A stretch of 64,000 nucleotides of DNA from Solirubrobacter deserti (GTDB taxonomy: Bacteria; Actinomycetota; Thermoleophilia; Solirubrobacterales; Solirubrobacteraceae). The notes under the pieces are model-generated. The model did no database searches. It saw nothing but the letters and a program-made list of their open reading frames with translations, and was not told the origin of the DNA. A program made the position numbers and the translations under genes. Each line of letters starts with the position of its first letter. Position 1 is the first letter of the stretch. Of this stretch, positions 1 to 64,000 are shown in pieces. The stretch is taken from positions 1 through 64,000 of the forward strand of contig NZ_QPKJ02000002.1 in assembly GCF_003344625.1 (NCBI RefSeq). Direction: 5' to 3'.

Positions 1-62
1 ATCGCTTCCGCCGGAGGTACCGGCAGTAGCGCGGGCCAGGACTGGGCCGTTCAAAGGTACGC

Positions 63-85
63 AACCGTCGAAAAGCACCACTTTG
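63..85 (+). repeat. Intergenic array motif, copy 1
   Basis: First of six copies of a ~23-bp motif with core AACCGTCGAAAAGCACCAC. It lies just beyond the 3' end of the EF-Tu domain III-like gene. A second short block, CGCTTCCGCC, occurs 50 bases to its left at 3-12; the copy at 1041 has the same block at nearly the same distance. Used here as the reference copy for counting matches. Confidence 0.7.
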
Positions 86-94
86 CCGCGGGCT

Positions 95-511
95 CTAGCT
101 ACTCATGTTCCGGTCCGGGGTCGCTTGTTCCGGTCCGGGGTCGCTGATCGACAGGATCGTCCCCGCCGCAATCACACGATGCCCTTCTTGGACTTCCAAC
201 ACCCCGCCCGGATGCACAAGATCCCGCACGGAGGACGGGTACCGAACGAGAACATCCGCACTGCACCTCCCGCCCGGCGGGACCCACAACGTGCCGTCGT
301 GCTCGAACACGTCCTCGCCCGGCCGTATGAAGATCAGGCATCCAGTCAGGTCGCGCTGGCTCTGCTCGGACGCGCCGCCGAACCAGCAGTCGGGCCTGTA
401 GCCGGACCCCACTGGCGTCTGCCGACCACCTTCCGCTGTGGTCGTAAGCAGCAGCGAGGCCACGAGCCGGAAGTGGTCGCCTGACGGAAGGTCGGGCGCG
501 GGTTCGTGCAC
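95..511 (-). CDS. Stand-alone EF-Tu domain III-like protein
   Basis: 138 residues from a GTG start. Four blocks match the last beta-barrel domain of EF-Tu by eye: EGGRQTP (27-33; EF-Tu has EGGRHTP), YRPDCWF (38-44; YRPQFYF), PGEDV (64-68; PGDNV) and EGHRVIAAG (109-117; EGGRTVGAG). There is no G domain and no GTP-binding motif, so it cannot be an elongation factor. In EF-Tu this domain contacts tRNA and EF-Ts; what a free copy does is unknown. The last residues are encoded across a 20-bp tandem duplication that is not a multiple of three, so the C-terminus has probably been rewritten. The gene sits between two copies of the intergenic array motif. Confidence 0.7.
   Translation of the reverse strand: MHEPAPDLPSGDHFRLVASLLLTTTAEGGRQTPVGSGYRPDCWFGGASEQSQRDLTGCLIFIRPGEDVFEHDGTLWVPPGGRCSADVLVRYPSSVRDLVHPGGVLEVQEGHRVIAAGTILSISDPGPEQATPDRNMSS
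106..145. repeat. Perfect 20-bp tandem duplication
   Basis: TGTTCCGGTCCGGGGTCGCT occurs twice head to tail (106-125 and 126-145) with no mismatch. It lies inside the 3' end of the EF-Tu domain III-like gene. Because 20 is not a multiple of three, the two copies are read in different frames and the duplication replaces the original C-terminus. Confidence 0.95.
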
Positions 512-576
512 GCGGGCAACCTACCGCGCTGCCCCCGTGGCAACTGCGCTCTTGCTGTGAGCGGCGAGAGTGGCCG

Positions 577-599
577 GATCGCCGACAAACACCACTTTG
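577..599 (+). repeat. Intergenic array motif, copy 2
   Basis: 18 of 23 bases match copy 1, including an unbroken CACCACTTTG. It lies in the 130-bp gap between the DUF1871-like gene and the EF-Tu domain III-like gene. Confidence 0.7.
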
Positions 600-641
600 G
601 CGGGGCGGGCGTAGATGCTCCGCGTGCATCGAAGGACTACG

Positions 642-947
642 TCACTCGTCGCGCCGTAGTTCGCAGACGGCGTCCGCGAATTCGCCGAGTCGACCGTTGT
701 AGCGGTCACCCCCGAAGTAGTAGGCCATGACGTCACCCGCGATCTGAAGGACATCTTCACGACTATCGGCCTCCGCAAGGACCAGGCGCGTGATTCGAGC
801 GGCCTCGGAGTCGTATTCGTCAGCTGGTGCACCCGTCGTGACGAGCCCGACTGGGTCCGCGTGGACGAGGGCGGCCGCCACGTCGCGAAAGATCAACGCG
901 AAGCGATCTGTGGCCTGCCACTCCGGATCGTTCGGGTCAACCGGCAC
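642..947 (-). CDS. DUF1871-like small protein
   Basis: 101 residues, GTG start. The pattern DPVGL (31-35) followed by PADEYDSEA (41-49) resembles the DPIG...DEYD signature of the DUF1871 family, small soluble proteins of unknown function found in accessory and toxin-immunity contexts. The rest is predicted mostly helical. No signal peptide or membrane segment. It is transcribed alone on the minus strand, 177 bp after the ADP-ribosyltransferase-like gene, with an array motif on each side. Family assignment is by eye and moderate; a role as an immunity protein is only a guess from context. Confidence 0.55.
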   Translation of the reverse strand: MPVDPNDPEWQATDRFALIFRDVAAALVHADPVGLVTTGAPADEYDSEAARITRLVLAEADSREDVLQIAGDVMAYYFGGDRYNGRLGEFADAVCELRRDE

Positions 948-1040
948 GCGCGCGACCGTATCGTCTCGATCGGCTCAGTCCCGCTTCCGCCTGAACGGAG
1001 CGGTGGCACTCCGGCCGGAGACTGCCGGCCAAATGAGCGA

Positions 1041-1063
1041 AACCATCGATAAACACCACATTC
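1041..1063 (+). repeat. Intergenic array motif, copy 3
   Basis: 18 of 23 bases match copy 1 (AACCATCGATAAACACCAC). It lies between the ADP-ribosyltransferase-like gene and the DUF1871-like gene. The accessory block CGCTTCCGCC is found at 982-991, 49 bases to the left, against 50 bases for copy 1, so the element is probably about 83 bp with two conserved ends. Confidence 0.7.
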
Positions 1064-1124
1064 GCTGAGCTCCGAGAAGCCGCCGTCTTCGCACGTGACC
1101 GAGGAGACCGCGGCGGGCCGCTCA

Positions 1125-1469
1125 TCAGGAAGGAGAGCGCAGCAGGCGGATGCGTGTCGGCTCGATCGGCTGGGTCCAGCAGAGGAACCCATCGATGATT
1201 CGGCAGGGCATGTCGAGGGGCCGGTCCTCGGCGTCGAAGTCGTGCGCAAGCGTGACCTCCCACACGTCGAGCTCGCCATGAAGGTGTCGCCCCATGGCGA
1301 CGAACCATCGCGCTTCTTCGCGATCGCGTGACAGGAAGATGCCGGCTTGTTCAGCCCCGATCGCGCCCGGGATGTTGTGTTCGGTGCCCATGCGGCGCCA
1401 GTCGAGTCCAAAACGGCGAATGGACTCGCGGTTTGCGCTGGGGCTTACGTGGAAAAGCACCGTCGCCAC
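1125..1469 (-). CDS. ADP-ribosyltransferase / 2'-phosphotransferase-like protein
   Basis: 114 residues. It opens with a strand and the pattern HVSPSANRESIRRFGLD (7-23), typical of ADP-ribosyltransferase and RNA 2'-phosphotransferase folds, where an H/R at the first strand binds NAD. GIFLSRDREEARWF (43-56) matches the next conserved block (fold element before the catalytic loop). No clear catalytic glutamate can be assigned by eye. Proteins of this size and type are common in mobile and toxin-antitoxin contexts. Start is ATG at 1469. Neighbours on both sides are separated by array motifs, so it seems to be its own unit. Confidence 0.55.
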   Translation of the reverse strand: MATVLFHVSPSANRESIRRFGLDWRRMGTEHNIPGAIGAEQAGIFLSRDREEARWFVAMGRHLHGELDVWEVTLAHDFDAEDRPLDMPCRIIDGFLCWTQPIEPTRIRLLRSPS

Positions 1470-1544
1470 CGGGCCATTGTGGCGACGTGGCGCTGCTTCA
1501 TCGCAGCCGGCGAGCCCGTACCGCTCGACCAGGAGAGGAGCGTC

Positions 1545-1567
1545 TTTCGTCGAGAAGCGCTACTTAG
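1545..1567 (+). repeat. Intergenic array motif, copy 4
   Basis: 16 of 23 bases match copy 1 and 18 of 23 match copy 5. It lies between the divergent ADP-ribosyltransferase-like gene (minus) and the 58-residue gene (plus). The motif keeps the same orientation even though the flanking genes point apart, which argues against it being a promoter. Confidence 0.6.
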
Positions 1568-1618
1568 GCTGGCCCGGCAGCTACCGTCGGACCCGTACTC
1601 AACGACCGCCGCGACGAC

Positions 1619-1795
1619 ATGACCCTCGCCGAACTGGTCGAGGAGCTCGAGCTCTCCTACCCCGAGAAGGTTGCGAGCTTCGAACGGCGGTATCCCGAGG
1701 CGATGGCCGGGGTCGCCGAGGACGATCTCGACGCATGTGATCCCGAGGACCTTGACGACCTCGCTGGCGACCTTCGCAGGCTGCTCCGCGTCTGA
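1619..1795 (+). CDS. Small acidic protein (58 residues)
   Basis: A short frame with clean actinobacterial codon use (most third positions G or C). It encodes a Leu/Glu/Asp-rich protein, beginning MTLAELVEELELSYPEK and ending DLDDLAGDLRRLLRV, predicted all-helical with an acidic centre. No known family is recognised. The frame is closed upstream by a TAG at 1565, so it is not part of a longer gene; the opposite strand also has an open frame but its composition is less natural. It might be an antitoxin-like or adaptor protein, but nothing in the sequence decides that. Confidence 0.5.
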   Translation: MTLAELVEELELSYPEKVASFERRYPEAMAGVAEDDLDACDPEDLDDLAGDLRRLLRV

Positions 1796-1819
1796 GCGCG
1801 CAGCAGCCCTCACGTTCTG

Positions 1820-1842
1820 TTTCGTCGAGTAACGCCACTTTC
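1820..1842 (+). repeat. Intergenic array motif, copy 5
   Basis: 15 of 23 bases match copy 1 and 18 of 23 match copy 4 (TTTCGTCGAGTAACGCCAC). It lies between the 58-residue and 65-residue genes, in the same orientation as the other copies. Confidence 0.6.
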
Positions 1843-1910
1843 GTTCCTCGTACGAGGTGCGCATCCCTCGGACGGCGCCTCGCGATGAATGCCGCTGTAG
1901 GTTGCGACGC

Positions 1911-2108
1911 ATGAACGACGACCAAGCGGGGACGGGCGCGACCACGGCTGTGCTCGTAGACACGCTGCTCGATCTTGAGGTCGACGTAGATCAGGTTCTG
2001 CAGATGACGACGGACGAGAAAGTCGCGGCTGTGAGCGCCGCTGCTGCTCGCGGAGACCTGTCTCAGGCGAAGGTCGAGTCTTTGCGCGGCTTTGGGATTC
2101 CCATCTGA
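1911..2108 (+). CDS. Hypothetical small protein (65 residues)
   Basis: ATG start at 1911. The protein is mostly helical, acidic in the first half, with TDEKVAAVSAAAARGDL near residue 38 and a hydrophobic tail ending GFGIPI. No family recognised, no signal peptide or membrane segment. Codon use is less GC-biased than in the chromosome after 4 kb, like its neighbours in this array. Alone between array motif copies 5 and 6. Confidence 0.45.
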   Translation: MNDDQAGTGATTAVLVDTLLDLEVDVDQVLQMTTDEKVAAVSAAAARGDLSQAKVESLRGFGIPI

Positions 2109-2148
2109 GAGCCGAGACCGGCGGCCCTGCCCACCGTCGAAGTAGCGG

Positions 2149-2171
2149 AACCGTCCAAAAGCGCTCTGTAT
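2149..2171 (+). repeat. Intergenic array motif, copy 6
   Basis: The first 16 bases match copy 1 at 14 positions (AACCGTCCAAAAGCGC); the right end is degenerate. It lies between the 65-residue gene and the pentapeptide-repeat gene and is the last clear copy. Confidence 0.55.
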
Positions 2172-2362
2172 GGCGGCGTGTTTTCGTTGCCGGAGGAGGG
2201 CTTCGCCGCCCGCTCGCACTTCACCTCGCATGAATGTCAGCGCACGCACAATCACGATCGTTCTGTCCCGAGCCCTGTCCCCGCTTCCCAGCGCTGATCG
2301 AATCGACACCTCTGGGCCAGCGCTTCCGATTGGGCTTAGGGCGGTGGGACTATGCCGCCAAG

Positions 2363-3475
2363 ATGTCTAACGAGCCAGCCCGGGGGGCCCAAGACAGCGC
2401 TAAAGACTCCGTAGGACCAGTGGCCGCCGGAGCGATTGCCGGGATCGGCGCCTTGCTGTCGTTCGCGGTTAGCTTGGTGACTGGCGCCGGAGTGCTATCC
2501 GCGGTCGGGGTGTCCGTCCTCTTGGGAGTGGGACTGTTCCTTTGGGCGCGTGACGCTAGTAAAGGATGGGGTGATCTCGGGCAAAGCATCTTCGTGAGCG
2601 TTGTCGTGGCGATCGCTTTGACCGCTGCGCAGCGGGACGGGGATAAGCGCCGCGAAGACCAGCTCCGGTTAAACGAACGCCGGCAGCAACGAGCCGATGA
2701 GAAGGAGAATCTGCAACTAACGCTCACGCTCGAGGAGGACCTAACCGGCTTGGCCCTTCCGGGACGGGACCTAAGTGGTCTTTTCCTGGTCCGCAAGATT
2801 CTCAAGAGAGCAAATCTGCAAGGTGCGGATCTTCGCCGCTCAGACCTTTCCGCCAGCGTGTTCGATGGCGCGACTTTGCGATGGGCACGGCTGGACCGGG
2901 CACGGATGGCGGGGACGCGCTTCGTCGGCACGGATCTCCGTGAAGCCCGGTTCGACGGCGCCAACCTCTCCGGTGTGTACTTCCGAGGCGCCAAGTCCCG
3001 ACGACTGAACGAGACTTCGTTCCGGCACGCGACACTCAACGCAAGCCATTTGGAACGTGCGGAACTTGTGGCGGCTGATCTTACAGAGAGCTCGCTGTAC
3101 GAGGCTCAACTCGACTGGGTCGACGCTAGACAGACCATTCTCCGGGACGCTGATCTGATGTGGGCCGACCTCCACGGAGCGAACCTGGCCGGCGCTGATC
3201 TCCGTGGCGCGAGTCTGCAAGGAACGAACTTCTGCGGCGCAGCTGGGCTGGACTCGGCGCGGCTTGCCGGCGCGCAGTACAGCCCCGATACACGGTGGCC
3301 GCGTGGGTTCGACCCGAAGTCTCGAGGGGCCACGAAAGACGAGTTCATCACGGTTGAGGAGGGATCTCTGGGTCAGCCGGTATGCATCGTCGGTCCGCTT
3401 CACGACGAAGAGGACCTCCCGTTCGACGGGAGCGATATCCCGTTCCTCGGGCAACATGGCGATAGCGACCCTTGA
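2363..3475 (+). CDS. Membrane-anchored pentapeptide-repeat protein
   Basis: 370 residues from ATG 2363, chosen because the frame upstream to 2234 has atypical composition. Residues about 20-65 form two hydrophobic helices and a third follows near 80-95, then a charged linker rich in Arg, Glu and Gln (about 97-125). From about residue 125 to 290 the protein is built of A(D/N)LxxA-type pentapeptides such as ANLQGADLRRSDL and ANLAGADLRGASL, which fold as a right-handed quadrilateral beta-helix. The last ~50 residues are acidic and non-repetitive. The family acts through protein or DNA-mimic interactions, and its target cannot be read from sequence. Codon use is clearly less GC-biased than downstream genes, suggesting acquisition. 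Confidence 0.8.
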   Translation: MSNEPARGAQDSAKDSVGPVAAGAIAGIGALLSFAVSLVTGAGVLSAVGVSVLLGVGLFLWARDASKGWGDLGQSIFVSVVVAIALTAAQRDGDKRREDQLRLNERRQQRADEKENLQLTLTLEEDLTGLALPGRDLSGLFLVRKILKRANLQGADLRRSDLSASVFDGATLRWARLDRARMAGTRFVGTDLREARFDGANLSGVYFRGAKSRRLNETSFRHATLNASHLERAELVAADLTESSLYEAQLDWVDARQTILRDADLMWADLHGANLAGADLRGASLQGTNFCGAAGLDSARLAGAQYSPDTRWPRGFDPKSRGATKDEFITVEEGSLGQPVCIVGPLHDEEDLPFDGSDIPFLGQHGDSDP

Positions 3476-3957
3476 GCCACCACCTCATGCTAAGTGGCGC
3501 TGCCGGGGCCGTACGGGCGCCGAGCCGCCGCGCTACTGCCCCACCGGCTTGGACCGCCCGTGCGGGAGGGCCTCTTCAGGTCGTTGATGCGCGCGCTCAC
3601 TGTCGACGTGGCCGCTCTCTGGCGCGCTGGTGACACCGGACGGGTGCGAGTCGTCACGGGTGCTTACGACGGACCCGTCGGCGGACGACGCGCTTCGACG
3701 GCGGTCGAAATATGCGTAATTGTGGACTACGCTTCTTTCCAAGATCTTCGAACTACCCGCTCCGGTGGCAGCGTGCTTGCGACCGCAGCGCGAATCGCAA
3801 TTGCGTGAGAGGCCGCGCCGAAGGCCGCTTTGACTGTCGGCTAGGGCGTCCCGTTTGCGGACGATACGCACGTTCAGTTACAGGACGGTCGAGCACGCCG
3901 CCGAACGACCGATCGGGGACGCACTAACCGTCATGCTGCTGGTTGCGGCCGGGACCG
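3476..3957. other. Stretch without a convincing gene; island edge
   Basis: 482 bp between the pentapeptide-repeat gene and the hydrolase gene. Frames of up to about 100 codons exist on both strands (for example a plus frame from 3587 to 3808) but none has convincing codon use or a recognisable product. Base composition changes from the lower-GC left part to the very GC-rich chromosome at about 3.9 kb. A weak reverse-oriented partial match to the array motif (AAGTGGCGCT) begins near 3491. Confidence 0.5.
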
Positions 3958-5262
3958 TCAGCGCGCGCGAGTGACGGCACCGCGCCCGCCGAGGTGAACG
4001 TCGAAGAACTCGACCACCCGTCGCTCGTACTCGCGCGGGTACTGGCGCAGCGCGGCCGTGTGAGAGGCGTGCGGCAGGTGCCAGAGGTGCGAGCGCTCGC
4101 CGCCGGCGTGGTCGTAGAGGTCGCCCCAGGTCTTCTCGACCTCGCCGGCCGCGATCAGCAGGCTCGGCGCGCGCATGCGGGCGATCTGGTCGGCGAGCGA
4201 GACGTCCGGGCCGGAGGTGCCCTGGATGGCCTCGATGGTCTTGAACATGAGCCAGCCGTTGAGGCGGGTCACGGGGCTGGAGGTGTACTCCTTGAGGTCC
4301 TCGTAGCCGATCGCGGCGGTCCCGTCGGCGACGACGGCGTTGACGTCGGTGCGGCGGGCGGCGATGTCGATCGCCATGTCGGCGCCGGTGGAGAGGCCGA
4401 GTGCGCCCACTCGGCCGGGCTGGACGTCCTCGCGCGTGGCGAGATAGTCGAGCGCGGCGGCGGCGTCCTTCTCGCGGCCCCAGCCGTAGGAGTTGGGGGT
4501 GCCGCCGCTGTCGCCCGTCCCGCGACCGCTGAAGAGCAGTACGCCGTACCCGTGGCGGACGAGCATCCGCGCGTGGCTGAGGGTGCCGCGGATGTCGCCG
4601 CTGCCGCCCGACATCATCAGCACGGCCGCGCCGGTGCGGGACGGGTGGTACCAGGCGTCGAGTTCCAGGCCGTCGGACGTGGTCAGGTGCACCGGCTCAT
4701 AGGCGGCGCTCGGCGGGCTGCCGACGGCCCGGTGCAGCGAGTGGACCTCGATGATGGCCATGCCGACCGGCATGTGGACGAACAGCGCCACGAGCGGGGA
4801 GACGGCGACCACGCCGGCGCGGATCGCCCAGCGCTTGAACGGGCTCGCGGTGCGCTCGCCGCGATGGCGGAACGGGATCCAGGCCGCGAGCGCGATCAGC
4901 ACGACGCCGGCGCCGAGCGCGAGGACGCCGGTGACGTCGTTGGCGGTGACGCCCTCGGACACGATGTGATGCGCGTGACGGCCACCGTTGAGCGTGGCGA
5001 GCACGCCGAACGTGAACGCCGTCGCCGCGCGGAGGCCGGGGCGCATCGACTCGAATCGGGCGACGGCGGCCAGTGTGGTCACGAGCGCGATCGCCAGCGC
5101 GATCCCGTGCTGGAAGAGCGGCACGCCGGCACCGGGAAGCAGGATCGCGTCGTCGACCGCGTGCGCGAGCGCGAACACGGCCGCCACGCTGAACACCACC
5201 GCCTCCGCCGAACGAGCACGAAGCCGTGGGAGCCGAGGCGCCCTCAGGGCAGAGGTGGTCAT
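3958..5262 (-). CDS. Membrane alpha/beta hydrolase
   Basis: 434 residues. The first ~170 residues contain about five hydrophobic helices, so the catalytic part is tethered to the membrane. From about residue 185 it is an alpha/beta hydrolase: MSGGSGD (217-223) forms the oxyanion region, GLSTG (289-293) is the nucleophile elbow with Ser291, and HASH near residue 406 supplies the likely catalytic His. The substrate is not evident; the closest general class is dienelactone-hydrolase or S9-like hydrolases with an N-terminal membrane domain. ATG 5262 is preceded by a GGAG ribosome site. A long open frame on the opposite strand is its mirror image. Confidence 0.8.
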   Translation of the reverse strand: MTTSALRAPRLPRLRARSAEAVVFSVAAVFALAHAVDDAILLPGAGVPLFQHGIALAIALVTTLAAVARFESMRPGLRAATAFTFGVLATLNGGRHAHHIVSEGVTANDVTGVLALGAGVVLIALAAWIPFRHRGERTASPFKRWAIRAGVVAVSPLVALFVHMPVGMAIIEVHSLHRAVGSPPSAAYEPVHLTTSDGLELDAWYHPSRTGAAVLMMSGGSGDIRGTLSHARMLVRHGYGVLLFSGRGTGDSGGTPNSYGWGREKDAAAALDYLATREDVQPGRVGALGLSTGADMAIDIAARRTDVNAVVADGTAAIGYEDLKEYTSSPVTRLNGWLMFKTIEAIQGTSGPDVSLADQIARMRAPSLLIAAGEVEKTWGDLYDHAGGERSHLWHLPHASHTAALRQYPREYERRVVEFFDVHLGGRGAVTRAR

Positions 5263-5462
5263 CTTGAAGCTCCGTCGCTCGCCGTTGGGGACATGCCGAC
5301 AGCGTCTCTTGAACGCGGCGCCGCCGACACCGAGCAGCCAGGCGTGCTGACCTCCCCGACATGTCCGGGTGAGGGTGCGGCTGCCCGCACCTGCGACGGC
5401 TCGCGTCCCTCGCGCGTGAAGCCGCAAATCCCCTGCGACTCCGAGGCGAGCCGCTGGCCGAG

Positions 5463-6638
5463 CTAGAAGTCCAGCGCGCGGATCCGGGTGACGTACTTCG
5501 TCCAGCCGGTGGTGCGCTCGTCGCCGGTCCAGTAGAGGACGCGGTTGGCGCCGCGCAGGCCGCGCGGCGTGACCGGCCGCGCGCAGAAGCCGTCCGGCCT
5601 CGCGGTGAGCTGTCGCGTTGTCCAGGTCCGGCCTTCGTCCGGCGTGAACCACTGCTCGACCTGGCTCCACGTGCCGATCGTTCGCGACAGGTAGACGAAG
5701 CGCGGGTCCTCGTGGTCGAGCGACGCCCCGCCGGACCCGAAGTGCTCGCGTCCGCGTCCCGCCTCGATGATCTTGCGGCTGACCCACCGCTCACCGTTGT
5801 GGTACGCGTAGTAAAAGGTGTCCTGGCCGGCTCGCAGCCGTGTGTAGACGACGCGCGGGCGGCCCTCGGCGGTGAGCGCGATGTCCATCGGCCAGGCGCT
5901 CCCGCCCTGTGCGGTGAAGCGGTAGATGCGGTCGAGCGCGGAGACGTGCAGTGGCACGTCGTCCAGGGTTCCGAGCCGGCGCCCGCTCATCGCGGAGAGC
6001 TCTCCTGCTTCATAGCGGAGGTAGTGGAGGCCACTGGGCGTGCTGTGCGCGTTCCCGTTGCTGAAGATCGCGTGGATCCGCCGGTTGCCGTCCCCGACGT
6101 ACTTGGCGTACGGCCGCGCCCCGCCGCCGCTGCGGACGAGCTCGCGTGCCGGCACCCACGTGTGGCCGTCCTCGGTGTAGGAGAACGTCGGGTTCCAGCC
6201 GCCGCCGCGCCAGAACAGCCACAGCTTGTCCCGGAGCTGGATCGGGTTCGGGTACGTGTAGCCCAGCCCGCCGGGGACGTTGGTCGGCACGGTCCGGACC
6301 CGCCCGAACTCCTGGATCGAGTGACGATGCAGGGCGACCATGTAGCGCATCACGCTCGGGATGCCGGGCGGCGGCAGGTGGTGTCCGGAGTGCGGTGAGA
6401 AGAACACCATCAGGTGCCCGTCGCGGCGGAACACGAGCGAAGGGTTGTTGTGATCGTCGCGGCCCAGGCCGCGGAAGATCAGGCGCTTGGACAGCCGGCC
6501 GCCGCGGGTGTAGCGGGCGACCCACACGTTGCCGGTCGTCGAGATCCAGCCGGTGAAGGTGTGCCCGTCGTGCGAGATCGCGCGCGGATCGCCGAAGTAC
6601 GACCACGCACCGGCTCCGAGCTCGCGATCCACCGCCAT
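5463..6638 (-). CDS. BNR_4-type sialidase-fold (beta-propeller) protein
   Basis: 391 residues from ATG 6638, which has a strong GAGGAGGA ribosome site; the frame extends further upstream but that part looks non-coding. The sequence is a run of blades with Asp-box-like and BNR elements, such as DHNNPSLVFRRDGHLMVFF, SYTEDGHTWVPA and TPDEGRTWTT, matching the BNR_4 family of polysaccharide-active or carbohydrate-binding propellers. No signal peptide is visible, so a cytoplasmic location or non-classical export is possible. Substrate unknown. It lies 40 bp after another propeller-like gene on the same strand and may share its transcript. Confidence 0.7.
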   Translation of the reverse strand: MAVDRELGAGAWSYFGDPRAISHDGHTFTGWISTTGNVWVARYTRGGRLSKRLIFRGLGRDDHNNPSLVFRRDGHLMVFFSPHSGHHLPPPGIPSVMRYMVALHRHSIQEFGRVRTVPTNVPGGLGYTYPNPIQLRDKLWLFWRGGGWNPTFSYTEDGHTWVPARELVRSGGGARPYAKYVGDGNRRIHAIFSNGNAHSTPSGLHYLRYEAGELSAMSGRRLGTLDDVPLHVSALDRIYRFTAQGGSAWPMDIALTAEGRPRVVYTRLRAGQDTFYYAYHNGERWVSRKIIEAGRGREHFGSGGASLDHEDPRFVYLSRTIGTWSQVEQWFTPDEGRTWTTRQLTARPDGFCARPVTPRGLRGANRVLYWTGDERTTGWTKYVTRIRALDF

Positions 6639-6678
6639 CGTGTCCTCCTCCTCGAGGGTTTGGGCGAGTATCCCTGAG

Positions 6679-7884
6679 TCAAGGGACCCGCGTGACGGCG
6701 TGGGCCGAGTGGCGTCGACCCGTGCGCGTCCACAGCACGAGCGCCCGCGCGCCGGGGCTGAGCCGCACGATGCGCGGCGCAGCGCTCGGCCACGGCTCGC
6801 CAAGCGCCACGGGCTCGCCGAAGCCCGCGGGCGAGGCAACGCGCTGTGCAGCCATGACGCGCTCGTCGGGGGACCTTGAGGACGGCGCTCGGGCGGTCCA
6901 CGCGACCACGGCGCGCCCGTCGTCGCCGGCGGCCAACACCGGCGCCCGCGGCGCGGCGTTCGCTCCGAGCACGGCGGCGACGCTGAGCGGCATCCCCGGT
7001 CCGGCCTCGGACAAGCGCACCCGCGCGCCGGCCGGCTCGACCCACGCCACAGCCGTGTGCCCGGCGCGCGTCACGGTCACGTCGCCGAGCGTCACGCCGC
7101 CGCCCGGGTTGACGACCTCGGCGGCCCCGAACGGCTCACCGGCCGGCGCCCGGTGCAGGCGCAGCCCATCGCCGGGGCGCAGCGGGACACGCTGAAGGCT
7201 GTAGACCACCGCTGCGGTCCCGTCGGCGCCGATCGCGGCGCGAGGGACGTCACTGGACTCCGCGGCCAGCCGGTGCGGCGGCCGGAACCGTGCACCGGCC
7301 GCACGCAGCGCCGCCCACGCCGTCGGCCGCAGCGTCGACCGCCATGTCAGGACGACATCCCCGCGGTCCCCGATCGCGGCGGCGACGGCCGTGCAGCACG
7401 GCACGCGCTGCAGTGGCGAGATGGCCTGCGGCCGGCCGAACGCTCCGTCGCCGGGGTCGCGGGCCGCGGCCTCGAGCCGCCAGCGCCCGTCCGGCCGATG
7501 CGCGTACCACACGACCACCGCGGCGCCGCCACGCGCCACCGCGAGCGCCGCCAGGTCTGCCCGGCTGCCCCGTGTCACCGTGCGCAGCCGGCCGACCCGC
7601 CCGGCGGCGTCGATGCCGGCGACGCGCACCCGCCGCCCGGGCGCTCGCCCGCTGTGCAGCGCGATCAAGCCACGCCCGTCCTCGGCCAGGGCCGCTCGAA
7701 CCGGCCGCTGGCCTGCGGGCAGCCGCAGAAGCGTCCGCCAGGGCCCGAACGACTCACGGGGCGCCGCGACGCGCCACGCCACGGATGACGAAGTCCGCCC
7801 GACCTCGAACGCGCGCCCCGTGTGATCGACGGCGAGGTCCATGGGAATCGTGGCGGCGAGCAGAAGCCCGAGCGCGGCGGTCAC
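6679..7884 (-). CDS. Hypothetical propeller-like protein
   Basis: About 401 residues. I place the start at GTG 7884, which gives an N-terminus with a hydrophobic stretch (TAALGLLLAATIP) like a short signal peptide; a CTG overlapping the upstream stop at 7933 is an alternative. The body repeats a pattern of roughly 45-50 residues with a hydrophobic strand V(V)WxA or AVVVWYA after D/G-rich turns (for example DGRGLIALHSG, DDGRAVVAWTA), consistent with a seven-bladed propeller. No catalytic residues recognised. Forms a same-strand group with the BNR_4 gene after it and the SnoaL-like genes before it. Confidence 0.6.
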   Translation of the reverse strand: MTAALGLLLAATIPMDLAVDHTGRAFEVGRTSSSVAWRVAAPRESFGPWRTLLRLPAGQRPVRAALAEDGRGLIALHSGRAPGRRVRVAGIDAAGRVGRLRTVTRGSRADLAALAVARGGAAVVVWYAHRPDGRWRLEAAARDPGDGAFGRPQAISPLQRVPCCTAVAAAIGDRGDVVLTWRSTLRPTAWAALRAAGARFRPPHRLAAESSDVPRAAIGADGTAAVVYSLQRVPLRPGDGLRLHRAPAGEPFGAAEVVNPGGGVTLGDVTVTRAGHTAVAWVEPAGARVRLSEAGPGMPLSVAAVLGANAAPRAPVLAAGDDGRAVVAWTARAPSSRSPDERVMAAQRVASPAGFGEPVALGEPWPSAAPRIVRLSPGARALVLWTRTGRRHSAHAVTRVP

Positions 7885-7931
7885 ATCCTCGACAACACGT
7901 CGCCGCCACCTGCGGAGCGCAATGCCGAGAC

Positions 7932-8459
7932 TCAGCCCGTGGGCAGTTGGAGTTCGGTCATCGTGTCGGCGTGGCGATGGATGATCTTCCAGCCACCGAG
8001 GTCGCGACGGAACAGCATGGTCACCCGGAGGATCTGCGGACGGCGCTGCGTCTGCCCCGCATAGAGGACGTTGGAGCGCTCGATCGCGACGGTGTAGGCC
8101 AGCCGGCCCTGGACGTCCCGGACGAGGTACTGGAACTCGACCCTGGCGCCGCTTGGGCGGAATGCGGTCGCCGCGAGGAGATAGCGCTGGTGCACGGCCG
8201 CGGTGCCGGCGTCGCCGAGGCCGCCGAAGCCGCCGAAGATGGACACCGGGTCCTTGCGGGCCGTCATCGCCAGCCACAGCGACGGATCACCGTTGACGAA
8301 GGCGGTGTTGGCGGCCTCGTAGTGCCGCAGGAAGGACTGGAAGTCGTGGGTGTGCGTGACGCTGCTCGTCGCGGACTCTGTCGACAGCGTGAGGCCACAG
8401 AGCGCGGCGATGGCCGCGGCGAGTACGGGTAGCGAGCGTCGCCGAGATGCGTTGCGCAT
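7932..8459 (-). CDS. Secreted SnoaL/NTF2-like protein
   Basis: 175 residues; ATG 8459 follows an AAGGAG ribosome site. Residues 1-28 are a signal peptide (RRR then a hydrophobic core, about SLPVLAAAIAALCGLTL). The remainder is an NTF2-like cone fold with FQSFLRHYEAANTAFVNGD at the start and a final strand GGWKIIHRHADTMTEL typical of SnoaL-like proteins. Catalysis or ligand binding cannot be specified. Same strand as a second SnoaL-like gene 59 bp upstream. Confidence 0.75.
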   Translation of the reverse strand: MRNASRRRSLPVLAAAIAALCGLTLSTESATSSVTHTHDFQSFLRHYEAANTAFVNGDPSLWLAMTARKDPVSIFGGFGGLGDAGTAAVHQRYLLAATAFRPSGARVEFQYLVRDVQGRLAYTVAIERSNVLYAGQTQRRPQILRVTMLFRRDLGGWKIIHRHADTMTELQLPTG

Positions 8460-8518
8460 GGTGGCTCCTTGGTGCTGGGGGGACTGGTGATGTGCTGAAC
8501 GCACGCGGCGGTTCGCCA

Positions 8519-8833
8519 TCACGTCGGAAGGTCGAGGAACGAGATGGCGGCGCGCCACGTGCCGTCGCCGTCGCGGCCGAGAACGTGGACGCCGGCGCCC
8601 ACCACCACCAGGGCGGTGCTCCGCACCTGCAACACGTGCTTGGCTCGCGCGACGTAGGTGCGACCCACGAGCATGTCGCCGACGGCTTCGCGCCCCCGAA
8701 CGACCAGGCCGCCCGGCGTCGCGAGCAACGCGGCGTCGTGGAACAGGTCGTCGAGCAGTGCCCGGTCATGCTGCAGACACGCGTCTTCGATCAGCGTGTC
8801 CAGTTCTTCGGGGGTCCGCGCTGCTGCCGTCAT
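8519..8833 (-). CDS. SnoaL-like (DUF4440-type) protein
   Basis: 104 residues. N-terminal helix ELDTLIEDACLQHDRALLDDLFHDAALL and the GREAVGDML segment are typical of cytoplasmic NTF2-like proteins of the DUF4440/ketosteroid-isomerase-like group. It lacks the signal peptide of its downstream neighbour and appears slightly short at the C-terminus. It is transcribed away from the LuxR-type regulator that begins 88 bp away, so that regulator is a candidate for controlling this pair. Confidence 0.7.
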   Translation of the reverse strand: MTAAARTPEELDTLIEDACLQHDRALLDDLFHDAALLATPGGLVVRGREAVGDMLVGRTYVARAKHVLQVRSTALVVVGAGVHVLGRDGDGTWRAAISFLDLPT

Positions 8834-8921
8834 AGAGGTTCAGCGTGGCCGCCGCCCGCGCCGCCGTCCATTCCAGGAAGGTGGTATTTGCGGCTCGCGC
8901 CGGGCGGCGTAGAGTGCAGCC

Positions 8922-10061
8922 ATGCGCGTGTATGCGAAGGAGCGCGCATACGAGCGGATCGCTGCCCTCGCGGGTGCAGGGCTCGACCTCGTGAGCCTCT
9001 GGCGCGAGAGCGCCGACGTCATCCGCTCGGTGGTCCCGTACCACCTGGCCCCGTGCTGGTTCACGCTGGATCCGGCGTCCTTGCTCGTCACGAGCCACTT
9101 CAACGAGTACATGCCGGTGTTGCCGCCCGAGCTGCTGGCGCGCGAGTGCTACCCGGATGACGTCAACCGCCTCGCCGACATCGCCCGTTCGCGGCGCGGC
9201 GCGTCGACGCTGCACGAAGCGACCGGCGGTGATCCCAGCACCAGTGCTCGCTGGCGGGCCAACCGCGAGCTCGGCGCCGACCAGGAGCTGATCGTCGCCC
9301 TGCGCACCGCCAGCGGCGCGGCGTGGGGCGGGCTCGGGCTCTATCGCGAACCGGGCGCGCCGATGTTCGGCGACGACGAGGTCGAGTTCGCGTCGGCCAT
9401 CTCCGCGCCGCTCGCCGACGGAGCGCGGCGGGCGCTGCTGCTGGGCGAGGCGCTCGACCCGGAAGGCCCCGAGGCTCCGGGGCTGGTGGTGCTGACCGCG
9501 GATTGGGAGTTGGAGTCCGCGACGCCCGGCGTCGAGCAGTGGCTCGCCGACCTGCCGGAAGGCAACTGGGACGCCGGGGCGCTGCCGTCCGCGGTGCTGA
9601 CCGTGGCCGCGCAGGCCCTGCGCTCGACCGACGGCAGCGAGGCGCCCGGCGAGATCGCCGTGGCGCGAGTCCTCAGCCGCTCAGGACGCTGGCTGATCCT
9701 CCACGGAGCGGTGCTTCAGGGCGGCGGCCAGCGACGCGCCGCCGTGATCGTCGAGCCGGCCCATCCAGCACGCATCGGCCCGCTGCTCATGTCGGCGTAC
9801 GGGCTCTCCGACCGGGAACAGGACGTCACGCGCCTCGTCCTTCAGGGCGAGTCCACCGCGGCCATCGCGGATCGGCTCGTGCTCTCGCCGCACACCGTCC
9901 AGCAGCATCTCAAGAGCATCTTCGAGAAGACCGGCGTGCGCAGCCGGCGAGACCTCGTCGGAAAGGTGTTCTTCTCCTACTACGAGCCCCGCATACGCGA
10001 GAACGAGGAACGGGTTCCGCAACACAAGCCCGTTCGTGGCGGCCCGAAAGTCGCCCATTGA
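8922..10061 (+). CDS. LuxR-type transcriptional regulator with sensory N-domain
   Basis: 379 residues. The C-terminal helix-turn-helix (about 285-345) is canonical: YGLSDREQDVTRLVLQG, then STAAIADRLVLSPHTVQQHLK and IFEKTGVRSRRDLVGKV. The first ~190 residues resemble a GAF-like sensory domain, including a GLGLYR strand. No receiver domain, no membrane segment. Divergent from the two SnoaL-like genes, whose expression it may control; the effector is unknown. The ATG at 8922 gives an N-terminus MRVYAKERAYERIAAL typical of this subfamily. Confidence 0.85.
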   Translation: MRVYAKERAYERIAALAGAGLDLVSLWRESADVIRSVVPYHLAPCWFTLDPASLLVTSHFNEYMPVLPPELLARECYPDDVNRLADIARSRRGASTLHEATGGDPSTSARWRANRELGADQELIVALRTASGAAWGGLGLYREPGAPMFGDDEVEFASAISAPLADGARRALLLGEALDPEGPEAPGLVVLTADWELESATPGVEQWLADLPEGNWDAGALPSAVLTVAAQALRSTDGSEAPGEIAVARVLSRSGRWLILHGAVLQGGGQRRAAVIVEPAHPARIGPLLMSAYGLSDREQDVTRLVLQGESTAAIADRLVLSPHTVQQHLKSIFEKTGVRSRRDLVGKVFFSYYEPRIRENEERVPQHKPVRGGPKVAH

Positions 10062-10116
10062 CACACGAGCCGCCTCCCAACCGCCACAGGCGTGGGTCCG
10101 GTCGAAGACCAGCTCG

Positions 10117-10647
10117 TCAGCCGTCTTTGACGTCGACGATCTTGCCGTCCGGCGGCGGCTCGTGCTCGAGGCGGACCTCCTCGCGCCGCACCGGCACGGT
10201 CTTCTCCACGTGCTCGACGACGGTGTGCTTGCGCAGCCGCACGCGCTCGCGCGGCTTGGCCGGGGCGACGTCGAAGGAGACCTCCTCCTCCGAGCGCACC
10301 ATCTCGGCCTCGGGGCCCTCGTCGCCGGACAGGATCTGCGTGGGCTCGCCGTAGTGCGACGCGAGCGTGTCCTGCTCTTCGTCGGTGAGGTTGACGTCGG
10401 CGTCGACGTGGGGCGCCGAGTGGATCTCCTCGACCGTGTACGGGACCTGGACGTCGTCGCCGAGCGGGCGGGCGCCGTCGAGCGGGACCATCGACTCGCG
10501 GCGCTTGAACAGGCCGGTCTGGACGCCGGCGTAGGCGGGCCGGTCATTCTCGTCGAGGTAGAGCGCGCCGAGCGTGCCGGCCTTCTCGCCTTCGCGGTCG
10601 ACGACGGTCTTGCCGCGCCACGCGAGGACGGTGTCGAGATCGGGCAT
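10117..10647 (-). CDS. PRC-barrel and DUF2382 (YsnF/AvaK-type) stress protein
   Basis: 176 residues. Residues 1-75 are a PRC-barrel: VLAWRGKTVVDREGEKAG and the LYLDENDRPAYAGV segment. The second half is a DUF2382 domain with SEEEVSFD and EKTVPVRREEVRLEHEP, the charged repeat typical of YsnF-like proteins induced by stress. Cytoplasmic. A second, longer paralogue lies at 11081-11920, and a small membrane/coiled-coil gene sits between them facing away. The molecular role of the family is not established. Confidence 0.85.
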   Translation of the reverse strand: MPDLDTVLAWRGKTVVDREGEKAGTLGALYLDENDRPAYAGVQTGLFKRRESMVPLDGARPLGDDVQVPYTVEEIHSAPHVDADVNLTDEEQDTLASHYGEPTQILSGDEGPEAEMVRSEEEVSFDVAPAKPRERVRLRKHTVVEHVEKTVPVRREEVRLEHEPPPDGKIVDVKDG

Positions 10648-10690
10648 GCGCCTGAACTACCCAGGACCACGGGCGGGTAGCACCCCGGTC

Positions 10691-11044
10691 GTGACCACAG
10701 CGATCATCATCGCCGCCGTCGTCCTGGTGCTCATCCTCGTGGCGGTGCTGCTGCTACGGGCACGGCGCCCGGACCCGGCGCAGAGGCGGGTCGAGGCGCG
10801 AGCCCGACTCGCCGAAGCCGGGCGCCACGAGGAAGCGGCGGCCGAAGCCGAACGCAACGCGCAGGAGTTGCGCGCGCATGCGGACGAAGAGCGGTCGGTG
10901 GCCGAGGCCCACGCTCGCAAGGCGCGCGAGGCCGAGGCCGAGGCTGAGCGGGCCCAGCAGGAGGCGCGGGAGCGCCAGGGCGCCGCTCAGGCGCACGCCG
11001 AACGGGCGCGCGACATCGACCCCGACATCGACCGGAAGGCGTAG
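10691..11044 (+). CDS. Small membrane protein with charged coiled coil
   Basis: 117 residues from GTG 10691; the longer frame overlaps the divergent PRC-barrel gene and is unlikely. Residues 2-24 are one transmembrane helix (IIIAAVVLVLILVAVLLL), followed by ~90 residues of Ala/Glu/Arg heptads (AEAGRHEEAAAEAERNAQEL and similar) forming a long cytoplasmic coiled coil. No enzymatic motif. Its position between two DUF2382 proteins suggests a shared stress function, for instance as a membrane scaffold, but that is inference. Confidence 0.7.
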   Translation: MTTAIIIAAVVLVLILVAVLLLRARRPDPAQRRVEARARLAEAGRHEEAAAEAERNAQELRAHADEERSVAEAHARKAREAEAEAERAQQEARERQGAAQAHAERARDIDPDIDRKA

Positions 11045-11046
11045 CG

Positions 11047-11074
11047 GCGGGGCCGGCTCCCCAGCCGGCCCCGC
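11047..11074. terminator. Bidirectional intrinsic terminator
   Basis: Perfect 12-bp stem: the core GGGGCCGGCT pairs with AGCCGGCCCC around the loop CCCC (11059-11062), extended by two further pairs. It sits in the 36-bp gap between the converging membrane/coiled-coil gene and the second DUF2382 gene, so it can serve both. Confidence 0.85.
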
Positions 11075-11080
11075 TCGCCC

Positions 11081-11920
11081 TCAGGCGCGCTGGTCGTCGA
11101 CGTCGATGCGCTCGGAGCGCACGGTCTCGTTAACCTCGCGCTGCTCGGTCTCGACGTCCTTCTCGAGGCGGATGCGCTCCTTGGGCACGGTGCGCTTCTC
11201 GGCGACGACTTCTTCCTCGTGGAGCACGACCTCGTGCTCTTCTTCGGAGATGTCGGGGCCGTCGAGGGCGGCGTCGACGTTGGCGTCGGTGATCGGCTCG
11301 CGTTCGACGCGGACTTCCTCGCGGCGGACCGGGACGGTCTCGGTGACCTGGTCTTCGACGACGTACTTCTTCAGGCGCACGCGGCCGGACTCGCGCTCGG
11401 TGGTGCCGACGCGCAGCTCCTCTTCGGAGCGGGTGATGGCGTTGTCGGTGTTGGGGCCGCTGGTGTCGTGGCCGGGGCCGCCGGCCTCGCCGCGCGTGGT
11501 GGTGTCGACGTCGCGGTCGACGTCGCCGCGGGTCGTCGTGCCGGCGTCGAGGTCCGTGCGGTCCTCGTCGCGATCGAGCACGCCGGAGCCGCCGTCGAAG
11601 TCGCGGTACTCGCGCCCGTAGTGCTGGTAGAGCGTGCGCTCCTCGTCGTGTGAGAGCTGGCCGTCCGGGTCGATGTTCGGGGCGTCCTTGACCGTCGCCT
11701 TCTCGTACGGGACACGCACGCCATCACCGCTGGGCTGCGCCTCCGCGAGGGGGACGAAGGTGCGCTTGGTGCCGAACAGGCCGGTCGTCACGACCGCCCA
11801 CTCGGGCTGGTCGGTCTCGCGATCGAGATAGATGTCGTCGATGGAGCCGATCTTGTCGCCGTCGTTGTCGACCAGATCCTGGCCGCGCCAAGCCAGCACG
11901 TCTTCACGCGTGTACGCCAT
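11081..11920 (-). CDS. PRC-barrel and DUF2382 (YsnF/AvaK-type) stress protein, long paralogue
   Basis: 279 residues. PRC-barrel (1-80) with VLAWRGQDLVDNDGDKIGS; then a Thr/Asp/Gly-rich linker (about 110-155) containing two TTTRG units; then a DUF2382 domain (about 160-279) with SEEELRVG, EKRTVPKERIRLEKDV and two copies of the PVRREEVRVERE-type repeat. Strongly acidic and likely salt- or dehydration-related, as for the family. ATG 11920 follows AGGAGGG. Longer than its paralogue at 10117 because of the linker and one extra DUF2382 repeat. Confidence 0.85.
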   Translation of the reverse strand: MAYTREDVLAWRGQDLVDNDGDKIGSIDDIYLDRETDQPEWAVVTTGLFGTKRTFVPLAEAQPSGDGVRVPYEKATVKDAPNIDPDGQLSHDEERTLYQHYGREYRDFDGGSGVLDRDEDRTDLDAGTTTRGDVDRDVDTTTRGEAGGPGHDTSGPNTDNAITRSEEELRVGTTERESGRVRLKKYVVEDQVTETVPVRREEVRVEREPITDANVDAALDGPDISEEEHEVVLHEEEVVAEKRTVPKERIRLEKDVETEQREVNETVRSERIDVDDQRA

Positions 11921-12130
11921 GGGGCATTCCCTCCTAGATGAGATGTACGTCGGCGGGGACGACCTCCTGGGACCCAGGTCGTCAACCCGTTAGAGCGAGG
12001 ATTGCCGTCGCCTCGTTCGTGAAAACGATCACGGCGGGATCGGAATTCGACGCCGTCACGGAAACGACCGCGTCCGTTTTGGACGGTTGGTCGATGGTGA
12101 GTCCGCCGGGGCCGTTGGTAGCGTCGCGCA

Positions 12131-12445
12131 ATGCACGACGCCGATCTCGAACACCTGCTCAGCCGACCCGCCGTGATCGCGGCGGTCCGTGACCTCGGCG
12201 TCGCGTCCCTGTCACTGGAGGACGTTCTGAGCGCCCTGCACGGGTTCGGCGCCGTGCGGATCGTGGTGGACAACGACGCCGAGCAGCCGTATGTCTGCCT
12301 GCTCCGGGACGGGGAGGAGCGCGGCCGCGGCCGGACCGTCCTGCACGCGGCGGTCGCCTGCTGGGCGGGCGCGCTGGAGGGCTTGAGCCGCTACACCGCG
12401 CAGGGCGTCGACGAGATCGAGCGCTTCCTGCTCGGCTCGGACTAG
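12131..12445 (+). CDS. Hypothetical protein
   Basis: 104 residues, soluble, mixed alpha/beta: LSLEDVLSALHGFGAVRIVVDND then a strand YVCLLRDGEERG, then two helices. No family recognised. The 210-bp region upstream (11921-12130) has no other gene; it contains an inverted pair GTCC/GGAC around TTTT near 12074 that may belong to its promoter. Its stop overlaps the end of the converging aminotransferase gene by 4 bp. Confidence 0.6.
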   Translation: MHDADLEHLLSRPAVIAAVRDLGVASLSLEDVLSALHGFGAVRIVVDNDAEQPYVCLLRDGEERGRGRTVLHAAVACWAGALEGLSRYTAQGVDEIERFLLGSD

Positions 12446-13596
12446 CGGGTCAGAAAGCGCTCGAGCCGGGCGAGCCCTTCGCGCAGCTCGTCGCGGGACG
12501 CTGCGTACGACAGCCGGACGTGAGTGTCAGCGGTATGGCTCCCGAAGTCCGTGCCGGGCGTGAGCGCGACGTGCTGCTCGGCGAGCGCGCGGGCGCAGAA
12601 CTCCCACGCGCTGAGGCCGGTGCCGGCGACGTCGAAGTACACGTAGAACGCGCCGTCCGGCAGCGCGGGGACGGGGAGCCCGATCCGCTCGAGCCCGTCC
12701 AGGACGAGCGCCCGCCGGGCGGCGAGCTCGGCGCGCCGCTCCTCGCACACCGCGAGCGACTCCGGCGTGAACGCGGCCAGCGCCGCGTGCTGGGTCGGGG
12801 TGGACGCGCACAGGAAGTAGTTCATGGCGAGCTTCTCGACCGCGGGCACGAGCACCTCGGGCAGCACGACCCACCCGAGTCGCCAGCCCGTCATGCCGAA
12901 GTACTTGGAGAAGCTGTTGATGACGATCGCCTCGGGGTCGGCGCTGAGCACGCTTTGCGGCGCGTCGTCGGACAGGTTGAGGTAGATCTCGTCCACGATC
13001 CGCCACGCGCCGCGCTCGCGCGCGAGATTGCAGATCGCGGCCAGCTCGTCGTTCGTGATCGACGTACCGGTCGGGTTCGATGGCGACGCGACCATCACGG
13101 CGCTCGTGCGCTCGGTCCAGGCCGCCTCGACGGCGGCCGCGGCGAGCTGGTAGCGCGTCTCGGCGGTGGAGGGCAGCGCGACGACGGTCCCGCCGAAGCT
13201 CTGCACCATCGCGCGGTTGCAGGGATAGGAGGGGTCGGCGAGGATCACTTCGTCGCCGGGGTCGGTCGTCGCGGCGGTCACGGCCAGCAGCCCCGCGGAC
13301 GCGCCGGACGTGATGATGATGCGGGCGGGATCGACGTTGACGGCGTGCCGGTCCTTGTAGAACCCGGCGATCGCCTCGCGCAGCGTCGGCAGCCCCATCG
13401 GGATCGTGTACGGCAGCGGCCGGCCGTCCATCACCGCGCGCATCGCCTCCCGCACCGCGGGCGGCGCGCCGAAGTCCGGCTCGCCGATCCCGAGGCGGAC
13501 CACGTGATGGCCCTGCGCCTCCAGCGCCGCGGCCTGCTGACCGAACGCCAGGGCGTGGAAGGGCTCGACCTCGAGCGCGCGCTGAGAGAGCTTCAT
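12442..13596 (-). CDS. Class I/II pyridoxal-phosphate aminotransferase
   Basis: 384 residues, full length for fold-type I aspartate/alanine aminotransferase-like enzymes. Seen: HHVVRLGIGEPDFGAPP at the N-terminus, SGASAGLLAVTAA phosphate-binding loop, SPSNPTGTSI, the cofactor-contacting DEIYLNL, and SFSKYFGMTGWRLGWVV with the Schiff-base lysine. Closest by pattern to the aspartate aminotransferase Ib group that also includes methionine and aromatic aminotransferases; amino-acid specificity cannot be set. Cytoplasmic. Not obviously in an operon. Confidence 0.9.
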   Translation of the reverse strand: MKLSQRALEVEPFHALAFGQQAAALEAQGHHVVRLGIGEPDFGAPPAVREAMRAVMDGRPLPYTIPMGLPTLREAIAGFYKDRHAVNVDPARIIITSGASAGLLAVTAATTDPGDEVILADPSYPCNRAMVQSFGGTVVALPSTAETRYQLAAAAVEAAWTERTSAVMVASPSNPTGTSITNDELAAICNLARERGAWRIVDEIYLNLSDDAPQSVLSADPEAIVINSFSKYFGMTGWRLGWVVLPEVLVPAVEKLAMNYFLCASTPTQHAALAAFTPESLAVCEERRAELAARRALVLDGLERIGLPVPALPDGAFYVYFDVAGTGLSAWEFCARALAEQHVALTPGTDFGSHTADTHVRLSYAASRDELREGLARLERFLTR

Positions 13597-13641
13597 CGCG
13601 ACATCACGGTAGTGGTGACGTCGGGGCGACGAGCGAGGCGT

Positions 13642-14019
13642 TCAGCACATCCAGCTGATCCGCGAGACGCTGCGCGGCACGCCCGTGATCCGGCCCTCGA
13701 TGCACTGGTACACGCGCCGGTCGCCCTCGACCACCCGCTTGCGCACGACCAGCCGCACCTTGCCGCGCACGACGTAGCCGTCGGCGCAGCTCGGCTCGCA
13801 CACCAGCACCCGCGCGTTCCCGCGGGCGATCGCCTTCGTCCAGCCCCAGTGGATCCAGCGCAGGCCGGTGAGGTTGACGTCACGGAAGTCCACCTTGCGC
13901 GGCTTCTGCGCGAGGCGGCCGGTCATCGGGTCGCGGACATAGGACTTCTCGGCGGCGTGCGCGATGCCCGGGGCGGACACGGCGACGACGGTGAGAGCGG
14001 CGGCAAGGGTACGGCGCAT
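13642..14019 (-). CDS. Secreted hypothetical protein
   Basis: 125 residues. Residues 1-22 form a signal peptide (RRTLAAALTVVAVSAPGIAHA). The mature part is basic, Arg/Val-rich, with four cysteines (VCEPSC, YQCIEG and a C-terminal WMC) that may form disulphides. No family recognised. 28 bp after the end of the SigJ-like gene on the same strand, so it may be cotranscribed with it. Confidence 0.6.
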   Translation of the reverse strand: MRRTLAAALTVVAVSAPGIAHAAEKSYVRDPMTGRLAQKPRKVDFRDVNLTGLRWIHWGWTKAIARGNARVLVCEPSCADGYVVRGKVRLVVRKRVVEGDRRVYQCIEGRITGVPRSVSRISWMC

Positions 14020-14047
14020 CGCGTAAGCGTCGCACGCGGCGGCCGCA

Positions 14048-14884
14048 TCAGGTCCACGTCGTCAACTTGTCCGGGTTGCGCATGGACCACAGGCGGTCGA
14101 CGCGCCCGTCGGTGGTGGTGACCGAGGTGACGGCGAGCACGGTGGCGTCCGGGGCACGCGCGATGAGCCCTGAAGCGCCGTTGACGGTCGCGATGTGCAA
14201 CGTGAGTCCGGGCTGGCGATCCAGGACCGAGAGCAGTAGACGCGCTACGGGGACCACGCCCGCGATCGGATCCCGGGCGGCGCTGACGTGTCCGCCGCCG
14301 TCGACGAAGGCGATCACGGCCGGGTCGAGCTGGCGGACGAGCGCGTCGAGGTCGCGCGCTTCCCACGCCCGCTTGAGCGCGGCCACGACAGCAGGGTCGA
14401 CGGCGCGCCCGCGCGCCTCGTCCGCGCGGCGCCGGCCGGACGAGGCGAGCTGGCGGCAGGCGTGTTCGGTGCGGCCCACGATCTCGGCGATCTCCGCGTA
14501 CCGGAACCCGAAGACGTCGTGCAGCACGAACGCGACCCGCTCGGCGGGCGTCATCCGCTCCAGGACGACGAGCAGCGCCATGCTCAGCGACTCGTCGAGC
14601 TCCGCGAGGTCCGCCGGGTCCTCGGACGTCCCGACCGGCTCGGGCAGCCACTCGCCGACGTAGTGCTCGCGCCGGACGCGGGCGGAGCCGAGGATGTCCA
14701 GGCAGATCCGGCTGACGGTCGTCACGAGCCAGGCGTCGCGCGAGCGCACCTCGCGACGGCGCGCCTCCGGCAGCGCGTACCAGCGAGCGTGCGCCTCCTG
14801 GACGGCGTCCTCGGCCTCCCCGATCGATCCGAGCAGCCGGTAGGCGACAGCGCGCGCGTTCATGTCTTCAGGACGAGCCAGCAC
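14048..14884 (-). CDS. ECF sigma factor, SigJ-like, with C-terminal SnoaL domain
   Basis: 278 residues from GTG 14884; ATG 14863 is an alternative. Sigma region 2 is seen in VAYRLLGSIGEAEDAVQEA and WLVTTVSRICLDIL; region 4 in LERMTPAERVAFVLHDVFGF and YAEIAEIVGRTEHACRQLAS. From about residue 165 a SnoaL-like domain follows (AALKRAWEARDLDALVRQL ...), the hallmark of SigJ-like sigma factors, in which it replaces a separate anti-sigma factor for activity control. Divergent from an ABM-domain gene 48 bp away, a usual target arrangement. Confidence 0.88.
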   Translation of the reverse strand: MLARPEDMNARAVAYRLLGSIGEAEDAVQEAHARWYALPEARRREVRSRDAWLVTTVSRICLDILGSARVRREHYVGEWLPEPVGTSEDPADLAELDESLSMALLVVLERMTPAERVAFVLHDVFGFRYAEIAEIVGRTEHACRQLASSGRRRADEARGRAVDPAVVAALKRAWEARDLDALVRQLDPAVIAFVDGGGHVSAARDPIAGVVPVARLLLSVLDRQPGLTLHIATVNGASGLIARAPDATVLAVTSVTTTDGRVDRLWSMRNPDKLTTWT

Positions 14885-14932
14885 GAGGAAACGTCAGGCT
14901 GACGATTCGACGCGCTGCGCCGTCTCCCGAGC

Positions 14933-15223
14933 ATGACGACCTTCATCAACGTCTTCGACGTCGACCCCGATCGCCAGCAGGAGCTCGTCGACCTGCTGAT
15001 CGACGGGGTCCAGCAGGTGATCCGCCACCGCCCGGGATTCATCGGCTCGACGATCCTCGCCGGCCTGGACGGCGCGCGCGTCATCAACCTCACCGAGTGG
15101 GAACGGGCGGAGGATGCGAGAGCCACCCAAGGCGACCCCGCGGCGGCGGCGTACGCCCAGCGGGCCGTGTCGCTCGCGGCCGCCGACCCGGCGCTGTACC
15201 GCGTCGCGGCGGACATCCGCTGA
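14933..15223 (+). CDS. Antibiotic biosynthesis monooxygenase (ABM) domain protein
   Basis: 96 residues: a ferredoxin-like fold with N-terminal strand TTFINVFDVDPDRQQELVDLL, HRPGFIGSTILAGLDGARVINL and the WERAEDARA segment characteristic of ABM proteins. These act as small monooxygenases or quinol/haem-like ligand binders; the substrate is unknown. Divergent from the SigJ-like gene, consistent with being its target. Confidence 0.85.
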   Translation: MTTFINVFDVDPDRQQELVDLLIDGVQQVIRHRPGFIGSTILAGLDGARVINLTEWERAEDARATQGDPAAAAYAQRAVSLAAADPALYRVAADIR

Positions 15224-15245
15224 GACGCGTGAGCGCGGTGCGACG

Positions 15246-15824
15246 ATGTCGTCCGTGAGGTCTCCCCAGACGTTGACCGAGAGCGACCGGCGGCTCGTGG
15301 CCGCTTGGGCCGCGGACTGCGCTGAGCGGGTGCTGTGGGTGTTCGAGGCCGACGCGCCAGAGGATCATCGCCCTCGCGCATCGATCGAGCGCACTCGAGC
15401 GTTCGCTCGCGGCGAGCTGAACACGGCCGAGGAGATCCGCCGGCGGTTCGCCGGGGGCGGCGCGGCGCGTGAGGTGACAGCGCCGGCCGCCGTCGCCGCG
15501 GCCCGCGCGGCGGGACAGGCCGCGGCGGTCGCGCACATGGGGGCACATGCGCTGGGGGCTGCGGGCTACGCCGCCAAGGCCGCCGGGCTGGCCGCGGCCG
15601 ACCAGGACGCCGCGGTCGCCGAGGAGATCCGTTGGCAGCTGGACCACATGTCGGTGGGCGTGAGGGCCGCGCTGCGATGCCTTCCGCTCCTCGGCGAGGA
15701 CCGGTCCGGCCCGCTCGGGCCGGGGCTGCTGGCCTCGGGACTCCAAGGCACGATCATCCGTGAGCTGCAAGTCGCGCTCTCGGGCGAGAGCTTGACGTTC
15801 TCCCGTCCGATCGGACCGCCATGA
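15246..15824 (+). CDS. Imm-5-like putative immunity protein
   Basis: 192 residues. The N-terminus (LVAAWAADCAERVLWVFEA then HRPRASIERTRAFARGE) is the signature of the Imm-5-like family, predicted immunity proteins of polymorphic toxin systems, widespread as orphans in actinobacteria. The middle is Ala-rich helical (AAVAAARAAGQAAAVAHM), and the end IRWQLDHMSVGVRAALR also fits. No toxin gene lies beside it. Its stop overlaps the start of the DUF72 gene by 4 bp, so the two are translationally coupled. Confidence 0.75.
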   Translation: MSSVRSPQTLTESDRRLVAAWAADCAERVLWVFEADAPEDHRPRASIERTRAFARGELNTAEEIRRRFAGGGAAREVTAPAAVAAARAAGQAAAVAHMGAHALGAAGYAAKAAGLAAADQDAAVAEEIRWQLDHMSVGVRAALRCLPLLGEDRSGPLGPGLLASGLQGTIIRELQVALSGESLTFSRPIGPP

Positions 15825-16543
15825 CCGAGGTCCGTGTCGGCCTGTGCGGTTTCACGATGGCGTTCGCCGACTACGTGCGCGAGTTCCCGGTGGTGGAGGT
15901 CCAGCAGACCTTCTACGAGCCGCCCGCCGACGCGACGATGCTGCGCTGGCGTCACCGCGCGCCACCGAGCTTCGAGTTCACGCTCAAGGCCTGGCAGCTG
16001 ATCACCCACGAAGCGTCAAGTCCGACCTACCGCCGTCTGCGTCGCACCCTCAGCTCCGACGAACGGAGCCAGTGCGGCAGCTTCCGCACGACGCCCGTGG
16101 TGCTCGACGCCTGGAACCGGACGCTGGAATGCACGCGGCTGCTGCGCGCCACCGCGGTGCTCTTCCAATGCCCGCGAAGCTTTCGCCCGACCGCTGACAA
16201 CGCCGACCGCATGCGTCAGTTCTTCGCCGCAGTCGATCGCCCCGCTGGCGTGCGCCTGCTGTGGGAGCCGCGCGGCCCGTGGCCGGCGGAACTGGTGCTG
16301 GACCTCTGTCGCGAGCTCGACCTCGTCCACGTCGTCGACCCGTTCGTGGACAGCACCGTCACGCCGGAGCAGACCTACCTCCGCCTGCACGGACTGACCG
16401 GCGCCCGTCACGTCTACACCGACGACGAGCTCGCCTCCATCGCGGCGGCGCTGCCGGCCACCGGCACCGCCTATGTCATGTTCAACAACCTGCCGCGTAT
16501 CGCCGATGCCCGTCGTTTCGCGACCGCTCTACGCGGTGAGTAG
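15821..16543 (+). CDS. DUF72 family protein
   Basis: 240 residues, TIM-barrel-like DUF72 (YecE) family: VRVGLCGFTMAFADYV, VVEVQQTFYEPP, FEFTLKAWQLITH, LLRATAVLFQCPRSF, VRLLWEPRGPW and YVMFNNLPRIADA are all in the expected order. The biochemical function of the family is not known. Start overlaps the preceding Imm-5-like gene (ATGA), indicating a two-gene unit. Confidence 0.9.
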   Translation: MTEVRVGLCGFTMAFADYVREFPVVEVQQTFYEPPADATMLRWRHRAPPSFEFTLKAWQLITHEASSPTYRRLRRTLSSDERSQCGSFRTTPVVLDAWNRTLECTRLLRATAVLFQCPRSFRPTADNADRMRQFFAAVDRPAGVRLLWEPRGPWPAELVLDLCRELDLVHVVDPFVDSTVTPEQTYLRLHGLTGARHVYTDDELASIAAALPATGTAYVMFNNLPRIADARRFATALRGE

Positions 16544-16552
16544 CCTGCGTTG

Positions 16553-17518
16553 ATGGCCTTCCAGCGCCTGCCGCTCGCCCAGCTGGAATCCGCGGTGATC
16601 GCGCCGGTCATCTCGCCGCTGCCGACCGCGGTCGCGCTGATCGCGCACGTCCTGCGCGGCTCCCTGCCCGAGTTGCGCGGCACGGTGCTCGCCCAGTTGC
16701 GCCCGCGGGACGTGGAGGCGCTGCTGCCGCTGCTCGCCGTCGAGCGCGGCGACGGCGGCGGTGGGCGACCGAACGAGATCGTCCCACCCGGAAGTTCGAT
16801 GACGGATCAGCTCGAAGCGGTGATCGCGGTGGATCCCGACGTGTTCACCGCCGGGGTTGAGGCGGCGGAGCGGGCAGGGCATCCAGTCGGGCCCTGGCGC
16901 GCCGCGGCCGCGGACCCGGGGCGCTGGCTGCGGGCGTACGCGGTCGCGGTGCGCCGCGCGTGGACGGCGCTGGAGCCGATGTGGGTCCAGGCGGCCGGAC
17001 GGCTCGACCGCGAGGTCGAGCGCGTGAGCGTCGCGCTTGCGCGGGGCGCCGGCGGCGCGTTGATCGCGGAGCGGTTCCCGCAGAGCGCGGTCGAGGCGGA
17101 AGCGGTGCTGCTGCCGAGCCACTCAGGCGCGCCGGGGGACGTGCGCGCCGGGCCCGCGCTCGTGCTGCAGCCGTTGCTCGCGCCGGATACCGCCGCGGGC
17201 TGGACGGACGACTACGGCAGCGTGTGCCTCGCGGTGCGCTACCCCGTGCCCGCCCCCGGGGTCGACGTGCCGCCACCCGCGTCGCTGGAAGCGCTGCTCG
17301 GGCCGCCGCGGGCGCGCATCCTCGCGCACCTCGATCGCCCGGCCTCGGCCGGGGAGCTCGCGCGCCTGCTGCGGGGCGTGCCGAGCATGGCGAGCCACCA
17401 CGTCCGCGCGCTCGAGCGTGCCGGCCTGGTGAACCGCGTGCGCGAGGGCCGCGCCGTCATCGTGCGGCGGACGGCGCGTGGGACCGAGCTCGTCGCCCTG
17501 TACACAGCATCCCCGTGA
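16553..17518 (+). CDS. ArsR-type winged-helix regulator with large N-domain
   Basis: 321 residues from ATG 16553. The C-terminal ~85 residues are a winged helix: LLGPPRARILAHLDRPASAGELARLL, VPSMASHHVRALERAGLV and the wing VREGRAVIVRRT. The first ~225 residues are a mainly helical domain of the type found in DUF5937-like actinobacterial regulators. Ligand unknown. The 3' end overlaps the converging methyltransferase gene by 62 bp. Confidence 0.75.
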   Translation: MAFQRLPLAQLESAVIAPVISPLPTAVALIAHVLRGSLPELRGTVLAQLRPRDVEALLPLLAVERGDGGGGRPNEIVPPGSSMTDQLEAVIAVDPDVFTAGVEAAERAGHPVGPWRAAAADPGRWLRAYAVAVRRAWTALEPMWVQAAGRLDREVERVSVALARGAGGALIAERFPQSAVEAEAVLLPSHSGAPGDVRAGPALVLQPLLAPDTAAGWTDDYGSVCLAVRYPVPAPGVDVPPPASLEALLGPPRARILAHLDRPASAGELARLLRGVPSMASHHVRALERAGLVNRVREGRAVIVRRTARGTELVALYTASP

Positions 17519-18251
17519 ACGCGGCCACGAACTCGCCGCGCGCGGCGGCGTCCGCCTGCTCGGCGAGCCACAGGTTCAGCTCGCGGTCGAGGTCCTGCAG
17601 CGTGCCGAGGACGATCCCGCGCCACACGGGCTCGGAGACCGTGAACGAGAAGGGCCGGGCCGCGATGTCCGTGAAGCCGCGATCGCGCAGCAGTCGCGGG
17701 AGCCGCCGCCCGGCCCAGGGTTGCGGGAGCGCGGCGTGCAGGGCGGCTTGCGCACGCATGACCACGGCATCGCGCGCGCTGCCGGGTGCCAGCATCGTCG
17801 CGCCGTAGTCGAGCTCGAACAACGCCACCCGCCCACCGGGAACCAGCAGGCGGACGAGCCCGTCGAGCGCGCTGTCGGGCAGGTACATCAGCACCCGCTC
17901 GGTGCAGATGACGTCGAAGGAGCTTTCCGGCAGGTCGAGCCCGTTCAGGTCCGCCCGCACCCAGGCGAGATTCGGGCGCGGATCGCGACCCGCGATCGCC
18001 AACAGCTCGGCGTTGTGGTCCACGCCGGTGACGTGCGCGTCGGGGTGCTCGTCTGCCAGCCGTCGCGTCTGAAGCCCGATCCCGCACCCGGCGTCAAGGA
18101 CGCGTTCACCCGCAGCGGGGCGGACCGCCGCCGCGAGTGCCCGCCGGACGAGCTGGATGCCCGGTAGCCGGTCGACCTCCTGGAGGAAGGCGGTGAGCTC
18201 GTTCACCGGCGTGCCCGTCGGGCCGCGAAAGCCTTGATGCAGGTCCGTCAT
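17457..18251 (-). CDS. SAM-dependent methyltransferase (class I)
   Basis: 264 residues. Motif I is ERVLDAGCGIGLQTRRLA (about 48-65), motif II VTGVDHNAELL, post-motif WVRADLNGLDLPESSFDVI and LVPGGRVALFELDYG. This is a UbiE/COQ5-like small-molecule methyltransferase. The acceptor is unknown. ATG 18251; the frame continues upstream but without coding character. Divergent from the DHFR-like gene at 18376. Confidence 0.85.
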   Translation of the reverse strand: MTDLHQGFRGPTGTPVNELTAFLQEVDRLPGIQLVRRALAAAVRPAAGERVLDAGCGIGLQTRRLADEHPDAHVTGVDHNAELLAIAGRDPRPNLAWVRADLNGLDLPESSFDVICTERVLMYLPDSALDGLVRLLVPGGRVALFELDYGATMLAPGSARDAVVMRAQAALHAALPQPWAGRRLPRLLRDRGFTDIAARPFSFTVSEPVWRGIVLGTLQDLDRELNLWLAEQADAAARGEFVAAFTGMLCTGRRARSHAPSAAR

Positions 18252-18375
18252 GGTTCCCACGGTCGCGCTTTCGAGCACCGCAAGCGAGGATTTCGAGCTT
18301 CCTCGAAAGGTTCCGGAACGGGCTCTATGGCGGGCGGAGCGATGACTCACCACCGGTGAGCCGGTCGGTGTAGGT

Positions 18376-18936
18376 ATGCGCAACCTCGTCATCACGCAGA
18401 ACATCACGCTCGACGGCGTCATCGACGCCGCCGGCGACTGGTTCGGACCCGCGAACCGCGACGACGCCTGGGACGACTCCGACCTGATCCAGGCGCAGAC
18501 CGAGCAACGGGAAGGTGCCGACGCGCTCCTGGTCGGCCGCACCACGTTCGAAGAGATGCGCGGCTACTGGCCCAGCCAGACCGACGACACGACGGGCGTC
18601 AGCGACTATCTCAACCGGGTGCGCAAGTATGTCGTCTCCGGCCGCCTCCAAGCCCCCGGCGGATGGGAGCCGACGACGATCCTGCGCGGGCTCGACGACG
18701 TCCGGGCGCTCAAGGGCGAGCCCGGGGCGGACATCGTCGTCACGGGCAGCTTGACGCTCGTCCGGGATCTGGTGCCCAGCGGCCTCGTGGACGAGTACCG
18801 GCTCTTCCTGTACCCCGTCGTCGTGGGCGGCGGGCAGCGGCTCTTCGAGTCCGGGACGCAGCTCCGACAGCTCGAGACCGTGGAGACCCGCCGGTTCGAC
18901 TCAGGGCTGGTGCTGTTGCGCTATCGCGTGGCGTAG
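18376..18936 (+). CDS. Dihydrofolate-reductase-family (RibD C-terminal-like) protein
   Basis: 186 residues. Begins NLVITQNITLDGVID, with the ADALLVGRTTFEEMRGYWP segment and IVVTGSLTLVRDLV then DEYRLFLYPVVVGGGQRLF, all diagnostic of the RibD C-terminal domain/DHFR superfamily stand-alone proteins (YyaP/YwjB-like). An NADPH-dependent reductase is likely; not a housekeeping DHFR. Monocistronic. Confidence 0.9.
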   Translation: MRNLVITQNITLDGVIDAAGDWFGPANRDDAWDDSDLIQAQTEQREGADALLVGRTTFEEMRGYWPSQTDDTTGVSDYLNRVRKYVVSGRLQAPGGWEPTTILRGLDDVRALKGEPGADIVVTGSLTLVRDLVPSGLVDEYRLFLYPVVVGGGQRLFESGTQLRQLETVETRRFDSGLVLLRYRVA

Positions 18937-19024
18937 TCGCCTCAAGCGTCGCGGCGCGTAGAAGCGCACAAGCTTCACAACGCATTGACATTCCGGCCGC
19001 GGGCGCCGTCGTAGCGTCCGGCGC

Positions 19025-20128
19025 ATGCACAGACGTGTCCTCGCCTCCGCCGTAGCCGGAGTGCTCGCACTTGGTCTTGCCGTGCCGGCGGCCGAAGCCA
19101 GCCGCACCTGGGGTTCCGGTCATCGCGGTGAGCCGCTGGTCATCGGGCATCGCGGCGCGTCCGCGTACCGGCCCGAGCACACCCTCGCGGCCTACCAGCT
19201 CGCGATCGACATGGGCGCCGACTACATCGAGCCCGACCTCGTCTCCACGAAGGACCGCGTGCTGGTCGCGCGCCACGAGAACGAGATCTCCGGCACGACG
19301 GACGTCGCCTCGCGCCCGGAGTTCGCCAACCGCCGCACGACGAAGACGATCGACGGCACCGCGATCACCGGCTGGTTCACCGAGGACTTCACGCTCGCCG
19401 AGCTCAAGACGCTGCGCGCGATCGAGCGCATCCCGCAGCTGCGTCCGCTCAACACGGCATTCAACGGGCTCTACCAGGTCCCGACGCTGCAGGAGGTCAT
19501 CGACCTCGCCAAGCGTGAGGACGTCGGCATCTATCCCGAGACCAAGCACCCGACGTACTTCGACTCGATCAACCTCTCGCTCGAGGAGCCGCTCGTCCGC
19601 ACGCTGCGCGCGAACGGCCTCGATCGCCCGAACGCCGACGTGTTCGTGCAGTCGTTCGAAGTCTCCAACCTGCAGGAGCTCTCGCGTGACCTGCGCGTGC
19701 CGATCGTCCAGCTCACGAGCGCGGCCGGCCGCCCGTACGACTTCACCGCCAAGGGTGACCCGCGCACCTACGCCGACCTGACGTCCGCGAGCGGCCTGCG
19801 CTGGGTGTCGCGCTACGCCGACGGCCTCGGGCCGGAGAAGAACCAGATCGTCCCGCGCGACGCGGCGGGCAAGCTGCAGGCGCCCACGTCGCTCGTGAAC
19901 GACGCGCACCGCGCCGGCCTGCAGGTGCACCCGTACACGTTCCGCCCGGAGAACAACTTCCTCTCGGCCGACCACCGCGAGGGTGACCCCGCGAGCCCCG
20001 AGTACCCGCGCGCCCGCGGCAACCAGGCCGCGGAGCTCAAGCTGTTCTTCAAGCTCGGCGTCGACGGCGTGTTCGCCGACAACCCGGACACCGCGGTCGC
20101 CGTGCGTCGCAAGGTCTTCGGCCGCTGA
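19025..20128 (+). CDS. glpQ: Secreted glycerophosphodiester phosphodiesterase (GlpQ-type)
   Basis: 367 residues. Signal peptide at 1-25 (RVLASAVAGVLALGLAVPAAEA). The catalytic start VIGHRGASAYRPEHTLAAY has the HR...E/H pair, followed by GADYIEPDLVSTKDRVLVARHE (metal ligands E, D, H) and the large insert with DVGIYPETKHPTYF typical of periplasmic GlpQ enzymes; the end ADNPDTAV closes the TIM barrel. Hydrolyses glycerophosphodiesters to glycerol-3-phosphate plus alcohol. Gene symbol by family, not by proven orthology. Confidence 0.92.
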   Translation: MHRRVLASAVAGVLALGLAVPAAEASRTWGSGHRGEPLVIGHRGASAYRPEHTLAAYQLAIDMGADYIEPDLVSTKDRVLVARHENEISGTTDVASRPEFANRRTTKTIDGTAITGWFTEDFTLAELKTLRAIERIPQLRPLNTAFNGLYQVPTLQEVIDLAKREDVGIYPETKHPTYFDSINLSLEEPLVRTLRANGLDRPNADVFVQSFEVSNLQELSRDLRVPIVQLTSAAGRPYDFTAKGDPRTYADLTSASGLRWVSRYADGLGPEKNQIVPRDAAGKLQAPTSLVNDAHRAGLQVHPYTFRPENNFLSADHREGDPASPEYPRARGNQAAELKLFFKLGVDGVFADNPDTAVAVRRKVFGR

Positions 20129-20188
20129 GCCCGGCCTAGGACCAACGGCCGATGGACCGTCGGCGGACCCGCACCTAGGGTCCGCCGC

Positions 20189-20590
20189 ATGTCCATCCAG
20201 CACCAGGCCGACATCGCTGAGCTGCGCGCGATCATCGCCGACGTCCAGACCGGCTTCAACGAGAACGACCCCGAGCTGCTGGTCGGGCACTTCACCGACG
20301 AGGGCACGGCCGTCAACGTCATGGGTGCGCTCCTGCGTGGCCGTGAGGCGATGCTCGAGGCGAGCCGCGAGCTGCTCACCGGGCCGCTGAAGGACGAGCG
20401 CGCCCGCTACGTACTGGGCGACGTCACGTTCCTCGGGCCCGACGTCGCGGTGGCGCACAAGACCGCGCGGGCGATCGACCGCGCCGGGGCGGAGCTGGAC
20501 GCCCGGGACGCGATGATCGCCCTGTACGTGTTCGTGCGCGAGGCGGGCCGCTGGCGAATCGCGGCGCGGCAGAACACGTTGATCCGCTGA
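20189..20590 (+). CDS. SgcJ/EcaC-type SnoaL-like protein
   Basis: 133 residues. N-terminal helix DIAELRAIIADVQTGFNENDPELLVGHF, the strand TAVNVMGALLRGREAML and the C-terminal ALYVFVREAGRWRIAARQNT match SgcJ/EcaC (DUF4440) proteins. Cytoplasmic, NTF2-like, no proven catalysis. Same direction as the RidA gene 25 bp on, probably cotranscribed. Confidence 0.85.
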   Translation: MSIQHQADIAELRAIIADVQTGFNENDPELLVGHFTDEGTAVNVMGALLRGREAMLEASRELLTGPLKDERARYVLGDVTFLGPDVAVAHKTARAIDRAGAELDARDAMIALYVFVREAGRWRIAARQNTLIR

Positions 20591-20614
20591 GGCTTGGTCG
20601 CGTACGGTCTCCTC

Positions 20615-21022
20615 ATGTCACTCGAAGGCCTCAACCCGCCGACGCTCGCGACGCCCGACACCTACACGCAGGTGATGATCGCCGAGGGGCGGCGCCTGGT
20701 GTTCATCTCCGGCCAGGTCGCGGAGGACCGGGACGGGAACTTCGTCGGCGCGGGTGACCTGGCGGTGCAGGCGCGGGAGGCGTTCGCGAACGTCGGTCGC
20801 GCGTTGGCGGCCGCCGGCGCTCGCCCGGACGAGGTGGCCAAGCTGCAGATCTTCGTCGTCGGGCTCACGCTCGAGCACCTGCCCGTGATCGAGGCCGCGC
20901 GCGTGGCCGTGTTCGGCGACCACAAGCCCGCGGACACGCTGCTCGGGGTCGCCGCCCTCGGGTACGCCGACGCGTTGATCGAGGTCGAGGCGGTCGCCGT
21001 GCTCGACCGTCAGTCGGCGTAG
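20615..21022 (+). CDS. RidA/YjgF-family protein
   Basis: 135 residues from ATG 20615. Conserved blocks: LVFISGQVAEDRDGNFV, DLAVQAREAFANVGRALAAAGA, VAKLQIFVVG and the C-terminal IEVEAVAVL. The usual catalytic Arg of the RidA subgroup (in the IRVxxR block before the last strand) is not seen at 'FGDHKPADTLLGV', so this is likely a RidA-like subgroup without enamine deaminase activity. Ends overlapping the converging CU044_5270-type gene by 13 bp. Confidence 0.88.
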   Translation: MSLEGLNPPTLATPDTYTQVMIAEGRRLVFISGQVAEDRDGNFVGAGDLAVQAREAFANVGRALAAAGARPDEVAKLQIFVVGLTLEHLPVIEAARVAVFGDHKPADTLLGVAALGYADALIEVEAVAVLDRQSA

Positions 21023-22041
21023 CGGTAGGTCGTCTCCTCCGAGCCCTCGCCGTAGGGCGGTTCGTCGGCGGGACGGCGCTCGTTGGCGCCGGGGTCGACG
21101 GTGAACACATGGCGCTCGCCGAGCACGCGCGAGGTCTCCGGGTCGATCAGCAGCTCGGTGCGCGTGTTCGTCGGCCCGTCGTCGTCGGTCGCGATCAGCG
21201 CGGCGGCGGGGCGGCCGAGCGCGTCGGTCGCGGTCGGGTCGACGCGCACATCCGGCACGCGGCTGAGCGCGCGGTAGACCGCGGCGCGGACGTCCGGGCT
21301 CACGCGCGGCGCGGTGAGCACGTTCTCGGCGTAGAGCAGGGTCTCGGCGATCGGGGACCGGCCGGCCTCGCGGATCAGGCGGGCAAGCTGCGGGTGGGCG
21401 CCGGCGGGGACGCGGCCCTCGGCCCAGGCGGCGACGGCCGCGGCCGCTTCGTCCGGGTCGGTGGGGACCGTGACGGGCCGCTCGGTGCTTCCGGGCTCGA
21501 AGAAGTTCGGCGTGCCCTGGAACATCGTCCCGTACGGCTGGCGCCAGCGCATGACGTCGCGCATCTGGTCGCCTTCGCGCTGTGAGGAGCGCTCCACGCC
21601 GTCGATCGGCGCGACCGGCGGGAAGACCCTGGGCGTCGCCGACTTCGGCACGGGTCGCACCGACTCCAGCCGCCCTTCGAATTCGGTGCTGGAGACGGGG
21701 CGGACGATCTGCCACGTCGTGTCCTCGAAAGCGCCGATCTCGACGCGCGTCTCGGCCGTGTAGCCCGAGAAGCGCGCGGACTGCGGGTTCGACGCCGCGG
21801 TCGCCGCAGCGGCTTCCAGCACGCCCAGCGGGCGCGGGCTGTCCTCGCGGGACGTGACGACGAAGGAAGCGGTCACCGCGATCGCGGCCGCGGCGCCGCC
21901 GGCCAGCAGCAGGCGACGCGAGCGACGCGGCGAGGCCGTGATGCGCCGGCGCGTGTGCTCCCAGGCGGGTGCGGGGTCGTCGCCCACGGCGATGTTGGCC
22001 GCGCGCAGGCGATCGAGCAGGTCAGGGGATTCGGTGGTCAT
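21010..22041 (-). CDS. CU044_5270-type protein, sigma-factor partner
   Basis: 343 residues. A ~45-residue cytoplasmic N-part precedes one transmembrane helix (LLLAGGAAAAIAVTASFVV, about 44-62) and a ~280-residue exterior part ending in RTELLIDPETSRVLGERHV, the signature of the CU044_5270 family. These are regularly encoded after ECF sigma factors in actinobacteria and are thought to be their membrane-bound partners. It starts 5 bp after the stop of the sigma gene, so the two form one operon. Confidence 0.85.
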   Translation of the reverse strand: MTTESPDLLDRLRAANIAVGDDPAPAWEHTRRRITASPRRSRRLLLAGGAAAAIAVTASFVVTSREDSPRPLGVLEAAAATAASNPQSARFSGYTAETRVEIGAFEDTTWQIVRPVSSTEFEGRLESVRPVPKSATPRVFPPVAPIDGVERSSQREGDQMRDVMRWRQPYGTMFQGTPNFFEPGSTERPVTVPTDPDEAAAAVAAWAEGRVPAGAHPQLARLIREAGRSPIAETLLYAENVLTAPRVSPDVRAAVYRALSRVPDVRVDPTATDALGRPAAALIATDDDGPTNTRTELLIDPETSRVLGERHVFTVDPGANERRPADEPPYGEGSEETTYRYAD

Positions 22042-22046
22042 CTCGT

Positions 22047-22595
22047 TCAAGCTCCGGAACTGGAGGGCTGGATCGCGGGGGTGGCGGTCGGCGCCGCGGC
22101 GTCGGGCGGCGCGGTGGGCTCGATCGCTCGCTCGAGCCGCCGGCGCGCGCGGTGCACGCGCATGGTCAGCGTCGCGGGGCGGACGCCGAGCACCTGCGCC
22201 GCCTCGGCGTGGCTGAGCCCGTCCCAGGTGACCAGCAGGAGCACCTCGCGGTCCCGCGCGCGCAGCGACGCGAGCGCGCGCAGCAGCGTGCCGGTCTCGT
22301 CCATCGAAGGGCCGTCGGCGTACGCGGGTCGGCGCTCGGCTTCCCGCGCGAGCCGCTCGTACAGCGCCCGCTGCCGCTTGGCCGTCCGGAACCGGTTGGC
22401 CAGCAGCTTGCGCGCGACCCCGAGCAGCCACGTCCGCGGGTCGTCCGGAACGTCGCCGAGCCGGCGCCACGCGACGACGAACACGTCGGCGACGACATCG
22501 TCGGCATCCTCGTCGCCCACGCGCCGGCGCACGAAGGCCCGGACCGCTCCGGCGTGCTCGCGATGCAGCTTCTCGAGCTGCGCTTCATCGTGCAT
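22047..22595 (-). CDS. ECF sigma factor
   Basis: 182 residues. Region 2: LHREHAGAVRAFVRRRVGDEDADDVVADVFVVAWRR with the DPRTWLLGVARKLLANRFR core-binding part. Region 4: LRARDREVLLLVTWDGLSHAEAAQVLGVRPATLTMRVHRAR. No C-terminal domain beyond a Pro/Ala tail. Operon with the CU044_5270-type gene. Confidence 0.92.
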   Translation of the reverse strand: MHDEAQLEKLHREHAGAVRAFVRRRVGDEDADDVVADVFVVAWRRLGDVPDDPRTWLLGVARKLLANRFRTAKRQRALYERLAREAERRPAYADGPSMDETGTLLRALASLRARDREVLLLVTWDGLSHAEAAQVLGVRPATLTMRVHRARRRLERAIEPTAPPDAAAPTATPAIQPSSSGA

Positions 22596-22652
22596 GCCCG
22601 GTGAGTGTCCCGCAGGGTCGCGGACATCACCGGTCGACCCAACCAGTGGGCG

Positions 22653-22970
22653 TCAGCCGCGATCCTGGGTCGCCGCCGCGGAGTTGCGTCCGTCGTGCAC
22701 GGCAACCACATACACCGCGCCGTCCTCGGCGTCGTGCGCGTACAGAAGGATCATCCACGGCCACGGCCCGATCAAGAACCTCACGCCTGTCCACCGCCCC
22801 GTCAATGCGCGGCCGGCGAGCGGAAACAGCTCGAGGATGCGCAGTGAGCGCTGCACCCGAGGCAGCGTCGACTCCGGCAAGAGTGCACGTGCTGTACGCG
22901 GCCGGCCGGGCCGGCCCGCACGGTACGGTTGGGCGATGAGCCGGACGGTCGAGGACAACCCAGAGCGCAA
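22653..22970 (-). pseudogene. RelE/ParE-like toxin, probably N-terminally damaged
   Basis: The last ~70 residues (LPESTLPRVQRSLRILELFP ... GVRFLIGPWPWMILLYAHD ... VYVVAVHDGRNSAA) fit the RelE/ParE fold and its C-terminal catalytic strand. The first ~35 residues do not look like the usual ParE start and lie antisense to the 5' end of the GNAT gene. No antitoxin gene is adjacent. Most likely a truncated copy; an intact gene with an unusual start cannot be excluded. Confidence 0.45.
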
Positions 22971-23253
22971 CCGCTACGAGCTGCACGTCGACGGCGAGCT
23001 GGTCGGCTGGTCGGACTACCGGCCGGCCGGGGCGAGCGTGATCGTCGCGCACACCGAGATCGACGCGCGGCGGGAGGGCGAAGGCCTCGGCAGCGAGCTC
23101 GTGCGCGGAACGCTCGAGCACATCCGCGCGAGCGGCAAGACGGTGCTGCCGATGTGCCCGTTCACGGCGGCGTACATCCAGCGCCATCCCGAGTGGGTCG
23201 AGCTGGTGGACCCGGGCATGCGCGCGCGGTTCGGGTCGGCCTCGCCCAGTTAG
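22936..23253 (+). CDS. GNAT-like N-acetyltransferase (YidJ/GCN5-type)
   Basis: 105 residues. RYELHVDGELVGWSDYR, VIVAHTEIDARREGEGLGSELVRGTLEHIRASGK and LPMCPFTAAYIQRHPEW match the short GNAT family PF14542 in order, including the acetyl-CoA-binding EGEGLGSEL loop. Acts on an unknown amine. ATG 22936. Confidence 0.88.
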   Translation: MSRTVEDNPERNRYELHVDGELVGWSDYRPAGASVIVAHTEIDARREGEGLGSELVRGTLEHIRASGKTVLPMCPFTAAYIQRHPEWVELVDPGMRARFGSASPS

Positions 23254-23254
23254 G

Positions 23255-23350
23255 CGCCTCGCATACGCGGACGTCGATCCGATCAGCGCGGCCGACAGCA
23301 TCCTGCACGTCGCGCCCCTCTCGCACGGCCCCGGGCTCTACGGGCTCCGG
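23255..23350 (+). pseudogene. Fragment of an AMP-binding acyl-CoA synthetase
   Basis: A frame with no start, of about 32 codons: RLAYADVDPISAADSILHVA then PLSHGPGLYGL. The second part is the characteristic (V)APLSHG(S/P)GLY block of acyl-CoA synthetases/AMP ligases. The rest of the gene is missing on both sides. It is in frame with the trans-sulfuration gene that follows, but that gene has a normal start of its own at 23393. Confidence 0.65.
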
Positions 23351-23392
23351 CATGAGTGTCCTCGATCGACCAGCTGCCAGTCTCTGTGGCCT

Positions 23393-24436
23393 ATGAAGCC
23401 AGAGACCTGGGCCATCGTGGGTGGCCGGCCCGAACGCGTCCCCGGCGCGCCCCTGAACACGCCGCTCGTTCCCGCGTCCAACTTCGTGCTCGGCACCGAG
23501 CGGCTGTACAGCCGCACGGAGGCGACCGACACCTGGGAGGCGTTCGAGGAGGTGCTCGGCGGGCTCGAGGGCGGGCACGCCGTGTCGTTCTCGTCCGGGA
23601 TGGCGGCGTGCAACGCCGTGCTGAGCCAGCTTCCGACCGGGGCGCACCTCGTCATCCCCGACGACTGCTACCAGGGCGTCGCGGGCATCGCCGAGGCGGG
23701 CGCGCGCGATCACCAGTGGAAGGTCGAGCGCGTGCCCGCGCCCGACACCGACACGTGGATCGCCAAGCTGCTCGAGGCGGACATGGTGTGGCTGGAGTCC
23801 CCGACCAACCCGCTGCTCGACGTGGCCGACGTGGCCGCGATCTGCGCCGCTCCGCGCAAGGACGGGACGCGCGTGGTGGTCGACAACACGTTCGCGACGC
23901 CGCTGCTCCAGCAGCCGCTCAAGCTCGGCGCCGACGTCGTCGTGCACGCCGCGACAAAGTTCCTCGGCGGGCACTCGGATCTGCTCATGGGCGCCGCCGT
24001 GGCCAAGGACGAGACCCAGCGCGACCTGCTCATCACGGCGCGCAGCCTCTACGGCGCCACGCCGGGCGTGCTGGAGGCGTTCCTGGCCACCCGCGGCGTG
24101 CGCACGCTGCCGGTGCGGCTCAAGACGGCGGTCGCGAGCGCGGTCGAGCTGGTCGCGCGGCTGGAGGCCCACCCGGCCGTGCAGCGCGTGCGCTACCCGG
24201 GCTTCGGCGCGGTCGTGAGCTTCGAGCTCGCCGACGCGGAGACCGTCGACCGCGCGTGCGCCGCGATCAAGATCATCTACAACGCGACCAGCCTCGGCGG
24301 GGTCGAGACGACGATGGAGCGCCGCAGCGTGCACCCGGGCCAGGAGCACATCCCGGACGGGCTGATCCGCATGAGCGTCGGGTGCGAGGACGTCGAGGAC
24401 CTCTGGGCCGACCTCGAGCAGGCGCTTCAGGCCTGA
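23393..24436 (+). CDS. PLP-dependent trans-sulfuration enzyme (cystathionine gamma-synthase/lyase-like)
   Basis: 347 residues, short for the ~380-residue family. GALLPASNF-type N-terminus (LNTPLVPASNFVLG), AVSFSSGMAACNAVL, the VWLESPTNPLL block with cofactor contacts, VVVDNTFATPL and HAATKFLGGHSDLLMG carrying the Schiff-base Lys; RMSVGCEDVEDL closes the fold. Produces or cleaves cystathionine or a related thioether. The gap near residue 265 (VRYPGFGAVVSFELAD) lacks the longer loop of classical MetB, so specificity is open. Flanked by gene relics on both sides. Confidence 0.88.
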   Translation: MKPETWAIVGGRPERVPGAPLNTPLVPASNFVLGTERLYSRTEATDTWEAFEEVLGGLEGGHAVSFSSGMAACNAVLSQLPTGAHLVIPDDCYQGVAGIAEAGARDHQWKVERVPAPDTDTWIAKLLEADMVWLESPTNPLLDVADVAAICAAPRKDGTRVVVDNTFATPLLQQPLKLGADVVVHAATKFLGGHSDLLMGAAVAKDETQRDLLITARSLYGATPGVLEAFLATRGVRTLPVRLKTAVASAVELVARLEAHPAVQRVRYPGFGAVVSFELADAETVDRACAAIKIIYNATSLGGVETTMERRSVHPGQEHIPDGLIRMSVGCEDVEDLWADLEQALQA

Positions 24437-24446
24437 TCGCGACGCG

Positions 24447-24686
24447 GTGGCGCTCGGCTACCCACGGCCCGACCTGAGCGACGGCGTCGGGCAGGATGCG
24501 GCCGTGGGGCTGCTGTGGCGGCCGAGTGGGCGCTCACACAGGCCGGGTTCGCGCGCGTGGACCCCGGGGACGAGCCGTCGCTGCGCCTGCTCGAAGCTGC
24601 GGGTTTCGAGCGTGAGCGGGTGCTGCGCGCGTTCCTGGACTACGGCGACCGGCGCGGTCGTGTTCTCGCGCATCGCCGACGCGTAG
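24447..24686 (+). pseudogene. Frameshifted GNAT acetyltransferase remnant
   Basis: Homology moves between two frames: the start ALGYPRPDLSDGVG in one frame, then WALTQAGFARVDPGDEPSLR followed by LLEAAGFERERVLRAFLDYG from about 24515 in the next, then VVFSRIADA and the stop at 24684-24686 back in the first. Pieces are the typical GNAT C-terminal (N)xPSLRLLEKAGF block and the final VVFS(R) strand. At least two frameshifts and a missing N-terminus make it non-functional. Confidence 0.7.
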
Positions 24687-24729
24687 AGCGAGCGAGTGCG
24701 CGGCGGCGCACGCGGGTACCCAGGCCCGC

Positions 24730-25092
24730 GTGCACAGCGGGATGGCTCCTGCGCGAAGGCCGAGCCGGTCGCCGGGCCACTGGCCGCTGGTGGCGCGCGT
24801 GCTGACGCTCGCGGTCGCGCTGGGGGCGCTGGCGTACATGCTCCTGTGGGTCCGGGCGTTCGGGCTGCCGCGCCCCGCGTTCATCGACCCGGAAGGACTC
24901 GCCAGCTTCGGGATCACGCTCGCGGTGATCGTCGCCGTGTGGGGGACCATCGGGCTGTTCGTGTGGGACGTCTTCTCGAACCCGCGCCTGGGTGACGCCG
25001 GGCGCATCGCCTGGTCGGTGGCGCTGGTGGTCCTGCACGTCTTGGCGATGCTCGCCTACTGGGCGCTGTACCTGAGCCGTCAGCGCGAGTAG
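24730..25092 (+). CDS. Small membrane protein, three helices
   Basis: 120 residues from GTG 24730, or 116 from ATG 24742, which has no better ribosome site. Hydrophobic helices at about 25-44, 62-82 and 96-113, separated by short polar loops; the first loop contains GLPRPAFIDPEG. No family recognised. Neighbouring relics suggest this stretch has been rearranged, but the frame is intact. Confidence 0.6.
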   Translation: MHSGMAPARRPSRSPGHWPLVARVLTLAVALGALAYMLLWVRAFGLPRPAFIDPEGLASFGITLAVIVAVWGTIGLFVWDVFSNPRLGDAGRIAWSVALVVLHVLAMLAYWALYLSRQRE

Positions 25093-25180
25093 CTCGTCGC
25101 AGTGCGAAGCGCCGCACCGGCTTTGCCAGGTCGGCACGCGCCCCTTGTCGGCGAACCGCGCGCACGCCACCGTGTCTCCC

Positions 25181-25783
25181 ATGAGCACGGACGCCGAATG
25201 GGACGCGCGCTATTTCGCCGCGCCGGAGGGCATGTTCAGCGGCAACGTCAACGGGACGCTCGCCGTCGAGGTCGCGGACCTGGCGCCCGGCACGGCGCTC
25301 GACATCGGCTGCGGCGAGGGCGCGGACGCGATCTGGCTCGCGCGCGCCGGCTGGGACGTGACGGGCCTCGACGTGTCCGCGGTCGCCGTCCAGCGGGCCG
25401 AAGGCGCGGCACGGGCAGCGGGCGTGGACGTGCGCTGGTTGGTCGGGGACTTCGCGACGACCGAGCTGGACCCGTTCGACCTCGTGACCACGCACTATCC
25501 CGCGCTCGAGAAGACGCCGGACCGGACCGTCCTACGAGCGCTCGCCGCCGCAGTGACGCCGGGCGGGACGCTGCTCTACGTGGGTCACGCGCCGCTGGAG
25601 CGCGAAGCCGCGCTCGCGCGCGGGTTCGACCCCGACGGTTACGTGCTGCCCAAGGACGTCAGCGCGTTCCTCGACGACCGCTGGGAGATCGAGGTGGCCG
25701 AGACGCGCCCGCGGCCCGGCGGCGCGCCGCACGGCTCGGCCTTCACGCACGACGACGTGTTGCGCGCCCGCCGCCTGCGGTGA
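25181..25783 (+). CDS. SAM-dependent methyltransferase (TehB-like)
   Basis: 200 residues from ATG 25181. Begins WDARYFAAPEGMFSGNVNGTL, then motif I ALDIGCGEGADAIWLA, WDVTGLDVSAVAVQRA, VRWLVGDFATTELDPFDLV and VTPGGTLLYVGH. TehB/thiopurine-like small-molecule methyltransferase; the acceptor is unknown. Its stop is 2 bp from the converging RidA gene. Confidence 0.87.
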   Translation: MSTDAEWDARYFAAPEGMFSGNVNGTLAVEVADLAPGTALDIGCGEGADAIWLARAGWDVTGLDVSAVAVQRAEGAARAAGVDVRWLVGDFATTELDPFDLVTTHYPALEKTPDRTVLRALAAAVTPGGTLLYVGHAPLEREAALARGFDPDGYVLPKDVSAFLDDRWEIEVAETRPRPGGAPHGSAFTHDDVLRARRLR

Positions 25784-25784
25784 C

Positions 25785-26195
25785 TCAGGCCGGCACGGGC
25801 CGGGCGGCGACGGCTTCCACCTCGAACAGGATGTCCGGCATGGCCAGGCCCGCGACGCCGATCACGGTCTGGGGAGGCGGCGTGTCGCCGCAACCGTCGC
25901 GCACGGCGGCGCCGATGATGCCCAGCTTCTCGAAGTCGGGCTCGACGACGTAGGTCCGGAGCTGGATGACGTTCCCGAGGTCGAGCCCGTGGGCGGCGAG
26001 CGCGGTGCCGACATTGGCGAAGGCCTGCTGCACCTGCGGCGCGAAGTCGGGGGAGACGACGGCGCCCTGCGCGTCGGATCCGTACTGGCCGGCGACGAAC
26101 ACCAGCTCCGATCCCGCGGGGATCGTGGCGGTGTGGCTGTAGCCGAACGGGACCGGGTCGTGCAGCCCCTCGGGATTGACGATCGTGTGGGACAT
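25785..26195 (-). CDS. RidA/YjgF-family protein
   Basis: 136 residues; ATG 26195 follows AAAGGTGA. FVAGQYGSDAQGAVV, FAPQVQQAFANVGTALAAHGL, VIQLRTYVVE and the end ILFEVEAVAA are diagnostic. Five bp after the stop of the TetR gene, so the pair is an operon under the TetR operator. Could detoxify reactive imines or act on a compound exported by the divergent MFS protein. Confidence 0.88.
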   Translation of the reverse strand: MSHTIVNPEGLHDPVPFGYSHTATIPAGSELVFVAGQYGSDAQGAVVSPDFAPQVQQAFANVGTALAAHGLDLGNVIQLRTYVVEPDFEKLGIIGAAVRDGCGDTPPPQTVIGVAGLAMPDILFEVEAVAARPVPA

Positions 26196-26200
26196 GCGGG

Positions 26201-26818
26201 TCACCTTTCGTTGTGGGGAGCGGCGGCGAGCGCGAACGCGAGCTGGGCGAGGACGATCTCGCGGTAGTCGGTGTCCTCGGGCTTCAGGTGGCCGAGGACG
26301 ACCGGGTAGAGCAGGCCGACGATGTGCGCCACGGCGACCTCGACGATCGCCGCGATGTCGAAGCGCGGGGTGAACGCGCCGCTCTCGACGCCTCGCCGAA
26401 CCGCGTCCAGGAACGGCTCGCGGTACTGCTCGGCGAGCGCGGCGGCGTGATCGCGCAACTCGGCGTCGTGGGCCGCGGCGGTCCAGAACTCCATCAGCAT
26501 CCGCCACGTCGCGACGTCCGTGGACAGGCCCCGATCGACCATTGCGACCAGCTGCTCCCACGGATCGTCGAACGGCGCCGCGAGCTCCTCCATCGCCGTC
26601 ACGGCGACCGACGTGGCCTGCCGCAGCGCCTCGATCAACATGTCCTCGCGCGAGCCGAAGTAGTGCTGCAGCGTGCTGACGGCCACGCCCGACGCCTCGG
26701 ACACGTCGACGAACCGCGTGCCCGCGTAGCCGCGATCGGCCAGCACCGCGACCACGTGGTCGAGCACGAGCGTGCGGCGGGCGCCGCCGGCGCGGCGGGG
26801 GCGATGGTCGGCGGGCAC
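26201..26818 (-). CDS. TetR-family repressor
   Basis: 205 residues. N-terminal DNA-binding domain: LVLDHVVAVLADRGYAGTRFVDVSEASGVAVSTLQHYFGSREDML; the remainder is an all-helical ligand domain of usual length. GTG 26818 lies directly at the end of a perfect 34-bp palindrome, which is the obvious operator, so autoregulation and control of the RidA gene and the divergent MFS gene are expected. The transcript may be leaderless (see the operator entry). Confidence 0.9.
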   Translation of the reverse strand: MPADHRPRRAGGARRTLVLDHVVAVLADRGYAGTRFVDVSEASGVAVSTLQHYFGSREDMLIEALRQATSVAVTAMEELAAPFDDPWEQLVAMVDRGLSTDVATWRMLMEFWTAAAHDAELRDHAAALAEQYREPFLDAVRRGVESGAFTPRFDIAAIVEVAVAHIVGLLYPVVLGHLKPEDTDYREIVLAQLAFALAAAPHNER

Positions 26819-26850
26819 GTCCGTACCGTATCACCATACGGTACGGACGT
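26817..26850. promoter_or_regulatory. TetR operator (perfect palindrome)
   Basis: ACGTCCGTACCGTAT, then CACC, then ATACGGTACGGACGT: two exact 15-bp arms around 4 bp. It abuts and overlaps the GTG start of the TetR gene by two bases. On the minus strand TACGGT (26830-26825) fits a TANNNT -10 box with 6 bases to the GTG, so transcription could begin at the start codon. Confidence 0.9.
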
Positions 26851-26970
26851 ACCGCGCCGCCCGGCCACGACGTCTGCGACGCGCTGCACGCGCGCGCCGC
26901 CCGCCGCGCATGACTCGCGATGCGCCTGCACATCGAGTCCCAATTACCGCGGCTCGCGTAGCCTGCGCGC

Positions 26971-28158
26971 GTGAACCAGCCCGCGCTGGCCGGCGGCCGC
27001 ACCGCGCTCTACGTGCTTGCGCACGCCGCGATCTGGGCGGCGGCGCTGGCCCCGGTGCTCGTCTCGTTGCCGATCCGGGTGGAGGCGCTGGAGCCGGAGG
27101 ACACCTCGCAGGCGCTCTCGCTGATCCTCGGCGTCGGCGGGCTGGTCGCGCTCGCGAGCCCGGTGTTCGGCTGGCTCAGCGACCGCACCTACCGCACCCG
27201 CGGGACCCGCCGCCCGTGGCTGCTCGGCGGCGCGCTCGTCGCGCTGGCGGGCGCGCTGACGATGGGCGAGGCGCGCTCGATCGCGCCGCTGCTCGCGGGC
27301 TGGTGCCTGACGCAGATCGGGTGCAACACGGTGATCGTCTCGTTGATGGCGGTGCTCGTGGACGCCGTCGCGCCCGCGCGGCGCGGCGTCGTGTCCGGGC
27401 TGCTGGGCGTCGGCCCGCCGATCGGCGCGGTGCTCGGCACCTGGCTGCTCGACGCGCTCGGCGACTCGCCCCGGCTGCTGTTCCTCGCCCCGGCCCTTGC
27501 CGCCGTCGTCGCGGTCGCGCTGTTCGCGTTCACGCTGCCGTCCGCGGTGCCCGCCGCCCCGGCGGCCGCCGGCACCGCGCGAGTGCGTCCCACGCCGGCG
27601 CTGGTCTGGGCGTGGCTGAGCCGGCTCGCGTTCTTCTTCGGCGTCGTGATCATCGGCAACTACCAGGCGCTGTTCCTGATCGAGGATCTCGGCCGCTCGC
27701 CCGACGACGTGCCGCAGCTGATGGCGATCGCGACGCTGCTCAACACGACGTTCGTGATCGCCGCCAGCCTGGTCACCGGCCGCGCTTCGGACCGGCTGGG
27801 CCGCCGCAAGCCGTTCCTGCTCGCCGCCGGGCTCACGTTCGCACTCGGCGCGTGCGTGCTGGTGACGGCGGACTCGTTCCCGGCCTTCGTGCTCGCGGTC
27901 AGCATCACCGGGCTCGCGCTCGGCGCCTACGCGGCCGTCGATCTCGCGCTGATCACCGACCTGCTGCGCTCGCGCGAGCAGGACGCGGCGCGCGACCTCG
28001 GCGTCTTCAAGCTCGCGAACGGGCTCCCGCAGGTGCTTGCGCCGGCGGTCGCGTCGGTCGCGCTCGTGAGCGGCTACCCGGCGCTGTTCGCCGCCGCCGC
28101 GGCGTGCGCGGTCCTGTCCGCGCTCGCCATCACGCGCGTCCTAGAGCTCCGCGCGTGA
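26971..28158 (+). CDS. MFS transporter
   Basis: 395 residues with 12 predicted membrane helices. The A-like motif GWLSDRTYRTRGTRRPWLLGG follows helix 2 and GRASDRLGRRKPFLLA the mid-protein repeat. Resembles drug-type (DHA) or sugar-like MFS carriers; substrate unknown. Divergent from the TetR gene with its operator between, which suggests an export system for the TetR ligand. Its 3' end overlaps the converging LuxR gene by 18 bp. Confidence 0.88.
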   Translation: MNQPALAGGRTALYVLAHAAIWAAALAPVLVSLPIRVEALEPEDTSQALSLILGVGGLVALASPVFGWLSDRTYRTRGTRRPWLLGGALVALAGALTMGEARSIAPLLAGWCLTQIGCNTVIVSLMAVLVDAVAPARRGVVSGLLGVGPPIGAVLGTWLLDALGDSPRLLFLAPALAAVVAVALFAFTLPSAVPAAPAAAGTARVRPTPALVWAWLSRLAFFFGVVIIGNYQALFLIEDLGRSPDDVPQLMAIATLLNTTFVIAASLVTGRASDRLGRRKPFLLAAGLTFALGACVLVTADSFPAFVLAVSITGLALGAYAAVDLALITDLLRSREQDAARDLGVFKLANGLPQVLAPAVASVALVSGYPALFAAAAACAVLSALAITRVLELRA

Positions 28159-30792
28159 GCGCACGCCGCGCTTGGCGAACACGTGCGTGAGGTGGTTCTC
28201 GACCGTCTTGACGCTGAGCATCAGCTCGGCCGCGATCTCGCGGTTCGTCCGGCCCGCGGCCGCCAGGCGCTCGACGGCGCGCTCGCGCGGGGTGAGCTCG
28301 TCGCGAGAGCCGCGCCGGCCGTCGGGGGAGAGCGCCACGCCGCAGGCCTCGAGCTCCACGTTGCACTGGGCGATCCACGGCGCGGCGCCGAGCGCCTCGA
28401 ACGCGGCCTTGGCCGCAAGCAGCTGCGCCGTCGCCGCGCGCCGCTGCCCGTCGCGGCGCAGCACCTTGCCGTGCTCGAGCGCGATCCGCGCCTGCTCATA
28501 CGGGTACTCGAGCGGAGCGATCACCGCCTGCGCCTGCGCCAGCGCGCGCAGGGCGCCGTCGCGGTCGCGCCGCAGCCACGCGAGCCGCCCGCGCGCCCGG
28601 GCGAGGTTCGCGCGCATCCCCGCGCGGGTGACGGACGGCTCCCAGACTGCGAGGAAGTCCGCGGCGGCGTCGAGCGCGCCCGTGTCCAGCAGCGCCTCCA
28701 CGTACACGTCGTGCCAGCGGAAGTAGCCGGGGTCGTCGGCGTCACCGGAGCCCGGAGCGGTCACGAGCGGCTCGAGCTCAGCGAGCACGCGCGCCGGCTC
28801 CGCGGCGCCGTAGGCGAGCCCGATCCGCCGCGCGGCGACGTGGCTCTCGAACACCGCTTCGACCTGCTCGAGCGCGGCCATGTGCCCCTCCACCTCGTCC
28901 CGCTGACCGCGCGCGGCGGGCACGAGCATCGCGACCTGCAGCGCGTGCACCTGTGACGCCGGGTCCATCGCCTCGTTGGCGACCGCGACCGCGAGCTCCG
29001 CGTTGACGACGGCCTCGTCCCACTCGCCGAGCAGGAACTGGGCGCGGGCGAGCCGGGCGTAGGTGAGCGCGCCGGGCGTCAGCAGACCGTGCCGGACCAT
29101 CGGCGGCGCGGCGACCGCGAGGTGCTCGCGCGCCTCGGCGGCGCGGTCGGACGCGAGCAGCAGGCTGCCCGTGACGTCCGCGAGCGGGTAGCCGCCCCCG
29201 GCCAGCCGCGCCCCGAGGCGGGCGATGCTGGCTTCGACGACCGCCCACGCCTCCTCGCCGCGCCCCGTCAGGTCGAGCCCGAGTACGAGGCTCCAGGTCG
29301 CCAGCGGCACCGTGACGTCGTTGTCGGGCGCGTGCGCGAGCGCGCGCCGGCCCCACTCGACGATCTCGTGCCCACGCATGCGCAGTACCGCCAGGTACGC
29401 GCGGCGCTCGGCGAGCTTGGCGGCGAGGACGGGGTCGCGCTCGGTGTCGCACTGCGCCCACGCGCTCGCGAGCAGCGCCTCGGCCTGGTCGCCCTGCCCG
29501 AGCGCGATCGCCACGAACGCGAGCACGCCGTCGCGCAGCGCGCTCGGCTCCAGCGCCTCGACCTGGGGGAGGAGCCGCCGCGCGCGCAGCCGGTCGGAGC
29601 CGTAGAGGGTGGCCTCGGTCGCCTCCAGCAGCCGCCGCTCGCGCGCGGCCGCGTCCGCGCTCAAGCGGCTGGCCGTGTGGAGCGCGGTCGCGACCGCGGG
29701 CCACGAGCCGCGCGCCCGCGCCTCCGCCGCCGAGCGCTCCAGCTCCTCGGCGAGCACGTCGTCGGTGCCGACGGCCGCGGCCACGCGGTGGCGCAGCGCG
29801 ATCGCGGGCGAGTCCGCCAGCTCCGCCGCGCGCGCGTGCAGCCGCGCGCGCTCCGCGACGCCGAGGCCGTGGTAGACCGCGGCGCGGCTGAGCGGATGGC
29901 CGAAGCGCAACGTGCGGTCGGCGAACGTGACCAGGCCGGTGGCGAGCGCGGCGTCCGCGGCCTCCAGCGCGTCCACGCCGGCGATCGCGGCCGCGTGTAC
30001 GGGGCCGGCGACGGCCAGCGCCTCGAGCAGCCGGCGCCCCGGCGCGGGCGCGGCGGCGACGCGCCGATGCACGAGCGCGGCGTACGAGCGCGGGGCGGGC
30101 CAGGTGCCGTCGTCCACGCTCCAGCGCTCCGCCGGCTGCTCGTCCAGCAGCGCCTTCAGGTACAGCGGGCTGCCCGCGGTGTGCGTTTGCAGCGCCCGCG
30201 CCACGCGGCGCGAGAGCGTGATGCCGCTCGCCGCCGCCAGCGCCTCGACCTCCGCCTCGCTCAGCGCCTCGACGGTCACGACGGATCCGCGCGCACCGGT
30301 GGCCAGCGCCCGCAGCGCCGGTGGCAGCCGGTCCAGCTCGTCGGCGCGGACGGTCAGCACGGTGAGCACGCGCTCGGCGACCAGTCGGCGGACGGCGAAC
30401 AGGATCGCGCGCAGCGAGCCGGCGTCCACCCAGTGCGCGTCCTCGACGGCGAGGATCACCGGCGCCTCGGACTCGAGCTGGTCGAGCCGGTCCAGCAACT
30501 CGCGCCCGGCCTCGAGGTGGTCGCCGCCCACGCCTCGCTGCAGCAGCTGGTCGACGATCCCGAACTCGAGCTCCACCTCGGACTCGACGCCCTCCGCGCG
30601 GACCAGGATCGCGTCGCCGGCGTCCCGCAGAAAGCGGTCCAGCAGCGCCGTCTTTCCCATGCCGGCGGCTCCGGCGACGAGCACGACCTGGGGGCTCCCA
30701 GCCCGGGACCTCGCCAGCGCGGCGCCCAGGTCGCCGAGCTCCGTCGTGCGCCCGACGAAGGCCTCGCTAGGCACGCGACCCCCCAGACACAT
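28141..30792 (-). CDS. Large ATP-binding LuxR (LAL) regulator
   Basis: 883 residues. N-terminal AAA-type domain: FVGRTTELGDL, Walker A GAAGMGKT (41-48), Walker B VILAVEDAHW (about 113-122). A long all-helical TPR-like middle (about 300-800, many WDEAVVNAELA-type helix pairs) is the MalT-like arm. C-terminal LuxR HTH: ELTPRERAVERLAAAGRTNREIAAELMLSVKTVENHLTHVF then KRGVRSRAEL. ATP and an inducer control oligomerisation in this family. Target genes unknown; it faces a ROK regulator 97 bp away. Confidence 0.9.
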   Translation of the reverse strand: MCLGGRVPSEAFVGRTTELGDLGAALARSRAGSPQVVLVAGAAGMGKTALLDRFLRDAGDAILVRAEGVESEVELEFGIVDQLLQRGVGGDHLEAGRELLDRLDQLESEAPVILAVEDAHWVDAGSLRAILFAVRRLVAERVLTVLTVRADELDRLPPALRALATGARGSVVTVEALSEAEVEALAAASGITLSRRVARALQTHTAGSPLYLKALLDEQPAERWSVDDGTWPAPRSYAALVHRRVAAAPAPGRRLLEALAVAGPVHAAAIAGVDALEAADAALATGLVTFADRTLRFGHPLSRAAVYHGLGVAERARLHARAAELADSPAIALRHRVAAAVGTDDVLAEELERSAAEARARGSWPAVATALHTASRLSADAAARERRLLEATEATLYGSDRLRARRLLPQVEALEPSALRDGVLAFVAIALGQGDQAEALLASAWAQCDTERDPVLAAKLAERRAYLAVLRMRGHEIVEWGRRALAHAPDNDVTVPLATWSLVLGLDLTGRGEEAWAVVEASIARLGARLAGGGYPLADVTGSLLLASDRAAEAREHLAVAAPPMVRHGLLTPGALTYARLARAQFLLGEWDEAVVNAELAVAVANEAMDPASQVHALQVAMLVPAARGQRDEVEGHMAALEQVEAVFESHVAARRIGLAYGAAEPARVLAELEPLVTAPGSGDADDPGYFRWHDVYVEALLDTGALDAAADFLAVWEPSVTRAGMRANLARARGRLAWLRRDRDGALRALAQAQAVIAPLEYPYEQARIALEHGKVLRRDGQRRAATAQLLAAKAAFEALGAAPWIAQCNVELEACGVALSPDGRRGSRDELTPRERAVERLAAAGRTNREIAAELMLSVKTVENHLTHVFAKRGVRSRAEL

Positions 30793-30889
30793 CCCTTCGA
30801 ACCCCCAGTTGGAACGGTGTCACCTCTGTCGCGCGATCTGGGTGGGGTGCGCCATCCTGGCGCTCCTTCTCGGTCAGCACCCACCAAGC

Positions 30890-32068
30890 ATGCACGAAGC
30901 CCAAGCCGTTCCCTCCGTCGACTCGACGATCATGCTGCGCGTCCTGCGCACGCTCGCCCAGCATCCCGGGCTCACGCGCGCGGAGATCGCGGCCGGCGTG
31001 GGCGCCTCGCGGCCGACCGTGTCCACGGCGCTGCGGCTGCTGGAGGACCGGGGGTTCCTGGAGCAGCGGATCGTGCCGGGGTCGGCGACCGAGCGGCGCA
31101 CCGGGCGCCCGCCGATGCGGGTCTTCCTGGCCGGGTCGGCGGCGTCGTCGGTCGGCCTGGAGATCACGCGCACTGAGCTGGGCGCCGGCATGTTCGACAT
31201 CTCCGGGCGGCTGCTGGCCCACGCCCGCCTGCCCGTGCGCGGGGGCGAGAACGGCGAGGCGCTGCTCGACGACGCGGCGGCGCTGGTGCGTGAGCTGCTC
31301 GCGCAGAACGCGGGCTCCACGGCGTACGTGCTCGGCGTCGGGGTCGCGGTGGCCGCGCCGATCGACCATGACGGGCACCTCGTGGACGACGTCAGCCTCA
31401 CGCACTGGCACGGCGTGGATCTGGCCGGCGGGCTGGAGGAGCGGCTGCGCCTGCCCGTCACGATCGAGAACGACGCCAACGCGGCGGCGCTGGCCGAGCA
31501 CCGCTTCGGCGCGGGGCGCAGCTGCGCGGATCTGCTGTATCTGCGGCTCTCGCCCGGCGTGGGCGCGGGGTTGATCCTCGACAACCGCCTGTACCGCGGG
31601 GCGAGCGGGATCGCGGGCGAGCTCGGGCACGTGACCGTGGAGCCGGCCGGCGCGCTGTGCAGCTGCGGCGGGCGCGGGTGCCTGGAGACCGTTGCCAGCC
31701 CGCTGGTGCTCGAGGACGAGCTGCGCGGCGTGAAGGGCGGCGCGTGGGCGACGCTCGGCGAGCACGGCGACCGCCATGTGCGTCGGCTGCTCGCGGACGC
31801 CGGGCTGGCGGTCGGTACCGCGATCGCGGCCGCGGTCAACCTCTTGAATCCGGCGCGCGTGATCGTGGGCGGGCAGCTCGCCGACGGCGGTCCGGTCCTG
31901 TTCGACGCGATCGACGCCGGGCTGGCGCGCGACGCGATCTCCCCGGCGATGGCCCGAGCGCGGGTCGTGCCGGGCGCGCTGGGCGCCCAGGCGCCGGTTC
32001 TGGGCGCGGCCACGGCCCTGATCTCGCGCGAGCTCGAGGCGCTCGTGACCCCGGTGGCGGTGGCCTGA
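30890..32068 (+). CDS. ROK-family transcriptional regulator
   Basis: 392 residues from ATG 30890. A winged-helix (about 15-65: LAQHPGLTRAEIAAGVGASRPTVSTAL and LLEDRGFLEQRIV) is fused to a ROK sugar-kinase-like domain with GVGVAVAAPIDHDG, IENDANAAALAE, RGASGIAGELGHV and the zinc motif CSCGGRGCLE. The H and three Cys suggest zinc binding as in NagC/Mlc. Probably senses a sugar derivative and may control the ThuA/dehydrogenase gene that follows in the same direction. Confidence 0.9.
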   Translation: MHEAQAVPSVDSTIMLRVLRTLAQHPGLTRAEIAAGVGASRPTVSTALRLLEDRGFLEQRIVPGSATERRTGRPPMRVFLAGSAASSVGLEITRTELGAGMFDISGRLLAHARLPVRGGENGEALLDDAAALVRELLAQNAGSTAYVLGVGVAVAAPIDHDGHLVDDVSLTHWHGVDLAGGLEERLRLPVTIENDANAAALAEHRFGAGRSCADLLYLRLSPGVGAGLILDNRLYRGASGIAGELGHVTVEPAGALCSCGGRGCLETVASPLVLEDELRGVKGGAWATLGEHGDRHVRRLLADAGLAVGTAIAAAVNLLNPARVIVGGQLADGGPVLFDAIDAGLARDAISPAMARARVVPGALGAQAPVLGAATALISRELEALVTPVAVA

Positions 32069-32123
32069 GCGCGAGTTCGGTAGACGCTTTCCAGAACCAC
32101 CCGGCTGGCGGCGGTGCATTCTC

Positions 32124-32158
32124 TCAGTCACCGACTGAAGTGACACCCTGTGTCACTT
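32124..32158. promoter_or_regulatory. Paired inverted repeats after the ROK gene
   Basis: Two perfect palindromes, each with a 3-bp centre, share one base: TCAGTC-ACC-GACTGA (32124-32138) and AAGTGACAC-CCT-GTGTCACTT (32138-32158). There is no T-run after them, so binding sites for a dimeric regulator such as the ROK protein are more likely than a terminator, though the latter is not excluded. Confidence 0.65.
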
Positions 32159-32195
32159 TCGAGGGTGAATTCAGGTAAGTAGTGAAAGAAGTCAT

Positions 32196-32251
32196 CTTAT
32201 GGCCGTAAGACCGGCATAAGTCGTTGACATCGGTGTGTCAAGTGTTAGGTT
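32196..32251 (+). promoter_or_regulatory. Promoter and dyad upstream of the ThuA/dehydrogenase gene
   Basis: TTGACA (32224-32229), a 16-bp gap, then TAGGTT (32246-32251) make a good housekeeping-type promoter, rare in this window. Immediately upstream CTTATG (32196-32201) and CATAAG (32215-32220) form a dyad overlapping the -35 region upstream edge, positioned for control of the promoter. Confidence 0.7.
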
Positions 32252-32327
32252 AACTGCTGGCTGACTGACGTAAGGCAGCCGGCGATTTTCAACCCCAGGA
32301 CGAGGGCCTGGGCCAGGAGGAGAGTGG

Positions 32328-35300
32328 ATGGTCACACGACGTGCTTCCGGCGCGCGGCTTCGGCGTGCCGGCGTTACGTGCGCGGTGGCGCTCGCGGGTT
32401 TGACCGCGGTCGCCCCGTCAGCTGCACACGCACAGGGCCCCGGTGACGGCAAGCGGGTGATGCTCTACACGGGCACCACCGGTTTCCGTCACACCGACGG
32501 CATCAACAACGGCCGGCCCGTGATCCAGGCCAAGCTCACCGAGCTCGGGTACACGGTCGACTGGGAGGACTGCAGCGCGCGGTCGGCGGCGGGCGTCGAG
32601 CCCACGGCCAACAACTGCAACCACGCGCAGAAGAACCCGCGCATCTTCAGCGCCGAGAACCTCGCGCGCTACGACGCCATCGTGTTCTTGAACATGTCAT
32701 GGTCGTGGAACACCAACAACCCCGGCCCGCTGCTCGACCAGGACGCGCAGAAGAACGCGCTGATCGGCTTCGTGCAGAACGGCGGTGGCATCGCCTCCAT
32801 CCACAACGCGACCGACGCCGGTGCCGGCAAATCGGTGTGGGACTGGTGGGACGGCGGCCCGAACTCGGTGATCGGCACCACGATGCCCGGTCACTCACGC
32901 AACAGCACCACGACGAACCTCGCCACGGTGCAGACGGCCGACAACAACCACCTCTCGACGCGCGATCTGCCTGACACATGGCAGATCGGCGACGAGCACT
33001 ACAACTACCTCAACAACGTCCGCGGTGGACACCACGTGCTCGCCACGCTCGACGAGCGCACGTATGACCCGGGCGTCAACGCCCGTGGGCAGGACCACCC
33101 GATCACGTACTGCAAGCTCTACGACGGCAGCAACGTCAACGACGGCACGGCGACCACGCGCGCGTACCGTGACGGTCGCACCTGGGTCACCGGCATGGGC
33201 CACAACGGCATCCGGTACACCGAGAACGACGGCAACAACGACATGGTCAAGATGATGGTCGGCGGCATCCGCTGGGTCGCCGGCGAGGGCCGCAAGTCCG
33301 ACTGCTCGGGCACCGTGTGGTCGAGCTTCTCGCGCCAGGTGCTCGTCTCCGACGCCATCAATCCGATCGGCATCGACGTGGCCCCGGACGGCAAGGTCTA
33401 CTGGTCCGAGATCGGCCAGCCCATGGGCCTGGAGTCCACCGGCTACATCAAGATGCACGACCCGAAGGGCGAGCCGAACAACAAGACCACGGTCGCCTCG
33501 ATCCCGACGCGCGCCGACCACGGCTCCTCCGAGGACGGTGTCCTCGGCATGTCCCTGCAGCCCGGCTTCGACCTCACCAAGCCGGACAAGCGGCACGTCT
33601 TCGTCTACTACTCCCCGCGCAACCCGGCATGGCCCATGGAGGGCAACGTCCAGGTCGTCGGCTACAACCAGATCAGCCGCTTCACCCTCACCGAGGACGG
33701 CTCGGCGGTCATGCCGGGCTCCGAGCGCGTGATCCTGCGCGTCCCCAAGGCCAAGATCGTCGGCGCGCCGTCCGGCCACCCGGGCGGCCCGACCAACGGC
33801 GGCCCCGGCCACGTCGGCGGCGCCGGCCTGGACTTCGACTCGGCGGGCAACCTGTACCTGGGCATCGGTGACGACGTGTCCCCGAACGCCACGGGCCACG
33901 ACCGCTTCCAGCCGATGGACTACCGCTCGGCCGAGCGCTGGGACGCCCGCAAGACCTCCGCCAACACCGCGGACCTCCGCGGCAAGGTGCTCCGCATCGC
34001 GCCGAAGATGGGCGAGATCGCGGCGGACGCGGCGCCCGAGCTGGGCGCCACCTACGACGTGCCGGAGGGCAACCTGTTCCCGGTCGGCTCGGCGAACGCG
34101 CGGCCCGAGATCTACGCGATGGGCTTCCGCCAGCCGTTCACGCTGCACACGGACCCGGCGAACCCGGGCCTGGTGGGCGTGGGCGAGTACTGCAACGACG
34201 CTCGTACCGACCGCGAGGATCGCGGCTTCGCCGGCGTCTGCGAGTGGAACCTGGTGGACAAGCCCGCGAACCACGGCTGGCCGTTCTGCGCCGGCGACAA
34301 CTCGGCCCCGAACACGGCGACGCGCTGGGACTACCAGAACGCGCGCTCGACGGGCCAGAAGTACGACTGCTCGCTCGACCAGATCCCGTCCGACATCAAC
34401 TGGGCGCCCGAGGGCCAGGCTCCGGCGCCGGCCACGTTCCAGGGCCGTCACCAGATCCCCAAGCCCGAGAAGGCGACGATCTGGAAGAAGTACGACGAGG
34501 CCACGGCCGGCAAGCAGAACCCCGCCGACTTCGGTGACCTCGGCAAGGGCGGCATGCAGCCGATCGCCGGCCCGATCTACCGCTACGACGCCTCCTCGGC
34601 GTCCGCCGGCGCGTTCCCGCGCTACTACGACGGCGCGTGGCTGATCAACAACCGCGGCACCAACGACGGCTTCTGGAAGGAAGTCCGCCTGCGGCAGGAC
34701 AACAACCAGATGCTGCGCGTCAACGACTGGCTGCCGCCCAACGCGGCCGGCTCGGACACGGCCAGCCTCAACAGCATGGTGATCGGCACGCAGTTCGGTG
34801 CCGACGGCGCGCTGTACATGTCCCGCTACGCCGTCGGCTGCTGCCGCAACAACAACACGATCCCGACGCAGATCGTGAAGATCTCGTTCAACGTCTACGA
34901 CGAGACGACGGCGCCGAGCGCCACGGCCGAGCTCGACCCGGCTCTGCCGGGTGAGGGCCGCGCCTATCCGGGCCCGGTCACGGTCAAGCTCAACGCGACG
35001 GACGCCGCCGCCGAGGGTGACGCCAACCCGGTCTCCGGCCTCGCCGGCATCGAGTACCGCAGCGTCAAGGACGGCGTCGCCGGCGATTGGACGACGCTCT
35101 CGAACGCCGCGGGCGGCAACACGTTCGCCGGCTCGGCGCGCATCGAGGGCCAGGGCGCGTACAGGATCGAGTACCGCGCGATCGACAAGGCGGGCAACCG
35201 CAGCGCGGTCAAGACGATCGCGTTCAGCATCATCCACCCGGTCGACGTGGAGGGCAACGTCACGGCCACGGTCCCGACCGTGCTCGGCCTGACGTTGTCG

Positions 35301-35663
35301 GCGCCGACGACGCTCGGCGCGTTCACGCCGGGCGTGACCAAGGACTACGCGACGGAGACCAAGGCGCGGGTGACCGTGACCACGGGCGACGCCGCGCTGT
35401 CGGTCGTCGATCGCGCGAGCGAGAACGCCGGCCGCATGGTCAACGGGTCCGTGGCGCTGCCGCGGCCGCTCGAGGTGAGCGCCGCGGGCGGGGCCTTCAG
35501 CCCGATCAGCGGCTCGCCGGTCCTGCTCAAGAGCTGGACCGCGCCGACCTCGATCGAGGACGTGCCGGTGACCGTGAAGCAGTCGATCCTGGAGACCGAC
35601 CCGCTGCGGGCCGGCACCTACGGGAAGACGCTGACCTTCACGTTGTCGACGACCACCCCGTAG
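32328..35663 (+). CDS. Secreted ThuA and glucose/sorbosone-dehydrogenase-like protein
   Basis: 1111 residues; ATG 32328 after AGGAGGAGAG. Domains: signal peptide 1-36 (ends SAAHAQ); ThuA domain about 42-325 (RVMLYTGTTGFRH, YDAIVFLNMSW, FVQNGGGIASIHNATDA, MPGHSR, ITYCKLYDGSN); beta-propeller of the glucose/sorbosone dehydrogenase class about 340-875 (PIGIDVAPDGKVYWSE, GGAGLDFDSAGNLYLGIGDD, PEIYAMGFRQPFTLH, NHGWPFC); Ig-like/chitobiase-type part about 885-975; and a C-terminal domain about 985-1111 shared with the next gene. Likely an extracellular sugar-oxidising or sugar-binding enzyme using PQQ; cofactor use is inferred. Its own promoter is upstream. Confidence 0.88.
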   Translation: MVTRRASGARLRRAGVTCAVALAGLTAVAPSAAHAQGPGDGKRVMLYTGTTGFRHTDGINNGRPVIQAKLTELGYTVDWEDCSARSAAGVEPTANNCNHAQKNPRIFSAENLARYDAIVFLNMSWSWNTNNPGPLLDQDAQKNALIGFVQNGGGIASIHNATDAGAGKSVWDWWDGGPNSVIGTTMPGHSRNSTTTNLATVQTADNNHLSTRDLPDTWQIGDEHYNYLNNVRGGHHVLATLDERTYDPGVNARGQDHPITYCKLYDGSNVNDGTATTRAYRDGRTWVTGMGHNGIRYTENDGNNDMVKMMVGGIRWVAGEGRKSDCSGTVWSSFSRQVLVSDAINPIGIDVAPDGKVYWSEIGQPMGLESTGYIKMHDPKGEPNNKTTVASIPTRADHGSSEDGVLGMSLQPGFDLTKPDKRHVFVYYSPRNPAWPMEGNVQVVGYNQISRFTLTEDGSAVMPGSERVILRVPKAKIVGAPSGHPGGPTNGGPGHVGGAGLDFDSAGNLYLGIGDDVSPNATGHDRFQPMDYRSAERWDARKTSANTADLRGKVLRIAPKMGEIAADAAPELGATYDVPEGNLFPVGSANARPEIYAMGFRQPFTLHTDPANPGLVGVGEYCNDARTDREDRGFAGVCEWNLVDKPANHGWPFCAGDNSAPNTATRWDYQNARSTGQKYDCSLDQIPSDINWAPEGQAPAPATFQGRHQIPKPEKATIWKKYDEATAGKQNPADFGDLGKGGMQPIAGPIYRYDASSASAGAFPRYYDGAWLINNRGTNDGFWKEVRLRQDNNQMLRVNDWLPPNAAGSDTASLNSMVIGTQFGADGALYMSRYAVGCCRNNNTIPTQIVKISFNVYDETTAPSATAELDPALPGEGRAYPGPVTVKLNATDAAAEGDANPVSGLAGIEYRSVKDGVAGDWTTLSNAAGGNTFAGSARIEGQGAYRIEYRAIDKAGNRSAVKTIAFSIIHPVDVEGNVTATVPTVLGLTLSAPTTLGAFTPGVTKDYATETKARVTVTTGDAALSVVDRASENAGRMVNGSVALPRPLEVSAAGGAFSPISGSPVLLKSWTAPTSIEDVPVTVKQSILETDPLRAGTYGKTLTFTLSTTTP

Positions 35664-35739
35664 CAGCCCGGTGAACCCCGCGTCCCGGCTTGCCGCCGGG
35701 GCGCGGGGCTCCCGCTCGACTTTTCGACAGGAGACGTAC

Positions 35740-36888
35740 TTGAGACCGCAGTACTTGCCGTGGCTGGTCGGCGCGTTGCTCGTCGCCCTCCCGGCTCCCG
35801 CCTTCGCGCAGACGGGCCCGACGCCGTCGGCGACGTTCACGCTCGGCGACGACTTCTTCCAGGACGCCGCGGGCGGGACGGGCGACACCGTCGTCAACAT
35901 CGCCGCCGGGCAGTCCGTGACGTGGCGCTCGCCCGTCGCCCCGAACAACCTCCAGGGGCACAGCGTCGACTTCTATCCCGAAAGCCCGAAGCCGTCGGTG
36001 TGCAACCAGACGGTCAAGACCGCCGATCCCGTGATCGCGCAGTTCGTCCCGCTCGACACCGACGGCGCGCCGCCGATGCCGGGCTTCCCGCAGCCGGCAG
36101 GCTGGGAGGGCTACTGCACGTTTCCCGCCGAGGGCACGTACCGGTTCTTCTGCCCGGCGCACGGCGGCATGGTCGGCTCGGTCGTGGTGACGACCGGGAC
36201 GACGCCGACGCCGACGCCGACCGCGACGCCCACAGTGACGCCGACCGCGACGCCCACGGCGACCCCGACGGCCACGCCCACCCCGACGCCGACCGCGACG
36301 CCCACGGCGACCCCGACGGCCACGCCCACCCCGACGCCGACCGCGACACCGACCGCGACGCCCACGGCGACCCCGACGGCCACGCCCACCGCCACGCCCA
36401 CAGTCGTCCCGACGGCCACGCCGACGGTCACCCCGACGGCCACGCCGGGCCCCGAGGTCGACCACACGTTCACCGCGACGGTCCCGACCGTCCTCTCGCT
36501 CGACCTCAAGACGACGACGGCCAACCTCGGCGCGATCGTCCCGGGCGTGAGCAACGTGTACGAGGCGTCGATCATGGCGACCGTCACGAGCACCGCGGGT
36601 GAGGCGACGCTCTCGGTCGCCGACGGGTCAGACGGCAGCGGCAAGCTCACCAACGGCGCCAACCGGCTGCCCAAACCGCTGGAGGTCAAGGCGGCCAACG
36701 CGGCGCAGCCCGGCGGCGCGTTCGCCCCGCTCGGCGCAAGCCCGGTGGCGCTGCTGCACTACCCGACCCAGGTCGCGGGCGACCAGGTGACGATCAGCCT
36801 CCGCCAGCCCGTCGCGGCCGAGGACCCGCTGCGCGCCGGCGCCTACGCCAAGCGCGTGGTCTTCACGCTCTCGACCACGACGCCGTAA
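35740..36888 (+). CDS. Secreted cupredoxin protein with Thr/Pro linker
   Basis: 382 residues from TTG 35740, chosen for the AGGAGA site 8 bp upstream. Signal peptide 1-23. Cupredoxin about 29-152 with copper ligands His74 (LQGHSV), Cys138, His141 and Met144 (FFCPAHGGM), i.e. a plastocyanin-like blue-copper site. Linker about 155-245 is almost only Thr, Pro, Ala and Val (TPTATPT repeats). The C-terminal ~130 residues are paralogous to the end of the upstream 1111-residue protein, down to the final FTLSTTTP. It may pass electrons from the upstream oxidase; 76 bp after it and probably cotranscribed. Confidence 0.88.
   Translation: MRPQYLPWLVGALLVALPAPAFAQTGPTPSATFTLGDDFFQDAAGGTGDTVVNIAAGQSVTWRSPVAPNNLQGHSVDFYPESPKPSVCNQTVKTADPVIAQFVPLDTDGAPPMPGFPQPAGWEGYCTFPAEGTYRFFCPAHGGMVGSVVVTTGTTPTPTPTATPTVTPTATPTATPTATPTPTPTATPTATPTATPTPTPTATPTATPTATPTATPTATPTVVPTATPTVTPTATPGPEVDHTFTATVPTVLSLDLKTTTANLGAIVPGVSNVYEASIMATVTSTAGEATLSVADGSDGSGKLTNGANRLPKPLEVKAANAAQPGGAFAPLGASPVALLHYPTQVAGDQVTISLRQPVAAEDPLRAGAYAKRVVFTLSTTTP
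36196..36447 (+). repeat. 48-bp tandem repeat coding the Thr/Pro linker
   Basis: A unit of 48 bp beginning GACCGCGACGCCCACGGCGA at 36243 recurs exactly at 36291 and partly again near 36351, within a longer CCGACGGCCACGCCC-type array. It encodes the Thr/Pro/Ala linker of the cupredoxin protein, so copy number changes would only alter linker length. Confidence 0.85.
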
Positions 36889-36959
36889 CCGATGTCGGTG
36901 GGCGCCCACGTACCCCAGCGGGCGTCCACCGACATCACCCCCGGCTATCTTCGAGCGGC

Positions 36960-38141
36960 ATGGGCGGCCGTTCGATCCTGATCGCCGCGGTGAGCGGCGC
37001 ATGCCTGTTCGCGCTCGGGCACACGCCCGCGAGCGCGTCCACCGTCGTCTTCCAGTGCGCGGAGGCGGTGTGCGCCGTCGACCCGGACACGGGTGAGAAG
37101 CCGCGCCAGCTCGCGCCCGCGGGCCGCGTCGCGGGCGTCACGCGCGACGGTGTGACGGCGTCCTGGGTGGATCCCTCCGGCGCGCTCGTCAAGGCGCCGG
37201 TGGCGGGCGGCGCGCCCGCGCCGATCGGCTTCAACGGATCGGTGGTCAACCAGCCGCTGATGTCCCCGGACGGCTCGCGCTACCTCTGGTGGTACAACGG
37301 CCCCGACGGGTTCGGCGGGCTCAACGCGGTGTGGGTGCGCCGGCTCACGGTCGGCGCGGCCGAGAGCGAGGGCGTCGGCTTCTGCTCGTACTGCGTGATC
37401 TCGCACGGCTGGCTCGGCAACACCGCGATCGGTGCGCTGCCCGCGGACACGCGCCCCGGCGAGCCGTCGAAGGTGTGCACGATGGCGAGCCCGGCCGAGG
37501 CGCCGCAGGTCTCCGGCACGTGCGTGGCGCCAATCGCGGCCGACACGCGCGGCGGCGTCGGCTTCCCGGGCGCGAACGCTGCCGGCACCGAGCTCGTGGC
37601 CGTGCTCACGCCGGGGGAGGGGACCGGCATCAAGGGCAGGATCGTCCGCTACTCGCTCGCGAACGGCGCGGCGATGGGCGACGTCACCGCCGGCACGACG
37701 GACACGACGCCCGTGTTCTCGCCCGAGGGCGACCGCGTCGCGTTCGACCGCGACGGCCAGATCGTGATCAAGGACCTGACCGGCGCGGGCACCGAGCGCG
37801 TGCTGGCGGCCGGCTCCTACCCGCACTGGGGTGGGGCGCGGACCGTCGTGGGGCCGGCGCTGCGCTCGAGCTCGCTGCGCTACCGGGGTGGGAAGATCGC
37901 CGTGCGCGTCGCCTGCACGGGCACCGCGACCTGCCGCGGCACGCTCCGCATCAAGCGCGGCAAGACGACCGTCGGCTCGCGCGCCTACCGCGTCGCCGGC
38001 GGCAGGTCCGGCACGGTCACGGTCAAGCCGTCACGGCGCGGCGGGCGAGCGCTGGGCTCGCGCCGCTCGCAGACCGTGTCCGTGCAGCTGAAGCCGTCCA
38101 CCGGCGAAGCGGTCACCAAGTCGCTCAAGCTCCGGCGCTAG
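36960..38141 (+). CDS. Secreted TolB/PD40-like propeller protein
   Basis: 393 residues. Signal peptide 1-26 (SILIAAVSGACLFALGHTPASA). A run of propeller-like strands includes MSPDGSRYLWWYN and VFSPEGDRVAFDRDGQIVI (PD40/WD40-like). The last ~100 residues (YRGGKIAVRVACTGTATCRG, TLRIKRGKTTVGSRAYRV) form a basic Ig-like/bacterial surface domain with two Cys. Role unknown; follows the cupredoxin gene on the same strand. Confidence 0.75.
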   Translation: MGGRSILIAAVSGACLFALGHTPASASTVVFQCAEAVCAVDPDTGEKPRQLAPAGRVAGVTRDGVTASWVDPSGALVKAPVAGGAPAPIGFNGSVVNQPLMSPDGSRYLWWYNGPDGFGGLNAVWVRRLTVGAAESEGVGFCSYCVISHGWLGNTAIGALPADTRPGEPSKVCTMASPAEAPQVSGTCVAPIAADTRGGVGFPGANAAGTELVAVLTPGEGTGIKGRIVRYSLANGAAMGDVTAGTTDTTPVFSPEGDRVAFDRDGQIVIKDLTGAGTERVLAAGSYPHWGGARTVVGPALRSSSLRYRGGKIAVRVACTGTATCRGTLRIKRGKTTVGSRAYRVAGGRSGTVTVKPSRRGGRALGSRRSQTVSVQLKPSTGEAVTKSLKLRR

Positions 38142-39937
38142 TAGGCGGCAGCTGACTCCTCGCCGCGGCCCAGCGCGGTCATCATCGTCCGCGCCTGGGT
38201 CTCGATCCCGCCCAGGGCGGCTTCCAGCGCCGCGAAGTTGCCCTCGAAGGTCCTGAGCTGCTCGATCGCGCTCACGAGCGGCTCGGCCTCCTCGTCCGGG
38301 AACCGGAACCGCTGGTAGCCGTGCACCGGCCGCTCGCGGTGGGCGACGATCTGCGCGACCTGCTGCTGCAGGCCCGCGGCGTCGGTCCCGAAGCCGGCTC
38401 GCGCGCCGTTGCCCATCGCCAGCACTTCGCGCACGGCCGAGGTCACGGTCATCACGGTGGCGAACCGCTCCTTGCCCTTGCCGGGCGCCGACCTCGCCGC
38501 CTTGGGGTCGCGCTGTGCGGCCTCGTCGAGCTGCTGGCCGAGCAGCAGGTACGCGCCCTGGCGCGCGTGCAGACGGTTCTTGAGCGCGCGGGCGTGGTGC
38601 TCGAACGCGTCGACCGCGGCGCTGAATGTCTGCAGCGCCTGCGACACGCCGAGCGACTCCGCCACGGCCCGGTGGCCGGCGACCTCGTTCTCCAGCGTCT
38701 GGAGGTGCCTGCGGATCTTCTTGAGCTCGTCGAAGTAGTAGATCTGCGCGGCGGTCTCCATCACGTCGCCGGCACTCGTCGGGACGCTCAGGCCGGTCGC
38801 ACCGGAGGCCGCGGCGTACGCCTCCTGCGCGCCCGCCGGGACGCCGCCCTCGCCGACCGTCAGCGAGAAGGTCAGCGGGTCGCGCGAGACGCCGGGCGCG
38901 CCCACGCCGTCCATCGCGCCGCGCAACCCGCCGCCCTCGGTCGCGCCCGTCACCCCGACGCCCATCACGGCCATCGACACGTCGATGGCCTGCCCGACCT
39001 GCTTCCAGGTACCGATGTTCGTCTCGATCTGGCTCTGGCGCTGCGCGTCCGCTGCACCCTCCTGCTGGACCTCGGCGGCGCGATCGAGCACGAGCGTGCG
39101 CTGCACGCCCGTCCAGGCGGCCGCCATTGTGGTCTGCGCCACCGTCAGCTCGCCGGTCGCGTCCGCGACCTGCTGGTCGGCCGCGGGCACGCTGAGCGCG
39201 CCCGCGCTGCCCTTGAGCTGCGTCTTCTCCGCGACCGCCTGCGCCTCCTTGAGGCTGTCGATCACGGCCGTGCTCATCGCTTCGGGCGAGCTGACGCCGA
39301 GCATCTCCTGCATCGCCTCCAGCCGGGCCAGCGAGACGAACATCTGGTTCGCGCGCGGCACGCCGGCGTTGAACCGCTCGCACAAGCGCTGCTCGGTCGC
39401 GCGGTCGCCGATCAGCTGCTCGACGTGCTTGCCGCAGTCCGTGGCGCGCTCGGTCCACACCTGCGTGAAGTGCGGGAACGTGGCGTCGCCGGCTTCCTCG
39501 CGCGCCTGCTGCTCGTGGCCGGAACGCGTGCGGATCTGCGCGTCCAGCGTGGCCACGTGCGGACGCACGGTCGAGAGATGGGAGTCCTGGTAGTAGGCCA
39601 GCGACCGGCCGGAGGCGGCGGGCACCGCCTCCAGCATCTGCAGCGTCCAGCCCTTGTCGCCGGGCGCGAGCGTGTCGTTCTCCGCGGCGGCGGGCCCGGG
39701 CAGGTAGGTCACGTCGCGGCCGTCGCCGCCGACGCTGGCCGTGGCGTCGGGCGCCTTGAAGCGCGCCAGCATCCGGCTCACCGCCGCGTTGCCCGCGCCC
39801 TGCTGGAGGGCGAGCAGCGAGTGCGGCGCCAGCCCCGGGCGCACCGGGTCCAGCACGGCCGTCTCGCCCCGCGGCGCGGTCCGCCCTTCCTGCTGCTCGT
39901 CACGCGCGCGCTCGGCGCGCCAGGGGTCTGCCCTCAC
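38138..39937 (-). CDS. Large helical protein with an eCIS-associated N-terminal motif
   Basis: 599 residues, GTG 39937 with a GAGAGGA site. No signal peptide. Residues 41-57, LLALQQGAGNAAVSRML, match the (L)xLQRxxGNxAVxRL(L) motif found near the N-terminus of DUF4157 proteins and of cargo associated with extracellular contractile injection systems (eCIS) in actinobacteria. The remainder is soluble, mainly helical and coiled-coil (many ELKKIRRHLQTLENEV and ALKNRLHARQGAYLLLGQQL stretches), with no enzymatic motif. No eCIS sheath, tube or baseplate gene is in the window, so loading is inference. Ends 3 bp inside the converging TolB-like gene. Confidence 0.7.
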   Translation of the reverse strand: MRADPWRAERARDEQQEGRTAPRGETAVLDPVRPGLAPHSLLALQQGAGNAAVSRMLARFKAPDATASVGGDGRDVTYLPGPAAAENDTLAPGDKGWTLQMLEAVPAASGRSLAYYQDSHLSTVRPHVATLDAQIRTRSGHEQQAREEAGDATFPHFTQVWTERATDCGKHVEQLIGDRATEQRLCERFNAGVPRANQMFVSLARLEAMQEMLGVSSPEAMSTAVIDSLKEAQAVAEKTQLKGSAGALSVPAADQQVADATGELTVAQTTMAAAWTGVQRTLVLDRAAEVQQEGAADAQRQSQIETNIGTWKQVGQAIDVSMAVMGVGVTGATEGGGLRGAMDGVGAPGVSRDPLTFSLTVGEGGVPAGAQEAYAAASGATGLSVPTSAGDVMETAAQIYYFDELKKIRRHLQTLENEVAGHRAVAESLGVSQALQTFSAAVDAFEHHARALKNRLHARQGAYLLLGQQLDEAAQRDPKAARSAPGKGKERFATVMTVTSAVREVLAMGNGARAGFGTDAAGLQQQVAQIVAHRERPVHGYQRFRFPDEEAEPLVSAIEQLRTFEGNFAALEAALGGIETQARTMMTALGRGEESAAAY

Positions 39938-40018
39938 GGTGGTCCTCTCGCCGGGTGGTCATGACCCAAGACGCACGCCGCGCCCGTCGCCTTACGGCGC
40001 TGCGAGGATGTGCCGCCC

Positions 40019-40810
40019 ATGGATCGCACGCTCGCCGCCAACGCGCGCCGGAACGCGAACGGCGGGCTGCGCCGGCTGTGGCGCTGGCGCTCGGCGCGCG
40101 ACGCCGCGTGGACGCTGCTCGACCGCCACGTCGCCCGCGGCGCCACGGTGGCCGTCGTGGGCGCGGGCAACGGGCACGACCTGCCGCTGCGCCGGCTCGG
40201 CCGCCGCGCGGGGCGCCTGGATCTGATCGACCTGGACGCCGCGGCGCTGCGCGGCACCCAGCGCCGGCTGTTGCTCACCGGCGTGCGCGCCCGGACGATC
40301 ACGCAGGACGTGACGGGCGGCGCGGCCGAGGCGATCGTCCGCGCCGTCGTCGGGGGCCGGTCGGTGCGGGTGCCGCCGGCGCCGCAGACGATCGGACGCC
40401 CGCCGTACGACGTCGTGATCGCCGACCAGTTCCTGAGCCAGCTGCTCTATCCGGCGCTGTCGGACTCGCAGCTGAGCCGTCGCTTCCAGGCCGCGGCGCT
40501 GCGTGCGCACGGCCAGTCGCTGACCAACGCGGTGGTGCGCGACCTGCTGATCGCCGGCGCGCTGGTGGTCCTGATCGAGGACGTGCTGGGCTGGTGGGAA
40601 GGCCACGTCCAGCCGTTCACGCTCGAGGAGGTGCTGGCTGCGCCGGAACCGCTGGGGCTGATGGAACGAGGCCGCCAGCCGCGCGGGTGCGACGGGCGGG
40701 CGGCGCTCGCGGCGGCGGGCGCGCAGGTCGTCGACCGCGCCGTCTGGCAGTGGCCGTTCCGGGACGGCACGGACTATCTCGTATGCGCGACCGTCGCCGT
40801 CAGCGGTTGA
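40019..40810 (+). CDS. Methyltransferase-like (Rossmann) protein
   Basis: 263 residues from ATG 40019; GTG 40010 is possible. VAVVGAGNGHDLPLRRLG is a SAM-binding motif I variant, LDLIDLDAAALRGTQ motif II with the acidic residue binding the ribose. The later part (YDVVIADQFLSQLLYPAL and LIEDVLGWWEGHVQPFTLEEVL) resembles unusual class I methyltransferases. Substrate unknown. Starts 82 bp after the eCIS-motif gene's start, facing away. Confidence 0.7.
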   Translation: MDRTLAANARRNANGGLRRLWRWRSARDAAWTLLDRHVARGATVAVVGAGNGHDLPLRRLGRRAGRLDLIDLDAAALRGTQRRLLLTGVRARTITQDVTGGAAEAIVRAVVGGRSVRVPPAPQTIGRPPYDVVIADQFLSQLLYPALSDSQLSRRFQAAALRAHGQSLTNAVVRDLLIAGALVVLIEDVLGWWEGHVQPFTLEEVLAAPEPLGLMERGRQPRGCDGRAALAAAGAQVVDRAVWQWPFRDGTDYLVCATVAVSG

Positions 40811-40813
40811 GGC

Positions 40814-42031
40814 TCACCCCTGCGGGACGACGGTCGGCGACGGCGTGGGTGTCGGCGTCGGCGAGGCACTGCCTTGCCGCTGGCTCTTGGGGATGATCGG
40901 CGCGTACAGGTAACCCGGGGTCGCGCCGTGCCCGTGTACGTCCAGGTCAGAGATCTCCGCGCGCGGCTGCTGCTTGCGCTTGGCCGACGGTGACGGCGTG
41001 GCGGTCCACACTGGCGTGGCGGTCCCCGTGGGCGTGAGCCGCGCGACGACCGTGGCGGTGGGCGTGGGCTCCGGTTTGCGCGGCTTGGAGGCCTTGCGCG
41101 GCTTCTCCCGCTTGGCGGGCGGGGTCGCGGTCGGCGTCGGGGTGGCCGTCGCGGTCGGGACGAGCGAGGGCAGCGCGGCCGTGATGACCGGCGCGCTCGC
41201 CGTCGCGCCCGCGCCGAGGGTCATGCAGGCCGCGGCGCACATCTTCGCCGCGCCGATCTGCGCCTCCCACGCCGGGTTGAACGCGATCAGGTCGCGCAGC
41301 TTGTCGCGCAGCGCGGCGGTGCGGATGATCAAGCCGACCGGCAGCAACACCGCGACGCGCCGGTGGCGCCGGATCGAGCTGTGCAGCTTCGCGCACGGGC
41401 GACAGGACTTCAGGTGCAGCGTCACCAGCCCGGAGAGGCGCACGCCGCGCGCGGCCGCCGCCTCCATCTCGACCCGCGCGTCGTCGCAGGCGAGGTCCAC
41501 CGCCGCGAGCCGATGGTGCAGCGAGCGCCGCGAGCGGGCGACGATCGTGCGGGCGACGTCGGCGGGCACGTCGAGCACCGAGCCGATCTCCGCGGCCGAG
41601 CGGCCCTCGAGCACGCTCAGCTTGAGCGCCTGGCGCTGGCGCTCGGGCAGTTCGCGCATCGCCCTCACCACGCGGCCGAGCTCGTGCGCCTGCAGCACAC
41701 GCGCCGCGGGGTCGTCACCCGGCCGGCCGGCGACCGCCGCGTCGAGCGGGACGGCGTGACGCTCGCGGCGCGTGAGGTCGGACGCGCGCCGCCACGCGAT
41801 CGTCGTCAGCCACGCGCGCACATCGGCCGGGCGCGTGCCGCCGACCAGCGCGCGGTGCGCGGACAGCAAGGCCTCCTGCACCGCGTCCTCGGCCAGCTGC
41901 GGCCGGAAGCGTTGCGCCACGTAGTGCCGCAGGTGGTCCTGGTGGCGGGCCACGAGCTCGGCGAACGCCTGCTCATCGCCCGCGCCCGCCCGCGCCGCGA
42001 GCTTGCGGTCGTGTCGATGGTCCTCTGACAT
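40814..42031 (-). CDS. ECF sigma factor fused to anti-sigma-like zinc finger and Thr/Pro tail
   Basis: 405 residues. Sigma region 2 at about 20-90 (HYVAQRFRPQLAEDAVQEAL, DVRAWLTTIAWRRASDL) and region 4 at about 120-175 (MRELPERQRQALKLSVLEG, AEIGSVLDVPADVARTIV). After this, Cys182, then His206-x3-Cys210-x2-Cys213 (HLKSCRPC) has the spacing of the zinc-binding anti-sigma (ZAS) fold. Hydrophobic segments follow (about 226-241 and 262-292), then ~110 residues rich in Thr, Pro and Lys (TPTATATPTP, PTPTPTPSPT). This reads as sigma and anti-sigma in one chain, possibly membrane-tied; the tail recalls that of the cupredoxin protein. Starts 97 bp from a secreted-protein gene that points away. Confidence 0.8.
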   Translation of the reverse strand: MSEDHRHDRKLAARAGAGDEQAFAELVARHQDHLRHYVAQRFRPQLAEDAVQEALLSAHRALVGGTRPADVRAWLTTIAWRRASDLTRRERHAVPLDAAVAGRPGDDPAARVLQAHELGRVVRAMRELPERQRQALKLSVLEGRSAAEIGSVLDVPADVARTIVARSRRSLHHRLAAVDLACDDARVEMEAAAARGVRLSGLVTLHLKSCRPCAKLHSSIRRHRRVAVLLPVGLIIRTAALRDKLRDLIAFNPAWEAQIGAAKMCAAACMTLGAGATASAPVITAALPSLVPTATATPTPTATPPAKREKPRKASKPRKPEPTPTATVVARLTPTGTATPVWTATPSPSAKRKQQPRAEISDLDVHGHGATPGYLYAPIIPKSQRQGSASPTPTPTPSPTVVPQG

Positions 42032-42127
42032 CCACCCGGAGGACGCACGGCCGGCCGCAACGTGTCACGTCTTCGAAAATGTTCTGAACCCGCGACCCGC
42101 CGTCGATCGGGCGGCGACCTGGGGGCC

Positions 42128-42589
42128 ATGCGAATCCACACGCTTGCCGCCGTCGCGGCCACCGCTCTGCTCGCTTCGGCCGGCGTCGCGGACGCCCGTG
42201 AGCCGAGCTACTCGCCCGTTCAGACCGAGATCGTCATCTCGGACGCCGACAGCACCGCCGTCAAGACCCTCTCCTGCGAGTGGACGGACCCGCAGCCGGA
42301 GGACATGAAGTGCATCCGCTTCAACGGCGATCCGCAGACCGCGTTCCGCGAGATCGAGAAGGCGGACGGCGTCCGCGCCGACGTGACGACCCAGTCCAAG
42401 TACGGCCGGTCGAAGACCACCTACTCGCGCCGCGGCGACAACACCTGGCTCGTGCGCATCAGCCGCGCCGGCCTGCCGTTCGAGACCGGCTTCGTGTGCA
42501 CGTCCGACGGCCAGAACTGCGAGGAGTGGACCACGATGGGCGGCAAGTCCGCGCGCAAGGCGGTCAAGGCCGCCGCGGCCAGGCTCTAG
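42128..42589 (+). CDS. Secreted hypothetical protein
   Basis: 153 residues from ATG 42128. Signal peptide at about 1-22 (LAAVAATALLASAGVADA). The mature part is mixed and has four Cys (SCEW, KCIRF, FVCTSDGQNCEEW) likely paired. No family recognised. The upstream frame (from 42062) overlaps the divergent sigma gene region and is not needed. Ends at a strong terminator. Confidence 0.65.
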   Translation: MRIHTLAAVAATALLASAGVADAREPSYSPVQTEIVISDADSTAVKTLSCEWTDPQPEDMKCIRFNGDPQTAFREIEKADGVRADVTTQSKYGRSKTTYSRRGDNTWLVRISRAGLPFETGFVCTSDGQNCEEWTTMGGKSARKAVKAAAARL

Positions 42590-42598
42590 ACGAGGCTT

Positions 42599-42631
42599 CG
42601 GGCCCGGCCTCGCGGATCGAGGCCGGGCCCG
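42599..42631. terminator. Bidirectional intrinsic terminator
   Basis: 13-bp stem: GGGCCCGGCCTC (42600-42611) pairs with GAGGCCGGGCCC (42619-42630) around a 7-base loop, with one more C-G pair outside. It fills the gap between the converging secreted-protein gene and the CMD gene. Confidence 0.85.
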
Positions 42632-42637
42632 CAAGGC

Positions 42638-43099
42638 TCACCAGCTCTGGTCGCCGACGATCTGCCGCGTTGCGACGTTGAGCCGGTTCCAGACGTTGAT
42701 CGAGGCGATGTCGAGCACGAGCGCGCCGAGCTGGGTCTCGTCGAAATGCTCGGCGGCGGCGTCCCAGACCTCGTCCGGGACCGGGTCGGCCTTGTCGGCC
42801 ATGCGCGTCAGCGACTCGGTCAGCGCCAGCGCGGCGCGCTCGGCGTCGCTGAACACGCGGGTCTCGCGCCAGGCGCCGACCGACCACACGCGCTCCTCGC
42901 TCTCGCCGGCCTTGCGCAGCGCCTTGGCGTGCATGTCCACGCACACGCTGCAGCCGTTGATCTGGCTCGCGCGCAGGTGGACGAGCTCGCGGTTGATCGG
43001 CAGGCGGGCGCGGTCGATCGCCTTCGAGACGGCCTGCAGGCCTTCCATCGCGCCTTCGACGGCGAACGCCGGGTTGATCATGCGGGCGGTGAGCAGCAT
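42638..43099 (-). CDS. Carboxymuconolactone decarboxylase/AhpD-like protein
   Basis: 153 residues; ATG 43099 after AGGAGCT. REL VHLRASQINGCSVCVDMHAKAL carries the CxxC and His of the AhpD-type peroxidase core; WREtRVFSDAERAALALTE and VWNRLNVATRQIV follow. Antioxidant role likely, reducing peroxides with thiols. Divergent from a SigJ-like sigma factor 77 bp away, the usual sigma-target arrangement of this group. Confidence 0.88.
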   Translation of the reverse strand: MLLTARMINPAFAVEGAMEGLQAVSKAIDRARLPINRELVHLRASQINGCSVCVDMHAKALRKAGESEERVWSVGAWRETRVFSDAERAALALTESLTRMADKADPVPDEVWDAAAEHFDETQLGALVLDIASINVWNRLNVATRQIVGDQSW

Positions 43100-43175
43100 G
43101 GGGAGCTCCTTGGTCACATCGTGGGGTTGGGCTCGGTCATGGCCTTGACCGACCGAATCGCGAGGATGTGACGAG

Positions 43176-44000
43176 ATGGACGAATTCGAAGCGCACCGGC
43201 CGCGCCTGCACGCCCTGGCGACGCGCATGCTGGGCTCGCCGGCGGAGGCCGACGACGCGCTGCAGGAGGCGTGGCTGCGCGTCGACCGGGCGGGCACGGA
43301 CGGCATCGACAACGTGGGCGGCTGGCTCACGACGGTCGTCTCGCGCGTGTGCCTGACGATGCTCGACTCGCGCAAGCGGCGGCGGGAGGAGGCGCTGGAG
43401 GAAGGGCGGCTGCCGGACCCGGTGATCACACGCGCGCCGGACCCGGAGAGCGTGGCGCTGGCCGCGGATGCGGTCGGGGCGGCGCTGCTCGTGGTGCTGG
43501 AGACGCTGCAGCCCGCGGAGCGGCTGGCGTTCGTCCTGCACGACCTGTTCGCGGTGCCGTTCGAGGACATCGCGCCGATCGTGGACCGCTCCCCGGCGGC
43601 GGCGCGGCAGCTCGCGTCCCGGGCGCGGCGGCGCGTGCACGGCGCCGACCCGGACGCGCCGACCGCCGACCGGGAGATCGTCGAGGCGTTCCTGGCCGCG
43701 GCGCACGACGGCGACTTCGCGGCGCTGCTGGAGCTGCTCGATCCCCAGGTCGTCCTGCGCGCGGACGATGGCGTCGGCGCGCTGCGCATGCTCGAGGGCG
43801 CGCACGCGGTCGCCGAGAGCGCGACGTTCTTCGCGGGCACGCGCGAGGCGCACCCCGCGATCGTCGACGGCGCCGCGGGCTTCGTCGCCACCGAGGACGG
43901 CGTGCCCGTCGCGGTGCTCGCGTTCACGATCCGCGCCGGCCGGATCGTCGCCATCGACGGGCTCAGCGACCGGGAGCGGATTGCAAGACTGCGCCTGTGA
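43176..44000 (+). CDS. ECF sigma factor, SigJ-like
   Basis: 274 residues. Region 2: LHALATRMLGSPAEADDALQEAWLRV and NVGGWLTTVVSRVCLTML; region 4: LQPAERLAFVLHDLFAVPF, EDIAPIVDRSPAAARQLASRARRRV. Residues about 165-270 form a SnoaL-like domain (FLAAAHDGDFAALLELLDP). Second SigJ-like gene of the window. Divergent from a CMD gene, and its stop overlaps the next gene, so it may drive both. Confidence 0.9.
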   Translation: MDEFEAHRPRLHALATRMLGSPAEADDALQEAWLRVDRAGTDGIDNVGGWLTTVVSRVCLTMLDSRKRRREEALEEGRLPDPVITRAPDPESVALAADAVGAALLVVLETLQPAERLAFVLHDLFAVPFEDIAPIVDRSPAAARQLASRARRRVHGADPDAPTADREIVEAFLAAAHDGDFAALLELLDPQVVLRADDGVGALRMLEGAHAVAESATFFAGTREAHPAIVDGAAGFVATEDGVPVAVLAFTIRAGRIVAIDGLSDRERIARLRL

Positions 44001-44965
44001 GGGGCATCTCCTATCTCGCCGACCAGGTGCGCGAGGCGGACGTGCGCCGGGACCTGACCGTGATCCGCGAAGAGCTGCTCTGCGACGCGGTGTCGCTGAA
44101 GGCCAACGACGCCGACCGTCAGCTCGCGGCCGCCGCGGTGGCGCTGGAGCTCGGGCTCGACGTGTGGATCGAGGCCCAGCAGGAGAACCAGCGCGACGGC
44201 CTGGAGCACCTCGAGCGGGTGGCGGTCGGAGCCGAGCGGCTGCGCGTGCACTATCCGGGGCGCGTGACGCTCCTCGTCGGCAACGAGTACTCACTGCTCA
44301 CGCGCGGGATCGTCCCCGGGTCGTTCACGCTCGCACGGTTGTGGCTCATCCTGCGCGCGGGACCGCTGCTGCGGCGCCGGATCACGCGCCGGCTGGGACG
44401 GCGGCTCGCGGCGGCGCGAACGGTCGCGCGGGCGGCCTTCGGCGGTCCGGTGACCTACGCCGCCGCGCTGTGGGAGCACGTGGACTGGACCGAGTTCGAC
44501 GTGGTCGCGGTCAACCTGTACCGGATCGGTCCGGACGCGGAGGCCTACGCCGCGCGCGTACGGGCGCTCGTCGCGCGCTCGGAGAAGCCGGTCGTGATCA
44601 CGGAGTTCGGCTGCGGCTGCTTCCGCGGCGCCGAGCTCGCCGGACCCGGCTCCTTCCAGGTCGTCAACTGGTTCCGGTCCCCGCCGCGGGTGAAGGCCGG
44701 GCTCGTCCGCGATGAGCAGGTGCAGGCGCGCTATCTGCGCGACCTGCTCGACGTCTTCGACGCGAGCGGCGTGCACGGAAGCTTCGTCTTCACGTTCGTG
44801 ATGCCGGAGTTCCCGCATGACCCGGACCCGGTGCGCGACCTCGACATGGCGGGCTTCGGGATGGTGAAGGTGATGGCGGACGGGTGGGAGCGCAAGGCGG
44901 CGTTCGAGGCGCTCAGGGCCGCGAACGCACGACCCAGGTCTGGCCCCGGTCGCGGGAGTGCATGA
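43997..44965 (+). CDS. Putative TIM-barrel glycoside-hydrolase-like protein
   Basis: 322 residues from GTG 43997, overlapping the sigma stop by 3 bp. Successive blocks LGLDVWIEAQQEN, RVTLLVGNEYSLL, FDVVAVNLYRIG, PVVITEFGCGCFRG and VHGSFVFTFVMPE fit a (beta/alpha)8 barrel with two acidic catalytic candidates (NEYS and ITEFG), as in clan A glycoside hydrolases. No signal peptide, so it would act in the cytoplasm. Substrate unknown. Translationally coupled to the SigJ-like gene. The 3' end overlaps the converging lipoprotein gene by 53 bp. Confidence 0.65.
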   Translation: MRGISYLADQVREADVRRDLTVIREELLCDAVSLKANDADRQLAAAAVALELGLDVWIEAQQENQRDGLEHLERVAVGAERLRVHYPGRVTLLVGNEYSLLTRGIVPGSFTLARLWLILRAGPLLRRRITRRLGRRLAAARTVARAAFGGPVTYAAALWEHVDWTEFDVVAVNLYRIGPDAEAYAARVRALVARSEKPVVITEFGCGCFRGAELAGPGSFQVVNWFRSPPRVKAGLVRDEQVQARYLRDLLDVFDASGVHGSFVFTFVMPEFPHDPDPVRDLDMAGFGMVKVMADGWERKAAFEALRAANARPRSGPGRGSA

Positions 44966-45788
44966 CCACGCCGTCGTGCAGCGCGGCGAGCAGCTCCCCC
45001 GGTGCGCCCTGATCGAACGCGGCGGGCTGGCCGCCGATGTTGCCCGCCGGGCGCCAGCGGTTCTCCGTTCGCTCGTGGTGGACCTGGCCTTCGAGGTCGA
45101 GCAGCGTCACGCCGTCCTCGGTCCAGGCCAGGTGGCCGGGGCCAGGCGCCTCGACCGGCTCCCACGTGCGACCGCCGTCGCCGGAGCGGTGTAGGCCCCG
45201 TTCGCCGGAGGCGATCAGCCGTTGCGGGTCGTCCGGGGCGAGCGCGAGTGAGATCAGCGGCTCCGGCGCGGTCAGCGGGTCCCAGCTGCGGCCGCCGTCG
45301 GCGCTGGTGAGAAAGCGCGGCTCACGGGTGGCGAAGTCGGACCCGAAGCCGTAGATCCGCTCGCCCGCGGACTCGAGCACGTGGAAGTCGACTTCGCCGT
45401 GCAGGGACACCGGCTGCCAGCTGCGGCCGGCGTCCTTGGACTCGATCAGGCCGAGGTACGGCGGAAGGTCGGTGTCCGACGGGTCTGGGTGGCCGGAGCC
45501 GAGGAAGTGGTCCGGCCCGACGATCGCGAACCCCATCGTGTCCTGGGAGGAGTCGCCGATCCGCTGTGCGCGGTCGGCGTCCGGCGCGACGCTGAACAGG
45601 CCCGTGTGGGTGGCGATCAGTGTGGAACCGTCGGCGGGGTTTACGCCCAGGCCGTGGATGTGGACCGGGCCGGCGTCGGCGGGCGGCGCCTGGGCGGACG
45701 AGTCGGTGGGCGCGGGCTCCTCACCGCACGCCGCGATGCACGCGCTCACGGCGAGCGCGCCGAGCCACGTGATGACGCGCCGCCGCAT
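44913..45788 (-). CDS. F510_1955-type BNR lipoprotein
   Basis: 291 residues. A lipobox at SACIAAC (Cys21) follows a hydrophobic leader, so the mature protein is anchored outside the cell. Asp-box repeats SKDAGRSWQPVS, SADGGRSWDPL, SGDGGRTWEPV and SRDRGQTWVV match the F510_1955 family of propellers annotated as glycosyl hydrolase-like; HIHGLGVNPADG is its N-terminal mark. Activity is not proven. Confidence 0.88.
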   Translation of the reverse strand: MRRRVITWLGALAVSACIAACGEEPAPTDSSAQAPPADAGPVHIHGLGVNPADGSTLIATHTGLFSVAPDADRAQRIGDSSQDTMGFAIVGPDHFLGSGHPDPSDTDLPPYLGLIESKDAGRSWQPVSLHGEVDFHVLESAGERIYGFGSDFATREPRFLTSADGGRSWDPLTAPEPLISLALAPDDPQRLIASGERGLHRSGDGGRTWEPVEAPGPGHLAWTEDGVTLLDLEGQVHHERTENRWRPAGNIGGQPAAFDQGAPGELLAALHDGVVMHSRDRGQTWVVRSRP

Positions 45789-45808
45789 GAGGTCCCATCC
45801 TAAGGCGC

Positions 45809-46984
45809 TTGAACCGGTACCGGACCCTGATCGCGATCCGCGGCGTGCGCGCGCCGCTGCTGGCCTCCACGCTGGGCTCGGTCCCGATCGGCATGTACGG
45901 GCTGGCGATCCTGCTGCTCGTGCGCGACTCCGGCAGCTCGTACGGCGCGGCCGGGCTCGTGGTGGGCGCGTTCAGCCTGGCCAACGCGTTCGGCGCCGTC
46001 GCGCAGGGACGGCTCATGGACCGCTTCGGGCAGACGGGCGTGCTGCGGGTGGCGGCGGCCGGGCATCTGCCGGCGCTGGCTGCGCTGGTCCTCGCAGCCA
46101 CGGCGGGCGCGCCCGTGTGGCTGCTGGCGCTGCTGGCGCTGTCCGGCGGCGCGACGCTCCCGCAGCTGCCGGCCGCTATGCGCTCGCTGTGGAACATGCT
46201 GGTGGCCGACCCGGAGCTGCGGGCGTCGGCGTACGCGCTGGTCGCGGTCGTGTTCGAGGTGGCCGTGGTGACGGCGCCCGCGGTCGCGGCGGGGATCTCC
46301 GCGGTCGCTTCGCCGGAAGTCGCGGTGCTGGTGGCGGGCGGGCTGGGCGTCGGCTCGTCGCTCGCGTTCACTGGCACGGGCGCTTCGCGGGGGTGGCGCG
46401 GGACGCCGCACGACGTGGGGTGGCTCGGCCCGCTCGGCGCGCCCGGGATGCGGACCGTGTTCGCGGTGCTGGTCGCGTTCGGGATGGCGGTCGGGATCGT
46501 GCAGGTCGCCGTGCCGGCCTACGCGGACGCGCGCGGGGCGGCGGAGACGGGCGGTGTGCTGCTCGCGGCGCTGTCGGCCGGCGCGCTCGTGGGCGGGCTG
46601 ATCTACGGCGCGCGCACGTGGCCGGGCGCGCTGCCGGCCCGCTTCCCGGCGCTGCTGCTCGGGCTCGGAGGGGGCTTCGCGCTGCTCGCGGTGGCGGACT
46701 CGAACGTGGTGCTGGCAGCGGTGCTGCTCGTGTGCGGGCTGCTGATGGCGCCGACGACCGTGGTGGGCTCGACGCTGCTGGACACCGTCGCGCCCGCCGG
46801 CACGGTGACCGAGGCGTTCGCGGCGATGGTGATGGGGATCGTCGCCGGGATGGCGGTCGGCAACGCGCTCGGCGGGGCGCTGGTCGAGAGCGCGTCGTTC
46901 GAGGCCGCCGCGCTCGTGGCGGGCACCGCGGCGGCGGTGGGTGCGGCGGTCGCGCTGCTCCGACGCTCGACGCTGATCGGTTAG
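45809..46984 (+). CDS. MFS transporter
   Basis: 391 residues, TTG start at 45809, 12 predicted helices. RGVRAPLLASTLGSVPIGMYGLAI and AQGRLMDRFGQTGVL (motif A-like after helix 2) place it in the MFS group of small actinobacterial exporters. Substrate unknown. Ten bp before the VOC gene, so likely cotranscribed. Confidence 0.85.
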   Translation: MNRYRTLIAIRGVRAPLLASTLGSVPIGMYGLAILLLVRDSGSSYGAAGLVVGAFSLANAFGAVAQGRLMDRFGQTGVLRVAAAGHLPALAALVLAATAGAPVWLLALLALSGGATLPQLPAAMRSLWNMLVADPELRASAYALVAVVFEVAVVTAPAVAAGISAVASPEVAVLVAGGLGVGSSLAFTGTGASRGWRGTPHDVGWLGPLGAPGMRTVFAVLVAFGMAVGIVQVAVPAYADARGAAETGGVLLAALSAGALVGGLIYGARTWPGALPARFPALLLGLGGGFALLAVADSNVVLAAVLLVCGLLMAPTTVVGSTLLDTVAPAGTVTEAFAAMVMGIVAGMAVGNALGGALVESASFEAAALVAGTAAAVGAAVALLRRSTLIG

Positions 46985-46994
46985 CGTTGCGGCC

Positions 46995-47354
46995 ATGAAC
47001 CACCTCGCGATCCCGGTCCGCGACCAGGCGCGCTCGCAACGGTTCTACGAGGCCTACTTCGGGTTCGGCGCCCGCCCCGCGCGCCTGTACGACGACAGCG
47101 TGCTGATGCTCTACACGGCCGACGGGTTCGCGCTCGCGCTCGGGCCGAGCGAAGGGCCGATCGAGCCGCCCACGTGGATGCACTTCGGCGTCGCGCTGGA
47201 CAGCCGCGCGGCGGTCCTCGCGCACCGGACGCGGCTGGAAGCGGACGGCGTCGAGCTCGTCGAGGCGTTCGACGAGCCCGACTACGTCAGCGTCAAGTGC
47301 CGTGACCCCGACGGCTACATCGTCGAGGCCTACTGGGAACCTATGCCGTCTTGA
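46995..47354 (+). CDS. VOC-family (glyoxalase-like) protein
   Basis: 119 residues. HLAIPVRDQARSQRFYEAYFGF opens the fold; MHFGVALDSRAAV and VSVKCRDPDGYIVEAYWE close it. H and E positions match metal ligands of the VOC superfamily. May be a resistance or detoxification protein with the MFS gene before it. Ends 14 bp inside the converging SDR gene. Confidence 0.87.
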   Translation: MNHLAIPVRDQARSQRFYEAYFGFGARPARLYDDSVLMLYTADGFALALGPSEGPIEPPTWMHFGVALDSRAAVLAHRTRLEADGVELVEAFDEPDYVSVKCRDPDGYIVEAYWEPMPS

Positions 47355-48126
47355 GCAGGCCGCCGTCGACCACGAGATCGGTGCCGGTGGTGCTCGCCGA
47401 ACGCGGCGAGACGAGGTAGGCGACGGCGTCCGCGATCTCCTGCGGGTCCGCGAGCCGGCCGGTCGAGATCGACATCATCTGCGGCCCGACGGTGCTCAGG
47501 ACCGCTTCGGCGTCGGCGCCCACCATCGCGCCGAAGCGCTCCGCCGCGCCGCCGGGCGCCGTCCACCACGGCGTGAGCACGGGGCCGGGGGAGACCGTGT
47601 TCACGCGCACGCCCTGTGGTGCGAACTCCTCGCTCAGCGCCGTGCTCAGGTTCGTGAGCGCCGCCTTGGCCGCCGAGTACTCGACGTTGAACGGCGACGG
47701 CTGACGCGCGTTGGCCGAGGAGACGTTGACGATCGCGCCGCCGGTCTCGACCAGCACCGGGAGCGCGGCGCGGCAGAGTCGGACGACCGCGTGCAGGTTG
47801 AGCTCGAAGATGCCGTGCCAGTCGTCGTCGCCGCGGCTCAGGAAGCCGGCGTGCGGGAGCGGGCTGCCGGGGACCGGGCCGCCCGCGTTGTTGACGACCG
47901 CGTCGAGGCGCCCGTAGGTGTCCAGCGCCGCGGCGACGAGCTGGGCGGGCGCTTCGGGCTCGGTGAGATCGACCGCCACGTGCAGCGCGTCGGGCTCGGG
48001 ACAGTCGCCGCGGGAAGCCGCGACGACGCGCATGCCCTCGGCGAGCAGCGTCCGCGTGATCGCGAGCCCGATGCCCTTCGAGGCGCCGGTGACGACGGCG
48101 ACTTGGCCGTTCAGTTGCAGATCCAT
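47341..48126 (-). CDS. Short-chain dehydrogenase/reductase
   Basis: 261 residues. Glycine motif VVTGASKGIGLAI, NNAGG, catalytic SSAN and YSAAK (Tyr/Lys), and the C-terminal TGTDLVVDGGL are all present, giving a full-length classical SDR. Prefers NADP(H) or NAD(H) not resolvable (the acidic/basic residue after the second strand is Arg, pointing to NADP). Substrate unknown. ATG 48126. Confidence 0.92.
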   Translation of the reverse strand: MDLQLNGQVAVVTGASKGIGLAITRTLLAEGMRVVAASRGDCPEPDALHVAVDLTEPEAPAQLVAAALDTYGRLDAVVNNAGGPVPGSPLPHAGFLSRGDDDWHGIFELNLHAVVRLCRAALPVLVETGGAIVNVSSANARQPSPFNVEYSAAKAALTNLSTALSEEFAPQGVRVNTVSPGPVLTPWWTAPGGAAERFGAMVGADAEAVLSTVGPQMMSISTGRLADPQEIADAVAYLVSPRSASTTGTDLVVDGGLLKTA

Positions 48127-48195
48127 GCCCAGACAACGCGGCGGATGAGGGATCTGTGAGTCATCCGCGGGGTCCACCGGGTACGGTGCAGCGCG

Positions 48196-49128
48196 ATGAG
48201 CGCCGGACTTGCTGCCCTCCTTGATGACGTTGCCATGATCGCCCGCCTCGCGGCGGCCTCCGTCGATGACGTCGCCGCCGGCGCCGGCCGCGCGAGCATG
48301 AAGGCCGCCGGCGTGATCGTCGACGACGCCGCCGTCACCCCGCGTTACGTGCAGGGCTTCAAGCCCAACCGCGAGCTGCCGGTGATCCGCAAGATCGCGG
48401 TCGGCTCGCTGCGCAACAAGCTCCTGTTCATCCTGCCCGCGGCGCTGCTGCTCAGCCAGTTCCTGCCGTGGCTGCTGACGCCGATCCTGATGATCGGCGG
48501 CACCTATCTGTGCTTCGAGGGCGCCGAGAAGCTGTGGGAGCTGGTGCACCCGCACGAGCACGGGCACGAGGAGGACGCGCCGGCCGCCGAGGTCGGCCCC
48601 GAGGAGGAGAAGAAGCTCGTCGGCGGTGCGATCCGGACGGACTTCATCCTCTCCGCCGAGATCATGGTCATCGCGCTCAACGAGGTCGAGAACGAGCCGT
48701 TCGTCTCGCGCGCGCTGATCCTGGTCTTCGTCGCGATCGCGATCACGGTCGGCGTCTACGGCGTCGTCGCGCTGATCGTCAAGATGGACGACGTCGGCCT
48801 CAAGCTCGCCCAGCGCGGCGGCGGCACCGAGTCGCTCGGCCGCGGGCTCGTCAAGGCGATGCCGATCGTCCTCTCGGTGCTGTCGAAGGTCGGCATCATC
48901 GCGATGCTCTGGGTCGGCGGCCACATCCTGCTCGTCGGCCTGGACGAGCTCGGCGTCCACTTCCTCTACGACTTCGTCCACCACCTCGAGGAGGACGTCC
49001 ACGACGCCCTCGGCGCGTTCGGCGGCGTCGCCGGGTGGCTGACCAACACGATCGCCTCCGCGATCCTCGGCATCATCGTCGGCGCGATCGTCGTCACCGT
49101 CCTGCACCTGCGCAAGAAGGACCACTGA
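48196..49128 (+). CDS. DUF808 (YedI-type) membrane protein
   Basis: 310 residues. LAALLDDVAMIARLAAASVDD and VDDAAVTPRYVQGFKP then RELPVIRKIAVGSLRNKLLFILPAAL are the diagnostic N-terminal blocks. About four to five helices, interrupted by a His/Glu-rich cytoplasmic loop (HPHEHGHEEDAP). Function of the family is unknown. Monocistronic. Confidence 0.92.
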   Translation: MSAGLAALLDDVAMIARLAAASVDDVAAGAGRASMKAAGVIVDDAAVTPRYVQGFKPNRELPVIRKIAVGSLRNKLLFILPAALLLSQFLPWLLTPILMIGGTYLCFEGAEKLWELVHPHEHGHEEDAPAAEVGPEEEKKLVGGAIRTDFILSAEIMVIALNEVENEPFVSRALILVFVAIAITVGVYGVVALIVKMDDVGLKLAQRGGGTESLGRGLVKAMPIVLSVLSKVGIIAMLWVGGHILLVGLDELGVHFLYDFVHHLEEDVHDALGAFGGVAGWLTNTIASAILGIIVGAIVVTVLHLRKKDH

Positions 49129-49180
49129 GCTTGCGTCGAGCCTGAGGAATGCCCACGCGCCGAGCGACGTCTGGTCGGAC

Positions 49181-49593
49181 ATGACCGTTGACACGAGCGA
49201 GTGCAGCGTGGTGCGCCCCGGCGCGACTACGCCGGCCGCCAGGGCCTCGAGTACGGCGCCGGCATCTCCAACGAGAACACGGCCGCGCAGGCGTTGTGCC
49301 TGCATCGGTTGAGCATGCCCGCGGGTGCGCGCGCCGTCGCGCACCTGCACCAGGACCACGAGTCGGCGATCTACGTCATCAGCGGGCGTGGCGAGTTCTG
49401 GTGGGGCGAGCGCCTCGAGCACCACGCGGTGGTCGAGGCCGGCGACTTCATCCACATCCCGGCGGGCGTGCCCCACCTCCCCATGAATCGGAGCGACGAG
49501 ACCCTGGAGGCCGTGATCGCGCGTACGGACCCGAACGAGCAGGAGAGCGTGGTCACGCTGCCCGAGCTCGACGAGCTGCCGCACGTGCGCTGA
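49181..49593 (+). pseudogene. Cupin, N-terminus frameshifted
   Basis: The cupin barrel (RQGLEYGAGISNENTAAQAL, HLHQDHESAIYVISGRGEFWWGE, GDFIHIPAGVPHLP, ARTDPNEQESVV) is intact in the frame starting at GTG 49201. Typical homologues begin with a short strand like MTVDTSECSVVRPG, which here is read in a different frame from ATG 49181; the two frames meet near 49225 at GGCGCGAC, as if GC were duplicated. Either translation starts at GTG 49201 and the fold misses ~15 residues, or this is a disabled gene or a sequencing error. Zinc/metal ligands H, H, E, H of the cupin are present. Confidence 0.65.
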
Positions 49594-49660
49594 CGCCGTT
49601 GTCAGCATTCGGTCCTCGACGCTCAGCATCCCGACCGGTCAGGCGATCTCCCCGGAGGCT

Positions 49661-51253
49661 GTGCTTCGCCGCCTTTCCCCGCTGTCGCTCTTCGTCTGGT
49701 CCGGCGTCCTCGTCGTGCTGGCGTGGGCGGTCATGCTGGTGGTCGAGCTCAACCGGGCCGCCGAGACGTCCAAGCAGGCGCTCGACACGGCGAAGGTGAA
49801 CGCCGTCTACGAGCAGGCGCAGGCGGCGCTGCGGGCGTCCAAGGCCGATGCGGTGCGTGAGGCGCTCGTTGCGGCGGCCGCGCTCGATCCCGCGGAACGT
49901 GCGCGCGTCGAGCGGATCCAGAAGCTGCACGCAGCGTATGAGGCGCAGCCCACCGCGGCGTTCGCGGGCTCCATCCAGCACGCGCTGGAAGCGGGCAGCG
50001 CGGCCGCCGGCGTGCGCGCGCACCAGCTGGGCATCCGCGCCTACGCCGGCGAGAAGCGCGTGGTGGACGGCGGGCGGCAGATCATCGTGCTCGCCTGCTT
50101 CGTGTTCGGCGCGCTGTGGTGGTTGCTGCGCCAGCACCGGCGCCGGCTCGAGGAGGCACGGCGGCAGGAGCTCAAGCGCCTGAGCGAGATGGCGTCGAGC
50201 GACCCGTTGACCGGGCTGCGCAACCACCGGGTCTTCCACGAGGACCTGGCGCGGGAGCTGCAGCGCGCGGGCCGGACGGGCTCGTCGCTCGCGCTCGTCC
50301 TGCTCGACCTGGACAACCTGAAGACGCTCAACGACACGCACGGCCACCAGGCGGGCGACCGCCGGATCCGCGAGCTCGCCGACGCGCTGCGCGAGACGCT
50401 GCGCGCGACGGACACCGCCTACCGCATCGGCGGTGACGAGTTCGCGGTCCTGCTCCCGGACGCGCACACGTGGGGCGCGCTGGAGTTCACGCAGCGGCTG
50501 CACCAGGCCTTCCCGGGCGCGACGGCGGGCATCGCTGCGACCACGACGCTGGTCGCGCGCGACGCGCTCATCCACGACGCCGACATGGCGCTGCTGACCG
50601 CCAAGCGCACCCATCAGCGCGCGCTCGTCTACACGCAGGAGCTGGACCCCGGCACGGTCACGCCCACGGTCGACGACCACCACACGCAGACGCTCGCGGC
50701 CGCGCTCGCGCACGCCGTCGACGCCAAGGACTCCTACACGCGCAGTCACTGCCAGACCGTGTCGCAGCTGAGCGCGCTGATCGCCGAGGCGCTCGGATTC
50801 GAGGGCGAGCGCCTCGCGCGGATGCGCCTCGCCGGCCTGCTGCACGACGTCGGCAAGATCGGCGTCCCCGACGCGATCCTCAACAAGCGCGCCGCGCTCA
50901 CCGAAGCCGAGTACGAGGTGATGAAGCAGCACGCCGTGCTGGGCGCCGAGATCGTCGAGTCCGCGGGCCTGCCCGAGCAGGCGCGCTGGGTCCGCCACCA
51001 CCACGAGCGCATCGACGGCCGCGGCTACCCGGACGGGCTGGCCGGCGAGGAGATCCCGCTCGAGTCGCGCATCATCCTCGTCGCCGACTCCTTCGAGGCG
51101 ATGACCTCCGACCGCCCGTACCGCCGCGCCCCCGGGCGCGAGTTCGCGCTGGCCGAGCTGCGCTGCCACGCGGGCGCGCAGTTCGACCCGGACGTCGTCG
51201 ACGCGCTCTGCCGCGTGCTCGACGACACGCGCGAACTAGCGCACGATCTCTGA
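49661..51253 (+). CDS. GGDEF and HD-GYP membrane signalling protein
   Basis: 530 residues. Two membrane helices (about 10-30 and 140-157) bracket an extracytoplasmic sensor of ~105 residues. GGDEF domain about 170-330 with intact GGDEF (257-261), preceded by LLDLDNLKTLNDTHGHQ. HD-GYP domain from about 345: LLHDVGKIGVP and HHERIDGRGYP are complete. It can in principle both make and degrade c-di-GMP. The inhibitory RxxD site is not apparent. Ends overlapping the converging protease-nuclease gene by 18 bp. Confidence 0.9.
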   Translation: MLRRLSPLSLFVWSGVLVVLAWAVMLVVELNRAAETSKQALDTAKVNAVYEQAQAALRASKADAVREALVAAAALDPAERARVERIQKLHAAYEAQPTAAFAGSIQHALEAGSAAAGVRAHQLGIRAYAGEKRVVDGGRQIIVLACFVFGALWWLLRQHRRRLEEARRQELKRLSEMASSDPLTGLRNHRVFHEDLARELQRAGRTGSSLALVLLDLDNLKTLNDTHGHQAGDRRIRELADALRETLRATDTAYRIGGDEFAVLLPDAHTWGALEFTQRLHQAFPGATAGIAATTTLVARDALIHDADMALLTAKRTHQRALVYTQELDPGTVTPTVDDHHTQTLAAALAHAVDAKDSYTRSHCQTVSQLSALIAEALGFEGERLARMRLAGLLHDVGKIGVPDAILNKRAALTEAEYEVMKQHAVLGAEIVESAGLPEQARWVRHHHERIDGRGYPDGLAGEEIPLESRIILVADSFEAMTSDRPYRRAPGREFALAELRCHAGAQFDPDVVDALCRVLDDTRELAHDL

Positions 51254-53113
51254 GCGCCCGCCGATCGGCCGCGCGGTGACGGCCTGGGCGGTGCCGCCCG
51301 GCGGCGGGGCCATCGTGTCGGCCGCGGTCAGCGGGCCGAAGTCCAGGCCGGTCAGGCCGCTCAGCTCGCGCACGACCACCTGGTAGAGGTTGAACGGCTC
51401 CAGGCCGAGCGACTCGAGCTTGCCCTCGAGGTCGTCCTGCGTGAGCACGTACGCCTTGGCCTTGAGCGCGCCGTCCTCGGCGTAGGCGATCAGCTTCCAG
51501 TACGAGCGGGGCACCAGCACGCCGCGGTACTCGAGGTCGTTGCGCTTGAAGATCGGCCCGCCGAGGACGGCCAGGCGCAGGTCGTCGACCGACACGTCCT
51601 CGTAGACGGCGTCCTCGAGCTGGCCCCAGATGCCGTGCTTGGCGGACTGGTTGAAGTCGTCGAGCTGGGGCGCGATGTTGGTGAAGAAGAACGAGTCGGC
51701 GTTGGCCCGCGTGGCCTCCTCGCGCGTGCCCCACAGCAGGTCGCGGCGGCGCGCGATGTGGCCGCGGTCCAGGCGATTGTGGCTGTAGAGGTCGTCGTCG
51801 ACCTGATGCTCGGCGCGGAACGCGGGGTCGCGCTTGAAGTCGATGCCGGTGCGCGAGAGCTGCTGGAGCGCGTTGCCGTCCACGTTCCACGCCACCCAGC
51901 GGCAGAAGCGCCGCGAGGCGCTCATCGCGAGCGAGAAGTGCGTGAGGTGGCGCACCGGGCCCTCGCCGCCCTCCTGCACGGGCGCGTAGTCCTTCTCCAC
52001 GTCCGCGGTGGCGACCGGCACCGGCACGGCATGCCCCGGGAGGAACGCGGCGTCGTAGCCGCTGCCGGACGCGTGCACGGTGAAGAAGCCGCGCACGTCC
52101 GGATCGCCCTTGGGCGCCTCCAGCGGCGAGATCTCGAGCTTGCCGAACACCGAAGACGCGTAGCAGGCGAGCGCGTGCTCGCCCGGGTCGCTGTCGGGCT
52201 CACCGGCGAAGTGCAGGCCGAGCATCATGTCCGTCGGCTTGCCGGCGTCGTCGAGCGCCATCCACGCCGAGCCCGAGTCGCCGCCCATCGAGATCTCGCC
52301 GCCGACCGCCGGCTGCTCCGGGTCCGGGCCGATCTCGAAGCCGCCGATCCGTTCCTCCACGCCCTCGCCGTAGGTCAGTCGCGTGATCGTGTGCAGCCGC
52401 GTGACGACGCCGTACGTCACGGCCGTCGTGCGGCCGGACTTGACGACACGGTCGCCGAGCTCCGGATCACCGAGCCGCCGCACGGGCACGCCGAGCTCGA
52501 GGATCGGCTCCTCGGCGCCGCGGCCCTCGATGCTCGCGATCGCGCAGTCGCCGGCGAGCCCGAGGAACGAGCGCACGAGCCGGCCGCAGCCGTTGTCGGC
52601 GACGCGGTTGTCGTCGAACGCGCCCGGCTGCACGATCCGCTGGCCGAGCTCGCCGCCGACGCCGTGCAGCACGTGCCAGTTCGACAGCATCCGCGTCTCG
52701 CCGGTCGCGGTCTCGCGCACGAGGCACGCGAGCGTCCCGGCGCTCACCCTCTCCGCGCCGATGCTGACGCCGGGCACGATCGGGTCCAGCCGCCGCTTGC
52801 GGTCCGTCTTCTCCTGTGCGCCCACCGCGACCGGGTTGGGCGTGTAGCGCCGCTCGACGACGTCCGTGGGAAAGCGGATCCCGTTGACGGTCAGCGTCTC
52901 CGGGATCGGCCGCGTCGTCGCGCCCTCCAGGCTCTGCGGCTCGAACTTGGTCGAGACCGTGAACTGCAGCGCCAGCTCGTCGGTCGGCCGGCCGTCGACC
53001 ACCTTGTAGCCGACGCCGACCGACGTGATGTTCGGGTCCTTGAGGTACTCGTCGGCGACGCGCTGCACCGCCGCCTCGATCGTCGCCCGGTCCTTGAGGT
53101 CGCGTTTGCGCAC
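51236..53113 (-). CDS. Trypsin-like protease and DNA/RNA non-specific nuclease fusion
   Basis: 625 residues, GTG start. No signal peptide. A chymotrypsin-fold part (about 115-330) has His147 (SNWHVLH), Asp189 (AGDCAIAS) and Ser280 (GGDSGSAW), a complete triad. A DUF-like N-part (about 1-100, PNITSVGVGYKVVDGR) precedes it. The C-terminal NUC domain (about 400-590) has the DRGHIARRRDL signature (His452) and TNIAPQ (Asn479), the metal- and catalytic-residue set of non-specific endonucleases. A cytoplasmic protein able to cut both polypeptide and nucleic acid is typical of conflict or cell-suicide effectors. Between an HD-GYP gene and the Thg1-like gene. Not in an obvious operon with a sensor. 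Confidence 0.88.
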   Translation of the reverse strand: MRKRDLKDRATIEAAVQRVADEYLKDPNITSVGVGYKVVDGRPTDELALQFTVSTKFEPQSLEGATTRPIPETLTVNGIRFPTDVVERRYTPNPVAVGAQEKTDRKRRLDPIVPGVSIGAERVSAGTLACLVRETATGETRMLSNWHVLHGVGGELGQRIVQPGAFDDNRVADNGCGRLVRSFLGLAGDCAIASIEGRGAEEPILELGVPVRRLGDPELGDRVVKSGRTTAVTYGVVTRLHTITRLTYGEGVEERIGGFEIGPDPEQPAVGGEISMGGDSGSAWMALDDAGKPTDMMLGLHFAGEPDSDPGEHALACYASSVFGKLEISPLEAPKGDPDVRGFFTVHASGSGYDAAFLPGHAVPVPVATADVEKDYAPVQEGGEGPVRHLTHFSLAMSASRRFCRWVAWNVDGNALQQLSRTGIDFKRDPAFRAEHQVDDDLYSHNRLDRGHIARRRDLLWGTREEATRANADSFFFTNIAPQLDDFNQSAKHGIWGQLEDAVYEDVSVDDLRLAVLGGPIFKRNDLEYRGVLVPRSYWKLIAYAEDGALKAKAYVLTQDDLEGKLESLGLEPFNLYQVVVRELSGLTGLDFGPLTAADTMAPPPGGTAQAVTARPIGGRSEIVR

Positions 53114-53124
53114 GCGGCGGGACC

Positions 53125-53754
53125 CTACGCCACGACCGGGTCAGAAGGTATGACCGAGTCGAGAAACGTGCCGGGCTGACAGTCGAGCGTCGGCGCCGGG
53201 CGCACGGTCCAGCCCGCCTCCTCGCGCCGGCACACCTGCCCGTGCAGGAACCGCGGATCGGCGGTGCGCACGTCCCCGCCGCGCTGCCCGAGCATCAGCC
53301 GCGCGTTGTTGCGCCCGTCCGCCTGGCGCCACAGCAGATAGTTGCGGACCTCGTCGCGGTCGGGGAGCGTGAACACGCGCGCGTCGAACGTGGCGGGTTC
53401 GCGGTCGCCGAAGCTGCGCGCGAAGTGCGCGGTGAGGATGGACGCCGACACCGACACGAGCTTCTGCACGCCGCCGCCGAACATCGCCTGTGTGCCCGGC
53501 CGGGCGAAGTCCGAGAGCACCAGCGAGATCTCGTCGGACTGCGCGAAGCCGATCACGGCGCCCGCCAGCTCCCGGCAGAGCTCGGCCATCCCGCGGCCCA
53601 TCGCGCCGATCAGGCGCGTCGAATACGGGAGCGGGAGCCCGGCCGTCCAGGTGCTGAACGCGCGGCCGTCGAGCCGCACGACCGTCCAGGTGCGCGACGG
53701 GAGCGCCGTGCGGTGCTCATGCTCGTACGCCTTCATGCGGTCGCGCAGCGTCAT
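53125..53754 (-). CDS. Thg1-like 3'-5' nucleotidyl polymerase
   Basis: 209 residues from ATG 53754. TWTVVRLDGRAFSTWTAGL (Asp29) and AQSDEISLVL (Asp74, Glu75) are the two metal-binding blocks of tRNAHis guanylyltransferase; YSTRLIGAMGRGMAELC, ATFDARVFTLPDRDEV and LLWRQADGRNNA also match. Bacterial members are Thg1-like proteins that add nucleotides 3'-5' to repair tRNA 5' ends rather than adding G-1. Its start lies within the DUF418 gene (38-bp overlap), giving tight coupling. It is 12 bp before the start of the nuclease gene. Confidence 0.9.
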   Translation of the reverse strand: MTLRDRMKAYEHEHRTALPSRTWTVVRLDGRAFSTWTAGLPLPYSTRLIGAMGRGMAELCRELAGAVIGFAQSDEISLVLSDFARPGTQAMFGGGVQKLVSVSASILTAHFARSFGDREPATFDARVFTLPDRDEVRNYLLWRQADGRNNARLMLGQRGGDVRTADPRFLHGQVCRREEAGWTVRPAPTLDCQPGTFLDSVIPSDPVVA

Positions 53755-54853
53755 GCTCACGACCATAGGTCGCCCGGCGCACCAGCGTCTCGAACGGGCC
53801 GCGCCGGCCGGCGCGCGTGAGCCGGACGCAGAGCGCGACGGTGGCGAGCCAGGTGAGCGTCGCGAGCAGTGCGGTGGCGGCGACCGACAGCTCGCTCGCG
53901 AGGCCGAGCAGGAACGGCGTGAACACAAGCGCCCACACCACCGACTGCGCGAGGTAGGCGGTGAGCGAACGCTGGCCCGTGGCCGCGAGCGCGCCGATCA
54001 CCGGGCCGCGCCGCACGCGCGTCGCGAGCAGCGCGATGGCCGCGGCGTAGCCCGCGCCGGCGAGCGTCCCGGTGAGCGTGTGCAGCGCCGCGATGAGGCC
54101 GTAGTCGCCCGCGGACGGAACTGGCTCGAACCCGGCGAGGACGAGCGCCAGCGGCTGCGCGCCGAGGACACCCGCGGCGATTCCGACCAGCGCGACGACC
54201 CAGAGCGCGCGCGGCGGCCGCTCGAGCCACCGCCGGCGGCCGGCCCACAGGCCGATCAGGAACGGGCACGCGAACCCGATCGGGCCGAGGAACATGATCA
54301 CCAGCTGGGCGGGGAGGCGCTCGACGAGCAGCGTCGGGACGTCGGGCGGGAGCTCGGCGGCCGACGGTCCCTCCAGCGCGGACTCGAGCGCGCCGCCGGC
54401 CGGCAGCGCCGTGAGCACGAAGAAGACCGCCGCCCACAGCAGCAGCCAGCGGTCGCGCCAGAACACGACCCACGCGCCGAACGCCAGCAGCATTCCGTAG
54501 GCCGCGACGATGTCGCCGATGTAGAGCAGGATTGCGTGCGCGAAGCCGATCGCGATCAGCGTCAGCGCGCGCCGGAACAGCACGTTGCGCGCGCGCAGCG
54601 GGTGGCGCCGCACGACCTGCGCGACGCCGTAGCCGAACAGCAGCCCGAACAGCGGGAACGCGCGCCCGTCCACGAACGTCGCGATGACCCACGTGACCGC
54701 CTCGTCGACCGGGCTCTTGCGCACCGGGTAGCCGCCGAGTACGCGCGGCGCGTCGAGGAAGTGGTGCGCGTTCGCGAGCGCGATGCACCACAGCATCAGC
54801 CCGCGCGCGAGGTCGGGGCCGAGCGCGCGGTCTTCGAGGGCGGTCGCGGGCAC
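53717..54853 (-). CDS. DUF418-family membrane protein
   Basis: 378 residues from GTG 54853. About ten helices; DRALGPDLARGLMLWCIALAN and GRAFPLFGLLFGYGV plus RRALTLIAIGFAHAILLYIGDIV and C-terminal GQRSLTAYLAQSV are the family blocks. Acyltransferase-3-like topology; function unknown. The stop overlaps the Thg1-like start, and the preceding PNPOx stop is 47 bp upstream, so the genes are in one operon. Confidence 0.85.
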   Translation of the reverse strand: MPATALEDRALGPDLARGLMLWCIALANAHHFLDAPRVLGGYPVRKSPVDEAVTWVIATFVDGRAFPLFGLLFGYGVAQVVRRHPLRARNVLFRRALTLIAIGFAHAILLYIGDIVAAYGMLLAFGAWVVFWRDRWLLLWAAVFFVLTALPAGGALESALEGPSAAELPPDVPTLLVERLPAQLVIMFLGPIGFACPFLIGLWAGRRRWLERPPRALWVVALVGIAAGVLGAQPLALVLAGFEPVPSAGDYGLIAALHTLTGTLAGAGYAAAIALLATRVRRGPVIGALAATGQRSLTAYLAQSVVWALVFTPFLLGLASELSVAATALLATLTWLATVALCVRLTRAGRRGPFETLVRRATYGREHDAARPHEGVRA

Positions 54854-54900
54854 GGCGGCCAGGGAAGCACGCGCCCCGGCCGCCGCACCCCGACCGAGGT

Positions 54901-55752
54901 CTATGCCGCGCCGACCGGAGGATTGCGCGCGGGGCGCTCGAGCCGCCAGCGCAGCGGCGCCGCATGCTCGAGCCGGACCACGGCGGCGACCGTCAGCCGG
55001 ACGGTTCGCGCCCGCTCCCACAGGATCTCGGCGTGCCCGCTCACGTACAGCGTCGTCCCGTCCTCCGGATCGACGACGGTCAGGCCGCAGGCGCCGTCGG
55101 CCGCGATGTTGCCGAGCGTGTTGAACATGCGGTTGCCCTGATAGTCGGGCCAACTGACCGTGCGCTCGTCATCCACCGCCAGGAAGCCGGGGCGGCCGCC
55201 CCGGTGGGAGACGTCGAACCCGTCCGGGCCGCGCGTGGCCACGAACGCCGTATCCGCGGCCGCGAGCCGCGCGGTGGCGCGCGCGTCGAGCGCGGTGCTC
55301 GCGGCCCGGGCCGGCGCCGCGTTGGGCACGATCGCCTCGACCTCGCGCGTGGCGATGTACTTCGGGCAGTTCGAGTAGACCTGCTCGAGCCGGATCGTCG
55401 TCCCGTCGGCGCTGCTCGAAGCCTCGCCGTTGAGGCGCATCCGGCGCCGCGTGCTCGGCTCCAGCGCCAGCCCGCCGACCGGTCCGTCCAGCGCCCCGGC
55501 GAGCGGGTCGCCGGCGAGCGGCGTCGCGGCCACGTGGACGACGTCCGGCGTGGGCGAGGTGACGAAACCCGGCGCGCCGTAGAGCAGGCTCGCCCACACG
55601 CGCCCGCCGGCGTCCTCGGCGCCCAGCGCGATCCACGGCTGGGCGGACAGGAACGTGCGCGCGACCTCCGGCATCGCCGGCTCGGCGCCGAAGGGCCGGT
55701 CGATCACCCCGGCGCGCGCCTGGACGGCGAGCTCCCCGGCGTGGTAGCCCAC
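54901..55752 (-). CDS. Pyridoxamine 5'-phosphate oxidase-family protein
   Basis: 283 residues, GTG start at 55752, 3 bp after the VOC stop. Two half-barrels: ALGAEDAGGRVWASLLYGAPGF (N-half) and AFVATRGPDGFDVSHRGGRPGFL then DERTVSWPDYQGNRMFNTLGNI (C-half), typical of FMN-binding split-barrel proteins of the PNPOx-like/DUF2470-like group, with QVYSNCPKYIA as a further mark. Flavin reductase or haem/F420-type role unclear. In the VOC-PNPOx-DUF418-Thg1 operon. Confidence 0.85.
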   Translation of the reverse strand: MGYHAGELAVQARAGVIDRPFGAEPAMPEVARTFLSAQPWIALGAEDAGGRVWASLLYGAPGFVTSPTPDVVHVAATPLAGDPLAGALDGPVGGLALEPSTRRRMRLNGEASSSADGTTIRLEQVYSNCPKYIATREVEAIVPNAAPARAASTALDARATARLAAADTAFVATRGPDGFDVSHRGGRPGFLAVDDERTVSWPDYQGNRMFNTLGNIAADGACGLTVVDPEDGTTLYVSGHAEILWERARTVRLTVAAVVRLEHAAPLRWRLERPARNPPVGAA

Positions 55753-55755
55753 GGC

Positions 55756-56199
55756 CTAGAAGAAGCCGCAGGTCGGCGCTTCGCCGGCCGGCGCTTCGCC
55801 GTGCACGCCGGCGCCGGTGAAGACCTCCAGGCGGATCCCGTCGGGGTCCTCGAAGAAGATGCCGCCGCTGGACGCGCCCTCGGCGTGCGGGACGATCCCG
55901 TCGTGGTAGAGGTGCAGCCCGGCCTCGCGCACCCGCGCCTCGACGGCCTGCACGTCCTCGACCGAGTCGACCTGGAAGGACAGATGGTGCAGCCCGGGCG
56001 CGGCCGCCGAGAACTCGCCCGCCGACTGCTGCCAGAGCGTGACGATCAGCCGCGCGTCGTCGCCGAGGAAGGCGTACCCGTCGCCGCGCCCGCGTTCGGT
56101 CCAGCCGAACACGCGGCGGTAGAAGCCGACGCTGCGGTCGAGGTCGGTGACGTTGAGGCCGACGTGGCCGGTGGCGAACGTGGTGGCGAGAGCGGTCAT
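55756..56199 (-). CDS. VOC-family (glyoxalase-like) protein
   Basis: 147 residues from ATG 56199. HVGLNVTDLDRSVGFYRRVFGW and HHLSFQVDSVEDV with IFFEDPDGIRLEVF cover the whole VOC fold. The C-terminal extension GEAPAGEAPTCGFF is unusual. First gene of the operon that ends with Thg1; possible detoxification enzyme. Confidence 0.88.
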   Translation of the reverse strand: MTALATTFATGHVGLNVTDLDRSVGFYRRVFGWTERGRGDGYAFLGDDARLIVTLWQQSAGEFSAAAPGLHHLSFQVDSVEDVQAVEARVREAGLHLYHDGIVPHAEGASSGGIFFEDPDGIRLEVFTGAGVHGEAPAGEAPTCGFF

Positions 56200-56214
56200 G
56201 CTCACCACCATACA

Positions 56215-56245
56215 CGAATTAACCGGTATCACCCGAATTAACGGT
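56215..56245. promoter_or_regulatory. Direct repeat upstream of the VOC operon
   Basis: CGAATTAACCGGT (56215-56227) and CGAATTAACGGT (56234-56245) are 19 bp apart, 16-46 bp before the VOC start, in otherwise GC-rich DNA. The second copy overlaps the stop codon of the CGNR gene. Position and spacing (about two helical turns) suit a regulator site, probably for the CGNR protein upstream. Confidence 0.6.
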
Positions 56246-56756
56246 GACGAACGCGCCCGTGGCGCATCGCCTTGTCCCGGTTGCCGCACGCCGCCATCGA
56301 GCACCAGCGGCGGGTGCCCGGGCGCGAGGTGTCGAGGAACCACAGCACGCACTCGTCGTTCGCGCAGGGCCGCACGCGGCTCCCGTGCGACTCGAGCAGC
56401 CCGACCAGCTGCGCCGCGCACGCCCACGGCACGCGCCACTCCGGCGCGGCGTCGACGGCGCGCTCGACCGCGCCGCCCGCGCGCAGCACCGGCCGCTCGC
56501 CACCGCGCGCGAGCACCGCGTTCACGCCGGCGACCGCGCCCCGGTCGAGCAGCAGCGCGCGCAGCGCCTCGCGCGTCTCGCGCAGCGGGCCGGCGTCGGC
56601 CGGCGCGTCCGTGAAGCCGTGGCCGTCGAGCCAGAGCCGCGTGCCGGCCTCTTCGGCCAGCAGGTCGCGCAGGCCGTCGCCGGTCATCCAGGTCGTGTTG
56701 AGCAGGTCGAGCGGAAGCGGTTCGCCGGTCAGCGGGCGCGGATCTTCAGTGGCCAC
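56238..56756 (-). CDS. CGNR zinc-finger (ABATE) regulator
   Basis: 172 residues. N-terminal ABATE domain (LPLDLLNTTWMTGDG, REALRALLLDRGAVAGVNAVL) and the C-terminal CGNR zinc finger: CANDECVLWFLDTSRPGTRRWCSMAACGNRDKA-type end, with the Cys set C, C, C, C and the CGNR box. Stress-inducible regulator class. Ends 38 bp before the VOC start, and a direct repeat lies in that gap, so it likely controls the following operon. Confidence 0.9.
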   Translation of the reverse strand: MATEDPRPLTGEPLPLDLLNTTWMTGDGLRDLLAEEAGTRLWLDGHGFTDAPADAGPLRETREALRALLLDRGAVAGVNAVLARGGERPVLRAGGAVERAVDAAPEWRVPWACAAQLVGLLESHGSRVRPCANDECVLWFLDTSRPGTRRWCSMAACGNRDKAMRHGRVRHR

Positions 56757-56765
56757 CTCACCAGC

Positions 56766-57635
56766 TTAGGCACTGACACCGGTGATCGAGTCGAGTTCGG
56801 CGAGGTCGGCGTCAGAGAGGACGAGCCCGGCGCCGGCGACGTTCTCGCGCAGGTGGGCGACCGACGCCGTCCCGGGGATCAGCAGGACGTTCGGCGACCG
56901 CCGCAGCAGCCACGCGAGGGCGACCGCCCGCGGCGTCGCGTCCAGGCGGGCGGCGACCGCGGCCAGCGTCTCGGACTGCAGCGGGGTGAAGCCGCCGAGC
57001 GGGAAGAAGGGGACGTACGCGAGCCCCTGCCCGGCGAGCGCGTCGATCAGGTCGTCGTCGTGACGGTAGGCGAGGTTGTAGCGGTTCTGCACGCACACGA
57101 TCGGCGCGATCGACTGCGCCTCGGCGACCTGCTCGGGCGTCGCGTTGCTCACGCCGAGGTGCCGGATCAGGCCCTGCTGCTGGAGCTCCGCCAGCGTCTC
57201 GAACGCCCGCGCGAGCGACCCCGGCTGCGGCCCGGACGCGTCGCCGAGCCGGAGGTTGACGACGTCGAGGACGTCGAGGCCGAGGTGCGCGAGGTTGGCC
57301 TCGACGGCCGCGCGCAGCTGCGCCGGCTCGCGGGCGGGCGGCCAGCCGCCCTGCGCGTCGCGGTGCGCGCCGACCTTGGTCACGATGTGCAGCGCGTCGG
57401 GGTAGGGCGAGAGCGCCTCGCGGATGAGCCGGTTGGTGAGCTCGGGCCCGTACGCGTCCGCGGTGTCGATGTGGGTGATGCCGAGCGCGACCGCCTCGCG
57501 CAGCACGGCGATCGCCTCCTCCCGGTCGGCCGGCGGGCCCATCACGCCCGGCCCGGCCAGCTGCATCGCGCCGTACCCGAAGCGCGTGACCGTCAGATCG
57601 CCCATGGTCCAGGTGCCGCCTGCAAGGTTCGTCAT
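56766..57635 (-). CDS. Aldo/keto reductase
   Basis: 289 residues. FGYGAMQLAG, THIDTADAYG (catalytic Asp/Tyr), TKVGA (Lys), LDVLDVVNLRLGD (where the usual His is replaced), and LIPGTASVAHLRENV (NADP binding) are in order; TIM-barrel AKR of the oxidoreductase-13-like group. Reduces a carbonyl with NADPH. Divergent from the XRE regulator 102 bp away, a frequent regulator-target pair in actinobacteria. Confidence 0.9.
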   Translation of the reverse strand: MTNLAGGTWTMGDLTVTRFGYGAMQLAGPGVMGPPADREEAIAVLREAVALGITHIDTADAYGPELTNRLIREALSPYPDALHIVTKVGAHRDAQGGWPPAREPAQLRAAVEANLAHLGLDVLDVVNLRLGDASGPQPGSLARAFETLAELQQQGLIRHLGVSNATPEQVAEAQSIAPIVCVQNRYNLAYRHDDDLIDALAGQGLAYVPFFPLGGFTPLQSETLAAVAARLDATPRAVALAWLLRRSPNVLLIPGTASVAHLRENVAGAGLVLSDADLAELDSITGVSA

Positions 57636-57736
57636 GCCCGCACCGTGGGCCGCCCGCGGCCGGCCCTCAAGGACCGTGCGCAGGGTGGGAGTGACAGGGT
57701 CACCGACGGCGGCCCGGCGCCCTCTACGCTCGGGGG

Positions 57737-58588
57737 ATGGACGACGGCAACCGGCTCGGCGAGTACCTGCGAGCGCGCCGGCAGGTGGTGCAACCCGAGG
57801 TCGTCGGCCTGCCGGCCGGCGGGCGGCGGCGCGTGCCTGGGCTGCGTCGCGAAGAGGTGGCGCTGCTCGCCGGAGTCAGCGCGAACTACTACCTGCGGCT
57901 CGAGCAGGGCCGCGATCGCAACCCGTCGCCGCCGGTGCTGGACTCGCTGGCCCGCGTGCTACAGCTCGACGACACGGCCACGGCCTACCTGCACCGGCTG
58001 GCCCGGCCGCAGCCGCGACGCCGGCGTCCGCCGTCGCCCGAGGCGGTCCCCCCCGCGACGCTCCAGCTGCTCGAGACGATCGGGCTGCCCGCGTTCGTCG
58101 CCGGTCGCTGCCTCGACGTGCTCGCCGTCAACGCGCTCGTGACCGCGCTGATCCCGACCGTCCGGGTGGGGGAGAACCGGCTGCGGTCGATCTTCCTCGA
58201 TCCCGCCGACCAGGCGTTGCATCCCGACTGGACGCGCTGGACGGATGACTGCGTCGCCGCGCTGCGTGACCGGTTCGTCGACGATCCCCGTGCCGCCGAG
58301 CTCGTCGATGAGCTCTCGAGTGCCAGCGAGGCCTTCCGCGCGGCGTGGGCGCGTCACGACGTGCGCCCGCCGCGCAGCGAGCCCGTCCGCATCGACCATC
58401 CGCGGGTCGGCGAGCTCACCCTCGGCGTCTCCAAGCTGGAGATCGACGGCGCCGACGGCCTGACGCTCGTGGTCTTCCACCCCGAGCCGGGCTCGCAGAG
58501 CGCCGCGCGGCTCGGGCGGCTCGCGGGAGCACGACCGCCCGAGCGCGCGCGGCGCCGGCGTACGGCTAGATCAGCACTTCGCAGTTGA
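57737..58588 (+). CDS. XRE-family regulator with MmyB-type ligand domain
   Basis: 283 residues. [34 protein letters not shown] with [17 protein letters not shown]; the rest is the MmyB-like ligand-binding domain ([41 protein letters not shown]). Likely represses the divergent aldo/keto reductase; ligand unknown (fatty-acid-like in MmyB relatives). 3' end overlaps the RTX gene by 23 bp. Confidence 0.9.
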
Positions 58589-59063
58589 CCCAGACGTCGG
58601 CGGCGTCCACGTCGCAGACGTCGAAGCCCGGGCCGCCGTCGATGAAGTCGGCGCCCGGCCCGCCCGCGAGCCGGTCGTTGCCGTTGCCGCCGGACAGCGA
58701 GTCGCTGCCGACGCCGCCGTTGAGCCGGTCGTGGCCCTCGCCGCCCTCGAGCTTGTCGTGGCCCTCCTCGCCGTTGAGGCAGTCGTTGTCGGCGTTGCCG
58801 TGGAGGAGGTCGTCGCCGCGCCCGCCGTTGAGGATGTCGTTGCCGCCGGCGCCCCACAGCTCGTCGTCGTTGTCCCAGCCGTTGATCAGGTCGTTGGACC
58901 CGAAGCCGGGGATGCTGTTGGGCAGGCCGTCGCCGTTGATCACGACCTGGACGGGGCCACACGGCGGCCACTCGGGCAACTCCTGGGCCTGGGCCTGTGC
59001 GGGCACGGCGACGGCCAGCGACAGTGACGTCACGAGGGCCGCGAGAACGATGCGATGCTGCAT
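58566..59063 (-). CDS. Secreted RTX (calcium-binding nonapeptide) protein
   Basis: 165 residues. Signal peptide 1-26. Nonapeptide repeats GGxGxDxLxG run from about residue 70 to 145 ([35 protein letters not shown]), a calcium-binding parallel beta-roll. [14 protein letters not shown] closes the repeat with one disulphide candidate. No enzymatic domain, so a structural or adhesive role. Confidence 0.88.
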
Positions 59064-59240
59064 GCCACACCTCCGGTGTGATGGGGGAGAGAGGTCTCAC
59101 CGCGCACGGTCCTGGAGCGAGCGCCCGCCAACCATGGGGGAACCCCCGGAAGCGACCGCGGGGTGTCACCTTGGGTCGACGGTTCGTATGAGCGCTGACG
59201 CGCCGCAATCCGCGGGCGGTGGGTCGGGTACGCGAACCCC

Positions 59241-59618
59241 ATGTCCGCAACGTCGAACCATCTGGTCGCCACCCGCGTGGCGATCACCCGTCACCAGCTC
59301 GGGGAGGTCCCCGTGCTCGAGGTCGGTGGTGAGCTGGATCTGTGGACGGCCCCAGAGCTTTGTTCCCGCATCGAGGAGTGCCTCGAGGCGTGCAATCAGG
59401 GGGTCGTCGTCGACCTCGCCCCGCTGCAGTTCTGCGATTCCACCGGCCTGCGCGCCCTCGCGGGCGTCGCTCAGGAGGCGCGCGTGGCGCAGACCCGATT
59501 GATCATGCTGCGCCCGTCCAAGAAGGGCGTGTGCCGTGCCTTCGAGCTCGCGGGAGCGAGCGAATTCCTGCCGCTCGTCGACGACGCCGAGGCGGCCCGC
59601 AAGCTGCTCAACGCCTGA
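59241..59618 (+). CDS. STAS-domain anti-sigma factor antagonist
   Basis: 125 residues. VPVLEVGGELDLWTAPEL and VVVDLAPLQFCDSTGLRALAGV with the phosphorylatable Ser of the CDSTGL motif; short C-terminal helix. Classic SpoIIAA/RsbV-like switch protein controlled by a kinase not in the window. Overlaps the Fur-family gene by 11 bp. Confidence 0.9.
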   Translation: MSATSNHLVATRVAITRHQLGEVPVLEVGGELDLWTAPELCSRIEECLEACNQGVVVDLAPLQFCDSTGLRALAGVAQEARVAQTRLIMLRPSKKGVCRAFELAGASEFLPLVDDAEAARKLLNA

Positions 59619-60048
59619 TGCAGTCGGGGCAGCGGCCGTGTAGGGGGAAGTGCGTGAAGCGCGCCTCGTAGCCGAACTGCTCCCGGATCACGGCGCGGAC
59701 GCGGTCCAGCTGGTCCGTGCCGGCCACCACCACCTTGCCGCAGCGCTCGCAGACGAGGAACTCGCGCTCGCCGTCGCCGAGCAGGCCGTACACGCTCGGG
59801 CCGTGCCCGATGTGCACGTGGCGGACGACGCCGAGCTCCTCGAGCTTCTCGAGGTTGCGGTAGACCGAGGTGAGGTCGAGCTTGCCGTCGGCGATCTGCT
59901 CGGCGGTGAGCAGCTCGTCGGCGGCGAACAGCGCCTCGAGCACCATCCGGCGCGGCGTGGTGAGGCGGCTGCCCGCGCGCCGGAGCGCGGCGGCGACGTC
60001 CTCGAGGTCGCGGAACGGCAGTGGCTCGCTGGGCGGTGCGAGGGTCAC
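59608..60048 (-). CDS. Fur-family metalloregulator (Nur/Zur-like)
   Basis: 146 residues from GTG 60048; the TTG at 60072 would start inside the palindrome and is less likely. Winged-helix DNA-binding part ([51 protein letters not shown]) and C-terminal dimer domain with Zn sites CERCGK and CPDC. Metal identity cannot be read directly, but the neighbouring nickel/cobalt transporter and the TTGCA-type palindrome favour a Nur-like nickel regulator over Fur or Zur. Confidence 0.85.
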
Positions 60049-60067
60049 GCGCCCATCGTACGAGTGC

Positions 60068-60088
60068 TGCAAGAATCCCGCTCTTGCA
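60068..60088. promoter_or_regulatory. Nur-like operator
   Basis: TGCAAGA-ATCCCGC-TCTTGCA, perfect 7-bp arms around 7 bp. It resembles the Streptomyces Nur box (tTGCaa-N5-ttGCAA). It lies between the divergent Fur-family gene and the CbiM gene, 33 bp before the latter. Confidence 0.75.
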
Positions 60089-60120
60089 AGTCACTCTCAG
60101 TAGCTGGAGATCGGGGCGTC

Positions 60121-61068
60121 GTGCACATCCCTGACGGCTTTCTCACCACGGAGGTCGCCGTCGCGTGCGCGCTGCCCGGGGCGGCCGCGGTCGGCGTGGC
60201 CCTCAGGCGCGCCGACGCCGACCTCGAGGAGCGCCGCGTCCCGCTGCTCGGCGTCACCGCCGCGTTCGTGTTCGCCGCGCAGATGCTCAACTTCCCGGTC
60301 GCGGGCGGGACCAGCGGGCACTTCATGGGCGCCGCGCTCGCGGCGATCCTGCTCGGCCCGTGGCTCGCCTGCCTCGTGCTGGCGGTCGTCCTGGGCGTGC
60401 AGGCGCTGCTGTTCGCCGACGGGGGGATCACCGCGCTCGGCGCGAACGCGCTCAACATGGGCGTGATCGGCGCGCTGCTCGTCGGCGGCCTGATGCACGG
60501 CGCCCGCCGGCTGTTCGGCGAAGGGCGGACGACGCTGCTGGCCGTGAGCGGCGCCGGCGCGTGGCTGGCCGTGATGGCCGGCGCGGCGGCGACGGCCGCG
60601 CAGCTCGCGCTCTCGGGCACGGTCCCGCTCGGCACCGTCATGCCGGCGATGCTCGGCGTGCACACGCTGATCGGCGTGGGGGAGGCGGTGGTGACCGTCG
60701 CCGCGGTGAGCGCCGTGCTGACCACGCGCCCGGACCTGATCGCGGCGGCTCCCGGTCTGCGCCCGATCGCGCTGCGGCGCGCGTTCGCCGTCCTCGCCCT
60801 CGCCGTGGCCGTCGGCCTGGCGACGGCCGCGTCCCCGTTCGCGTCCAGCCACCCCGACGGGCTCGAGCGGGTCGCGCAGGATGAGGGGTTCATCGAAGAC
60901 GGCCGGCTCGCCGCGATCCAACAGGACGCGCCGATCCCGGACTACGCGTTCCCGGAGGTCTCCGACGAGCGGATCGCGACCGGCTTGGCCGGCTTCACCG
61001 GCACGCTGCTCGTGTTCGGCGCCGGGTACGGGGTCGCGCGGCTCGCGCGCCGGCGCGCGGTGGCGTGA
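60121..61068 (+). CDS. CbiM/NikM nickel-cobalt transporter S-component with fused PDGLE domain
   Basis: 315 residues, GTG start giving an N-terminal Met-His-Ile-Pro-Asp-Gly. That start supplies the N-terminal amine and His2 that bind the metal in CbiM/NikM. About seven helices, including [19 protein letters not shown] and [16 protein letters not shown]. After ~235 residues a C-terminal PDGLE domain ([18 protein letters not shown] and a final helix) is fused, the part encoded separately as CbiN/NikN elsewhere. Substrate-specific subunit of the ECF transporter with the next two genes. Confidence 0.92.
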
Positions 61069-61742
61069 AGCGCCCGCTGGACGCGGCGAGCGTCGCCGGG
61101 GACGCGCGCAGCCCGATCCACCGCCTGGACCCGCGCACGAAGGTCCTCGGCTTCGCGCTGATCACGCTCGTCGCGGTGACGGCGCGGACCTGGCCGGCGT
61201 GGGCCGCCTGCGCGGTGGCGCTCCTGCTCGTCGCCGTGGTCGCCCGCGTCCCGCCGGGCGTGGTCGCTCGGCGCGCGTTGATCGTCGTCGTGCCGGTGGC
61301 GCTCGTGGCGCTGTTCACGCCCAGCGCGGGCGTGAAGGCCGTGCTCGGCACGGTGTCCGCGGTGCTGCTCGGCGCCACCACGAGCTTCCCGGACGTGCTG
61401 CACGCGCTCGAGCGATTGCGCGTGCCGCGCGTGCTGATCCTGATCGCCGCGTTCATGTACCGCTACCTGTTCGTGATCGTGGGCGAGGTGAGGCGCATGC
61501 GCGCCGCGCTGCTCGCCCGCGGCTACGCGCCGCGCCACGCGCTTCAGGCGGCGGCGCTGGGGCGCGTCGCCACCTCGCTGTTCCTGCGCTCTTACGAGCG
61601 CGGTGAGCGCGTGCACCTGGCGATGCTCGCGCGCGGGTTCGAGCAGCGGATGCCCCGCCTGGGAGCGCTGGCCTTCACGCGGGCCGACGCGCTGTTCGCG
61701 TGCGCGCTGGTGCCCCTGCTCGCAGTCCGGCTGCTGGCGTGA
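61065..61742 (+). CDS. cbiQ: CbiQ/NikQ ECF transporter T-component
   Basis: 225 residues; start GTG overlaps the CbiM stop by 4 bp. [20 protein letters not shown] opens it; the coupling helices are [13 protein letters not shown] and [11 protein letters not shown], the two ARG signatures that grip the ATPase. About five helices. Part of the CbiM-Q-O operon. Confidence 0.92.
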
Positions 61743-62449
61743 TCCGCGCCCGCGACCTGCGCTTCACCTACCCGAATGGCGTCGTCGGGCTCGACGGCGT
61801 GACCCTTGACGTCGCGGCCGGGGAACGGCTCGCCGTGCTCGGTCCCAACGGCGCCGGCAAGACGACGCTGATGCTCCACCTCAACGGGCTGCTGCGCGGC
61901 GGCGGCGGCGAGGTCACGGTGGACGGCGCGGACTCGCTGCGCCGCGCCGTGGGGCTCGTCTTCCAGGACCCGGACGATCAGCTGTTCATGCCGACCGTGC
62001 GTGAGGACGTCGCCTTCGGCCCGCTCAACCTCAAGCTGCCGGACGTGCACGACCGCGTCGACGCCGCCCTCGCCGCCGTGCGCATGCGCGACGTCGCCGA
62101 TCGCGCGCCGCACCAGCTCAGCCTCGGTCAGAAGCGCCGGGTGGCGATCGCGACCGTCCTGGCCATGGACCCGAGCGTGCTCGTGCTCGACGAGCCCTCC
62201 GCGAACCTCGATCCCCGCACCCGTCGCGAGCTGATGGAGCTGCTCCAGGAGCTCGACCGAACGCTGGTGATCGTCACCCACGACCTTCCGCTCGCCGCCC
62301 GCCTGTGCCCGCGCGCGGTGATCCTCTCCGCCGGCCGGATCGTCGCCGACGGCCCGTGCCTGGACCTGCTCGCGGACGTCGAGCTGCTCGCCGCGCACGA
62401 CCTCGAGCTGCCGGAGGGCTTCGACGTCTCAGCGCTGCGTCGCAGCTGA
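61739..62449 (+). CDS. cbiO: CbiO/NikO ECF transporter ATPase
   Basis: 236 residues; start GTG overlaps the CbiQ stop. Walker A GPNGAGKTTLML, Q-loop FQDPDDQLF, ABC signature HQLSLGQKRRVAIATVLAM, Walker B VLVLDEPSANLD and switch His ITVTHD-equivalent (VIVTHDLPLAARLC). Energises nickel or cobalt uptake. Overlaps the converging ROK gene by 21 bp. Confidence 0.93.
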   Translation: MIRARDLRFTYPNGVVGLDGVTLDVAAGERLAVLGPNGAGKTTLMLHLNGLLRGGGGEVTVDGADSLRRAVGLVFQDPDDQLFMPTVREDVAFGPLNLKLPDVHDRVDAALAAVRMRDVADRAPHQLSLGQKRRVAIATVLAMDPSVLVLDEPSANLDPRTRRELMELLQELDRTLVIVTHDLPLAARLCPRAVILSAGRIVADGPCLDLLADVELLAAHDLELPEGFDVSALRRS

Positions 62450-63475
62450 GACCACCGCGTCCCGGAGCTGCTCGAGCGCGGTCGCGCGCGCGGCGACCAG
62501 CTCGTCGCCGACCGTGGCGGGGCGCAACGGCACGTGGCGTGGCGCCTGCGCGAACGCGTGGGCGATCGGCTCGAGCCATGCGCGTCCCCACGGCCCGCCG
62601 ACGACCACGACTTCGGGGTCGGCGAGCGCGACGATCGCCGACAGCACGCCCGCGACGGCACCGGCCAGCGTCTCGTGTGCGTCGGACGCGAGCAGCTTCG
62701 GCACGTCGATGGCGGTGGATCGCGCGCGCCGCAGGCCGAGCGCGCCGAACACGTCGGTGAACCGCATCGCGGCGCCGTCCGGTCCGACGGTGACCACGTG
62801 CGCGATCTCGCCTGCCACCCCGGTGTGCCCGCGCCGCACCTCGCCGTCGCTGACCACGGCGCAGCCGAGGCCCTCGCCGAGGAACAGGTAGGCGAAGTCG
62901 CGCAGCGGCTCGGCCCGGGCCGCCCAATTGACGTCGTTGTCGACGGTGATCGGCCCGTCGACCAGCGGCGCGAGTGCGGCCGGCACGTCGAGCGCTCCGA
63001 GCTCCAGCGGGGCGTCGGGCAGCGCGACCAGCCGGCCCGTGTGGCGGTCGACCGGATCGGCGGCGCTCACGACGGCGAGCCGGAACGGCCCGTCGGCGAC
63101 CTCCTGCGCGGCGCCGTGCAGCTCGTCCGCGCCCGGCGCGGTGGCGCGGGCGACGATCTCGCCGTACACGTCAACCGCTTCCGCCACGACGCCCGTCGAC
63201 GCGAGGCTCGCGACCAGCGCCCGGCCCGACGCGGGCAGCGCGTAGTAGGTCCCGACGCGGCCGCGCCCCGTCGTGCGCTCGCCCGTGTCGACCACCGCGC
63301 CGGACGCGCTCAGTCGCTTCACGCTCTCGGAGATCGTCGGTTTCGACAGCCCGGTGGCGGCGGCGATCTCCGCCCTCGTCGCCCGCCGCTCGCGCATCAG
63401 CGTGCGCAGGACGTGCTCGTCCGACAGCGACCGCAGCAGCTCCAGGGACGGTTTCGTCGTCTCCACGACCCCCAT
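62429..63475 (-). CDS. ROK-family transcriptional repressor
   Basis: 348 residues. Winged helix (MRERRATRAEIAAATGLSKP, TISESVKRLSASGAVVD) followed by a ROK domain (ITVDNDVNWAARAE, FLGEGLGCAVVSDG, RGHTGVAGEIAHVV). The CxCGxxGC zinc motif of NagC/Mlc is not present, unlike in the ROK gene at 30890. Probably controls the divergent DUF1479 gene through the repeats between them. Confidence 0.88.
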   Translation of the reverse strand: MGVVETTKPSLELLRSLSDEHVLRTLMRERRATRAEIAAATGLSKPTISESVKRLSASGAVVDTGERTTGRGRVGTYYALPASGRALVASLASTGVVAEAVDVYGEIVARATAPGADELHGAAQEVADGPFRLAVVSAADPVDRHTGRLVALPDAPLELGALDVPAALAPLVDGPITVDNDVNWAARAEPLRDFAYLFLGEGLGCAVVSDGEVRRGHTGVAGEIAHVVTVGPDGAAMRFTDVFGALGLRRARSTAIDVPKLLASDAHETLAGAVAGVLSAIVALADPEVVVVGGPWGRAWLEPIAHAFAQAPRHVPLRPATVGDELVAARATALEQLRDAVVSAATQR

Positions 63476-63556
63476 TCTAGGAAGGACTCTTGCCTAAATG
63501 CTTCGACGATGCTACCTTGCAGTTCTAGTAAGTAGTCCTTTCCAAAGGAGAGACAA
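63476..63556. promoter_or_regulatory. Operator/promoter region between ROK and DUF1479 genes
   Basis: TTCTAG-(G)AAGGACT (63475-63488) and TTCTAGTAAGTAGT (63523-63536) form a direct repeat; GGAAGGACT at 63480 and AGTCCTTTCC at 63534 form a 9-of-10 inverted repeat. This AT-richer 80-bp gap is a likely ROK operator, with an AAAGGAGAG ribosome site for the DUF1479 gene at its end. Confidence 0.6.
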
Positions 63557-64000
63557 GTGTCCGCGACCGTCCAATCGCCCCCCCACTGGGAGTCCCCGCC
63601 CGACGACCTGAAGGCGGCCACGCGCGAGGTCAAGGCGGCGATCCGCGCTCGCATCGAGGCGTCCGGCAGGACGGTCGAAGCGGTCTGGGACGCGGTCACG
63701 GCGCGGCTCACCGTCGCCGTCGAGGGGATCGAGGCGGCCACCGCGCGCGGCGAGAACGTGTGGCCGGTGATCGAGTACGCCGACATCGCGAACGGCACGG
63801 TCACGCCGGAGCAGCTCGCGTACCTCAAGCAGCGCGGCTGCCTCGTCGTCCGCGGTCACTTCCCCCGCGAGCAGGCGCTGCGGTGGGATCAGGACATCGT
63901 CGACTATGTCGAGCGCAACCGGTTCTTCGAGCACTACCGCGGCCCGGGCGACGACTTCTTCGGCAGCGTCGGCTCCAAGCCTGAGATCTTCCCCGTCTAC
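63557..64000 (+). CDS. DUF1479 (YbiU-type) 2-oxoglutarate/Fe(II) oxygenase-like protein, partial
   Basis: The first 148 codons, cut by the window edge. GTG 63557 has an AAAGGAGAG ribosome site. The order NVWPVIEYADIANGTVTPEQ, CLVVRGHFPREQAL, YVERNRFFEHYRGPGDDFFG and GSVGSKPEIFPVY is that of the DUF1479 family (YbiU-like), predicted cupin-fold dioxygenases. Metal ligands lie beyond the edge. Divergent from a ROK repressor, suggesting induction by a sugar-like compound. Confidence 0.85.
   Translation, partial: MSATVQSPPHWESPPDDLKAATREVKAAIRARIEASGRTVEAVWDAVTARLTVAVEGIEAATARGENVWPVIEYADIANGTVTPEQLAYLKQRGCLVVRGHFPREQALRWDQDIVDYVERNRFFEHYRGPGDDFFGSVGSKPEIFPVY

Follow-up and report, generated by a model that had tools for sequence, protein, structure and literature searches.

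Arrays of oriented sites bounding apparently mobile gene cassettes in Solirubrobacter

Architecture of the repeated site in S. deserti

The 64-kb stretch of Solirubrobacter deserti DNA analysed here (the window; genome G000) starts at a contig end that lies inside an array of small genes, which raises the question of whether these genes are mobile cassettes and, if so, what kind of system moves them. The original prediction had described six copies of a short motif in a single orientation, one per intergenic gap, as resembling a gene-cassette array. Each of the six copies was confirmed on the + strand, at most three bases from where it had been placed, and their shared direction stays constant while the genes flip from the − to the + strand. 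The core of each copy is CGTCGA or a one-base variant of it. The features of the array are as follows, the recombination sites being predicted.

1..71, + strand: 71-bp assembly node common to three contig ends, C93 (the window), C424 and, reversed, C211; CGTCGA is its exact end
54..84, + strand: predicted recombination site 1, core CGTCGA at 66-71
95..511, − strand: cassette 1 gene, 138 aa; weak similarity to EF-Tu domain 3, below cut-off
568..598, + strand: predicted recombination site 2, core CGCCGA at 580-585
642..947, − strand: cassette 2 gene, 101 aa; no Pfam family
1032..1062, + strand: predicted recombination site 3, core CATCGA at 1044-1049
1125..1469, − strand: cassette 3 gene, 114 aa; no Pfam family
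1536..1566, + strand: predicted recombination site 4, core CGTCGA at 1548-1553
1619..1795, + strand: cassette 4 gene, 58 aa; no family match above cut-off
1811..1841, + strand: predicted recombination site 5, core CGTCGA at 1823-1828
1857..2108, + strand: cassette 5 gene, at most 83 aa; no family match above cut-off
2140..2170, + strand: predicted recombination site 6, degenerate, core CGTCCA at 2152-2157
2234..3475, + strand: pentapeptide-repeat protein, 413 aa, in the final unit preceding the terminal element
3690..3756, + strand: attE, a divergent copy of a terminal palindromic element, centre TGTGGA at 3721-3726

The site consensus is a 30-bp dyad, AAGTRGCGnnAY-CGTCGA-nAAGCGCYACTT, in which two inverted 12-base arms, dyad-symmetric in the consensus, flank the six-base core CGTCGA. 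Columns conserved above a 0.35-bit cut (44 copies) are confined to −12..+18. The sequence CGCTTCCGCC, which is present to the left of copies 1 and 3 and had been taken as the second end of an ~83-bp two-ended element, is not general, with three exact occurrences in the −80..−30 stretch among 186 sites of the genus and ten with at most one mismatch. A pattern search of the 64 kb allowing up to three mismatches matched five of the six sites and nothing further, against an expectation of 0.10 and a maximum of one match in any of 100 shuffles. The sixth site was detected only by a position weight matrix (score 23.1), and the refined matrix at a score of at least 19 returned the six known sites with no additional one in the window. 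The array continues beyond position 2171 as far as the terminal element at 3690-3756. A relative of the DNA of cassette 1 lies in an array of another Solirubrobacter, G001 (81% over 413 bp). No Rfam family scored above its gathering score in window positions 1-4200.

Distribution and orientation across the genus

Site arrays are present in five of the six Solirubrobacter genomes searched (G000 to G005), the exception being G002. The site pattern gave 13, 18, 1, 3, 17 and 1 matches in these genomes respectively, with no match to the reversed control in any of the six. Within 643 kb of loci, picked largely for carrying the motif, the site matrix gave 200 matches versus 8 with the reversed matrix. 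All 143 pairs of neighbouring sites share the same orientation with no flips, and only three of 177 site centres fall inside called genes while called coding sequence makes up 53% of the arrays. The motif clusters in arrays rather than being scattered at random. The units from site to site have a median length of 680 bp (n = 158), and their genes include those for an immunity protein (Imm7) and a restriction enzyme (GmrSD). Gene direction relative to the site is random (86 with, 76 against). Array content apparently differs between species at what appears to be the same place.

No arrayed sites were found outside Solirubrobacter in the searches made; nine of the 21 site-bearing contig stretches are from outside the genus and carry a single site each. 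Among viral contigs, the attE pattern had no match and the site pattern matched one contig with one site. Among the papers listed by searches of an open-access library, none appears from its title and the opening of its abstract to describe such arrays in Solirubrobacter.

Sequence identity switches at the core

Four forks between contig ends and one intragenomic pair place the switch between identity and divergence at the core or at most one base away. The window end (C93) and C424 are identical for the 65 bases preceding the core and through CGTCGA, and then diverge. Conversely, C69 and C399 are identical for 71 bases from CGTCGA onward, with the base preceding the core different. Identity between C200 and C393 starts one base before the core and continues, and C416 and C390 are identical across 65 bases and through the core. 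In S. phytolaccae, a 360-bp stretch exists in two copies, 97% alike through the last base of CGTCGA; the sequences that follow are unrelated. Between species, the Imm7 cassettes of S. deserti and S. phytolaccae are 81-82% alike from core to core with different neighbours. Because forks, repeated cassettes and shared cassettes all switch identity at the core, these comparisons indicate that the cassette units were moved by site-specific recombination at the six-base core, in keeping with the array of units with one oriented site each that had been proposed from the window.

A degenerate intergenic 30-bp dyad also has the appearance of a binding site, and a dispersed regulatory or structural repeat (promoter, terminator or protein target) that takes no part in recombination could look the same. 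This reading is highly improbable given that forks and shared cassettes change identity at the core, that sites cluster in arrays and that their orientation is strict whatever the direction of the genes.

The forks derive from a fragmented assembly (G000; 428 contigs, 5% contamination, 96.7% complete) and mixing of strains is possible, in which case the switch would still fall at the core. The G000 contigs break at sites with overlaps of 71 bp, as would be seen if short shared k-mers, or contamination, broke contigs at a repeat and so mimicked junctions. Such an artefact is the least credible of the explanations and is already largely refuted, since arrays also occur in G001, a genome of four contigs, and in records of S. 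phytolaccae and S. taibaiensis, the 71-bp nodes contain cassette sequence past the site, and both copies of the S. phytolaccae pair are internal to two contigs.

Half-sites travel together with their cassette. For homologous cassettes, the cassette's own right half-sites are 77% identical versus 58% for random pairs (P = 0.0016) and its own left half-sites 68% versus 46% (P = 0.001), in a comparison of five ends each drawn from seven of 21 homologous pairs, while the neighbours' half-sites are 43% and 43% identical. Of the five own left halves, one is mismatched (2/12) and another weak (7/12). Own halves in the remaining homologous pairs are at background level (59% and 49%).

A palindromic element closes many arrays

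The attE element is a palindrome of ~60 bp with the centre TGTGGA, apparently undescribed before, that closes one side of arrays. It was located at the downstream end of 14 of the 19 arrays with a readable end; the other five, which include both readable arrays of G005, have no attE within 9 kb. Of six attE matches in loci retrieved solely for attE, two lack a nearby site. Site quality shows no gradient with distance from attE (Spearman 0.05, 108 sites). attE may serve as the point of anchoring or capture, equivalent to attI in integrons. The attE core is unlike the cassette core, which leaves a simple crossover between the two unexplained.

Proposed mechanism and the search for a recombinase

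In the proposed mechanism, the window would hold one end of an array of mobile gene cassettes carried by the chromosome, many arrays including this one being closed on one side by attE. A cassette would span from core to core, starting with a right half-site and finishing with a left half-site. A tyrosine-type recombinase provided in trans would exchange strands inside the core, so that cassettes could be cut out, presumably as circular intermediates, inserted beside another site and exchanged among arrays and species. Genome comparison shows the sites, their orientation, attE and the exchange of cassettes at the core, and the arrays very probably consist of mobile cassettes on whose cores an enzyme provided in trans acts as recombinase.

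The enzyme would be supplied in trans because no recombinase gene was found consistently beside the arrays; a chromosome carries several arrays that lack such a gene. The absence of any recombinase, which would have spoken against a cassette array, holds in part, with none consistently at the side of the arrays and two Xer enzymes in trans. Among the proteins recovered, XerC and XerD were the only tyrosine recombinases in all array genomes (57 proteins compared; eight of 65 places tried gave none, and three of 69 listed matches were untried). Both Xer genes are also present in G002, where arrays are absent. The host XerC/XerD pair is tentatively put forward as the most likely recombinase.

A serious though somewhat doubtful alternative for the same arrays is a dedicated tyrosine recombinase, such as an integrase of phage or ICE type, which would be gained and lost over time and leave the arrays behind. 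The symmetric arms suggest a single enzyme, and integrase genes occur close to three arrays: one of 372 aa precedes a site (locus L104), one of 373 aa lies near attE (L112) and one of 406 aa is flanked by attE and a lexA-like gene (L245 of S. taibaiensis). At 40% identity, however, none of the integrase families among the 57 proteins occurs in all five array genomes; the family of L104 and L112 has no member in S. deserti and that of L245 was not found in G003 or G005. The occurrence of tyrosine integrases adjoining arrays is patchy. Among serine recombinases, a group of small resolvase-like proteins in G000, G001, G003, G004 and G005 was dropped, as the usual catalytic motif appears to be absent on inspection of the sequences; the remaining serine recombinases were compared in part.

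Regarding the XerC/XerD pair, the cassette site resembles chromosomal dif in having a six-base centre flanked by arms. In G000, G001, G004 and G005 (four of six genomes) the centre of putative dif, TCGACG, equals the cassette core in reverse complement. On the XerC side, AGCG is equally spaced in putative dif and cassette site. G003 (S. phytolaccae) has arrays, yet its dif centre is TCAACG. The putative dif arms differ (TTATGTGAACT on the XerD side), and the arms of the cassette site are symmetric, unlike those of the two-enzyme dif. Against the site model the putative dif arms fall within the best 1.3-7.7% among 900 background CGTCGA positions, with negative scores far under those of cassette sites. 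As the arms match poorly, the link from the dif centre to XerC/XerD is suggestive only. Putative dif is single-copy save for one weak extra match in G004.

Two reports describe pdif modules of Acinetobacter as genes between dif-like sites on which host Xer is thought to act in trans, forming linear multi-module islands on plasmids and a chromosome (PMC6449649, PMC12907356). The Solirubrobacter arrays are alike in having genes between sites and possibly Xer in trans. They differ in that pdif sites are homologous to XerC/XerD binding sites whereas the arms in Solirubrobacter are unlike those of the putative host dif, and in that modules are flanked by inverted C/D and D/C sites whereas the sites here are all direct. 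Many Solirubrobacter arrays, unlike pdif islands, end in attE.

Comparison with integrons

Integrons and superintegrons share with these arrays small accessory genes, many cassettes per array with one oriented site each, a distinct site ending many arrays, and cassettes common to species in different surroundings. Integron cassette genes are mostly co-oriented with their site. The Solirubrobacter array is not an integron, because it has no IntI over cut-off, no folded attC, no covariation between arms and random gene direction. The tie to an integron integrase considered at the outset found no match: no protein of G000 exceeded the cut-off of the IntI profile TIGR02249 (best 72.5 of 265 bits), the assembly being 96.7% complete so that a missed gene is possible. 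XerC-like and XerD proteins score 114 and 136 bits. In integrons attI lies next to intI; attE, which is palindromic, lies at one end of 14 of 19 readable arrays, with no intI found in G000. Nor did attC-like folding hold up, the six window sites sharing no common structure on either strand under DNA parameters (z −4.4 to +1.5). In place of the folded attC, the Solirubrobacter site is a 30-bp dyad of double-stranded type with independent arms.

A true integron remnant, or CALIN, with diverged attC sites and an IntI lost or diverged, would likewise present site clusters without intI, small accessory genes each with a single oriented site, and arrays of large size, many of them ending in a special site. 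It is nonetheless very unlikely here, as the sites fail attC features: conservation forms one continuous 30-bp block and the arms do not covary (876 pairs versus 869 ± 14 shuffled), in addition to the fold, IntI and gene-direction results above. The suggestion of a different or diverged system was borne out in these respects.

There is about an even chance that the arrays are Solirubrobacter's own integron equivalent, with large multi-locus arrays, double-stranded recombination by XerC/XerD or a single unknown recombinase, attE as capture site and no integrase gene of its own. If true, integrons and pdif modules would be joined by a third kind of cassette system, in a phylum, the Actinobacteria, from which integrons are almost absent according to one report (PMC9024848). 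Integrons are the textbook device for stockpiling genes, and an independent system would show that neither IntI nor folded single-stranded sites are needed for large orderly arrays to arise. IntI enzymes retain double-strand exchange, described as an ancestral activity (PMC4792948), and because IntI still performs it a double-strand cassette array could show a pre-integron form. The site and attE together offer a simple annotation marker for a pool of unstudied accessory genes.

Among the window sites, site 5 folds strongly on both strands, with one hairpin outside the core and one including it, and site 3 folds moderately (z about −2.2).

Arrays of same-direction sites in Solirubrobacter

The six motif copies that the original prediction placed in the window are present, far above chance. 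The assembly (7.55 Mb, 428 contigs, of which C93 spans 957 kb and has the window as its first 64 kb) is S. deserti or very close to it, with five sequences of S. deserti CPCC 204708 aligning to it at 99.6–100% identity over the matched parts. It breaks at site 1, and for this reason the window opens at a contig end; two further contig ends share the opening 71 bases of the window, the last six of which are CGTCGA. Across 44 copies from the S. deserti genome (G000), all columns above 0.35 bit fell between -12 and +18 of the core CGTCGA. A matrix from 145 copies described a dyad whose six-base centre is asymmetric: AAGTRGCGnnAY-CGTCGA-nAAGCGCYACTT. Covariation between the arms was absent (185 distinct sites gave 876 Watson-Crick pairs, shuffled sets 869 ± 14), and folding of the six window sites found no shared fold. 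Since the arms do not covary, they behave as independent, putative protein-binding half-sites rather than as a hairpin stem. One cassette-type site (L102:9410) has the centre CGTGGA.

Matches to the matrix numbered 200, compared with eight for the reversed matrix, in 643 kb of loci picked mostly for holding the motif. A strict pattern run over 151 genomes gave 13, 18, 1, 3, 17 and 1 matches in the six Solirubrobacter genomes (G000 to G005, in order) and 0–2 in every other genome; with the reversed pattern there were none in the six and one each in two other genomes. With a sequence model (E ≤ 1, 150 candidates scored per genome) the counts were at least 80, 56, 15, 54, 59 and 49, the best E being ≤ 2e-4 in five genomes and 0.005 in G002. 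Given this value, and the lack of the terminal element attE in G002, arrays are present in five of the six genomes examined. An exact pattern occurred in 21 stretches across 84,980 species, 12 of them in S. deserti, S. phytolaccae and S. taibaiensis, with a single site in each of the other nine.

Neighbouring sites up to 6 kb apart pointed the same way in all 143 cases. Stretches from core to core, here termed units or cassettes (n = 158), had a median length of 680 bp. By a simple custom gene caller, only three of 177 site centres lay inside genes, although 53% of the arrays was called coding; 86 cassette genes ran with the sites and 76 against, and 56 of the 158 units held no called gene. 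Among 26 S. deserti array proteins (six from the window array, plus 20 of the 30 listed for other arrays), 11 exceeded a Pfam cut-off, including the pentapeptide protein of the window array; other families were Imm7, GmrSD, DUF5063, a HAD domain, AhpC/TSA protein, an epimerase and an IS transposase. Array-internal DNA of two species (L099:14703-15108 and L106:18076-18481) is 81% alike and overlaps tyrosine integrase domain matches; it may be a piece of an integrase that travels as a cassette.

Sequence exchange at the core

Contig ends overlapped by 71 bp. Read in site direction, contig C211 (5.2 kb) both starts and ends with CGTCGA; C69 and C399 lead into it and differ in the base immediately preceding the core, while C93 (the window) and C424 lead out and diverge at the base after it. 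Likewise, C200 and C393 are identical onward from one base before the core, and C416 and C390 share 65 bases and the core and differ thereafter. Two S. phytolaccae arrays share 360 bp at 97% up through CGTCGA and nothing past it, and the alignment of the Imm7 cassettes of S. deserti and S. phytolaccae spans core to core.

Homologous pairs among the 158 units numbered 21, and in seven the match reached a unit end (five ends on either side). In these, the right halves, which open the unit, agreed at 77% compared with 58% for random pairs (P 0.0016), and the left halves, which close it, at 68% compared with 46% (P 0.001), with one of the five left ends showing no agreement (2/12). The halves of the neighbouring units were 43% and 43% identical, and own halves where the match stopped short of the unit end were at background level (59% and 49%). 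Switches inside a degenerate 30-bp site are not easily explained by homologous recombination and are accounted for by a site-specific recombinase.

In S. deserti, two other pairs of contig ends, at the edges of array contigs, share 71–72 bp that look IS-end-like by eye: L031:14567-14638 with L044:10963-11034, and L034:4407-4477 with L038:17443-17513.

Candidate recombinases

By eye, no gene was seen to be common to the array flanks. From 65 places, with three of 69 listed matches left out, 57 tyrosine recombinases were recovered, and among these the Xer pair was the only one found in all six genomes. In S. deserti, C93:918170 is XerD by NCBIfam (332.8 against 329.6 bits), and C1:538499 is nearest to XerC, under the cut-off (305.5 against 335.15). 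Each genome has one good match to a putative chromosomal XerC/XerD site (dif), ATGCTCGCTAA-TCGACG-TTATGTGAACT or a near variant of it; G004 has a weak additional match. Its centre, TCGACG in G000, G001, G004 and G005, is the reverse complement of the cassette core, and AGCG lies at equal distance on the XerC side in both sites. In background sequence, CGTCGA occurred 903 times in 498,002 strand bases and was followed by AGCG in 15; the chance of the combined match, in fixed register and either direction, is approximately 6e-5, calculated post hoc. Against this, the arms taken whole match weakly, and S. phytolaccae (G003) has arrays although its dif centre, TCAACG as in G002, differs from the core complement. 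On balance of the shared Xer pair and the centre likeness against these two points, XerC/XerD is tentatively the first choice, at somewhat below an even chance; that a dedicated tyrosine recombinase moves the cassettes instead is only slightly less likely.

S. taibaiensis (L245:9508-12372) and S. deserti (L247:8040-9935) share a gene order in which a tyrosine integrase is accompanied by an excisionase-like gene; by eye the integrase is lexA-linked, and attE with one site lies beside it in S. taibaiensis only. Small resolvase-like proteins (L265-L273, L275), two with an N-terminal extension, occur in all five array genomes; inspected by eye, they have no serine-recombinase catalytic motif.

The terminal element attE

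Read along the direction of the sites, many arrays close downstream with attE, TTCGACGnnnATCGAAATTAGCGnnnnTGTGGAnnnnCGCTnATTTCGAnnnCGnTCGAA, an element palindromic overall and with a core unlike that of the cassettes. A nine-copy model matched in G000, G001, G003 and G004, weakly in G005 and not in G002; outside the genus, matches were marginal (E 0.03–0.05, four of 55 genomes). The window copy (3690-3756) is divergent (E 4.5e-9). Of 34 clusters with at least two sites, 14 had attE within 9 kb downstream and five did not (two in G003, two in G005, one in G004); in the remaining 15 the sequence stops too early for the downstream end to be read. All 19 listed attE copies (score ≥ 24, plus the window copy at 22.3) had a same-direction site upstream, within 8.4 kb in 18; on the downstream side no site followed over 9 kb or as far as the sequence extends (1.4 kb to >9 kb). 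Nine of these copies went into the model, and the motif was the reason for choosing many of the loci. Six weaker matches picked for attE alone give a fairer test: three had a same-direction site upstream, one had two sub-threshold sites only, two had no site, and none had sites on the wrong side. The element is interpreted as the putative anchor or capture site of the arrays. In S. phytolaccae, both matrices score one terminal element (L322:9757), whose centre CGTGGA is intermediate between CGTCGA of the cassettes and TGTGGA of attE.

Array location and relation to known systems

For the block at 5465-7903, to the right of the window array, the best relative (84%) lies on S. taibaiensis contig C68, 3.7 kb from attE and an array and arranged as in the window; no cassette pairs were found between the two arrays. 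There was no match to the block in G001 or G003. Because part of the block has a second copy on C348 (78%), and the relative of the attE-proximal window gene is on C269, the two arrays only probably occupy the same place with differing content.

The arrays work similarly to integrons, but the defining features tested, IntI above the cut-off (in the S. deserti genome) and attC, were not found. They share linear islands with the dif modules of Acinetobacter, which are described as bounded by inverted sites matching Xer binding sites, unlike those in Solirubrobacter. Given these differences, the array is placed in neither family and would be a mobile-cassette system outside both.

A repeat near array ends

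A conserved, apparently non-coding repeat of 150–350 bp was observed close to array ends in nine places; a structured RNA and a small mobile element are both possible identities.

Copies of the repeat near array ends (locus:local coordinates)
L115:6287-6645
L099:9787-9964
L101:9896-10160
L106:10939-11110
L037:1294-1520
L040:4395-4641
L103:4520-4763
L114:915-1271
L111:18809-19167

As read from the coordinates, eight of the nine are directed at the array; the ninth (L111) is 4.7 kb away from it. The L040 copy is truncated beside a cassette site.
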